From: Desulfobacterota bacterium AH_259_B03_O07
GTDB taxonomy: Bacteria > Desulfobacterota_D > UBA1144 > Nemesobacterales > CSP1-2
Direction of reading: 5' to 3'
DNA length: 33,835 bases
NCBI GenBank assembly: GCA_027717645.1
Contig: JALLOG010000024.1
Span: forward strand, 1 to 33,835
Of this stretch, positions 1 through 33,835 are shown piece after piece. Below the pieces are notes generated by a model. That model ran no database searches, was not told the origin of the DNA, and worked only from the letters and a program-made list of their open reading frames with translations. How positions within the stretch are numbered: the first letter of the stretch is position 1; each line of letters begins with the position of its first letter. The translations under genes were made by a program, and so were the position numbers.

Positions 1-854
1 ATTCCAATATACCGCATCTCACCAACAGATATTCCTCCACCTATATCTCTATAGTCAAGTCCAATCAGTTCCATCTGAATCCAGGGGTAAAGTTTCACAA
101 CTATTGTGTATCTTATCCCCTTCAGCTCAAGATAATCCATAAAATCAGAATCATAAAATCCACTGTCTGCACGAAGGTAAATCTCTCCAATTCTGTCTGG
201 AATCAACTTCAAACACTCGGAAATAAACCTTTTTGCACCACGAGAAGTATGAGCTTTCCCTGTTCGGAAGATCCCATGAAGAAAATCCCTTGTCTCCCCA
301 ATAAAGCAAAACAGAGGATGAAAACTTGAACGACCAGGTTTCTTTGGATTATATCCCACTGATGCCCTCTGTTGTTGTCCATAAGCTGTCTTCACATGGG
401 AATCTAAATCCAGTGTAATCTTATGCCATCCCTCAAAGTTTCTCCTTGCGCTCATTAGAATCTTTTGGTTTACATGGGCAATACCTTTAGCAGTATCAAC
501 TCTGAAGCCTTTTAAAAATCTGCTGATTGTGCTCTGCGTAGGATAATCATCTAGCCCAGCTATCTTTTGGAATACCTTATCAAGCCTAAGCATCAATGTG
601 TCGCTCTGTCTCTTCAGGTCAAGGATTACAGCGTAAAGTAGACATGTAAGCATCCCTCCTACTTGAAACTTTCTTTCTCTCTTTTCAATCTGTACAGCAT
701 TTTCAAGCTCTTCTTTAACCTTTAGATGTCCTAGGAATCTCCTTAATAGTTGGATACCACCGAATTTGGTTAGGTTTTTCCCTGTAAACTCAACTCGAAT
801 ATCTCTTTCAGATGTAACTTTCTGTGTTGAGGAATACCCATATGTATCTTTCAC
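1..854 (-). mobile_element. IS1380-family transposase, 3' part beyond left edge
   Basis: This reading frame is open from a GTG at 854 to the left edge (about 284 codons) and is missing from the ORF track because it has no stop inside the window. I translated it by hand. It shows the IS1380-type DDE transposase pattern: an acidic LDLDSHVKTAYGQQ segment, then GYNPKKPGRSSFHPL, a GETRDFLHGIFRTG stretch and LRADSGFYD. The start is supported by a strong Shine-Dalgarno AGGAGGT at 865-871, ten bases before the GTG. The protein is the cut-and-paste enzyme of an insertion sequence. The C-terminal third and the far IS end lie outside the window, so intactness cannot be judged. A 9-bp inverted repeat lies just upstream. 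Family assignment is from remembered motifs. Confidence 0.85.
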
Positions 855-880
855 TTTTTAGGTGACCTCCTAGTGGTGTT

Positions 881-918
881 AATTTATAGTGCTTTATACA
901 CTTAAGTATCTATAAATT
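881..918. repeat. 9-bp inverted repeat upstream of the transposase
   Basis: AATTTATAG at 881-889 and CTATAAATT at 910-918 form a perfect inverted repeat with a 20-base loop, just upstream of the transposase start. It may be part of the IS end or of its promoter region. A second weak pair (ACACTTAAG near 897, CTTAAGTGT near 1009) lies further upstream. The rest of 919-1137 shows no gene that I can support. Confidence 0.45.
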
Positions 919-1137
919 CAAGGAAAAGGGGAATATATCACAATCATTGCATTCATCTTAACGCATAATTTGGGATTATATCAATCAATAAATTGATAAT
1001 GTTTCTCTTAAGTGTGTTTACGAGTAACAAATTAACCCATTTCATGCATAAACCTATTATTTTCTCAACATCTCCAAAAATTATAGCATTTGACTATAGA
1101 TCTACCACGAGTTGGGATGAGTTGGCTTCAGAAAGGC

Positions 1138-1171
1138 AATAAAAACCCCCAAGGTATCAGAACCTTTGGGG
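1138..1171 (-). terminator. Rho-independent terminator, minus strand
   Basis: Read on the minus strand there is a G+C-rich hairpin CCCCAAAGGT...ACCTTGGGG followed by GTTTTTATT, the classic stem plus T-run. It lies about 245 bases downstream of the cold-shock gene on the same strand, so it may end that transcript. Confidence 0.6.
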
Positions 1172-1183
1172 CTTTGCCAATAT

Positions 1184-1226
1184 GGAAGGTGGAACATTAT
1201 TTGACCTATCCCATGACACCCTATAC
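1184..1226. repeat. Dispersed repeat, copy A
   Basis: The stretch GGTGGAACATTATTTGAC followed about 10 bases later by ACACCCT closely matches 3260-3294 (GGTGGAATAATATTTGAC followed by ACACCCT). Two copies about 2 kb apart, each beside decayed coding sequence, suggest the end of an inactive mobile element. It lies directly before the transposase remnant at 1231-1290. Confidence 0.5.
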
Positions 1227-1230
1227 TAAT

Positions 1231-1290
1231 AAGTATGGCACTGTTTTCATTTTAGATGAGACAAGGGATTTTCTGTATGGGATTTTCCGA
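1231..1290 (+). pseudogene. Transposase remnant related to the IS at the left edge
   Basis: GAGACAAGGGATTTTCT is identical to a 17-base stretch of the left-edge transposase gene (in its coding orientation). It is followed by TATGGGATTTTCCGAA against CATGGGATCTTCCGAA. In protein terms ETRDFLYGIFRK matches ETRDFLHGIFRT. Nothing else of the transposase is recognisable, so the 75-residue ORF at 1090-1317 is a chance frame over a fragment. The fragment is on the opposite strand to the left-edge copy, so it records an older insertion. Confidence 0.75.
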
Positions 1291-1299
1291 AAAAGGTAT

Positions 1300-1407
1300 C
1301 TAACCAATATCTGGTAGGTAAATATTTGATTGATCTATTGTCTTTGCAAACGGTTCAAAATCAAATTCGTCTTTAAGCTTCCATGCAAAACAACTTCTTA
1401 TGGCTAC
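1300..1407 (-). pseudogene. Possible decayed coding fragment, unrecognised
   Basis: The minus strand carries a short open stretch with protein-like composition (KLKDEFDFEPFAKTIDQSN) that ends in a TAG but has no start codon with a ribosome site. It is too short to be a gene here and I do not recognise the family. It lies between the cold-shock gene and the transposase remnant, which fits IS-related debris. Confidence 0.3.
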
Positions 1408-1417
1408 AACAAACAAG

Positions 1418-1633
1418 TTATTCTTTTAATTTTACGTTTACAGCCCTGGGTCCTTTAGCTCGAGACCCTTTTGGGTTTTTCTCAACATCGAACTCTACAT
1501 TCTGACCCTCAAATAAAGAATCAAACTCTGTACCTTCTACACCCGTCATGTGAAAAAATATCTCTCTGCCATCCTCAGCCTTAATGAAACCAAACCCTCT
1601 ATTCTTAAACACCCTTTTTATCGTACCGTTCAT
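1418..1633 (-). CDS. Cold-shock domain protein (CspA family)
   Basis: This 71-residue protein is one cold-shock OB-fold domain. The RNP1 motif GFGFIK is at about residues 13-18 and an RNP2-like IFFHMT at about 25-30; length and layout are those of CspA-type proteins. These bind single-stranded RNA and DNA in the cytoplasm and act as RNA chaperones. The ATG has an AGGAG eight bases upstream. A sigma-70-like promoter can be placed about 70 to 100 bases upstream, leaving a leader of about 64 nt that holds a perfect 18-bp palindrome. The C-terminal region is slightly basic (GSRAKGPRAVNV), as in many family members. The gene is not in an obvious operon. Confidence 0.93.
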   Translation of the reverse strand: MNGTIKRVFKNRGFGFIKAEDGREIFFHMTGVEGTEFDSLFEGQNVEFDVEKNPKGSRAKGPRAVNVKLKE

Positions 1634-1665
1634 GGCCTTTACTCCTAACCTCTCAAATTTACTTT

Positions 1666-1683
1666 TTTAAAGATATCTTTAAA
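1666..1683. promoter_or_regulatory. Perfect 18-bp palindrome in the csp leader
   Basis: TTTAAAGATATCTTTAAA is a perfect palindrome 33 bases upstream of the csp start codon, inside the predicted 5' untranslated region. It could be a protein-binding operator or an RNA hairpin that affects cold-shock translation. The sequence alone does not decide between these. Confidence 0.5.
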
Positions 1684-1703
1684 GATTAACCAGTTCCAAG
1701 GAA

Positions 1704-1732
1704 ATTTAATAGTAGGGACTTAAAAATGTCAA
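1704..1732 (-). promoter_or_regulatory. Predicted sigma-70-type promoter for csp
   Basis: On the minus strand a consensus -35 TTGACA (1727-1732) is separated by 17 bases from TTAAAT (1704-1709). The predicted start is near 1697, giving a leader of about 64 nt before the cold-shock ATG. The remaining sequence between here and 1952 shows nothing I can support. Confidence 0.55.
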
Positions 1733-1952
1733 TATGAGAATTCCAGGAAAGTTCTTTTGTTAACGATATTAAGAGGTCTATATCCATTGTCAATTTTAAA
1801 TTACTTTAAATGGAATTCATCGTTTGTCAAAGAGACATAAAAAAGTTGAAATGATACAAATAAACAACCCTGTAGCAAGCTAGGGAATTATCAGGTTAAT
1901 TCGAAATGGTAGAAGTTTGAGATTAAATCAAAGGAATTATAAAGTCTATCAA

Positions 1953-2174
1953 TTATTTCTCAAATTTATTGCAGGATTCGTCCACCTTTCCAGTAACTTT
2001 ATCTACACAGATAAGGCAGCTATAAAAACTGCCATCAGGTAATATGGTATCTTCCTGGGGATAGCAAAAGTATCTTTGCTCTGAATCAGAAAAAGAGTTT
2101 CTCCCCAAATAGGCTATAAATAGAACTGCCAGTATAAAACCGATAAAGACAAAAACCAGTACGTTACGTCGCAT
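1953..2174 (-). CDS. Small membrane-anchored hypothetical protein
   Basis: A 73-residue ORF with an N-terminal hydrophobic segment at about residues 5-24, preceded by arginines, fitting a single-pass inner-membrane anchor. A short domain with four cysteines follows (FCYP, SCLIC, ESC) and would lie in the periplasm. No clear Shine-Dalgarno precedes the ATG, which lowers confidence. I do not recognise the family. The pairing of cysteines in a short exported domain resembles the Cys-rich protein at 2822, but the two do not align. Confidence 0.5.
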   Translation of the reverse strand: MRRNVLVFVFIGFILAVLFIAYLGRNSFSDSEQRYFCYPQEDTILPDGSFYSCLICVDKVTGKVDESCNKFEK

Positions 2175-2328
2175 AGGCTAGAAATATTCCACAAAAAATT
2201 GTTTTTTGTCAACATTAATGCATTAATTAAGTGATTTATACGAAGAGAAGGTTGTTAACTATATAATTCGTGTATAAAATTACTAGTGTAAATTCTGATA
2301 ACATCATGAAGGAAATTAGGAGAAGAAG

Positions 2329-2670
2329 ATGTGGATAAAGAGTCTAATCACAATTTTTACTATGGCTATACCTTCAATATTTGTGGTCGCTTGCGCTACA
2401 GTCACCAGTAATACATCTTCAAAAGTTACTGTTCCCGAGATAATTGAAATGACAAAAGCCGGGGTCAGTGACCAGGAAATAATTAACAAAATTCAGCAGT
2501 CCCAAACAGTTTATAAGCTGGACGGAAACCAATATGCGAATCTAAGACAAGTAGGAGTTTCTAACGACGTCATAAATTATATGCAAGAAACTTATACAAA
2601 TGAGGAACTTAAGAAAATGAACCGCGATGCAGACTGGGAAAGCTGGAACCTTGATGATGCAGGTTATTAG
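2329..2670 (+). CDS. Putative lipoprotein of unknown function
   Basis: This 113-residue protein begins with a hydrophobic signal peptide ending in a lipobox-like VVAC (Cys at about 22), so a lipidated, envelope-anchored protein is likely. The mature part has a short helical domain: VPEIIEMTKAGVSDQEIINKI, a linker, then a second similar unit (YANLRQVGVSNDVINYMQET). Both carry the pattern L/M-x(4)-GVS-[DN]-[QD], so the domain may be an internal duplication. A GGAG-like ribosome site precedes the ATG. The function is unknown. Confidence 0.8.
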   Translation: MWIKSLITIFTMAIPSIFVVACATVTSNTSSKVTVPEIIEMTKAGVSDQEIINKIQQSQTVYKLDGNQYANLRQVGVSNDVINYMQETYTNEELKKMNRDADWESWNLDDAGY

Positions 2671-2821
2671 ATAGGTGGAATGGATTTCGATAATTAATTT
2701 TAATTCAACTGTTTAATAAGGAGTTTTTTGTACAATCGTATTGTATTTTGTATGGATGACTGTTTATTTAGATTTCATCAATTGAATGAATTAAATTAAA
2801 AAGCAGTAAGGAGGATATGAG

Positions 2822-3046
2822 ATGAAGAAAATTCTAATAAGCGCAGTCTTTGTTCTTTTCGTTATTGGCGGAGGTTTATATTTATATCCAGAACCGGCGA
2901 AATGCGGTGATTGCAATCAGGGGAAAAAATGTACCACGTCATATGATTGTGGTGAAATCGGTATATGTATATGTCAGTTTAATTGGCTTGAGGAGCAGGA
3001 AGAGGACGGTGCCATCCCCGACGAAGGCACTTGTTATTTTGATTAA
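2822..3046 (+). CDS. Small exported cysteine-rich protein
   Basis: A 74-residue protein with a strong Shine-Dalgarno (AAGGAGGATATGAG before ATG), which makes it a credible gene despite its size. It has an N-terminal hydrophobic segment (residues 4-24), either signal peptide or anchor. A compact acidic domain with eight cysteines follows (CGDC, KKC, YDC, ICIC, TC), suggesting disulphide bonds or a metal site outside the cytoplasm. I do not recognise the family. The overlapping ORF at 2850-3077 is a shadow. Confidence 0.7.
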   Translation: MKKILISAVFVLFVIGGGLYLYPEPAKCGDCNQGKKCTTSYDCGEIGICICQFNWLEEQEEDGAIPDEGTCYFD

Positions 3047-3257
3047 AAATTCACTCGCCTTATCTAGCATTCCTTAAAATGAAAATTATTTGTTTACAAG
3101 AAGAACAGACCCCGAACTTCTATATTTCCAGCATTCATTAAACTTGAACCCGATCTGAAGACAGTTCCACCCCTCAGATATGTTTTTTTGCTGTGTGGAG
3201 TAAGAGTGACAGGCAAAATACATGCCTCTTGACCTATCTGAATAACCTAATTGGAAG

Positions 3258-3296
3258 GTGTGGTGGAATAATATTTGACTCTGTCTAACACCCTTT
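3258..3296. repeat. Dispersed repeat, copy B
   Basis: This copy matches the one at 1184-1226 (GGTGGAA, ATTTGAC and ACACCCT blocks in the same order and similar spacing). It abuts the premature stop of the ORF at 3296-3487, as if an element end had interrupted that gene. The flanking DNA at 3047-3257 carries no gene I can support. Confidence 0.5.
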
Positions 3297-3487
3297 TAAG
3301 TAATATCACCTGTGTTCTCAATTGTAATATGGTGAATAATGGCCGCACAACGAACTGAATAAAAAGACCAATCAGAAATATTTATATACCACTCCGGATG
3401 TAAGAGCATCGGGTTTGATGGTTCTTGTGGTTCCGCTTTCCCCGGGATAAATATAAGTATGACGATTACCAGTGCTTTTACAATCAA
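3296..3487 (-). pseudogene. Truncated secreted-protein fragment
   Basis: The 63-residue ORF has a hydrophobic N-terminus resembling a signal peptide, then a protein-like segment (HPEWYINISDWSFYSV, HHITIENTGDIT). It begins with TTG and has no convincing ribosome site. The frame is closed by TGA just upstream, and it ends abruptly in a beta-strand-like stretch exactly where the dispersed repeat begins. I read it as the N-terminal remnant of a longer exported protein of unknown family. A real very short gene cannot be excluded. Confidence 0.4.
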
Positions 3488-3558
3488 TCAAATCTTTTAT
3501 TCTCAATCCTAAAATAAATCTTCGAATCCTTGGAGAAATCTATAAAGTTTTCTTTAAT

Positions 3559-3597
3559 AAGTGAGAGCCACTTAATAATTTTCGTGGCTCTTCACTC
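3559..3597 (-). terminator. Hairpin terminator after the small secreted gene
   Basis: AAGTGAGAGCCAC (3559-3571) and GTGGCTCTTCACT (3584-3596) form a stable hairpin with one mismatch. It lies 13 to 50 bases downstream of the stop of the gene at 3610-3888 on the minus strand. The T-run after the stem is poor, so it may be only a stabilising 3' hairpin. Confidence 0.5.
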
Positions 3598-3609
3598 TAA
3601 TTAATAAAT

Positions 3610-3888
3610 TTACAAACTCGGATTAATTGGTACTCTAACACCGAAAACGACATAGCTATCCCTATCCTGTGGCTGATGCCTTGTTTCTACAGTAGTCGTA
3701 AATTTAGAATCCTTTGGACTTAAATAGAAACTTATAAAGTCATTTTCTACTTTCCCACCCTTGATCTCGTCCTGAACAGCATGTTGCTCTATCGGAATTT
3801 TAACACCGAAAACGTAGCCTTGAGCAAAGGAAATTGTTGAGAAACCAAGTGACAGAACCAATGTTCCTAGTAGTATAAGCCTTTTCAT
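3610..3888 (-). CDS. Small secreted protein under the TetR-site promoter
   Basis: This 92-residue protein has a clear Sec signal peptide with a likely cleavage after SFA (about residue 22). The mature protein of about 70 residues contains the same short unit twice: YVFGVKIPI near its start and YVVFGVRVPI at its end. The two copies probably form matching beta strands. A near-perfect ribosome site (AAGGAGGTGAAATAG then ATG) suggests high expression. A palindrome at 3919-3936, also found at the promoters of the adjacent sigma factor and TetR genes, lies just upstream, so it is probably in the same regulon. I do not recognise the family. Confidence 0.82.
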   Translation of the reverse strand: MKRLILLGTLVLSLGFSTISFAQGYVFGVKIPIEQHAVQDEIKGGKVENDFISFYLSPKDSKFTTTVETRHQPQDRDSYVVFGVRVPINPSL

Positions 3889-3918
3889 CTATTTCACCTC
3901 CTTGTTTCAGATTTCGAG

Positions 3919-3936
3919 CTATCTATTAGTAGATAG
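3919..3936. promoter_or_regulatory. TetR-regulon operator, copy 1
   Basis: CTATCTATTAGTAGATAG is a dyad with arms CTATCTA and TAGATAG and a 4-base centre, about 31 bases upstream of the secreted-protein start. The same arms and spacing occur at 4767-4784 and 5409-5426. An 18-bp dyad is the usual size of a TetR-family operator. Confidence 0.8.
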
Positions 3937-4067
3937 ATAAACCACCTAAAAAATTTTTTACTTAATTTTTCTACATCTTTTTCTTCATTTATTCTTAAAG
4001 CATACTATTACTCTACTTATCATACTAGGTATTTAAAATATTTAGATACTGACAATCAAAATAGGAT

Positions 4068-4748
4068 TCAAGTCCTCTTTCTCCATTCAAAGAAATAATC
4101 CGAGAGTTTATCCCTAAGATAAAGCCTCGCGCGATGTATTCTTGACTTAACCGCAGGAATACTCAGCTCCAAAATATTACCAACCTCTTCGTTTGATAAT
4201 CCCTCGACATCACGGAGTAAAAATACGATCTTATACTTTTCTGGAAGTTCGCCAATTGCCATCTCTATTTTTTCCATACCCTCTTTCCCAATCAGGTTGT
4301 AATCGGGGATGGAACTCCAATCTTTAATTGCAACGCCAATAAGATTTCCGTTTTCATCATATGGTTGATAATCCTCAAGGCTTAAATGCGTATCATATTT
4401 CTTTTGGTCCCTTAGATACATTAAACTTGTGTTTGTAGCTACTCTATATAGCCAAGTTGAGAATTTTGCCTCCTTGCGAAAGGAATACAATTTTTTCACG
4501 AGTGTGAGAAATACTTCTTGAAGGACCTCATCTGCATAGCGCGTATTATGTGTAATTCTCAACGCAAGCCTGTGAATCTTCTCACCATAGCGATTTACTA
4601 TTTCATTAAATGCACTTTCATCTTTGTCTTCTACAAATAATGCGACAAGCTCTTCATCGGACGACTGATCGTGATCTTGGAATGGAATACCAACTGGAAA
4701 TTGCATTCCCTCAAGATTTCTATCAGCGTCACTTAATTCAATATACAT
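4068..4748 (-). CDS. ECF-type RNA polymerase sigma factor
   Basis: The protein is a sigma-70-family factor of the extracytoplasmic-function type. Region 2 lies at about residues 40-110 (AFNEIVNRYGEKIHRLALRI, ADEVLQEVFLTLVKKL, FSTWLYRVATN). Region 4 is at about 165-215 (LPEKYKIVFLLRDVEGLSNE, then an HTH with AVKSRIHRARL). I place the start at the ATG at 4748, not the TTG at 4766 used by the ORF track, because GGGGAGGAATTATC before the ATG is a good ribosome site. The start at 4748 also leaves the 4767-4784 palindrome outside the coding region. This gives 226 residues. No anti-sigma gene is adjacent. Control seems to be transcriptional through the neighbouring TetR regulator. Confidence 0.93.
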   Translation of the reverse strand: MYIELSDADRNLEGMQFPVGIPFQDHDQSSDEELVALFVEDKDESAFNEIVNRYGEKIHRLALRITHNTRYADEVLQEVFLTLVKKLYSFRKEAKFSTWLYRVATNTSLMYLRDQKKYDTHLSLEDYQPYDENGNLIGVAIKDWSSIPDYNLIGKEGMEKIEMAIGELPEKYKIVFLLRDVEGLSNEEVGNILELSIPAVKSRIHRARLYLRDKLSDYFFEWRKRT

Positions 4749-4766
4749 GATAATTCCTCCCCTCAA

Positions 4767-4784
4767 CTATCTATTTGTAGATAG
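4767..4784. promoter_or_regulatory. TetR-regulon operator, copy 2 (sigma factor promoter)
   Basis: CTATCTATTTGTAGATAG, extended by one base pair on each side, repeats the arms seen at 3919 and 5409. It ends 18 bases before the sigma-factor ATG and next to a TTGACT that could be a -35 element, so binding there should block transcription. Confidence 0.8.
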
Positions 4785-4807
4785 TCAATGAATAAAAAAA
4801 TATATGA

Positions 4808-5398
4808 TTAATTCTTCTCTTGTAACATTCTCATTATCCAATCCGATGTATAAGACAAGCGATGTTCATTTTCGAATATACGGGCAGAAATTGTAGAACC
4901 TTCCAATGCAGAAAATATCATTCTCGCCATCCTATCCGGTGAGCCTTTGAACCCAAATACCCGTGAATCCCGACCCTCCCCCAGAACCTTAGCTATCCAA
5001 GCCTCGTTATCCGCAAACAACCATTTAATCTCATATTGAACGGTCTCAGGCAGATTATCAAAATCGGATGCAAGCATAGAACATAGACATACCCTCCTAC
5101 ACTCCTTAAAACCATCCAAAAATAACTGGAAGTAAAGTTCCAGCTTCTTTTTAGGATCCTCTGCTTGGGCTTCAATTTGAGACAAAAGCTGTTTGAAACT
5201 GTCTCTAAATCTGTTTACCAAGGCCTTGGCCAGATCCCCTTTTGTTGGGAAATAATAGTGTATGCTAGACGTTTTGATACCCACCTGTTTAGAAAGATCC
5301 CTGTAACTAAACGCATTATACCCGCGCTCTTGAAACAACTTCTGAGCGAGGTCGAGAATTTCTTGTGCTACTTCACTTTCCTTGAACTTTTCTTCCAT
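4808..5398 (-). CDS. TetR/AcrR-family transcriptional regulator
   Basis: The N-terminal HTH is typical of TetR (ILDLAQKLFQERGYNAFSYR, then LSKQVGIKTSSIHYYFPTKG). The C-terminal ligand domain contains a Cys cluster CRRVCLCSMLASDFDNLP, which matches the G/CxLxxxLAxE region of the AcuR/NemR/YxaF-like branch. The start is taken at the ATG at 5398 (196 residues), not the TTG at 5434, because the upstream start would put the promoter and its operator inside the gene. No Shine-Dalgarno precedes this ATG. The -10 box ends seven bases before it, so the message is probably leaderless. It most likely represses itself, the adjacent sigma factor and the secreted protein. The clustered cysteines make an electrophile or redox signal possible. 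Confidence 0.92.
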   Translation of the reverse strand: MEEKFKESEVAQEILDLAQKLFQERGYNAFSYRDLSKQVGIKTSSIHYYFPTKGDLAKALVNRFRDSFKQLLSQIEAQAEDPKKKLELYFQLFLDGFKECRRVCLCSMLASDFDNLPETVQYEIKWLFADNEAWIAKVLGEGRDSRVFGFKGSPDRMARMIFSALEGSTISARIFENEHRLSYTSDWIMRMLQEKN

Positions 5399-5405
5399 GT
5401 AGTAT

Positions 5406-5434
5406 AATTTATCTACTAGTAGATAGATTGTCAA
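5406..5434 (-). promoter_or_regulatory. tetR promoter with operator copy 3 in its spacer
   Basis: On the minus strand TTGACA (5429-5434) and TAAATT (5406-5411) are 17 bases apart, a near-ideal sigma-70 spacing. The spacer holds the dyad TATCTACTAGTAGATA (5410-5425), a perfect 16-bp palindrome sharing its arms with copies 1 and 2. A repressor bound there would sit between the -35 and -10 boxes, as expected for autorepression. Confidence 0.82.
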
Positions 5435-5481
5435 GAGGTTTTTTCGAAAAATTTAAAAAATTAGCGACTCCCCCAATACCT

Positions 5482-5648
5482 TGTCATTCCCACCGGTCTT
5501 AAGTGGGAATCCACGAGAAACAAATTTACAACCACACGAAGGAAAAGCCAGTGATTGCGTCATTTCAAACGCAGTGAGAAATCTTTTTGTTATGCAATAT
5601 GTCTCAAGCCATAATATTTGAGATTCCTCACGTTCATTCGGAATGACA
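5482..5648. repeat. Dispersed non-coding repeat with 9-bp inverted ends
   Basis: The element begins with TGTCATTCC and ends with GGAATGACA, a perfect 9-bp terminal inverted repeat. Inside are further hairpins (TTCCCAC...GTGGGAA at 5487-5509) and paired GAGAAATCT / GAGATTCCTCAC stretches. Units of the form GTCATT...AATGAC with this interior are, as I remember, common intergenic repeats in many uncultured Gram-negative genomes and behave like MITEs. It fills the gap between tetR and the membrane-protein gene. The rest of 5649-5744 holds a second GAATGACA and no gene. Confidence 0.65.
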
Positions 5649-5744
5649 GAAAAAACCGCGACTAGAAATCGTCCCTACAAATCTTAGTGGATACCCGATT
5701 AAAACATTCGAGTATGACTTAGAGAATGACAACCTACCATAGGT

Positions 5745-6437
5745 TTAGAACCTTTTAAGCAGATAAATAATAATAGCAAATATTGACCCGCCAATATAAC
5801 CATCTAAAAATCCCCACAAACCCCAACCCAAAAAACCGAGATATGATTTTGGAAAGTATAAATAAGAATTCATAAGAGATGTTCCAGAAATTCCTAGATT
5901 AAATAACGTATCATTAATTAATAAGAAAATAGATATGGGTCTGAAATTATAACCATAGCCTATAGATCCCCAGTTGTATAGATATGTAACCAGAGCCAAT
6001 AATAGCGAAGAAAGACCAAAGACAGATCCTGTAGCAACTCCAAAACATAGAATACTGAACCCTTCTACAGTTTTCCTCAGATTCCGAAAAATATTATACA
6101 TGCATCCGATAAGAAGACCATCTATAAAACCGTCCACAAAACCGAGTAATCCGGATATAACAACATTTCGGACGCTGAAGGAAAAGCCTATTCCCGCAAT
6201 CCTGATAAGTGCTTCAAAATGGGCCTGCAAATCCAAAACCCATGCGAGAAGAAGAAAAAGAGATGAGACAATCCTAAAATCCAATTCTACTAGCGCCAGA
6301 TCCCTACCGGAAAAGTACGCAAAGACAGCTAATGATAGAGACAAAAGACACCAGATAATAGCGAATAGAATCCCAAGCTTAAGCGTATTAACTCTTTTCG
6401 TTTCATATTCATACAATGTAGTTAAGTCAAATCTCAT
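5745..6437 (-). CDS. Integral membrane protein with duplicated GFxDGxIxG motif
   Basis: This 230-residue protein has about six hydrophobic segments and is surely an inner-membrane protein. It carries an internal repeat: GFVDGFIDGLLIGCMYNI in the middle and GFLDGYIGGSIFAIIIYL at the C-terminus. The motif occurs in small uncharacterised membrane proteins as I remember them, so this looks like a duplicated version of a one-domain family. The start ATG lies 26 bases from a divergent truncated hydrolase ORF. No enzyme motif is visible. The opposite-strand 159-residue ORF at 5974-6453 is its shadow. Confidence 0.8.
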   Translation of the reverse strand: MRFDLTTLYEYETKRVNTLKLGILFAIIWCLLSLSLAVFAYFSGRDLALVELDFRIVSSLFLLLAWVLDLQAHFEALIRIAGIGFSFSVRNVVISGLLGFVDGFIDGLLIGCMYNIFRNLRKTVEGFSILCFGVATGSVFGLSSLLLALVTYLYNWGSIGYGYNFRPISIFLLINDTLFNLGISGTSLMNSYLYFPKSYLGFLGWGLWGFLDGYIGGSIFAIIIYLLKRF

Positions 6438-6462
6438 GTATATCCAATTCTAACCTGTTTCA

Positions 6463-7011
6463 GTGAAACTCCTCAAAGAAATTTCTGCTTCGTTTCTTTG
6501 GAGCGCCTACGAACAACTATTACTACGAGCCCTAGATCTTTACAGAGATGAAGGAATAGGAATACCCGATATGAGTTCACTAATGGACTTAGGGTTCTCA
6601 ATGGAGGAAGCAGAGGTTTTGGTGTCGCAACTCGAGTCAGAGGGTCTGAATCCTTCGGGTGACCCTTTTGCCGGAGAGTTAACTCTCACAAGTTTTGAAC
6701 GAATGACATTTCAAGATGCAATAGATGATTTTAATTCAATGATAGAAGAAGTGGCATCTGAGTTCGACATTCCACTTGTGGATATAAATTCCTTTCTCTC
6801 CACACTTAATAGTGAGGGTATTGACGGTTTTTCAGGGAGTTTTTTCCTGGTCGATTCCGAAAATACAACTTTTAGCCTCGATGGAATCCACCTTAATAAC
6901 GCTGGTTATGCCCTAGCCGCGAATGAATTTATAAAGGTCATGAACCAGTCGTTTGGGTTCAATATTCCGCTTTTAGAAACACAGCAGTTCGCAGGTCAGT
7001 ATGCTAATTAA
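6463..7011 (+). pseudogene. 5'-truncated SGNH/GDSL hydrolase remnant
   Basis: The C-terminal half matches an SGNH hydrolase: FSLDGIHLNNAGYALAANEF is block V with the catalytic Asp and His (DGxHxNxxGY). The N-terminal half of the family, including the GDS nucleophile Ser block and the block III Asn, is absent. The frame is closed by a TAA at 6451, 12 bases before the GTG, and no ribosome site is present. It is therefore best read as a decayed 3' fragment of a secreted lipase/esterase-like gene. Its start abuts the divergent membrane-protein gene, which suggests a rearrangement at about 6440. Confidence 0.7.
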
Positions 7012-7036
7012 ACCCTTGTCATCTACTCTAGGCAGT

Positions 7037-8170
7037 TTATAGATCAGGCATCGGATACACTGGCTCCGCCACTGCTAGATCGACGGGATGCACAATCTGT
7101 TTTTTCCCACCCTGCCATTGAACTACCACCAGTCGGTGTCCGATTTGTCTTCCGGTAACAGGTTCAATCTTAAAATGACCATAAAATGAGTTGAATTCAG
7201 ATTTCTTAGCTACCTCTCGAAGGTAATTGTCATCAAGTGATTCGGCCTCTTCAATACATTTACTAATCACGAGTCCTATGTTGTACCCCTGAGCAGCCAG
7301 GTAGTCAGGTACTTTCCCATATTCGACTCTGAAATTAGTAAAGAACTCTATGGGAGTTGGTCCGAAGTCCGGTTCTATTTTCATGCCATGCTCCCATTGA
7401 CTGGTTGAAAGGAAACCTTCTGAGTGCTTCCCAAAAGTCTCCTTAAAGAGTTTCAGTGCTGCAACTACGAGTCCCACTGCCTTAACGTCTATCTTTTGTT
7501 CAATGATTTGTTTAGCGAGACTCAAATCATCATCGGCCCGACCCACTCCCAAAATAATATCAGGCTCATTATCCTTAGCCAATCCTAAGAGAGCAGAAAA
7601 GTCACTCCGACCAGAAAGATATGAATATTCCCCGACATCGAATCCATTTTGTTGCCCGTAGCTTTTTGCTCCATCCGCTACATTTTTTGAGAAGCCGCTA
7701 TCCTCAGCTTTGAAAATAGCTATCCTTCGTGCAGATCCATCAATTTTTCTTACCATTTCTAAAATTCCATTAAAGTATATGCTGGCTGGTGTGATCGCGC
7801 TTACTATGTGGGGGAAACCACGGTTTGTTATCTCATCAGAAGATCCTCCATGATTCCAAAGGGTTCTTTGAAAATCTTGGGAAACAGTTGCAGCGGCCAA
7901 CGTAAGACCACTGGAGTATGGTCCAATTAAAAAATCGACTTTATCCTTTCGTATTAGTTTTTCTGTATTTTGCTTGCACTTATCCACTGAGCTTTCGTCA
8001 TCGTAGTATTTAAGTTCAAATGGGACTCTTTTATTTAATTCGCGGACATATATGCCGCCAATTTCATTAACTTCCTTGATCCAAAGAGAAAGTCCTTCAA
8101 AACTTTCTTTTCCCTGTATTGAATACCTACCATTTAGGGAGATGGAAATTCCTAGTACTATATTCTGCAT
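7037..8170 (-). CDS. LivK-type periplasmic-binding-fold protein without signal peptide
   Basis: The 377-residue protein is a type I periplasmic binding protein of the branched-chain amino-acid/amide family (Peripla_BP_6). It has the opening strand VLGISISLNGRYSIQGKESF, the NEIGGI turn, FLIGPYSSGLTLAAATVSQ and the inter-lobe segments YFNGILEMV and YLAAQGYNIG. Family members normally start with a signal peptide or lipobox, but this ORF begins at the first strand of the mature domain. In-frame sequence upstream reaches a TAA without another start. No ribosome site is evident and no LivHMGF permease genes are nearby. It may be a cytosolic ligand sensor like AmiC, or a gene that lost its export signal. 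Confidence 0.85.
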   Translation of the reverse strand: MQNIVLGISISLNGRYSIQGKESFEGLSLWIKEVNEIGGIYVRELNKRVPFELKYYDDESSVDKCKQNTEKLIRKDKVDFLIGPYSSGLTLAAATVSQDFQRTLWNHGGSSDEITNRGFPHIVSAITPASIYFNGILEMVRKIDGSARRIAIFKAEDSGFSKNVADGAKSYGQQNGFDVGEYSYLSGRSDFSALLGLAKDNEPDIILGVGRADDDLSLAKQIIEQKIDVKAVGLVVAALKLFKETFGKHSEGFLSTSQWEHGMKIEPDFGPTPIEFFTNFRVEYGKVPDYLAAQGYNIGLVISKCIEEAESLDDNYLREVAKKSEFNSFYGHFKIEPVTGRQIGHRLVVVQWQGGKKQIVHPVDLAVAEPVYPMPDL

Positions 8171-8262
8171 TTCAATATAAGCGGGAGGATAACGGAATCG
8201 GACTTATTTTATTTTTACTTGCTACAAGATAGAAAAATTTAAAATCAGTTAAGCGGGCAAGT

Positions 8263-9456
8263 TCATTCCAGCTTTTCTACAGCCTCTTCAATCCTATCTA
8301 TGCCCTTCTTAATATCTTCCATTGACACGGCATAAGAAATCCTAACGTGGTCGTCAGAACCAAATTCAATCCCAGGTATAACTGCGACTTTAGCCTCTTC
8401 GAGCAAGAATTCTGTAAAATCAACGGAATTTTCAATCTCTTTCCCATCATAGCCCTTACCAAAGAATCTAGATATATTAGGAAAAACGTAGAAGGCTCCC
8501 TGCGGACTAAAACACCTAACATCCGGAACTTCATTCAATCTTTTCGTAATATAATTTTTCCTCTCTTCAAATTCTCTAACCATTTTAGACACATCATCTT
8601 GAGATCCCATTAAGGCCTCTACTGCGGCCATTTGGGATATGGAAACCGGATTAGAAGTTGATTGACCCTGTAGTTTACTCATTGCGCTGGTAACCGCCTT
8701 ATCACCTGCTGAGTATCCTATTCGCCATCCTGTCATAGAATACGTTTTCGAAACTCCATTTACGAGAATTGTGGAATTCTTTACATCATCGCCGAGGGTT
8801 GCGATCGGGGTGTGAGTTATACCATCGTATAAGATTTTGTGATAAATCTCATCTGAAATAATGATCAGGCCAGAATCGATTGCAATCTCAGCTATAATAT
8901 TTAGGTCATCCTCACTGTAAGTAGCTCCCGTAGGATTTGATGGGTAATTTAATATTAGGACCTTAGTTTTTTGGTTTATTTTCTCTTTAAGTTCATCTGG
9001 TTCAATCTTGAACCCGCTTTCTTCAGTGGTCTCTATTATTACAGGTTTGCCACCGGCTAACGACACCTGTGCCGGATATGAAACCCAGTATGGTGCAGGT
9101 ATTATAACTTCATCACCTTCCTCAATAATTACTTGTGTCAAGTTATAGAGAGTGTGCTTAGCGCCACATGAGACAATTATTTCAGACTTGTCGTAATCTA
9201 GGCCGTAATCCTCGCTCAAACTAGCGATGATTGCCTCTTTAAGTTCGTCAATGCCACCAACCGCAGTATATTTTGTAAATCCATCATTGATTGCGCTTAC
9301 GGCTATGTCTTTAATATTCTCGGGAGTATCGAAATCAGGTTCACCAGCACCAAACCCGATGACATCTATACCCTCAGCCCTTAGGGCTTTCGCTTTTGCG
9401 GTGATCAAAAGTGTTGCTGATGGTTTTAGCTTTTCGGCACGTGATGCAAGTTTCAT
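8263..9456 (-). CDS. PLP-dependent aspartate-type aminotransferase (class I)
   Basis: A 397-residue fold-type I aminotransferase of the Bacillus/thermophile aspartate aminotransferase group. Visible features are FGAGEPDFDTP near the N-terminus, the NYPSNPTG motif at about 170-177, SDEIYHKILYDG, and the PLP Schiff-base Lys in VSKTYSMTGWRIGY (Lys 237). An Arg in VRISYA near the C-terminus would bind the substrate carboxylate. It moves amino groups between aspartate or related amino acids and 2-oxoglutarate in the cytoplasm. It starts six bases after coaD ends, so it is in the rsmD-coaD-aminotransferase operon. Exact substrate (aspartate, prephenate or others) is not settled by sequence. Confidence 0.93.
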   Translation of the reverse strand: MKLASRAEKLKPSATLLITAKAKALRAEGIDVIGFGAGEPDFDTPENIKDIAVSAINDGFTKYTAVGGIDELKEAIIASLSEDYGLDYDKSEIIVSCGAKHTLYNLTQVIIEEGDEVIIPAPYWVSYPAQVSLAGGKPVIIETTEESGFKIEPDELKEKINQKTKVLILNYPSNPTGATYSEDDLNIIAEIAIDSGLIIISDEIYHKILYDGITHTPIATLGDDVKNSTILVNGVSKTYSMTGWRIGYSAGDKAVTSAMSKLQGQSTSNPVSISQMAAVEALMGSQDDVSKMVREFEERKNYITKRLNEVPDVRCFSPQGAFYVFPNISRFFGKGYDGKEIENSVDFTEFLLEEAKVAVIPGIEFGSDDHVRISYAVSMEDIKKGIDRIEEAVEKLE

Positions 9457-9462
9457 TTGGTT

Positions 9463-9957
9463 TCAACTCTCTCGCTTCTTGAGCAATTTCTTCTTTAGCC
9501 TTGTCTCTACTACTTCCGGAACCATCTCTTTGACTGAACCACTGAGTGATATTATTTGTTTAATCAAAGATGAACTGATGTGTGCATAGGCACTATCTGT
9601 AACCATGAACACTGTTTCGAGTTCCTTAAACAAAGTTTTATTTGCGAGAGCCATTTGAAGTTCATATTCAAAATCCGAAACGGTCCTCATGCCTCGTAGA
9701 ACAGTATTAGTACCGGCTTTTTTTACATAATCTACCAATAGACCCTCGAAACAATCTATTTTTACTTCTGGACGATTACGAAAAATTTCTTTGAGGATTT
9801 CTAACCTTTCCTGTAGTGTGAAGGTCGTTTCTTTTGCAACATTATGGGCCACAGCCACTATCACTTCATCGAAAACCTTTACTACCCTATCTATTATGTT
9901 CAGGTGACCTTTGGTAAAGGGATCGAATGAGCCCGGATAAATTACATAATTTCCCAT
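9463..9957 (-). CDS. coaD: Phosphopantetheine adenylyltransferase
   Basis: CoaD adds AMP from ATP to 4'-phosphopantetheine, the fourth step of coenzyme A synthesis. The nucleotidyltransferase signature YPGSFDPFTKGHLNII is at residues 5-20 (G and H of the TxGH-like motif present), and the C-terminal ISSSLIK motif is intact. I take the start at 9957, three codons inside the ORF track, because the rsmD stop and this ATG overlap as TAATG and an AAGGTG ribosome site lies six bases before. The result is 164 residues, the normal family length. The overlap implies translational coupling with rsmD. Confidence 0.96.
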   Translation of the reverse strand: MGNYVIYPGSFDPFTKGHLNIIDRVVKVFDEVIVAVAHNVAKETTFTLQERLEILKEIFRNRPEVKIDCFEGLLVDYVKKAGTNTVLRGMRTVSDFEYELQMALANKTLFKELETVFMVTDSAYAHISSSLIKQIISLSGSVKEMVPEVVETRLKKKLLKKRES

Positions 9958-10523
9958 TAAAAGCACCTTCTAAAATAACTAACCTTTGTTCCACCGAATG
10001 ATCTAGTAGTGCGAGAAAATCCTGGCGTGCTACCTGTTATTGGGTGTTCATGTTCGATAACTATCGACGTGCCAGATTCTACACAACCTTTTACGATATT
10101 TATGAAGTCCGGTACTCCTTTTTTATCATACAAGATATAGGGTGGATCGATAAAAACTATATCAAATTTGTATTCATTTTTAATGAGTCCTTTAACCGCA
10201 TTCTCATAATCATCGCAAATGAAAGTAGTTTTATCAAGAAATCCACATGAAGCGACGTTATCCCTAAGTATCTTGAATACATGTGGATTTTTCTCAATGA
10301 AAACAACTTGTGCGGCCCCTATGCTAAGAGATTCAATACCCAGACCTCCCGAACCTGCAAATATATCAAGTATTCTCAATCCACTAATATCACCAAGAGA
10401 GTCAAAGATTGATTTTTTTATTCTGCTGGTTGTGGGTCGAATCGTCCTACCTTTGGGAACCTTTAATTTTTTCCCTTTTATCGTGCCTGTTAGCACTTGC
10501 AACACAGGCTGATATAGTACCAT
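9957..10523 (-). CDS. rsmD: 16S rRNA (guanine(966)-N2)-methyltransferase
   Basis: RsmD methylates G966 of 16S rRNA using S-adenosylmethionine. The family hallmarks are all present: LTGTIKGKKLKVPKG and IRPTTSRIKKSIFDSL near the N-terminus, the SAM loop ILDIFAGSGGLGIESL, and the catalytic FIDPPY. I place the start at the ATG at 10523 because AAAAGGAG lies just before it; the TTG at 10541 used by the track is less likely. It is the first gene of a three-gene operon with coaD and an aminotransferase; rsmD-coaD adjacency is common in bacteria. Confidence 0.95.
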   Translation of the reverse strand: MVLYQPVLQVLTGTIKGKKLKVPKGRTIRPTTSRIKKSIFDSLGDISGLRILDIFAGSGGLGIESLSIGAAQVVFIEKNPHVFKILRDNVASCGFLDKTTFICDDYENAVKGLIKNEYKFDIVFIDPPYILYDKKGVPDFINIVKGCVESGTSIVIEHEHPITGSTPGFSRTTRSFGGTKVSYFRRCF

Positions 10524-10699
10524 ACCAACTCCTTTTATCAAAAGCGAAATTCTAACAATCTCAACTACTAATCTTATGTATAGTTTTACACAGTAGATAC
10601 AGTGTGATATTACACAAATGGGTAAAATAATTACTCCTTTTACCTACAAACTATCAATAACTTCTCATCAAGATTACAAATAATCATTTACCAATAAGA

Positions 10700-10715
10700 T
10701 GGCATAAATTTTGCA
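10700..10715 (+). promoter_or_regulatory. Sigma-54 promoter upstream of the PA2779-like operon
   Basis: TGGCATAAATTTTGCA matches the sigma-54 consensus TGGCACG-N4-TTGCW, with the invariant GG and GC and exact spacing. The predicted start is near 10727, giving a leader of about 305 nt before the first gene at 11032. A GTGT-N6-ACAC dyad lies about 90 bases upstream (10602-10615) and could bind an NtrC-type activator. The leader between 10727 and 11031 contains no gene I can support. The 5' part of the gap (10524-10690) also holds none. Confidence 0.72.
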
Positions 10716-11031
10716 CCTTCATTTGTGAAACTCATATCATAGAAATTAAGGAAATGATGAAATTAATAATATTCAGTCTCTTTGCTATAATTATAAGAAC
10801 AGGGTGTCCTTAATCATGGTAGGTTGTGATGGATGAAGAAACGTTGACTAGGGATCTCAACAGAGCAATCTTAAAACCACTATAAATGTTAGAATTGCAG
10901 AAAAATGGTTTGAGGGAAAATGTTTAATGACATGAATATATGGGTCTTATAAATTAAGTTTAACAAATCACTCTTTAAATATTTGAGCCAGATATTTTTT
11001 GATAATCTTAGATAATAAGGAGGCTGGATTC

Positions 11032-11436
11032 ATGATACTTTTAAAAAATAAAATCTATAAAATCCCAATCATAATTATAATATTTATTAGCTTCACACCT
11101 TTATCCCTGATCTCTAAAAGCGTGGAAGCCGCTATTGTGGGTTCACAAATGATTTCCACCAATGGGAGATCATATCTAAACAGAGAAATAAATGAAAAAA
11201 AGATTCGTAAGATGCTCGAGAATAAAATCGTAGTCGAAAAACTTAAGAGTTATGGACTTTCCGATGAAGAATTAGCTACAAAGTTAAAAAGCATGAGCGA
11301 CGAACATATTCATCAGTTGGCGGCTCTTTCTGACCGAATTCCCGCAGGGGGTAATGGTGCTGCAGCAGCAGCTGTAATTGTTCTGGTAGTTTTCGTCATA
11401 GCTATCATACTTCTTATAGTTTTGAGAAGGATTTAA
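11032..11436 (+). CDS. PA2779-family exported protein with C-terminal membrane helix
   Basis: The 134-residue protein has an N-terminal signal peptide or anchor, a helical middle (MLENKIVVEKLKSYGLSDEE, TKLKSMSDEHIHQLAALSD), then RIPAGGNG followed by an Ala/Val/Ile-rich transmembrane segment and a basic tail. This pattern is that of the PA2779 family (DUF6627). The start is the ATG at 11032, which follows AAGGAGG; the track's start at 10999 is a TTG with no ribosome site. The gene pairs with a PA2778-type C39 peptidase 24 bases downstream, a partnership known from Pseudomonas. The GG before a hydrophobic segment resembles C39 cleavage sites, so this may be the peptidase substrate; that is an inference. 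Confidence 0.85.
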   Translation: MILLKNKIYKIPIIIIIFISFTPLSLISKSVEAAIVGSQMISTNGRSYLNREINEKKIRKMLENKIVVEKLKSYGLSDEELATKLKSMSDEHIHQLAALSDRIPAGGNGAAAAAVIVLVVFVIAIILLIVLRRI

Positions 11437-11460
11437 ATTAGAAGTTTAGCGGGCTCAATT

Positions 11461-12021
11461 ATGCTTAAGTCGATGGGTTTATTTATAAATCTTGTTATTA
11501 TAAATAGCTCAATTTTATTACTCAGTTGTCATCAAAATCACTTCATCCGTGATGACATTTATAATTCAGATAGTGCAAAAACTATAGAGAATGTCCCTTT
11601 TGTTAAACAGAAAAATCAATTTTGTGGACCCGCGGCCATGGCATCAATCATGACATTCTTCGGTCAAGAAATAAGTCAGGAAGAAATTGCTAATGATGTT
11701 TATACTCCAAAGCTAAAAGGCGCGCTGATATCCGACATGGAAAATTTCGCGAAAGAGATGGGCTATGACGCTGAAACAATAAATGGTGATACTAGTGTTC
11801 TTTTTTCTCATATTGACCAGGGCATTCCAACTATAGTTCTAGTAGACCGCGGAAAGCTGTTTGTCAGCATTCCCCACTATTATGTAGTATATGGATACGA
11901 TAAGAGCAAGAGTACATTCATTATTCACACGGGGTTTGAAAGTAGTCGAGAAATTAAAATCTCACAACTTGAGGATGAGTGGACAAAGATGAACCGACTT
12001 ATGCTTATTGTCAAAAAGTGA
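11461..12021 (+). CDS. PA2778-type C39 cysteine peptidase lipoprotein
   Basis: A 186-residue protein whose signal peptide ends in a lipobox LLLSC (Cys 23), followed by a C39-like papain-fold peptidase. The nucleophile is in KNQFCGPAAMASIM (Cys 55) with the preceding Gln as oxyanion residue, and the His in IPHYYVVYGYD (His 139). The size is that of the peptidase domain alone. PA2778 proteins as I know them continue into a TPR domain, but here the TPR part is a separate lipoprotein whose GTG start overlaps this stop. The enzyme probably cleaves a partner in the periplasm or at the outer membrane, the best candidate being the PA2779-family product just upstream. Confidence 0.87.
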   Translation: MLKSMGLFINLVIINSSILLLSCHQNHFIRDDIYNSDSAKTIENVPFVKQKNQFCGPAAMASIMTFFGQEISQEEIANDVYTPKLKGALISDMENFAKEMGYDAETINGDTSVLFSHIDQGIPTIVLVDRGKLFVSIPHYYVVYGYDKSKSTFIIHTGFESSREIKISQLEDEWTKMNRLMLIVKK

Positions 12022-12608
12022 CCTGGAATCTTTGTAAATTAATAATATTATTAATTCCATTATCAAATTTAGCTGTTAGTTGTGGCTACTTGTCACCACT
12101 CCTACTAATAAAAGACCCTTTAACTCCTCAGGAGCACAATAACCTCGGTGTAGCATATGAAAAAGAAGCTAAATATGATCTGGCCATTAAACAGTATAAG
12201 AAGGCTTTTGACATGAACAGCGACTTGATTGTTCCATTGGTTAACATAGGTAATGCATATCTTAAACGGGGGAATTACTCGGAAGCTGAAAAATATTATT
12301 TAAGGGCATTAGATAAGGATGAATACAATTTAGAGGCATCAAACAACCTTGCATCCATATTTTTGATTACCGAGAAAGATTATGAAAAAGGCCTTAAAAT
12401 AATTATAAGTGCAGTGGCTAACAATGAGGGCTTTCCGGTATACGCCATGGATACAATAGGCATCTTGTATTCTCGATTGGGTAATATGGATAAAGCAAAA
12501 TTTTTCTTGATTAAAGCATGTGAAAAAACAGATTACGATAACTCATTTTCAGAGGAAATTAATAAACACCTTCAGGAGATAGGGGAGAAGGGATGTGCAA
12601 AGTATTAA
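12018..12608 (+). CDS. TPR lipoprotein, split-off C-terminal part of PA2778
   Basis: The 196-residue protein has its own signal peptide with a lipobox LAVSC (about residue 22 from the GTG), then about four tetratricopeptide repeats (HNNLGVAYEKEAKYDLAIKQ, LVNIGNAYLKRGNYSEAEKY and so on). I choose the GTG at 12018, which forms a 4-base GTGA overlap with the C39 gene; the track's ATG at 11979 would bury the signal peptide. Overlap implies coupled translation. It probably holds or presents partners for the peptidase. Its end overlaps the convergent pepF stop by four bases. Confidence 0.85.
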   Translation: MTWNLCKLIILLIPLSNLAVSCGYLSPLLLIKDPLTPQEHNNLGVAYEKEAKYDLAIKQYKKAFDMNSDLIVPLVNIGNAYLKRGNYSEAEKYYLRALDKDEYNLEASNNLASIFLITEKDYEKGLKIIISAVANNEGFPVYAMDTIGILYSRLGNMDKAKFFLIKACEKTDYDNSFSEEINKHLQEIGEKGCAKY

Positions 12609-14431
12609 TTTCGTGCATTTACTACCTTAGCCAACACACTTGCCTCGTTAACCATTTCTCTAAGAATATCTATTCCGCCTTCCCAAAATTCTGGATCTGT
12701 GATATCTACACCCACTCGTGATAAGAGCTCCTCCGGTGACACACTCCCACCGGATGATAATAGATCGATATAGAGTGTAACAAATGTATTTCCTTCCACT
12801 AGGTATTTATTATAGAGAGAAAGGACGAGAAGTTCTCCAAATGAATAGGCATAACAATAAAAGGGTGAGTGGATGAAATGAGGAATATAGGTCCACCACC
12901 ATGAATAGTCTTCCGTTAATTCGACCGAACTGCCAAACATTTGTTTATTGGTCTCAAGCCAGATTCCATTTATCCTCTCCGCCGTGAGCTCTCCTTCCTT
13001 TCTTCTTGCATGATGAAGCTTTTCTTCAAATCTCGTCATCACTACCTGCCTGAACACAGTAGCGAAGATATCTTCAAGCTTGCTGCAGAGAAGTGATAAC
13101 CTTACCAGCGAATTAGACTCCGATTCTTTTAGTTCATGAAATACTAATATCTCACCAAACACGCTAGCAGTTTCTGCGGTTGTAAGAGGGGTGTTACACT
13201 GAAAGTAGCCCTGCTGTCTTGAAAGATATTGATGAATCCCGTGACCAAGCTCATGGGCTAGTGTCATAACATCACGAAGAGTTCCAGTGTAATTCGTAAA
13301 CACATATGGGTGAACGCTCGGTACGGTGCTGTGACTGAAAGCCCCTCCCCTTTTTCCCTCTCGAGTTTCTGCGTCAATCCAATTCCGATCAAAAAACTTC
13401 TCTGCAATTTTGGACATACGAGTCGAAAACTGTGCGAACGCATTAAGAATTATCTCTTTCCCTCTTACGTAATTTATAGATTTTGTATCTTTAAATATAG
13501 GAGCGTAACGATCATAGTCATAAAACTTTTTTATTCCAAGGAGTCTTTTCTTGATATTATAGTATCTTTTCACCAGGTCGTAGTTAGCTTCGCATGATCC
13601 CATAAGAGCATCTACTGTGTTTTTATCTATTTCATTATCCAAGTGGCGAGACGCCATAGGATCATCGAATAAGCGGAGTCGATCGTTTATAGAGTGTTCC
13701 TGCACAAGAGTATTGAATATAAATGTTAGCACATGGATGTTTTCCTTAAGCCCTTTTGTGAGTCCCTTAGCAGCAGCCTTTCGTTTGTTTCGGTCCAGAT
13801 CATATAGAAGTGAAAGTGTTTCTGTCTCAGTTAGTTCTTTCGTCTTACCATCCAATCTTACTTTGAATCTTATATTATTTATGACCTCATCAAAAAGACG
13901 CATAAATGCACGAGATCCTGTATTTGCTTTTTCATCTAGAATCTTCTCTTCAGATTCACTTAACCTATGTGGTTTATATCGTCTTTCTCGATCGAGGAAA
14001 TGCCTGTAATGCGAGAGTCTATTCGATACTATTAATTGATTCGCTATTTTATCGGGCAATGAAACCCATTCGAGTTCAAAGAATAATAGGTGCTTGCGTA
14101 CTTCGGTGGCTTTTTCTTGGATTGATTGCAGGAAGGCTCCATGCTTTGGATTACTTGTGTCAGCAGCGAAAACAAGATGAGCGAAAGCTATTAACTTACC
14201 AATACTTTCACTGATGGATTCAAGTTCTTTCAGCGCGCTTAGAAGTAACCTAGAAGATACCTTCTTAGAATTTATCTTTTTCCTATATTTCCGCTCAAAT
14301 TTTTTTGCTTTCGAAAGAGTTGTGTTTATGTCTTTCGTAATTTTAGGGTCATCAATGCCTCTGTAAAGGTCCGAGAGATCCCATCTGACCCCTTCAGAAC
14401 CGATCAATCCCTTTTTGGCTGATTTTGCCAA
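12605..14431 (-). CDS. pepF: M3-family oligoendopeptidase (PepF type)
   Basis: A 608-residue zinc metallopeptidase of the M3 family. The zinc site is LAHELGHGIHQYLS (HEXXH at 393-397) with the third ligand Glu in TAETASVFGE (about 420). The N-terminal part has the helical oligoendopeptidase-F layout (VRWDLSDLYRGIDDPKI). There is no signal peptide, so it is cytoplasmic and trims short peptides. Length is that of the PepF/PZ-peptidase subgroup. The start ATG with the MAKSAKKG leader fits. It stands alone on this strand, convergent with the PA2778-like operon. Confidence 0.93.
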   Translation of the reverse strand: MAKSAKKGLIGSEGVRWDLSDLYRGIDDPKITKDINTTLSKAKKFERKYRKKINSKKVSSRLLLSALKELESISESIGKLIAFAHLVFAADTSNPKHGAFLQSIQEKATEVRKHLLFFELEWVSLPDKIANQLIVSNRLSHYRHFLDRERRYKPHRLSESEEKILDEKANTGSRAFMRLFDEVINNIRFKVRLDGKTKELTETETLSLLYDLDRNKRKAAAKGLTKGLKENIHVLTFIFNTLVQEHSINDRLRLFDDPMASRHLDNEIDKNTVDALMGSCEANYDLVKRYYNIKKRLLGIKKFYDYDRYAPIFKDTKSINYVRGKEIILNAFAQFSTRMSKIAEKFFDRNWIDAETREGKRGGAFSHSTVPSVHPYVFTNYTGTLRDVMTLAHELGHGIHQYLSRQQGYFQCNTPLTTAETASVFGEILVFHELKESESNSLVRLSLLCSKLEDIFATVFRQVVMTRFEEKLHHARRKEGELTAERINGIWLETNKQMFGSSVELTEDYSWWWTYIPHFIHSPFYCYAYSFGELLVLSLYNKYLVEGNTFVTLYIDLLSSGGSVSPEELLSRVGVDITDPEFWEGGIDILREMVNEASVLAKVVNARN

Positions 14432-14567
14432 TTATTTATCCCTTTCTATTATTAAAAATTTCTAATTTTGAAATTTAACAAACACCAAGGTCCAAATTTA
14501 TATTATGAATCTCTATCCCGTCATGATTAGCTGCTTTTTAATTTGTCAAAAACTGAAGATAGATAGC

Positions 14568-15026
14568 TTACTCCTCATCCAGCTCCTCACGGACAACTCT
14601 ATTTACTAATGATCCATCGGCCCGTCCCTTTAATCTTGGCATAATGATTTTCATCACCATACCTAAATCCTTTATTGACTCCGCCTGTACCTCCTCAATC
14701 GCCCTTCTCACTTCTTCTTTAATTTCATTTTCATCCATCTGTTTTGGCATATATCTCATAAGAATATCTATCTCAGCCTTTTCCTTATCGGCCAGATCAG
14801 TTCTCTCGGCTTTATTATATTCATTTGCCGCTTCTTTACGTTTTTTAACTTCACTGGCAATTACTTCTATAATCTCATCATCGTTTAAGGTTTCTTTCCC
14901 ACCTTTAATCTCAATCTCCTTGTTTCTAATAGCGGATTGAAGCATTCGAAGTACAGATAGTTCCAGAGCTTTTTTATTTCTGAGAGCTTCTTTTAAATTT
15001 TCAGGAATTTGTTTTCTAAGATCCAT
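14568..15026 (-). CDS. yqeY: GatB/YqeY domain protein
   Basis: The 152-residue protein is a stand-alone YqeY protein, homologous to the C-terminal tRNA-binding domain of GatB. Typical family segments are LSVLRMLQSAIRNKEIE, VKKRKEAANEYNKAER, EIDILMRYMPKQMDENEI and the C-terminal RLKGRADGSLVNRVVRE. The precise role is not settled in any organism I know; a link to tRNA-dependent amidation or translation is assumed from homology. It is usually near rpsU or dnaG in other genomes but not here. Confidence 0.92.
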   Translation of the reverse strand: MDLRKQIPENLKEALRNKKALELSVLRMLQSAIRNKEIEIKGGKETLNDDEIIEVIASEVKKRKEAANEYNKAERTDLADKEKAEIDILMRYMPKQMDENEIKEEVRRAIEEVQAESIKDLGMVMKIIMPRLKGRADGSLVNRVVREELDEE

Positions 15027-15224
15027 CTATATGTCCTCACTACAAATCTACCATATACTCAAAATCCAATAAACTTATTCTAAAACCCTTGTTGTTAATA
15101 ATCCAATTTTTTCAGTTTCTTTGTTAACTAATTAATAAACTAGTAACTTTAACATGCAATATCTAAATTTCCTTGAATGGAATTGATAGATTGAGTAACC
15201 TGATTTTCTAGTCAGGACCAAGAA

Positions 15225-16112
15225 ATGCTAATGCAAGATTTTTATAAAGATGGCCGAAAACAAATAATTTCATTCGAGATCTTTCCTCCTAAAACTAACA
15301 AGGGAATGGAAAATCTCCAATCTGTACTACCTGACCTTATTTCACTAAAACCGGATTTTATGACCGTAACTTACGGTGCTTTGGGATCAACCCGTGACAC
15401 TACACTTGAGATTGCTTCTTTAATAAAAAACAAATACAAAATGGAAACGGCATGTCATCTTACATGCGTTGGTTCATCTCGAAAGGAATTGGATGACATC
15501 CTTAAACGGTTAGTCGATTCTAATATACGAAATATCGTTGCCCTCAGGGGTGACCCACCAAAGGGAGAAACAAAATTCCTAACCCCACAAGATGGCTACT
15601 CACACGCGCACCAGCTAGTTGAACACATTCGCGAATTTGAGAAGAAACAAGGACTTGAGCCATTCGGATTAGCGGTGGCAGGTTATCCTGAAAAGCACCT
15701 AGAAGCTAAAAGCATGGAAAATGATATCTCTAACCTCAAGAATAAGATAGAAGCTGGAGCAGAAGTCATTATTACTCAGCTTTTTTTCGATAATGCCTTT
15801 TACTTTAAATTTTTAGATAAGGTTAGACAAGCAGGTATCAATGTTCCAATCATTCCCGGCTTAATGCCGGTCCTTTCCGTGACGCAAATTCAGAGGATCA
15901 CCTCAATGTGCGGTTCAAGCATACCTCGAAAACTTCAGGCCGAACTAGACTTAGCAATAGACGATGACGATAAGGCCCATCAAATAGGCGTTGAACAATG
16001 TGTTAACCAGGCTAAAGAGCTTTTAAAACATGGAGTTGAAGGGATACATTTTTATGTACTAAATAAATCAACTCATATCAGACAGATAATGGAATCCATT
16101 TACAAGGAATAA
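15225..16112 (+). CDS. metF: 5,10-methylenetetrahydrofolate reductase
   Basis: MetF reduces 5,10-methylene-THF to 5-methyl-THF with FAD, supplying the methyl group for methionine. The 295-residue TIM-barrel shows the N-terminal SFEIFPPKTNKGMENL, the FAD-contact stretch MTVTYGALGSTRD, the ACHLTCVGSSRKEL motif, IVALRGDPPKG, and TQLFFDNAFYFKF. Length matches the single-domain bacterial enzyme. An AGGA element lies seven bases before the ATG. It is monocistronic as far as the sequence shows and is divergent from yqeY. Confidence 0.95.
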   Translation: MLMQDFYKDGRKQIISFEIFPPKTNKGMENLQSVLPDLISLKPDFMTVTYGALGSTRDTTLEIASLIKNKYKMETACHLTCVGSSRKELDDILKRLVDSNIRNIVALRGDPPKGETKFLTPQDGYSHAHQLVEHIREFEKKQGLEPFGLAVAGYPEKHLEAKSMENDISNLKNKIEAGAEVIITQLFFDNAFYFKFLDKVRQAGINVPIIPGLMPVLSVTQIQRITSMCGSSIPRKLQAELDLAIDDDDKAHQIGVEQCVNQAKELLKHGVEGIHFYVLNKSTHIRQIMESIYKE

Positions 16113-16201
16113 ACATTTCTCTGAAGTACCGATGATAAAAAACTCCCAAGAATGTTCACATGGGTTAACAAATTTATCTGTAGTAAAAAGGGTAAAGTCT
16201 G

Positions 16202-17035
16202 ATGTATAGAAGAAGGTGCTTCTATTATGGATCTCTCTTTTTAATCCTTCAATCAGCATCTGCCTTCGCAGATGTCACGGAAGCAGCTAACTTATTGATT
16301 GAAGCATACAAAGATAACAAACCGTTACATATTATTTCCGATCGCTTTCCTCATATTGACCAAATCGCCGCTTATAAAATTCAGAAAAAGTTTGTACAAC
16401 AAAGATTGGAAAATGATAACATTGCAGGATTTAAGGCCGATCTTACCTCAATTAAGAGTCAAAAAAAGTTTGGGACAGAAACACCTGTCGCAGGTGTACT
16501 TCTGGCTTCAGGACTAAATAAAGGAAGTCCTGATGTCGACATTAAGAATTTTAAAATGCCTATGATAGAAACCGAGATCGGTTTTATAATCGGAAAACCA
16601 ATCAATAAACCAATTCTAGAAATTAATATGCTCATTGATAAAATTGAAGCCGTTGTTCCAGTAATAGAAATTCCAGACATTGGTTTCGAAGATACAAAGA
16701 GGGTTAAAGGAGTTGATATCATTGCATCAAATGTGGCCTCTACTGACTTCATAATCGGAAATCAAGAGACATTTAATAACATAGACATCAATGAGATCAG
16801 CGCGACCCTGTACTTTAACGGCAATGTAATCAATCGTGGAGTCGCGACAGATGCAATGGGAAATCAGCTAAAAGCTCTTCTCTGGCTTGTCAACAAAATT
16901 GTTAAACAAGGTTGGGAAGTAGAACCCGGTCAAATAATGATAACGGGTGTCTTAGGAAAAATGATCCCAGGAAAACAGGGTAAATATTTTGCCGACTTCA
17001 GAATTCTTGGGAAAATTTCATTTAACATGAAATAA
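16202..17035 (+). CDS. Exported MhpD-like 2-keto-4-pentenoate hydratase family protein
   Basis: This 277-residue protein belongs to the fumarylacetoacetate-hydrolase-like hydratases (MhpD/HpcG). The metal ligands are conserved as a Glu-x-Glu pair in MIETEIGFIIGKP (123, 125) and a third Glu in VVPVIEIPD (156). The AGFKAD and TETPVAGVLL segments are also present. Unusually it begins with a signal peptide (SLFLILQSASAFADV, cleavage after AFA), whereas the aromatic-degradation enzymes are cytosolic. It stands alone without meta-cleavage pathway genes, so its periplasmic substrate is unknown and a non-catabolic role is possible. The ribosome site is weak. Confidence 0.86.
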   Translation: MYRRRCFYYGSLFLILQSASAFADVTEAANLLIEAYKDNKPLHIISDRFPHIDQIAAYKIQKKFVQQRLENDNIAGFKADLTSIKSQKKFGTETPVAGVLLASGLNKGSPDVDIKNFKMPMIETEIGFIIGKPINKPILEINMLIDKIEAVVPVIEIPDIGFEDTKRVKGVDIIASNVASTDFIIGNQETFNNIDINEISATLYFNGNVINRGVATDAMGNQLKALLWLVNKIVKQGWEVEPGQIMITGVLGKMIPGKQGKYFADFRILGKISFNMK

Positions 17036-17110
17036 TGCGATTTATACAGTCACAATGTCTCAAATTGTAATACAATTAATTTATAGAAAATACATTAGTT
17101 TTAAAAAATT

Positions 17111-18028
17111 ATGAAATTTGGAATTACCATACCTCTTCACAGAGGCGTTGACGTACAAGTGAACATAGAATTGGCTAAAAGAGCCGAGAAACTTGGGTTT
17201 GATTCAATCTGGATAAGTGATCATGTAATTCTTCCCGAAAAATACAAGGACAGATTTAGTGATACCCTATATGATCCATTTGTTATTCTTGGATATTTAG
17301 CAGCACACACAGATAAGATAAAGCTTGGAACAAGTGTGTTAATTCTTCCATATAGGAACCCCATTTTCGTAGCCAAGATGATAGCAACTCTGGATGTGCT
17401 TTCAGGTGGAAGGATCATATTCGGAGTGGGTCCGGGTTGGATGAGTGAAGAATTTGATGCTCTAGGGATTCCTTTCAATGATAGAGGGGAAAGGACAGAT
17501 GAATATATAAGGATTTTTAAAGAGCTTTGGACTAAGGACGAGCATAGTTTCAAAGGGGGCTTTCATAATTTTTCTGAAATTAAATTCTATCCAAAGCCCC
17601 ATCAAAAACCACATCCACCGATATGGATTGGGGGAAATAGTAAAAGAGCGATTACTAGAGCCGTGGAACACGGCAACGGATGGCATCCAGTATGGTTTGG
17701 TCCAAGTGATATGCATCAGGAATTAATTTATTTAAAAAACATAGCTAAAGATAAGGATAGGGAATTAGAGAATTTTGTTTTCTCTATCAGAAATAGGCTT
17801 AGAATATTGAAAGAAGGACAAAAGCAAACAAAGAATTTAGAAAGATTGCGGGGCAAACCCACTTTCGCATTCTACGGCACAAAGGAAGAGATAATTGAAT
17901 ACATAAGCGAATTCGAAAAAATAGGAGTTTCTCACATAGCTTTCGATATAGATGTAGACAATGATGAAGAAATGTTTGCTATGATTCATACCTTCTCAAA
18001 GCACATAATGCCTATTTTTAAGGAATAG
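17111..18028 (+). CDS. LLM-class flavin/F420-dependent oxidoreductase (TIGR03619-like)
   Basis: A 305-residue luciferase-like monooxygenase family protein. Visible landmarks are KFGITIPLHRG, AKRAEKLGFDSIWISDHV, the KLGTSVLILPYRNP segment, LDVLSGGRIIFGVGPGW, and PPIWIGGNSKRAI followed by NGWHPVW. The last two features recall the Rv2161c/TIGR03619 subgroup, which has been linked to F420. Cofactor (F420 or FMN) and substrate cannot be read from the sequence. No Shine-Dalgarno precedes the ATG. A hairpin with a distal T-run follows the stop. Confidence 0.88.
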   Translation: MKFGITIPLHRGVDVQVNIELAKRAEKLGFDSIWISDHVILPEKYKDRFSDTLYDPFVILGYLAAHTDKIKLGTSVLILPYRNPIFVAKMIATLDVLSGGRIIFGVGPGWMSEEFDALGIPFNDRGERTDEYIRIFKELWTKDEHSFKGGFHNFSEIKFYPKPHQKPHPPIWIGGNSKRAITRAVEHGNGWHPVWFGPSDMHQELIYLKNIAKDKDRELENFVFSIRNRLRILKEGQKQTKNLERLRGKPTFAFYGTKEEIIEYISEFEKIGVSHIAFDIDVDNDEEMFAMIHTFSKHIMPIFKE

Positions 18029-18053
18029 CGGAGAGAAAATCCTAACTAGTTTT

Positions 18054-18083
18054 CAACCAGCAAGACTGGTTGGCTACCCAATT
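18054..18083 (+). terminator. Hairpin after the LLM oxidoreductase gene
   Basis: CAACCAG and CTGGTTG form a 7-bp stem with a 5-base loop, followed by GCTACCCAATTTTTATT. It can act as a terminator but is also a copy of the repeat seen at 21948 (GTAGCC-NN-CCAG-N-CTTGCTGGT on one strand), so the hairpin may come from the repeat. Confidence 0.4.
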
Positions 18084-18100
18084 TTTATTCCACATGAGGG

Positions 18101-18220
18101 AGAACCACCACCGGGAGGTTCTATTGTATTAAACTTAGGTAGGCACACCATCCCTTCGATTCACTCAGGACAGGCTTGGTGCGAATTATGGATCGCAGCT
18201 AGAAGCGGCTCATACAATAC
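18101..18220. repeat. Degenerate composite intergenic repeat
   Basis: Part of this stretch (GTAGGCACACCATCCC ... GATCGCAGCTAGAAGCGGCT) is a decayed copy of the element at 21995-22049. The added block CCCTTCGATTCACTCAGGAC resembles another common intergenic repeat. AGAACC and GGTTCT at 18101-18122 form a separate hairpin. No coding sequence is present between 18029 and 18230. Confidence 0.55.
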
Positions 18221-18230
18221 ATTTTTATCC

Positions 18231-18665
18231 TCATTTTAAAATATTAGGTCGGGAGTTTTTTCCTTCCCTTTCAAGTTGTTCTCTTAAGTATTTATTAACA
18301 GTACCCCAATAGCGCCACCAATAGGAATTTTCATCATGATTTATCATCTGAGTTTCAGCCCAATTTATCGTCATAAAGATATCTCCGTGATAAAGCAAAA
18401 GTTTGTTAGCTGCATCTTTAGCCTGTTCATCATCAACGTCTAATTTGTTAAGTTCGTTATTTATGTGACTTTTTATCTTTTCAATATTATTCATAATCTC
18501 GGGTGCAACTTCTTTTATTTTTTCTCCCACAGTGTGTATTTCGTCAGGAAATTCATCCGAATGACTGTTCACTAAATCCACAAAGTCTAACACCTTCTCC
18601 AAATTTCCTTTTGCTTTCATTGTTTCTGTGACCAGATCTGTCAATTCCTTTGCTGTCTTTGGCAT
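18231..18665 (-). CDS. Hypothetical all-helical protein
   Basis: The 144-residue protein is charged, predicted helical and lacks a signal peptide or membrane segment. A strong ribosome site (AAGGAGAAATGTT then ATG) supports it as a real gene. It begins about 20 bases after the end of the disrupted TPR reading frame, so the two probably share a transcript. Near its end the unusual NSYWWRYWGTVNKYL adds four aromatic residues in a row of six. I do not recognise the family. Confidence 0.72.
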   Translation of the reverse strand: MPKTAKELTDLVTETMKAKGNLEKVLDFVDLVNSHSDEFPDEIHTVGEKIKEVAPEIMNNIEKIKSHINNELNKLDVDDEQAKDAANKLLLYHGDIFMTINWAETQMINHDENSYWWRYWGTVNKYLREQLEREGKNSRPNILK

Positions 18666-18684
18666 AACATTTCTCCTTATGTAA

Positions 18685-19377
18685 TTATTCAGTAAGTTTT
18701 ATAAATTCTTTGCCTCTCTCTAAATTTATAAATACCTTATCTTTTTTAGCTTCGTACTTGAATGAGTTATCATGATCAATGGCTTTTTTTAAATCCTAAT
18801 TAGCCTTTTTGTTAATTCCCTTCTTAGCATAGACCCTCGCGCGGTTGTACCATGCTTCGGCATAATAAGATTTTAGCTTGATAGCTTTATCTAATGCCTT
18901 AATTGCATCATCAAGCAAATTAAGGTTACACAGCGCCACTCCTTTGTTATTCCAGGCTTCAACATAATCTGATTGAAATTCTAATGCCTTATCGTATGCC
19001 TCAATAGCTTCTTCATCACGTCCTAGCCAACCCAGGGCTGCCCCCTTATTACACCAGGCAACAGGAAACCATGGTTTTAATGCTAATGTTTTGTTAGACG
19101 CTGCAAGTGCCTCTTCAAAACGCCCAAGCTTTCCTAGAGCAGCAGACTTATTATTCCAAGCCTCCGCGTAGTCGGGCTTAATTTGAATTGCTCTATTATA
19201 AGCCTCGACTTCCTCTTCATGTCGACAAACAACTGAAAGAACAATTCCCTTGTTGTACCACGCTCCTGCAAAATCAGATTTCAAAACTATTGCCTTATCA
19301 AGGTTCTTAATTGCTCCTTCGTAATCACCTTTATAATATAGGTCAGTAGCTCGAAGTACATATTCTTCAGGCTTCAA
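18685..19377 (-). pseudogene. TPR protein with an in-frame amber codon
   Basis: Five tetratricopeptide repeats (AWYNKGIVL, AWNNKSAALGKLGRFEEALA and so on) run in frame to a TAG at 18796. The same frame continues without another stop through DLKKAIDHDNSFKYEAKKDK and ends at TAA 18685. That downstream piece is the expected C-terminal half-repeat of such proteins (L-x-K-A-I-x-x-D ... KLTE). The amber codon is therefore a nonsense change, or a natural read-through site. The start is the TTG at 19377, six bases after AGGAG. The shortened product still carries five complete TPRs and may function. Confidence 0.8.
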
Positions 19378-19416
19378 AATCAACTCCTATTTATTGATTT
19401 AAATCATGGATAACCA

Positions 19417-20262
19417 CTATTGTTTAGGTCTTAAAACTACTATCCCGGGTTTATTTGAAATATAAGTAAGGAAATCTTCATCAACAACCCTTCTATTCTC
19501 ATCTCTTGACGAAGCATGTCTTAGATATACCCCTTCCTCTTTTTTAATAATTATCCCCGTGTGAGAGACATCCAATCCTTCTTTCTCTGTATACATACCT
19601 ACGTAGTCACCAGTTTTTAAACGGCCAATTATTACTTCATCAATCGAAGCAGATGGGATATAGGTTACAGACCTCTCTTTGACGGGTATCCCCGTAAGAT
19701 AATAAGTACCGTCCCCTTTCTTGTTGAGTATTTTCTTAACAGTCATGGTTTTATCTCCACCTATATCACTTGTTACATCAATGACGTTACCACTATTAGA
19801 CTCCACCCAGTCTGTAAAGAAATGATTCCTGTTCCTAAATCCTATATCACCAGATTGGTATCTAATTGACTGGAGATTATTTACAAAATTGGGATATGAA
19901 TCTGAGAGCTGCATAGCTTCCACATAATCTATATATGTAAAACAGTCCATTCCGTCCAAATTTATCACCAATAATTCAGGGGTATTGATACTACCAATCA
20001 GAGTTGAATCTTCGTATTTCACATTTAAGAACTGCTCAGATATAAAGTCAATACGACTACCCGAATCATTATTTTTAGCGGATTTTTGCATCATGTCGTT
20101 CAATTTATTCTCACTCCACTTTCCTAGTATAACAACCTTTTCTTTGTTCTCCATAGAAAAAGCAGTATGAGTCATGCAACCGTAAAACGATATTGATAAA
20201 TTTAATGCCAAATAGATCAAAACAAATTTAAAAGTCAAGCAATTTGGTAAGGAATTCTTCAT
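19417..20262 (-). CDS. DUF1460 (NlpC/P60-like amidase) envelope protein
   Basis: The 281-residue protein matches the DUF1460 family, a papain-like fold related to N-acetylmuramoyl-L-alanine amidases and L,D-endopeptidases. The putative nucleophile is in NLDGMDCFTYIDYVEAM (Cys 107), followed by FRNRNHFFTDW, VSHTGIIIKK (His 234) and LRHASS. An N-terminal hydrophobic segment ends near SFYGC (Cys 29), which could be a weak lipobox; either way it is exported. It probably trims peptidoglycan peptides or related periplasmic substrates. It is divergent from the thioredoxin-like gene, with about 160 bases between them. Confidence 0.87.
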   Translation of the reverse strand: MKNSLPNCLTFKFVLIYLALNLSISFYGCMTHTAFSMENKEKVVILGKWSENKLNDMMQKSAKNNDSGSRIDFISEQFLNVKYEDSTLIGSINTPELLVINLDGMDCFTYIDYVEAMQLSDSYPNFVNNLQSIRYQSGDIGFRNRNHFFTDWVESNSGNVIDVTSDIGGDKTMTVKKILNKKGDGTYYLTGIPVKERSVTYIPSASIDEVIIGRLKTGDYVGMYTEKEGLDVSHTGIIIKKEEGVYLRHASSRDENRRVVDEDFLTYISNKPGIVVLRPKQ

Positions 20263-20420
20263 AGTAGTTCGATTATATATTCTACCTAATTCTTCTTAAA
20301 TAAATGTGAATTACCCTATTTGCAAAATATCTAAAATCTTAGTCATATATTAAGAAAATGTATGATATGGAATATTTATTTGATATATTTTAATTAAAAT
20401 TAATTAGGGAGCGGAATCGA

Positions 20421-21422
20421 ATGTATGTTCAAAAGGGAAAGGTTCGCATGCCAGAAATAAATACCGGTAAGTGGATTAATTCACATGAAATAAGTACACA
20501 ACAGCTTAAAGGAAAAGTCGTCTTAGTTGACTTTTGGGACTATACGTGTGTGAACTGTATCAGGACTCTTCCATACCTAAGAGAATGGTACGAGAGATAT
20601 CATGAAAAAGGCTTAGAGGTCGTTGGAGTACACGCTCCTGAATTCACATTTTCAAGAACGGAAGAAAATGTAAGAAAAGGAATTGTTGAATTTGAAATAA
20701 GGTATCCAGTAGTCATGGATAATGATTACAAGATCTGGCAGGCATTCGCTAATCGCTCCTGGCCCTCGAAATATCTAATCGATAAAAACGGATATTTTAG
20801 ATATGCACACTTTGGAGAAGGTAACTATATTGAAACAGAAATGGCTATTCAACTATTAATAAAAGAGTTGGATCCTGACGTGGATTTACCAGATCTAATG
20901 AAGCCCATCAGGGATTCGGATATCCCTGGCATACACTGCTACAGGGTCAGTCCTGAACTATTCTTGGGATATAAGAGAGGCAAATTAGGTAATCTTGAAG
21001 AATTAAGGCAAGACGAACCACAGGAATACGAAAAGCCCGAGATTAGCGAAGAAGACACTATTTATCTTGAGGGTAGATGGATTAACACGTCAGAATTTAT
21101 CGAGCCCGCTTTAGAAGATTCAAACGAAGGAGCTCACGTATATCTAAAATACACCTCATATGAAGTTAATCTGGTAATAAACCCTGAGAAGGATAAAGAT
21201 TTTAAAGTCCACATTATGCAGGATAATAAAAACCTTGATGCCGAGAATGCCGGTGATGATGCAGAGATTGATTCAGAAGGTAAAAGCTACGTAGTTGTAA
21301 GTGATCCGAAGATGTATAACTTGATCAAAAACAAAGATGTTGGTTCTCATCTATTACATCTGTCAACAAATTCTAATGGTTTCGCCGTCTTTGCTTTCAC
21401 ATTCGTAAGCTGTGCTCTATAA
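20421..21422 (+). CDS. DipZ-like thioredoxin-domain protein (cytosolic form)
   Basis: The N-terminal 160 residues are a TlpA/thioredoxin-like domain with active site WDYTCVNCIRTLPYL (Cys 43 and 46) and the GVHAPEFTFSRTEENV segment typical of DipZ. The C-terminal part (about 210-333) matches the carbohydrate-binding-like C-terminal domain of DipZ (DTIYLEGRW, HVYLKYTSYEVNLVI, KMYNLIKNKDVGSHLLHLST). The CcdA-like membrane domain of full DipZ is missing and there is no signal peptide. It may be a soluble cytosolic disulphide reductase or peroxidase. AGGGAG precedes the ATG. The small lipoprotein gene begins 18 bases after its stop. Confidence 0.88.
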   Translation: MYVQKGKVRMPEINTGKWINSHEISTQQLKGKVVLVDFWDYTCVNCIRTLPYLREWYERYHEKGLEVVGVHAPEFTFSRTEENVRKGIVEFEIRYPVVMDNDYKIWQAFANRSWPSKYLIDKNGYFRYAHFGEGNYIETEMAIQLLIKELDPDVDLPDLMKPIRDSDIPGIHCYRVSPELFLGYKRGKLGNLEELRQDEPQEYEKPEISEEDTIYLEGRWINTSEFIEPALEDSNEGAHVYLKYTSYEVNLVINPEKDKDFKVHIMQDNKNLDAENAGDDAEIDSEGKSYVVVSDPKMYNLIKNKDVGSHLLHLSTNSNGFAVFAFTFVSCAL

Positions 21423-21440
21423 TTTCACGGATTTTAAAAA

Positions 21441-21917
21441 ATGTTCAATTTAAAATTTATAAATGCTCTAATAATTGTGTCCTGTTGTATCTTATTCGTT
21501 TCTTGCGCCAGCATGAGGACAAACGAAACCAAATATTCAATCGTAAAAGAATCCAAGGATGATGAAAAGAGTTATGATATCTGGTATTTCGTCTCAAGAG
21601 TGGGTACGGATAGGCCATTTAAAGTTTTTGTAGCAAAAGCAAGTATTTTAATTGAAAATGATAGCAGAAGGTCCTGGAGTAAGCTTGTATTTACAGCTGA
21701 GCAAACCGATGAAGATGGAATCAATTATAAAGAAGTTTATATTTATTCCTCAGTTAACTGTTTAGACCGCACATATTCTTATATAGCTTCTCGTTTTTAT
21801 AACACGATTGGCGAGCTAGTATTCAGCGAGAATTTTTCTACAGATCCTGAGCCTATATTAGCTGACACAGTTAGTGATTATGTATCAAGATTTGTTTGTG
21901 CTTATTCAGAGAATTGA
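21441..21917 (+). CDS. Putative lipoprotein, surface-adhesin-E-like
   Basis: The 158-residue protein has a signal peptide ending in the lipobox LFVSC (Cys at about 22). The mature part ends with a pattern like the adhesin-E family: VNCLDRTYSYIASRFYNTIG, FSENFST and a final DYVSRFVC, with two cysteines that could form a disulphide. The family usually binds host or surface components in pathogens, but in this environmental setting the role is unknown. It follows the thioredoxin-like gene by 18 bases, so co-transcription is likely. Repeats follow the stop. Confidence 0.75.
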   Translation: MFNLKFINALIIVSCCILFVSCASMRTNETKYSIVKESKDDEKSYDIWYFVSRVGTDRPFKVFVAKASILIENDSRRSWSKLVFTAEQTDEDGINYKEVYIYSSVNCLDRTYSYIASRFYNTIGELVFSENFSTDPEPILADTVSDYVSRFVCAYSEN

Positions 21918-21947
21918 GATAATGCAAGAAGTCTCTTTCGAATCTAG

Positions 21948-22049
21948 GTAGCCGCCCAGCCTTGCTGGTCAGTTTATAATTAATTTATATCCCCGTAGGA
22001 GCGCCATCCCTGGCGCGACAATTGTATCGCGGCTGGAAGCCGCTCCTAC
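21948..22049. repeat. Intergenic repeat with GTAGGAGCG inverted ends
   Basis: GTAGGAGCG (21995-22003) and CGCTCCTAC (22041-22049) are perfect inverted ends around a second dyad (GCGCC ATCCC TGGCGC). The stretch before it, GTAGCCGCCCAGCCTTGCTG, matches 18055-18078 on the opposite strand. The unit is of the REP/MITE type found in many Gram-negative genomes as I remember them. No gene is present between 21918 and 22139. Confidence 0.65.
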
Positions 22050-22139
22050 AATTCGACTGTTTGTCACGGGTAGTCCTCGCCGGAGCGTATTTGCAGTCGT
22101 GATTTAGCCGATCATAAGAAATGTTGGTTTTTATCACGA

Positions 22140-22748
22140 CTATCTGCGTGGTTTACACAAAGAAGGATTAGCCTCCCACTCTTTTATCAAATCATCCGCT
22201 CTGCTTATTTGCTTAGGTGTCATTTTAACTCGAATCTTTTCGAGAAGCTCATCGGCTCGATTTTGTTCAGCACTAGATCCCATTTTGCTAGCTAAACCAA
22301 ACCATTTATATGCTTTAACAAGATCCTTTCCTACCCCACAACCTCTTCTGCAATTAATTGGTGAATACGGAATACTCTCATGAGAATACATAATCCCTAG
22401 AGCAAGTTGAGACTGACCCTGACCTTGATTAGCTGATTTAAACCACACGTTGCTTGCTTCCTTATAACTTTTTCTTACCCCCGCACCTCTAAAGTAGAGA
22501 AGCCCTAAGCCATACCCGGCATCACAATCTCCATCCTCAGCAAGTGGTTTCCAGTACTTCAATGCTATATCATAGTTGCCATATTCATACCAACGTAGTC
22601 CAATTATATAGCCGTCCTTCTCAGTAAATTCGTTAATCGGGTTGGGCAACTGATTTTGAATACTCTTTAGATCCCGACAACTCGCTACTAATAATAGAAC
22701 GATTAAAATACTAAACTTTAAAAACACGAATTTGAATACACCTATCAT
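22140..22748 (-). CDS. Sel1-repeat lipoprotein
   Basis: A 202-residue exported protein with a hydrophobic leader ending in the lipobox VASC, then about three Sel1-type repeats (YDIALKYWKPLAEDGDCDAG, GLGLLYFRGAGVRKSYKEAS, LAYKWFGLASKMGSSAEQNR-like). Two cysteines in CRRGCG add a short disulphide or metal loop. Sel1 proteins bind protein partners. The ATG at 22748 is chosen over the TTG three codons earlier. The neighbouring PQQ propeller gene ends 130 bases before its start, on the same strand. Confidence 0.83.
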   Translation of the reverse strand: MIGVFKFVFLKFSILIVLLLVASCRDLKSIQNQLPNPINEFTEKDGYIIGLRWYEYGNYDIALKYWKPLAEDGDCDAGYGLGLLYFRGAGVRKSYKEASNVWFKSANQGQGQSQLALGIMYSHESIPYSPINCRRGCGVGKDLVKAYKWFGLASKMGSSAEQNRADELLEKIRVKMTPKQISRADDLIKEWEANPSLCKPRR

Positions 22749-22878
22749 CAAAGTCAATATTTACCGATCTAGTGAGTTACAAAAGATAACATCCTAAAAA
22801 TTAAAGGAAATTTTAAGGCAAAAATATTTCGATCATTTGGAATTAAGCATAGATAGATAAATAAAGAAAAAAACAACC

Positions 22879-24072
22879 TTATTCGAGGGCATAGATATAA
22901 CCGTCTTGTCTTCCGAAGTAAATAACTCCGTCCGATACGGTCGGTGAAGATGACATAAGCTTTTCTATTTTGTATTTCCATAATTCCTTGCCATTATTAA
23001 TGTCCAATGCATAGATCAACCCGTCATTACTACCGAAATATATAATACCATCGGCTATTGCGGGGGAAGAACTAACAGCCCGTACTGTATCAAACTTCCA
23101 TTTCGTTTTCCCAGTCGTAGCATCCACTGCATAAAGTCCATCGAGGCCCCCAATATAGACCACACCATCAGATATCGCAGGTGATGAAATCATCCAATCG
23201 AGCACACTGCTATCTGTCACGAACTTCCACTTTTCCTTTCCTGTATTTGCTTCAAGAGCGAAAAGATGGGTATCAAAAACACCAAAATATATGACGCCTT
23301 CAGCTATGGTAGGGGTAGAAAAAATTTCACCTTCTGTCTTAAATTTCCATTTCTCCTTACCGGTATTGAGTTCAACTGCGTATAGATATTTGTCAAAGCT
23401 GCCAAAATAGATAACTCCATAAAATATAGCAGGTGAAGACAATACTCCCGCGTTAGTCTTAAATCTCCATTTTTCCTTACCCGTCTTAATATCAACCGCA
23501 TATAGATTAGAGTCATAGCTGCCGAATATCACCAATCCTCCTGTCACAACAGGTGATGATCGCACTTCGCCGTCTGTTTTAAATCTCCATTTCTCATTCC
23601 CAGTCAAAGCATCTAGCGCATAAAGATGACCATCGCTACCTCCGAAATATACAACACCACCATCCAATGCAGGGGATGACCCAACTTCGGAATTCGTTTT
23701 AGACTTCCACTTTAAACGGCCTGTATTCACATCTATAGCATACAGTCCATTCACCGAACCTATAAAAACGACCCCATTTGAAACAGTTGGCGTAGATTCA
23801 ACTTCACCTGGTGTTTTAAACTTCCATTTTAATCCTTTGAGTTTGTTTACGCCATTGGTTCTATAAACACCTGTACGTTCCATATTTGCCCGAAACATTG
23901 CATCTTGCATCGAAACCTTCTTAGTACCACCTGAATTTGTATTTTCCTCTCGGAGAGACTTATCAGTTAGTTCATAAAAGCCAACTACCCTTGTATTAAC
24001 CAATATGATTACGGTTAAAAAAGTTAATATTGAAGTTGCAATTTTTAAAAATGGTATGTTCATTTCCTTCAA
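22879..24072 (-). CDS. PQQ-like 8-blade beta-propeller protein, membrane anchored
   Basis: This protein of 397 residues has an uncleaved-looking N-terminal helix (residues 7-25), then eight repeats of the type VIYFGSxDGYLYALDxxTGKEKWKFKT (quoted as pattern). This is the WD-like fold of PQQ_2/PQQ_3 and BamB proteins. Each blade begins with SSP or STP and contains the G-x-x-[FY]-[FI]-G strand. No enzyme residues for PQQ binding stand out, so a scaffold role is more likely than a dehydrogenase. It may start at TTG 24072 or ATG 24063. A small membrane-protein gene ends 10 bases upstream, which suggests an operon. Confidence 0.88.
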   Translation of the reverse strand: MKEMNIPFLKIATSILTFLTVIILVNTRVVGFYELTDKSLREENTNSGGTKKVSMQDAMFRANMERTGVYRTNGVNKLKGLKWKFKTPGEVESTPTVSNGVVFIGSVNGLYAIDVNTGRLKWKSKTNSEVGSSPALDGGVVYFGGSDGHLYALDALTGNEKWRFKTDGEVRSSPVVTGGLVIFGSYDSNLYAVDIKTGKEKWRFKTNAGVLSSPAIFYGVIYFGSFDKYLYAVELNTGKEKWKFKTEGEIFSTPTIAEGVIYFGVFDTHLFALEANTGKEKWKFVTDSSVLDWMISSPAISDGVVYIGGLDGLYAVDATTGKTKWKFDTVRAVSSSPAIADGIIYFGSNDGLIYALDINNGKELWKYKIEKLMSSSPTVSDGVIYFGRQDGYIYALE

Positions 24073-24082
24073 CCAACTGCTG

Positions 24083-24421
24083 TTAAGACAGTGATATTTC
24101 TTGTAATCTAGTATTCGGGGCTCTCTTTAGAGCTGCTATTACTAGAGAGGTTTCAAAAAGCTCCTGAATTCCGAATATCAAAGAAAGTAAAAACAGGTAG
24201 CTAAGATTCCAATATAGTGCCATTCCAATACCAACTAAACTCACTCCAACAAGCGCTTTACGTATACCCCGCACGACAATCAATGCTGGCCCAGGATCTT
24301 CACTTTCTTTGTATAAATTTGTCATAACCCGATATAGACTTCCCAAAAACAATCCTAACCCAATCAAAACAACAAGACTATATAGGTATGGAATATATGA
24401 TAAATCAATTTGACTATACAT
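24083..24421 (-). CDS. Small membrane protein, unknown function
   Basis: A 112-residue protein with about three predicted membrane helices (VVLIGLGLFLGSLYRV, ALVGVSLVGIGMALYW, LFLLSLIFGIQELFE). It ends with a basic tail. AAGGGTG before the ATG can serve as ribosome site. It is immediately upstream of the propeller gene, 10 bases away, and likely co-transcribed with it. I do not recognise the family. Confidence 0.68.
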   Translation of the reverse strand: MYSQIDLSYIPYLYSLVVLIGLGLFLGSLYRVMTNLYKESEDPGPALIVVRGIRKALVGVSLVGIGMALYWNLSYLFLLSLIFGIQELFETSLVIAALKRAPNTRLQEISLS

Positions 24422-24547
24422 AATTACACACCCTTATCCACCACGTCCACAAGGCCACTGTCCTATAATTAGGATGAAATTTTAGAAACAACGGTTCAAC
24501 TGAGATTGAGGATTTATACTGCTTAGAAAGAGAGGGTTAGAAATTTC

Positions 24548-25513
24548 CTATCTAACCAAGAATTCCACCCATAGAGGATAATGATCAGATATTCTCCATG
24601 ATAGTTCTTGCTTAGAAATAGTTGTCATAACCACCTTCGTAAAGTCAAAGTAACCAGCCCTATTACATTCAAATGATAATTTGGGTTTATTTTCTTCACC
24701 AGTAAACCATGCTATTTGATCATAGTGCTTATTGGTTTCAGGTTTTTCGGGTGTACTAAAAATCGTCCTGGGAACCCTATCCAAATCATCGGGGGCGCGA
24801 AGTCCGGTCGATGTAAATGCTTCGAAAAGTGGATCATCTTCTCTATCTATATTAAAATCCCCGAGTGTAATAAGATCCTGGTCCCATGCATTCACATCCG
24901 TTGCCCAGTCCGCAAGCCATTTTCCAATGGCCTGTAATTCCCTAACTCGGTCTCCCGGTTTTTTACCATATATGACGTGAAGCGTTACCAATATAAAAGT
25001 ATGACCAGCTGATTGAAATCCTACTGCGTAGGGTGTCCTGGCAAACTGACGATTGAAAGCATTTGACTTAATTGATCTATCCTCCGGAACCACCAGCTCA
25101 CATGCAAGGCCCGAGAGTTTGACTTTCCGTGTGTCAAAAAGAAAAGCCATTCGTTCATCGTTTCCTTTCTTACCTCTTGTTACATCAGTTAAAATTAGGC
25201 TCCAATTCGGACCAATCAGCTTCATCATATGCCGGAGTGATTTTATATTACCTTTGACTTCTTGAAGAGCTATTACATCAAACCGCGATACAATTTCAGC
25301 TATGCATAGTAACGCATGAAGATTCCTCTTTGGACTATCCTTATCTCCACTAACCCACTTTTCCGTTAAACCTCCGAAAGCGCGCAGGTTCCAGGTGGCG
25401 ATAAGAATATTGTAGTCAAGCTGCTTAGATGGGATCTCATCATCCAGGGCTAGCCTGAGCTTCCTTAGCTCTGAAGCAACTTTTTTGGGTGGGGGATCAG
25501 TGATTTTTGGCAT
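24548..25513 (-). CDS. Endonuclease/exonuclease/phosphatase (DNase I-like) protein
   Basis: The 321-residue protein is an EEP-fold enzyme. Its motifs are ATWNLRAFGG, IALQEVKGN (catalytic Glu), TPYAVGFQ, LGDFNIDRED (Asp/Asn pair) and ISDHYPLW (Asp/His), in the canonical order; the whole set fits an active Mg-dependent phosphodiesterase. There is no signal peptide, so it acts inside the cell, on DNA, RNA or a phospholipid. It begins 39 bases after the caspase-like ORF stop and on the same strand, suggesting a two-gene unit of protease and nuclease. No clear ribosome site precedes the ATG. Confidence 0.9.
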   Translation of the reverse strand: MPKITDPPPKKVASELRKLRLALDDEIPSKQLDYNILIATWNLRAFGGLTEKWVSGDKDSPKRNLHALLCIAEIVSRFDVIALQEVKGNIKSLRHMMKLIGPNWSLILTDVTRGKKGNDERMAFLFDTRKVKLSGLACELVVPEDRSIKSNAFNRQFARTPYAVGFQSAGHTFILVTLHVIYGKKPGDRVRELQAIGKWLADWATDVNAWDQDLITLGDFNIDREDDPLFEAFTSTGLRAPDDLDRVPRTIFSTPEKPETNKHYDQIAWFTGEENKPKLSFECNRAGYFDFTKVVMTTISKQELSWRISDHYPLWVEFLVR

Positions 25514-25552
25514 TTTTTAAACTTCGATTAATATGGTGAATTCATGAAATAA

Positions 25553-26397
25553 TTACTCTTTTCCCTTTGTAGTTAGAGCCCTTAATTTAAGCTTTGTAGC
25601 TTCTGTTTCAACCTGTGGAATTTGTGAATAACCATTATGGCTCAAAGAATTTCGAACCCGCTTTAAAAGGTTTTTCCTGCTTATATTACCACCTGCATCA
25701 CGCATATGTTTACAAAAATAAAACGAAAATGCACCGTTATAATCACCATTAATGTAAGCATCGGCAGATGTCTGATCAGATCTACATCCAGCCCAAAGAA
25801 TGTGATGAACAGTGCTCCTATTCTTGGAACGGAATCCTCTTGTGGGCTTCAATTCATCTTCCTCACCCTCTACTCGAGATTCAATATCTACAGGTGGGGG
25901 CAGAAATCTTACTAACGTGGGATTCTCGGGACCCAATTCCGGTGGACGTCCCAGATTAACATTTCTTAACCCAGTACCTGAATGACAGGAATCAAGGAAA
26001 ACTTCTAACAAAACATTTTTGGGAAGCTTCTTAAAAACTGAATTAAGATTGTCATCTGTTATGTAAGCACCATCCCAATTCATATCATAAGGACAAATTA
26101 ATTCATCCATATTGTCCCTAAGCTCGTCTCCATCCCTGTCACGAATCTGAGAACCATGCCCCGAAAAGTGAAATACAAGGAGTCTCCTGGTTTCGCTTTC
26201 TTAACCATCCATTTCAGCCTGTAGAGTATGTTTTCCTTAGTAGCCCTATCGTCAACCAAAACACGTATATCTTTATTAGTGAAACCAAGATATGTTTTCA
26301 ATATATTCCTCATATTCGTAACGTCATTCAAACAACCCCGAAGATCACTTATACCCTTATAATCATTTATACCTACCAATAATGCCCTTTGAGCCAT
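25553..26397 (-). pseudogene. Caspase-like (C14) protease split by a 1-nt frameshift
   Basis: Two ORFs (26098-26397 and 25553-26110) together form one caspase-family (metacaspase-like p20) protein. The first carries RALLVGINDYKGISDLRGCL, the second LEVFLDSCHSGTG with the catalytic Cys. Between them the frame fails at about 26170: frame one reads PGDSLYF then nonsense, and the next frame reads HFSGHGSQIRDRDGDEL, the catalytic His motif, joining MDELICPYD. One missing C in TATTT(C)CAC explains this. GGAGGGG before the ATG shows a real start. The gene may be dead, an assembly error, or use a -1 shift. The EEP nuclease gene lies 39 bases downstream. Confidence 0.88.
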
Positions 26398-26555
26398 GAC
26401 ACCCCTCCATATTTTATTTTTATGATCGATATGGCATTGATTATAAACGAAATTAATATTTCATGTATTCACAATATAAATTTAACTGCTATTAAATGCA
26501 ATAGTTAAACCAAAATGGCAAGAGTGACAGCTTACCAATTTGAAACGTAGTAAAA

Positions 26556-26951
26556 TTATGACTTATCAGGAAATAGTATAAGGTTTTTGCCCAGAGTTAG
26601 CATTGGAAAGTGAGTCATGTTTCGTGTAACTAAGATAAGGCCCTCTTGAACCGCTGTAGCTCCGATCAAAGCATCTTCCAGATGCAAAATCAAACCTCTT
26701 TTACGGAACCCATACACATATTTCCCTGCAAGATCAGCAATGGAGGTGTAAACAGCAATGGACTCGAAGCGGTTGACGAGGCTTGTAGTTGCAGCTACCT
26801 CATGTGGATGGCATCCCGCGAATACCTCAGTGCGACTCAGGACTGAGATGGAAGGCAGAGCTTCTTGAACCAATCTTTCTAGAAACTCCCAGTAAGAATT
26901 AGTGCCCCTAAGCAGACCGATTAAGAAATTTGAATCTAAAAGATATTTCAA
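26556..26951 (-). CDS. vapC: PIN-domain toxin, VapC type
   Basis: The 131-residue protein is a PIN ribonuclease. The acidic residues are in place: LLDSNFLIGLL (Asp 6), LSRTEVFAG (Glu 42), LEDALIGATA (Asp 93) and a C-terminal LVTRNMTHF. It cuts RNA, commonly tRNA or rRNA, and needs its antitoxin. Its ATG overlaps the vapB stop by four bases, the usual toxin-antitoxin layout. A decayed second copy of part of this gene lies 750 bases upstream at about 27660-27712. The product shares nothing visible with the nearby caspase gene except location. Confidence 0.93.
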   Translation of the reverse strand: MKYLLDSNFLIGLLRGTNSYWEFLERLVQEALPSISVLSRTEVFAGCHPHEVAATTSLVNRFESIAVYTSIADLAGKYVYGFRKRGLILHLEDALIGATAVQEGLILVTRNMTHFPMLTLGKNLILFPDKS

Positions 26952-27196
26952 CCTGTTATCCGACTCTTAGCCGGCCGATAATTGCCAAAATCCTCTGGTG
27001 TGAGAAGGTCTGGATGATCTTTTTCTTTCCAAGCAGTATTACGGCGCAGCTTTTTTAAATCCTTAGCCATGCCTCTCCTATCCAGTTCACGCCTTAGGGC
27101 CTCGGCCACCAATAGGCTTCGTTTCCCGGCTGGCACCTTTTCCAGCCTTCTCAACAGCTGCTCAGGAATGGTAAAAGTTGCCTTTTCAACAGCCAT
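26948..27196 (-). CDS. vapB: Ribbon-helix-helix-like antitoxin, VapB type
   Basis: The 82-residue protein starts with a beta-strand plus two-helix DNA-binding pattern (KATFTIPEQLLRRLEKV, then SLLVAEALRREL) and ends in a charged tail with DHPDLLTPEDFGNYRP that would wrap the toxin. The start is the ATG at 27196, preceded by GGGGGA at proper spacing; the track's start at 27211 is a TTG. It is translationally coupled to vapC. The 14-bp palindrome at 27225-27238, just upstream, is the probable autoregulatory operator. Confidence 0.9.
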   Translation of the reverse strand: MAVEKATFTIPEQLLRRLEKVPAGKRSLLVAEALRRELDRRGMAKDLKKLRRNTAWKEKDHPDLLTPEDFGNYRPAKSRITG

Positions 27197-27224
27197 TTTT
27201 ATCCCCCACAAATTTGTTAGTATT

Positions 27225-27238
27225 AGTATACATATACT
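27225..27238. promoter_or_regulatory. vapBC operator palindrome
   Basis: AGTATACATATACT is a dyad with arms AGTATA/TATACT and a 2-base centre, extended less strictly to 18 bases. It is 29 bases upstream of the vapB ATG, the usual place for a VapBC autoregulatory site. Confidence 0.65.
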
Positions 27239-27431
27239 GATAATTTAATCAAAGCATACTCATTACCTAATGAAGAAAGGGCATCCATGAGTTCAGGAAA
27301 AAGGAAATGAGAGATTTGATGAGTTAGTTTGAATGAAACGTATATCCTAGCTTATTAAAAATGAAGGGTGGGAAATTTATGAGGCCTAAGTACTTAAATA
27401 TTAAAAAATTGCGGGCTGTTCTAAACTTTAC

Positions 27432-27573
27432 TCTGATTCGATAATCAATCTACGTCGTCCCAGTTGGGCATCCAAAAAATTGAGAGAGTCATAACTATCA
27501 TCTTTGTCTAAATAGATATTCATCTTTGCATTTCCAGGTGAGGTTATGTAACAAAGGGCATCTGCGAGTTCTA
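27432..27573 (-). pseudogene. C-terminal remnant of an unrecognised protein
   Basis: On the minus strand a frame of 46 codons, with no start and closed by TAA upstream, ends in a normal stop. It reads like genuine protein: LELADALCYITSPGNAKMNI, YLDKDDSYDSLNFLDAQLGR, then RRLIIESE. I do not recognise the family. It lies in the 600-base gap between vapB and the protease operon, next to the dead PIN gene, so this region is a graveyard of accessory genes. The DNA between 27239 and 27431 shows nothing that I can support. Confidence 0.5.
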
Positions 27574-27641
27574 ATCCTCGTTTTTAGCCATTGAAACTTT
27601 TTATTACTAAATGATATAAGGTTAAGAACAGACCCCATCGA

Positions 27642-27712
27642 TACTTCCGCAAATGCTAAATCAAGCCCTTTTTCCGGTATCCATCTACACTTTTCCCTGC
27701 AAGATCAGCAAC
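27642..27712 (-). pseudogene. Degraded second PIN toxin gene fragment
   Basis: The minus strand here reads VADLAGKSVDGYRKKGLI and then TAG. The vapC next door reads IADLAGKYVYGFRKRGLILH at the matching place. At DNA level GCTGATCTTGCAGGGAAA is identical, and TTGATTTTGCAT in vapC corresponds to TTGATTTAGCAT here, so a Leu codon became amber. No antitoxin is left beside it. It is the scar of a second, related toxin-antitoxin module. Confidence 0.8.
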
Positions 27713-27796
27713 CGAAAGTCTCTAGATCCCTGGATTTTAATTTTATGCTTAAAAGTGATATAAATCTAAATAATCTATAGAGAAAGTTTACAAAAA

Positions 27797-28066
27797 CTAA
27801 CTATGACGTTCCAAGGTTACTGATATTTCGGTCTCTGCAACTTGAGGGTCAGCCTCAAGCACGGGCAAATTATTGACATCAATTGTGCCGATTATTTTAT
27901 TCTTAATAGTTTTCTCGATTGAAAGACCTAGCGCTCGAAACCGTTCAAGACTCGCCTGATCGGGGGCTGAGATATTAAGCGCTACAAGAACCTTAACAAT
28001 TCCTTTTTTTTCAATCTGTCCTAAATTCGATCTCCTAAGAATGTCTTTGAGGTTACTAGGCATCAC
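27797..28066 (-). CDS. Small prodomain-like companion of the subtilase
   Basis: This 89-residue protein overlaps the S8 protease stop by four bases, so it is translated with it. From about residue 23 it has an I9-like pattern: KVLVALNISAPDQASLERFR, then IIGTIDVNNLPVLEADPQVA and EISVTLERH. The protease's own N-terminus has the same order (VTVLVDASKIQDVEKHV, STMLVHTPRSRLSDLASLSS, EASTRLEPH). The likeness is in hydrophobic pattern, not high identity. I infer a free-standing subtilisin prodomain-type inhibitor or chaperone. It lacks a signal peptide, like the protease. Confidence 0.78.
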   Translation of the reverse strand: MMPSNLKDILRRSNLGQIEKKGIVKVLVALNISAPDQASLERFRALGLSIEKTIKNKIIGTIDVNNLPVLEADPQVAETEISVTLERHS

Positions 28067-29949
28067 GGTTCTATAGTCAGCAATCTTTCAACATTAAGCT
28101 TACCATAGCCCCATCTTGGATTCCAACAAGGAGTCGTGAAACCATCTTGTCTGGTCGACTTAATCAACCGACGCTTTGCCTCCGCCCAATCAATAGAAGG
28201 GGCCTTTTCGAGAAGAAGAGCCAACACTCCGGTGGTATATGGAGCGGACATACTAGTGCCCTGCAAGGCAACGTATTCCATATTCTTCAATCGCAACCAA
28301 GAAGGCATTTCTTCGAGCGAGGCATCGTCAGATAGAGCTGACACTAACCACTGCCCGGGTGCAGCCACATCTGGCTTATTATGACTATCACGGGTAGGCC
28401 CTGGACTACTAAAATATGAAATGTCTTCAAGATTAATTGCATCAAGACTAGCGGGTAAATCATCATCGTGAGAGTCCCAACTATTCCGTGTAGCATATGA
28501 GGCAACCGTAATTGCAGAAAATGCGGTCCCCGGCATACCTACCAAGTGGGATCTGGTATGAGCATTTGTGAATCGGCCCATTGCTCGTTGTACGATCCAA
28601 GCGTGAACAGAACCTACCTCGACACCATTTTTACCTTCTGTCCTGTCCTCCTCAGCTATTACACTCCAACCAGTAAGCCATTGTATCTCGGGAACACTGA
28701 TGATTAAAAACGTAGTGGTATTATCACCGCTGTAAATAGCTCGCTGATGACTGCTCTGGACCAGGAAAACTCCACGATCAATTTCCATTTCTCCGTCCTG
28801 AGGCGGTTCAAATAGCTCCCCATTCGGACTCCGCAGTCTGATATTTATATCATCCTCTTTCTGATGCCAGACCTGTACAAACAACAAGCCCACCATACTA
28901 CCTTGAACCATCCTTGAATTAAGTTCAAAGTCAGCAACCCAGCGTGCTGGTGAGGGCTCATCCTTGAGCATAACAGTACTTGCATGCATTTGTGAACCAC
29001 CCTCGTTACCCGCGGACACTACGACTATTCGACCACTATCTGATAGTTGATCAATGGTCCGCTCGGTAATGCTGCTGCCATCATGACCTCCGAAGTGCCC
29101 ACCCAGGCTGAGGTTAACCACGCATGGCTGATCGCGCTGATCCGCAATATTGAATATATGTGCTACACCAGCAGTAATATCTGCCGAGTCAAAAGTCGTT
29201 TTTACAATTGCAATATCCGCTTCAGGAGCCACGCCCTCGAACCTATTGTTGGGCGATCCCCGCCCATTGCCCACAGCAATTCCCGCAACATGCGTACCAT
29301 GACCTATCTCATCCGGTGATTCCGCGGCATGGCCCACATTTATTTGCGCCTCATCATACTGTTTATCACCCACCTGATCAAAGTAGTTCACAATTCTGGT
29401 TTTATTACCCGTCTTGAATGCTAGATGGGATGCATCGATACCTGTATCTACAATCCCAACGAGAACGCCATTACCTAGCTGGGATACCGCGCGATTCCCC
29501 GCCCTCACTAGTCCTGTAGAAACGTGAGCTAAGTCACAGTGAGGTTCAAGCCTGGTACTGGCTTCTACGTAGTTTACCGAAGAAAGGGAGGCGAGGTCGC
29601 TGAGTCGTGATCTAGGGGTATGAACTAACATAGTCGATTGGGTAATCATCTTAGTTTTGCCTTTCCAACTCTTTACGTGTTTTTCGACATCCTGAATCTT
29701 ACTCGCGTCAACTAGAACTGTTACTAGATCTCGGTTAACTAAATTCCTAACAGCTGTTGGCGATATCTGTGCTGCAAGCGACTGCATACCAACTGGGAGA
29801 TCTGTTATTGAGGGGGATTTTACTCCTACCCCACTCAAAGCAGTTTCTGGAGTGGTTTTCAGTGTGCGTAAGCTGGCTTTTAAAGCTCGCTTCGTTTCTC
29901 TTTCTGCATGTTTCGCCACTAGAACAAGCAAAGGATCAAGTCTAGACAA
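28063..29949 (-). CDS. Cytosolic subtilisin-like serine protease (S8)
   Basis: A 628-residue protease with the complete S8 triad: Asp 168 in VGIVDTGIDASH, His 217 in EIGHGTHVAGIAV, Ser 566 in QGTSMSAPYTTG, and oxyanion Asn 315 in VSAGNEGG. Residues 70-140 look like an I9 prodomain. A beta-rich insert of about 120 residues (335-455) sits between oxyanion and Ser motifs, recalling Csp-type S8 proteases. There is no signal peptide. The start is a TTG at 29949 overlapping the stop of a 26-residue basic ORF; a GTG at L-V-L-V-A is an alternative. The companion gene follows with a 4-base overlap. The absence of export suggests an intracellular target. Confidence 0.9.
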   Translation of the reverse strand: MSRLDPLLVLVAKHAERETKRALKASLRTLKTTPETALSGVGVKSPSITDLPVGMQSLAAQISPTAVRNLVNRDLVTVLVDASKIQDVEKHVKSWKGKTKMITQSTMLVHTPRSRLSDLASLSSVNYVEASTRLEPHCDLAHVSTGLVRAGNRAVSQLGNGVLVGIVDTGIDASHLAFKTGNKTRIVNYFDQVGDKQYDEAQINVGHAAESPDEIGHGTHVAGIAVGNGRGSPNNRFEGVAPEADIAIVKTTFDSADITAGVAHIFNIADQRDQPCVVNLSLGGHFGGHDGSSITERTIDQLSDSGRIVVVSAGNEGGSQMHASTVMLKDEPSPARWVADFELNSRMVQGSMVGLLFVQVWHQKEDDINIRLRSPNGELFEPPQDGEMEIDRGVFLVQSSHQRAIYSGDNTTTFLIISVPEIQWLTGWSVIAEEDRTEGKNGVEVGSVHAWIVQRAMGRFTNAHTRSHLVGMPGTAFSAITVASYATRNSWDSHDDDLPASLDAINLEDISYFSSPGPTRDSHNKPDVAAPGQWLVSALSDDASLEEMPSWLRLKNMEYVALQGTSMSAPYTTGVLALLLEKAPSIDWAEAKRRLIKSTRQDGFTTPCWNPRWGYGKLNVERLLTIEP

Positions 29950-30022
29950 ATACTTTAGGTCCTTTCACTCTCCTTGCTTTCCTCGCTCCGCTCTTTGCTT
30001 TTGTCTTCTTTTTAGTTGCCAT
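29942..30022 (-). CDS. 26-residue basic peptide ORF leading the protease operon
   Basis: Too short for the ORF track. The ATG at 30022 is preceded by a perfect AAAGGAGGTAAGTC, the best ribosome site in this region. It encodes a very basic peptide (MATKKKTKAKSGARK start, then ARRVKGPKVFV) and its TAG lies across the TTG start of the S8 protease. It may be a leader that couples ribosomes to the weak TTG start, or a nucleic-acid-binding peptide in its own right. The pattern of a strong site on a tiny ORF just before a weak start favours translational coupling. The stretch 30023-30328 contains nothing else I can support. Confidence 0.68.
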   Translation of the reverse strand: MATKKKTKAKSGARKARRVKGPKVFV

Positions 30023-30328
30023 GACTTACCTCCTTTATTAGAGATCGTTTCCATTGAACAAAGTAATAATTTAATATTCCAAATAATATAGTATTATAGA
30101 CTCAAAAGCTAGTAGCCCTTTCGATTTAGATTACCCATCTACTACCATTTGTACCAAAACCAAAACATCATTGTCAAGAGATTTTTCGTTTATCGATCGT
30201 AAGAGAAACTTTAGGTGATCAATCATATGGTTAGCAATTTCAAGATTTAAATTTCTTTCATAGATTTGAATCACGAAAAAATTTAACAATAATTACTTTA
30301 GAAATAATTGAAGCGACTGAGATTGCGG

Positions 30329-31408
30329 ATGCCTAAAGTCAACAAATTGAAAGAGCCAGATGATATACTTCTAAAGCAGGTTTTCGATTCACTTCCTGAT
30401 GGAATTATCATTCTAGATAAGTCATTTTCGGTAATTAATCTAAACGAAGCGGCTCAGAATATTTTTAATATATCAAGAAAAAAAGCAGTGAATAAAGAAC
30501 CTTCTACATTTCTTCCAGAAGAAATAGAAGAGACCGCAAAGAAAGCATTAAGCGAAGAAAGAACCATAATGGAAGAAGAAAGCAATCCAAGATTAAGGGG
30601 TGGAGAGAGAATATCAGTCCAAACCATAGCATCACCATTATTTTCAGATAAAGGGGATCTCCAGGGTGTGATTTTACAAATTAAAGACCTCGCCGCGTCG
30701 AAATTTGTTAACGAAAGAACCCTTCAACAACTATCGAGTTCAAGCTTTGAAGGATTTTTCATTGGACTGGCGCACGAGTTAAAGAATCCATTGAGTGGTA
30801 TTAGGGGTGCTGCTCAGATACTATCGAACGATGCAGAGGATAGGGAAGCTAAAAAGTGCGCTGAGATAATTATTAAAGAAGCCGACAGACTTCGAGATCT
30901 AATTGATAAGTTTAAACGACTTGAGCCGTCTGCTAAAGACTCCTTTGAGTTAGTCGATATACATGAAATTCTTACTGAAATCACCTTTCTAGAATCGAAG
31001 TCCAGTAACCAAAATGAACTCAATATAATACAGAATTTTGATGTGTCCCTTCCTCCTATATCTGGCGACGAAAACTCACTTAAGCAGGTATTTTTAAACA
31101 TTATAAAGAATGCTAAGGAAGCAGGTAGCTCTAAGGTAACTATAGAAATATCAACGAGGTGGATTACGGACTACAAGTTCAAGAATGAAAATGCCATTTC
31201 GATAGATATTAAGGATAATGGTGCAGGAATATCGAAAGAAGCTATAGAAAAAATATTTACCCCCTTTTATACTACTAAGAAAGAGGGAACCGGTCTTGGC
31301 CTGTTTCTTGCGTATCAAATTATAGCAAAACATGGAGGAGCCATTTTGGTAGAAAGCGAGAAAGGAAAAGGAACAACGTTTCGAGTGTACCTCCCAATAA
31401 AGAAATGA
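30329..31408 (+). CDS. ntrB: Nitrogen-regulation sensor histidine kinase NtrB (GlnL)
   Basis: The soluble kinase has an N-terminal PAS domain (DSLPDGIIILDKSFSVINLN, about residues 20-120), an H-box GLAHELKNPLSGIRGAAQIL with the phosphorylated His, and a HATPase domain (N box FLNIIKNAKEAG, G1 DIKDNGAGIS, F FTPFYTTKKEGTGLGLF). No membrane helix is present, as in NtrB, which is controlled by PII. It overlaps ntrC by four bases. The ATG at 30329 is chosen over the TTG at 30308; the ribosome site is weak. With glnB about 2.4 kb downstream, it is the nitrogen-status relay. Confidence 0.92.
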   Translation: MPKVNKLKEPDDILLKQVFDSLPDGIIILDKSFSVINLNEAAQNIFNISRKKAVNKEPSTFLPEEIEETAKKALSEERTIMEEESNPRLRGGERISVQTIASPLFSDKGDLQGVILQIKDLAASKFVNERTLQQLSSSSFEGFFIGLAHELKNPLSGIRGAAQILSNDAEDREAKKCAEIIIKEADRLRDLIDKFKRLEPSAKDSFELVDIHEILTEITFLESKSSNQNELNIIQNFDVSLPPISGDENSLKQVFLNIIKNAKEAGSSKVTIEISTRWITDYKFKNENAISIDIKDNGAGISKEAIEKIFTPFYTTKKEGTGLGLFLAYQIIAKHGGAILVESEKGKGTTFRVYLPIKK

Positions 31409-32841
31409 ATAAAAAGATTTTAGTCGCAGATGATGAAGAGAGTATCAGGTGGGTATTAGGAAAATGCCTAGAGAAAGCTGGCTACCGCGTCGAATACGCT
31501 GTAAATGGTTCAGAGGCTCTCGAAAAATCCACTACAGAAAATTTCTCTCTTACAATACTAGATATCACTATGCCAGAATTGAGCGGACTTGAAGTACTTC
31601 ATGAAATAAGACTAAGAGGAATGGACCTTCCCATCCTTATTATCACGGCTCAGAATACAGTTAAAAACGCAATTGATGCAATGAAAAAAGGCGCTTACGA
31701 TTATATTGCAAAGCCATTTGACTTAGATGAAGTTAGACTCACTGTCGAAAGAGCAATAGAGGGCCATGAGAATGCCAAAAAGCTCAATTCGCTCAAGGCT
31801 ACACTCCATGAAGTCAATGAAAAGCAACATGGTATAGTTGGCAAATCTTCTTCCATGCTTAAAATCTATAAAACTATTGGCCGCATAGCAGATAAAGATT
31901 TGACAGTTCTAATTCAAGGTGAAAGCGGGACAGGTAAAGAGCTAATAGTTCGCGCAATACACATTAATAGTCCAAGAAAGGAAGTTACGCTTGTATCCGT
32001 AAATGTTAACGCTCTTCCAAAAGGGTTACTAGAGAGTGAACTCTTCGGTTATGAAAAGGGGGCCTTCACAGGAGCAACCATCAGAAAGCAGGGAAGATTC
32101 GAAGAGGCAAGTGGAGGCACACTTCATCTTGACGAAATTGGTGAAATGCCATTAGATCTTCAAACAAAGCTTTTAAGGGTACTAGAAGAAAAAAAATTCT
32201 ATCGGCTAGGTAGTGAAAAGCCGGATGATATAGATGTCCGAGTTATTGCCTCAACTAACAAAAAATTGGAAGACGAGGTAGAGGCCGGAAACTTCAGACA
32301 AGACCTATATTACAGACTAAATGCGATAACAATAGAGGTCCCACCGCTAAGAGAAAGAAAAGAGGATATTTCCCTTCTTCTAGAATATTTCCTAGAAAAA
32401 TACTCAATAGAACTCGGAATAGGGGAAAAAACAATTACCGATGAAGCCAAAGGGATAATGCTTGACTATAGTTGGCCAGGAAATGTAAGAGAATTAGAAA
32501 ATACAATCAAGCGCATACTTGTTCTATCCTCTGATATGAATATAACATCTGACATTCTCATTGATGCTGCGCCTTATTTAAAAGGTCTAGAAAAACAAGA
32601 TCCATTCAGTGACTTATTCACCTCAAGGTTAAAGAAATTAATTAATGATAATAAGGAAAACGCATATGGTGGGGTGTATGATTTAGTCATTAGAAAGGTT
32701 GAAAAACCCTTAATCGAAGAAATTTTAAAAATATCTAAGGGTAATAAGAAAAAGGCTGCAGAGATATTAGGGATAAACAGAAATACACTTTCAAAAAAGA
32801 TAGAAGAATATGGTATTAATTTTAAACATATACTTCAATAA
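31405..32841 (+). CDS. ntrC: Sigma-54-dependent response regulator NtrC (GlnG)
   Basis: The 478-residue protein has a receiver (VADDEESIRW, phosphorylated Asp 53 in ILDITMPELSG, Lys in YIAKPFDL), an AAA+ domain with Walker A GESGTGKE (172-179), GAFTGA loop (219-224) and LDEIGEMPLDLQTKLLR, and a Fis-type HTH (KGNKKKAAEILGINRNTLSK). GAFTGA contacts sigma-54, so it is an activator of sigma-54 promoters such as those at 33763 and perhaps 10700. ATGA overlap with ntrB. It ends 10 bases before convergent rnc. Confidence 0.95.
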   Translation: MNKKILVADDEESIRWVLGKCLEKAGYRVEYAVNGSEALEKSTTENFSLTILDITMPELSGLEVLHEIRLRGMDLPILIITAQNTVKNAIDAMKKGAYDYIAKPFDLDEVRLTVERAIEGHENAKKLNSLKATLHEVNEKQHGIVGKSSSMLKIYKTIGRIADKDLTVLIQGESGTGKELIVRAIHINSPRKEVTLVSVNVNALPKGLLESELFGYEKGAFTGATIRKQGRFEEASGGTLHLDEIGEMPLDLQTKLLRVLEEKKFYRLGSEKPDDIDVRVIASTNKKLEDEVEAGNFRQDLYYRLNAITIEVPPLRERKEDISLLLEYFLEKYSIELGIGEKTITDEAKGIMLDYSWPGNVRELENTIKRILVLSSDMNITSDILIDAAPYLKGLEKQDPFSDLFTSRLKKLINDNKENAYGGVYDLVIRKVEKPLIEEILKISKGNKKKAAEILGINRNTLSKKIEEYGINFKHILQ

Positions 32842-32851
32842 ATTCGTTACA

Positions 32852-33517
32852 TTAATCATTTAACAACCCTAGGGTCAACAATCCCTCTTTAGCCGCTGAT
32901 TGTTCTGCTTCCTTTTTGTTATTACCGACACCCTTTCCAAGAACATCCCTTAGTACTTTAACTTCAACATGGAAACACTTTTTATGGGGTGGACCTTCTT
33001 CAAATACCACTTTATACTTTGGTATCTTTTTATGCCTCTTCTGTGCTAGCTCTTGCAACTTAGTTTTATAATCAGTAAATACTTCTTCTTGATCAATAGA
33101 ATCTTTTAAAAGTCTTGAGACTACATTAAAGGCCTTTCTATACCCCCCGTCTAAATATATCGCCCCAATTACGGCCTCAAAAGCTCCTGCAAGGTTTGAT
33201 TCCCTCTCTCTTCCTCCAGTTAGCTCCTCACCTTTTCCAAGAATTATTTCCTTATCAATACCCAATTGCTTTGTAAAATGTGCAAAGTTGACTCTGCTTA
33301 CTATAGCACTTCTCTTTTTCGACAATTTGCCCTCAGATGCTTTCGGAAAATTATCATACAGTATACGTGCAACAATTAACCCCAACACAGCATCACCCAG
33401 GAACTCAAGGCGCTCATTGCTCTCTGTTGAAAATTCATTTGCATGTGAACTGTGAGTAAGCGCGGTTTTAAGTAATTCTGGATTCTTAAACTTGTATCTA
33501 AGCTTCTTCTCTAACAT
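32852..33517 (-). CDS. rnc: Ribonuclease III
   Basis: The 221-residue enzyme cuts double-stranded RNA, maturing rRNA and mRNA. The RNase III signature is present (NERLEFLGDAVLGLIVARIL with the catalytic Glu/Asp), the second metal-site Glu lies in GAFEAVIGAIYLDGGY, and a C-terminal double-stranded RNA-binding domain begins near KTKLQELAQKRHKK and ends with the GKGVGNNKKEAEQSAAKEGL signature. Its length is typical. It is transcribed toward ntrC from its own region and has no acpP or plsX neighbour in view. Confidence 0.95.
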   Translation of the reverse strand: MLEKKLRYKFKNPELLKTALTHSSHANEFSTESNERLEFLGDAVLGLIVARILYDNFPKASEGKLSKKRSAIVSRVNFAHFTKQLGIDKEIILGKGEELTGGRERESNLAGAFEAVIGAIYLDGGYRKAFNVVSRLLKDSIDQEEVFTDYKTKLQELAQKRHKKIPKYKVVFEEGPPHKKCFHVEVKVLRDVLGKGVGNNKKEAEQSAAKEGLLTLGLLND

Positions 33518-33681
33518 GGGCTAACAAAACTATCACAAGAACAACGAAAATCAATAATACCTACATTACTCACAAAGGGCTATAAACTATAAAAAATAAC
33601 CCGTTGCTTGGCAAATTAAATCTCAAAAACAACAAATCTCTATAACTTATTATTGAATGTTTGTGTTTATTTTTTATAACC

Positions 33682-33704
33682 TTGTGCTTAATAATTAAGC
33701 ACAA
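33682..33704. promoter_or_regulatory. Perfect 23-bp palindrome, candidate NtrC enhancer
   Basis: Arms TTGTGCTTAAT and ATTAAGCACAA flank a single A, a perfect 23-bp palindrome. Its centre is about 96 bases upstream of the predicted glnB start, the usual range for an NtrC-type enhancer. Outer G-C arms with an A/T core resemble NtrC sites (TGCAC-like halves), though the core differs from the enteric consensus. The rest of 33518-33681 shows nothing I can support. Confidence 0.7.
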
Positions 33705-33762
33705 ACATGCTTCAAATTAATAAATTTATGCTTTTTAATCAATTGAAATGGTATCTTTGAAG

Positions 33763-33778
33763 TGGTATGTTCTTTGCA
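33763..33778 (+). promoter_or_regulatory. Sigma-54 promoter of glnB
   Basis: TGGTATGTTCTTTGCA carries the invariant GG and GC with sigma-54 spacing (-24 TGG..., -12 TTGCA). It is 28 bases before the glnB ATG. With the enhancer palindrome upstream, and ntrBC on the same fragment, this is a textbook nitrogen-control promoter. Confidence 0.85.
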
Positions 33779-33806
33779 TGGTTAAACTGGGAAGGAGGAC
33801 TATTCT

Positions 33807-33835
33807 ATGAAAAAAGTAGAAGCTATAATCAAACC
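33807..33835 (+). CDS. glnB: Nitrogen regulatory protein P-II, N-terminus only
   Basis: Only nine and a half codons are in the window, but they read MKKVEAIIKP, the highly conserved start of PII proteins. AAGGAGG (33792-33798) lies eight bases before the ATG. PII senses 2-oxoglutarate and ATP/ADP and controls NtrB and other targets. The gene could be glnB or the paralogue glnK; without an amtB neighbour in view the two cannot be separated. The sigma-54 promoter implies induction when nitrogen is short. Confidence 0.85.

Follow-up and report, generated by a model that had tools for sequence, protein, structure and literature searches.

Members of the PA2779 and PA2778 protein families occur across several phyla, and one PA2779-family gene, in Pseudomonas stutzeri, is among the most highly expressed genes of its genome in the conditions tested: it is one of 39 genes whose expression ranks in the top 3% under all four of them (PMC10155442). 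In the literature searched, we found no paper on the function of PA2778 or PA2779; what we located consists of this expression screen and of a transposon insertion in the DNA between PA2779 and PA2780 (PMC3985676). Cleavage by C39 peptidases has been reported at GG and, in some cases, at GA (PMC5557850), and these peptidases include FapD, a periplasmic C39 protease whose own target is unsettled (PMC5557850).

We examined a PA2779/PA2778 locus in the genome of an uncultured member of the Dadabacteria (3.78 Mb in 712 contigs). The window, by which we mean the whole stretch of DNA that was analyzed, is 33,835 nucleotides long; outside the locus it also encodes a caspase-domain (Peptidase_C14) protein (25553-26110, reverse strand) less than 4.5 kb from a subtilase (Peptidase_S8; 28063-29949, reverse strand). 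An earlier note on this DNA had proposed an envelope processing system made up of a substrate, a peptidase split from its TPR part and a scaffold, switched on from a sigma-54 promoter by an NtrC-type activator. The explanation that we consider best overall is that of a split PA2779/PA2778 module in which the C39 peptidase would cleave PA2779, with a sigma-54 promoter that would belong to a lost neighboring gene, and we put the probability of this explanation as a whole at roughly 0.55.

The operon and its split peptidase

The first gene of the operon (11032-11436, forward strand) encodes a protein of 134 amino acids that scored 82.8 bits in a profile search with NF033919, about twice the curated cut-off of 40 bits, and thus belongs to the PA2779 family (DUF6627, PF20332). 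A PA2778-type C39 peptidase gene lies beside it. This second gene (11461-12021, forward strand) encodes a C39 peptidase lipoprotein (PF03412/PF13529) that matches positions 2-144 of NF033920, the 255-position model of the PA2778 family cysteine peptidase, and the third gene (12018-12608, forward strand) encodes a TPR lipoprotein that matches positions 164-251. Because the stretches matched are complementary, we read genes 2 and 3 as the halves of PA2778 in the form of separate proteins. Their scores were 102.7 bits for the C39 gene and 28.7 bits for the TPR gene, each by itself below the 150-bit cut-off of the model, and no single protein joins C39 and TPR parts at a score above it. The pair is a split PA2778 in its predicted working, and not an equivalog as NF033920 defines one. 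Reading of the genes bore out the earlier description of two lipoproteins joined by a GTGA overlap (12018-12021), each with its own lipobox (Cys codons at 11527 in the C39 gene and 12081 in the TPR gene). A lipobox was missing in 2 of 16 Dadabacteria C39 proteins.

The split had also been presented as a special feature of this locus, and that part did not hold up. Wherever both genes could be read in Dadabacteria, PA2779 is followed by distinct C39 and TPR genes that adjoin or overlap. Aquificota and Syntrophales relatives have the same layout (Hydrogenothermaceae, L090 and L091; Syntrophaceae/Smithellaceae, L092-L094), as do other Deltaproteobacteria records (L095, L098). Fused, one-protein forms of PA2778 were seen in the Betaproteobacteria Azoarcus sp. 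KH32C and Eleftheria terrae, with scores of about 300 bits. Judged from these sequences, separate peptidase and TPR genes are the common form in the sampled lineages outside the Betaproteobacteria, with PA2778 as their fusion. Given that the split is the norm in its own lineage and is present in other phyla, it is no oddity. The three-gene locus is an ordinary, widely shared cell-envelope operon, the form that the PA2779/PA2778 module takes in Dadabacteria.

Within the Dadabacteria, PA2779 and the C39 peptidase have identical presence sets, each being found in the same 17 of 58 genomes. One of the genomes (G001) has two PA2779 copies across contig breaks (L049, L050, L051, L052), with C39 and TPR genes after one copy only and unrelated genes after the other.

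The GG hinge as a candidate cleavage site

PA2779 is laid out as a signal peptide, a helical domain, a PAGG hinge, a C-terminal transmembrane helix and an RRI tail. The GG just before the hydrophobic C-terminal helix, which the earlier note had likened to that of a C39 substrate, is indeed there (residues 106-107, codons at 11347-11352, forward strand), and sequence comparison makes it a candidate C39 cleavage site. The hinge is nearly invariant: in the Dadabacteria, P104 and G106 do not vary and G107 is replaced once, by Ala (G005), while the outgroups have VGG, AGG or AAG (AG in L095). The departures from GG are thus GA or AG, both pairs of small residues, and the conserved uncleavable residue that had been named as counting against a cleavage site is absent. 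A structural model of PA2779 (pLDDT 65, low confidence) places the PAGG stretch in a coil that leads into the terminal helix (109-133).

The model of the C39 protein has a pLDDT of 88, and its best solved match in Foldseek is the ComA peptidase domain (3k8u; TM by target 0.86, 2.2 A), which it also matches in sequence. Neither Cys55 nor His139 varies, so that the protein combines a C39 fold with the catalytic Cys/His. The third catalytic residue appears to be unusual, since His or Arg is found near the place usually taken by Asp. An invariant His156 (codon 11926-11928) lies near the usual position of the DP-motif Asp, which is absent; Dadabacteria and Aquificota have His there, and the two Betaproteobacteria have Arg.

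We propose that PA2779 would be a small inner-membrane protein of bitopic topology, whose helical domain lies in the periplasm and whose C-terminal helix follows the PAGG hinge, and that the C39 protein would act as a periplasmic cysteine peptidase lipoprotein, kept near its substrate by the translationally coupled TPR lipoprotein. Cleavage at or near GG would then free the periplasmic domain of PA2779 from its membrane anchor. The co-occurrence of the two genes and the conservation of PAGG lend circumstantial support to PA2779 as a substrate, and a peptidase-substrate pair of PA2779 and C39 is plausible. In these respects, the linked module is consistent with the envelope processing system of the earlier note, less its sigma-54/NtrC switch. 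The wider proposal, that PA2779 and the C39 and TPR lipoproteins may form an uncharacterized system for C-terminal processing in the periplasm, with a double-glycine peptidase, not part of an ABC transporter, that frees its dedicated partner from a C-terminal membrane anchor, we advance tentatively, with odds of little better than one in three.

A competing view is that PA2779 is no substrate at all, GG being a structural hinge, and that the C39 and TPR proteins act on some other protein or that the C39-like protein is a non-proteolytic scaffold. The missing DP-motif Asp, with His or Arg near its place, would fit such a view, as would the replacement of GG by GA (G005) and by AG (L095) and the second PA2779 copy of G001, which has no adjoining C39 gene. 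However, PA2779 and C39 co-occur exactly, the catalytic Cys and His are invariant, and GA is itself among the sites at which C39 peptidases reportedly cut; we give this view a real chance, although one somewhat short of even. Cleavage of PA2779 by C39 remains our preferred reading, and co-occurrence, a separable peptidase and TPR part and a conserved GG hinge together offer a simple biochemical handle on the function of the family.

A sigma-54 element and its likely owner

A perfect -24/-12 sigma-54 element (TGGCATAAATTTTGCA, matching the pattern TGGCAYRNNNNTTGCW) lies at 10700-10715 on the forward strand. The genome has rpoN, as do 43 of the 46 genomes searched (this one included), and it contains 25 perfect sites where about 2.7 would be expected from base composition; the reversed pattern gave 0. 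The element is thus a consensus match in an rpoN-positive genome in which such sites occur above chance. The genes downstream of sites elsewhere in the genome include pilin-like, cytochrome-like and hemerythrin-like ones, as judged by eye from their translations, and where the downstream gene is clear, at 14 of these other sites, the start codon lies 42-107 nt from the site (median, 64). The element at 10700-10715 lies 332 nt before the start of PA2779 and 54 nt before a short open reading frame at 10754-10813.

Two overlapping imperfect dyads (10588-10605, ACACAGTA-GA-TACAGTGT, and 10602-10615, GTGTGATATTACAC) lie farther upstream, at a position typical for an activator site. The dyad described earlier therefore exists, but as many turned up in 31-41% of shuffled versions of this stretch, and we rejected it as an activator site. 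At 30308-32841 (forward strand), the window encodes a histidine kinase with a PAS domain and, after it, a response regulator of the NtrC type that carries a sigma-54 activation domain; nothing links this pair to the site at 10700-10715. A sigma-54-like site with one mismatch (TGGTATGTTCTTTGCA) lies at 33763-33778 (forward strand), close to the contig end.

Comparison with relatives bears on whose promoter this is. In the 420 nt that precede PA2779, none of the 17 sequences scanned from relatives has a sigma-54 site, and at 11 outgroup loci none turned up in as much as 450 nt before the gene. Since the site is missing there in relatives, we conclude that the sigma-54 promoter is no feature of the operon, which shows neither the usual distance nor the conservation in orthologues expected of a sigma-54-regulated one. 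The earlier note had suggested just such a survey of orthologous clusters and had named lack of conservation as the outcome that would overturn its proposal; sigma-54/NtrC switching as a property of the operon is accordingly not supported. Its promoter stands as an element, with a perfect match, but is not borne out as the driver of the operon, being 332 nt away and absent upstream of PA2779 in relatives.

Several relatives do carry a sigma-54 site on the rsmD side, before a gene whose product is a Gly-rich lipoprotein or a small secreted protein. In the window, rsmD (16S rRNA methyltransferase; 9957-10541, reverse strand) was identified from translation and synteny as the divergent neighbor, and the order rsmD-coaD-aminotransferase is kept in most relatives. 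The consensus before the rsmD-side gene is perfect in G039 (L061, site at 4453 and gene at 4511) and G033 (L065, site at 6958 and gene at 7014), and degenerate sites precede such a gene in G008, G019, G001, G005 and G006. Between the lipoprotein gene and PA2779, G008, G019 and G033 have a hairpin stronger than those of all 30 shuffles; G039 has a less strong one, equaled in 1 of 30 shuffles, and G005 has none. No terminator-like hairpin was found between the short reading frame and PA2779 in the window, and read-through from the sigma-54 promoter into the operon is therefore possible.

Upstream of PA2779 itself, the relatives share a different sequence. The motif CTTTGT-N-TTTWAATAT (CTTTGT...ATCRGTTTWAATATAT) lies just 5' of the gene in 8 of 12 family-f3 relatives (L056-L065), against 0.016 expected in shuffles, and its CTTTG part is present in all 12; the motif looks promoter-like and is distinct from sigma-54. 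The window has a sigma-70-like promoter candidate near PA2779 (ATGACA-N17-TAAATT, 9/12; 10927-10955, forward strand), which is weak and by itself not above shuffles.

The reading frame at 10754-10813 (forward strand) has 19 codons (MMKLIIFSLFAIIIRTGCP), and its translation resembles a lipoprotein signal peptide. It is probably what remains of a gene for a lipoprotein or secreted protein. DNA and peptide alignments with the lipoprotein genes of relatives gave no significant similarity, so this assignment rests on position, spacing and signal-peptide character. When 10680-10930 was searched as a repeated or conserved element, its own genome and six family genomes returned only itself and one 26-base match (G006:C203), which lacks the TTGC element, precedes an unrelated gene and is incidental. 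Rfam gave nothing at gathering level for the leader; a sub-threshold match to a eukaryotic snoRNA was discarded.

The most economical reading is that the lipoprotein gene was deleted and that its promoter and a signal-peptide stub were left behind. The sigma-54 switch is real, and it most likely belongs to this decayed neighbor: the promoter would be a functional sequence of a separate rsmD-side transcription unit, brought upstream of PA2779 as deletion shrank the gene to its stub, and it would reach PA2779 at most via read-through. If instead the promoter drives the PA2779 operon in this genome, through a 5' leader of about 300 nt with a short leader peptide, one can point to the perfect match of the site, to a genome that has rpoN and a strong excess of sigma-54 sites, to the lack of a terminator-like hairpin from the site to PA2779 and to the NtrC-type activator encoded in the window. 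We consider this unlikely, given that the distance is 332 nt, against 42-107 nt at the 14 other sites, that relatives and outgroups lack the site upstream of PA2779, that the site in relatives serves the lipoprotein or secreted-protein gene and that the dyad is not above chance. Less probable still is that the promoter has nothing to do with the PA2779 operon and serves a small RNA or a functional membrane peptide of 19 residues (10754-10813). The 54-nt spacing is good, an AAGGA-like ribosome site is present and the peptide is hydrophobic, but the searches of this genome and the six family genomes returned nothing similar beyond the 26-base match, Rfam offered no gathering-level match and full-length genes occupy this place in several relatives. 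Ownership by the lost lipoprotein gene thus remains the reading that we favor, and it carries a caution, in that a perfect regulatory element 5' of an operon may belong to a vanished neighbor.

Comparison with known systems

The peptidase domains of ComA and PCAT (PDB 3k8u, 5xe8, 6mpz) have their fold and catalytic Cys/His in common with the C39 protein described here. However, they are cytosolic parts of ABC transporters that cut N-terminal leaders, whereas the GG considered here is C-terminal and predicted to be periplasmic, and the usual Asp is apparently replaced. FapD, of the Pseudomonas Fap amyloid system, is like the protein described here a periplasmic C39 peptidase free of an ABC transporter, with a proposed GG/GA target in an operon partner (PMC5557850), although the FapF-type outer-membrane pore and amyloid genes of that system are absent from the PA2779 operon. 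The GlyGly-CTERM/rhombosortase system (PMC3237569) shares the C-terminal tripartite layout of Gly motif, transmembrane helix and basic tail, but it pairs its target with a rhomboid protease, whereas a soluble C39 lipoprotein would do the processing here; no rhomboid gene lies beside the PA2779 operon.

The closest likeness is to the families after which we have named the locus. Gene 1 shows no essential difference from the PA2779 family (NF033919/PF20332, DUF6627), having the same length, signal peptide, GG hinge, terminal helix and C39 neighbor. In comparison with the PA2778 family (NF033920), both halves are matched and the gene order after PA2779 is the same, although here they are two translationally coupled proteins instead of one.
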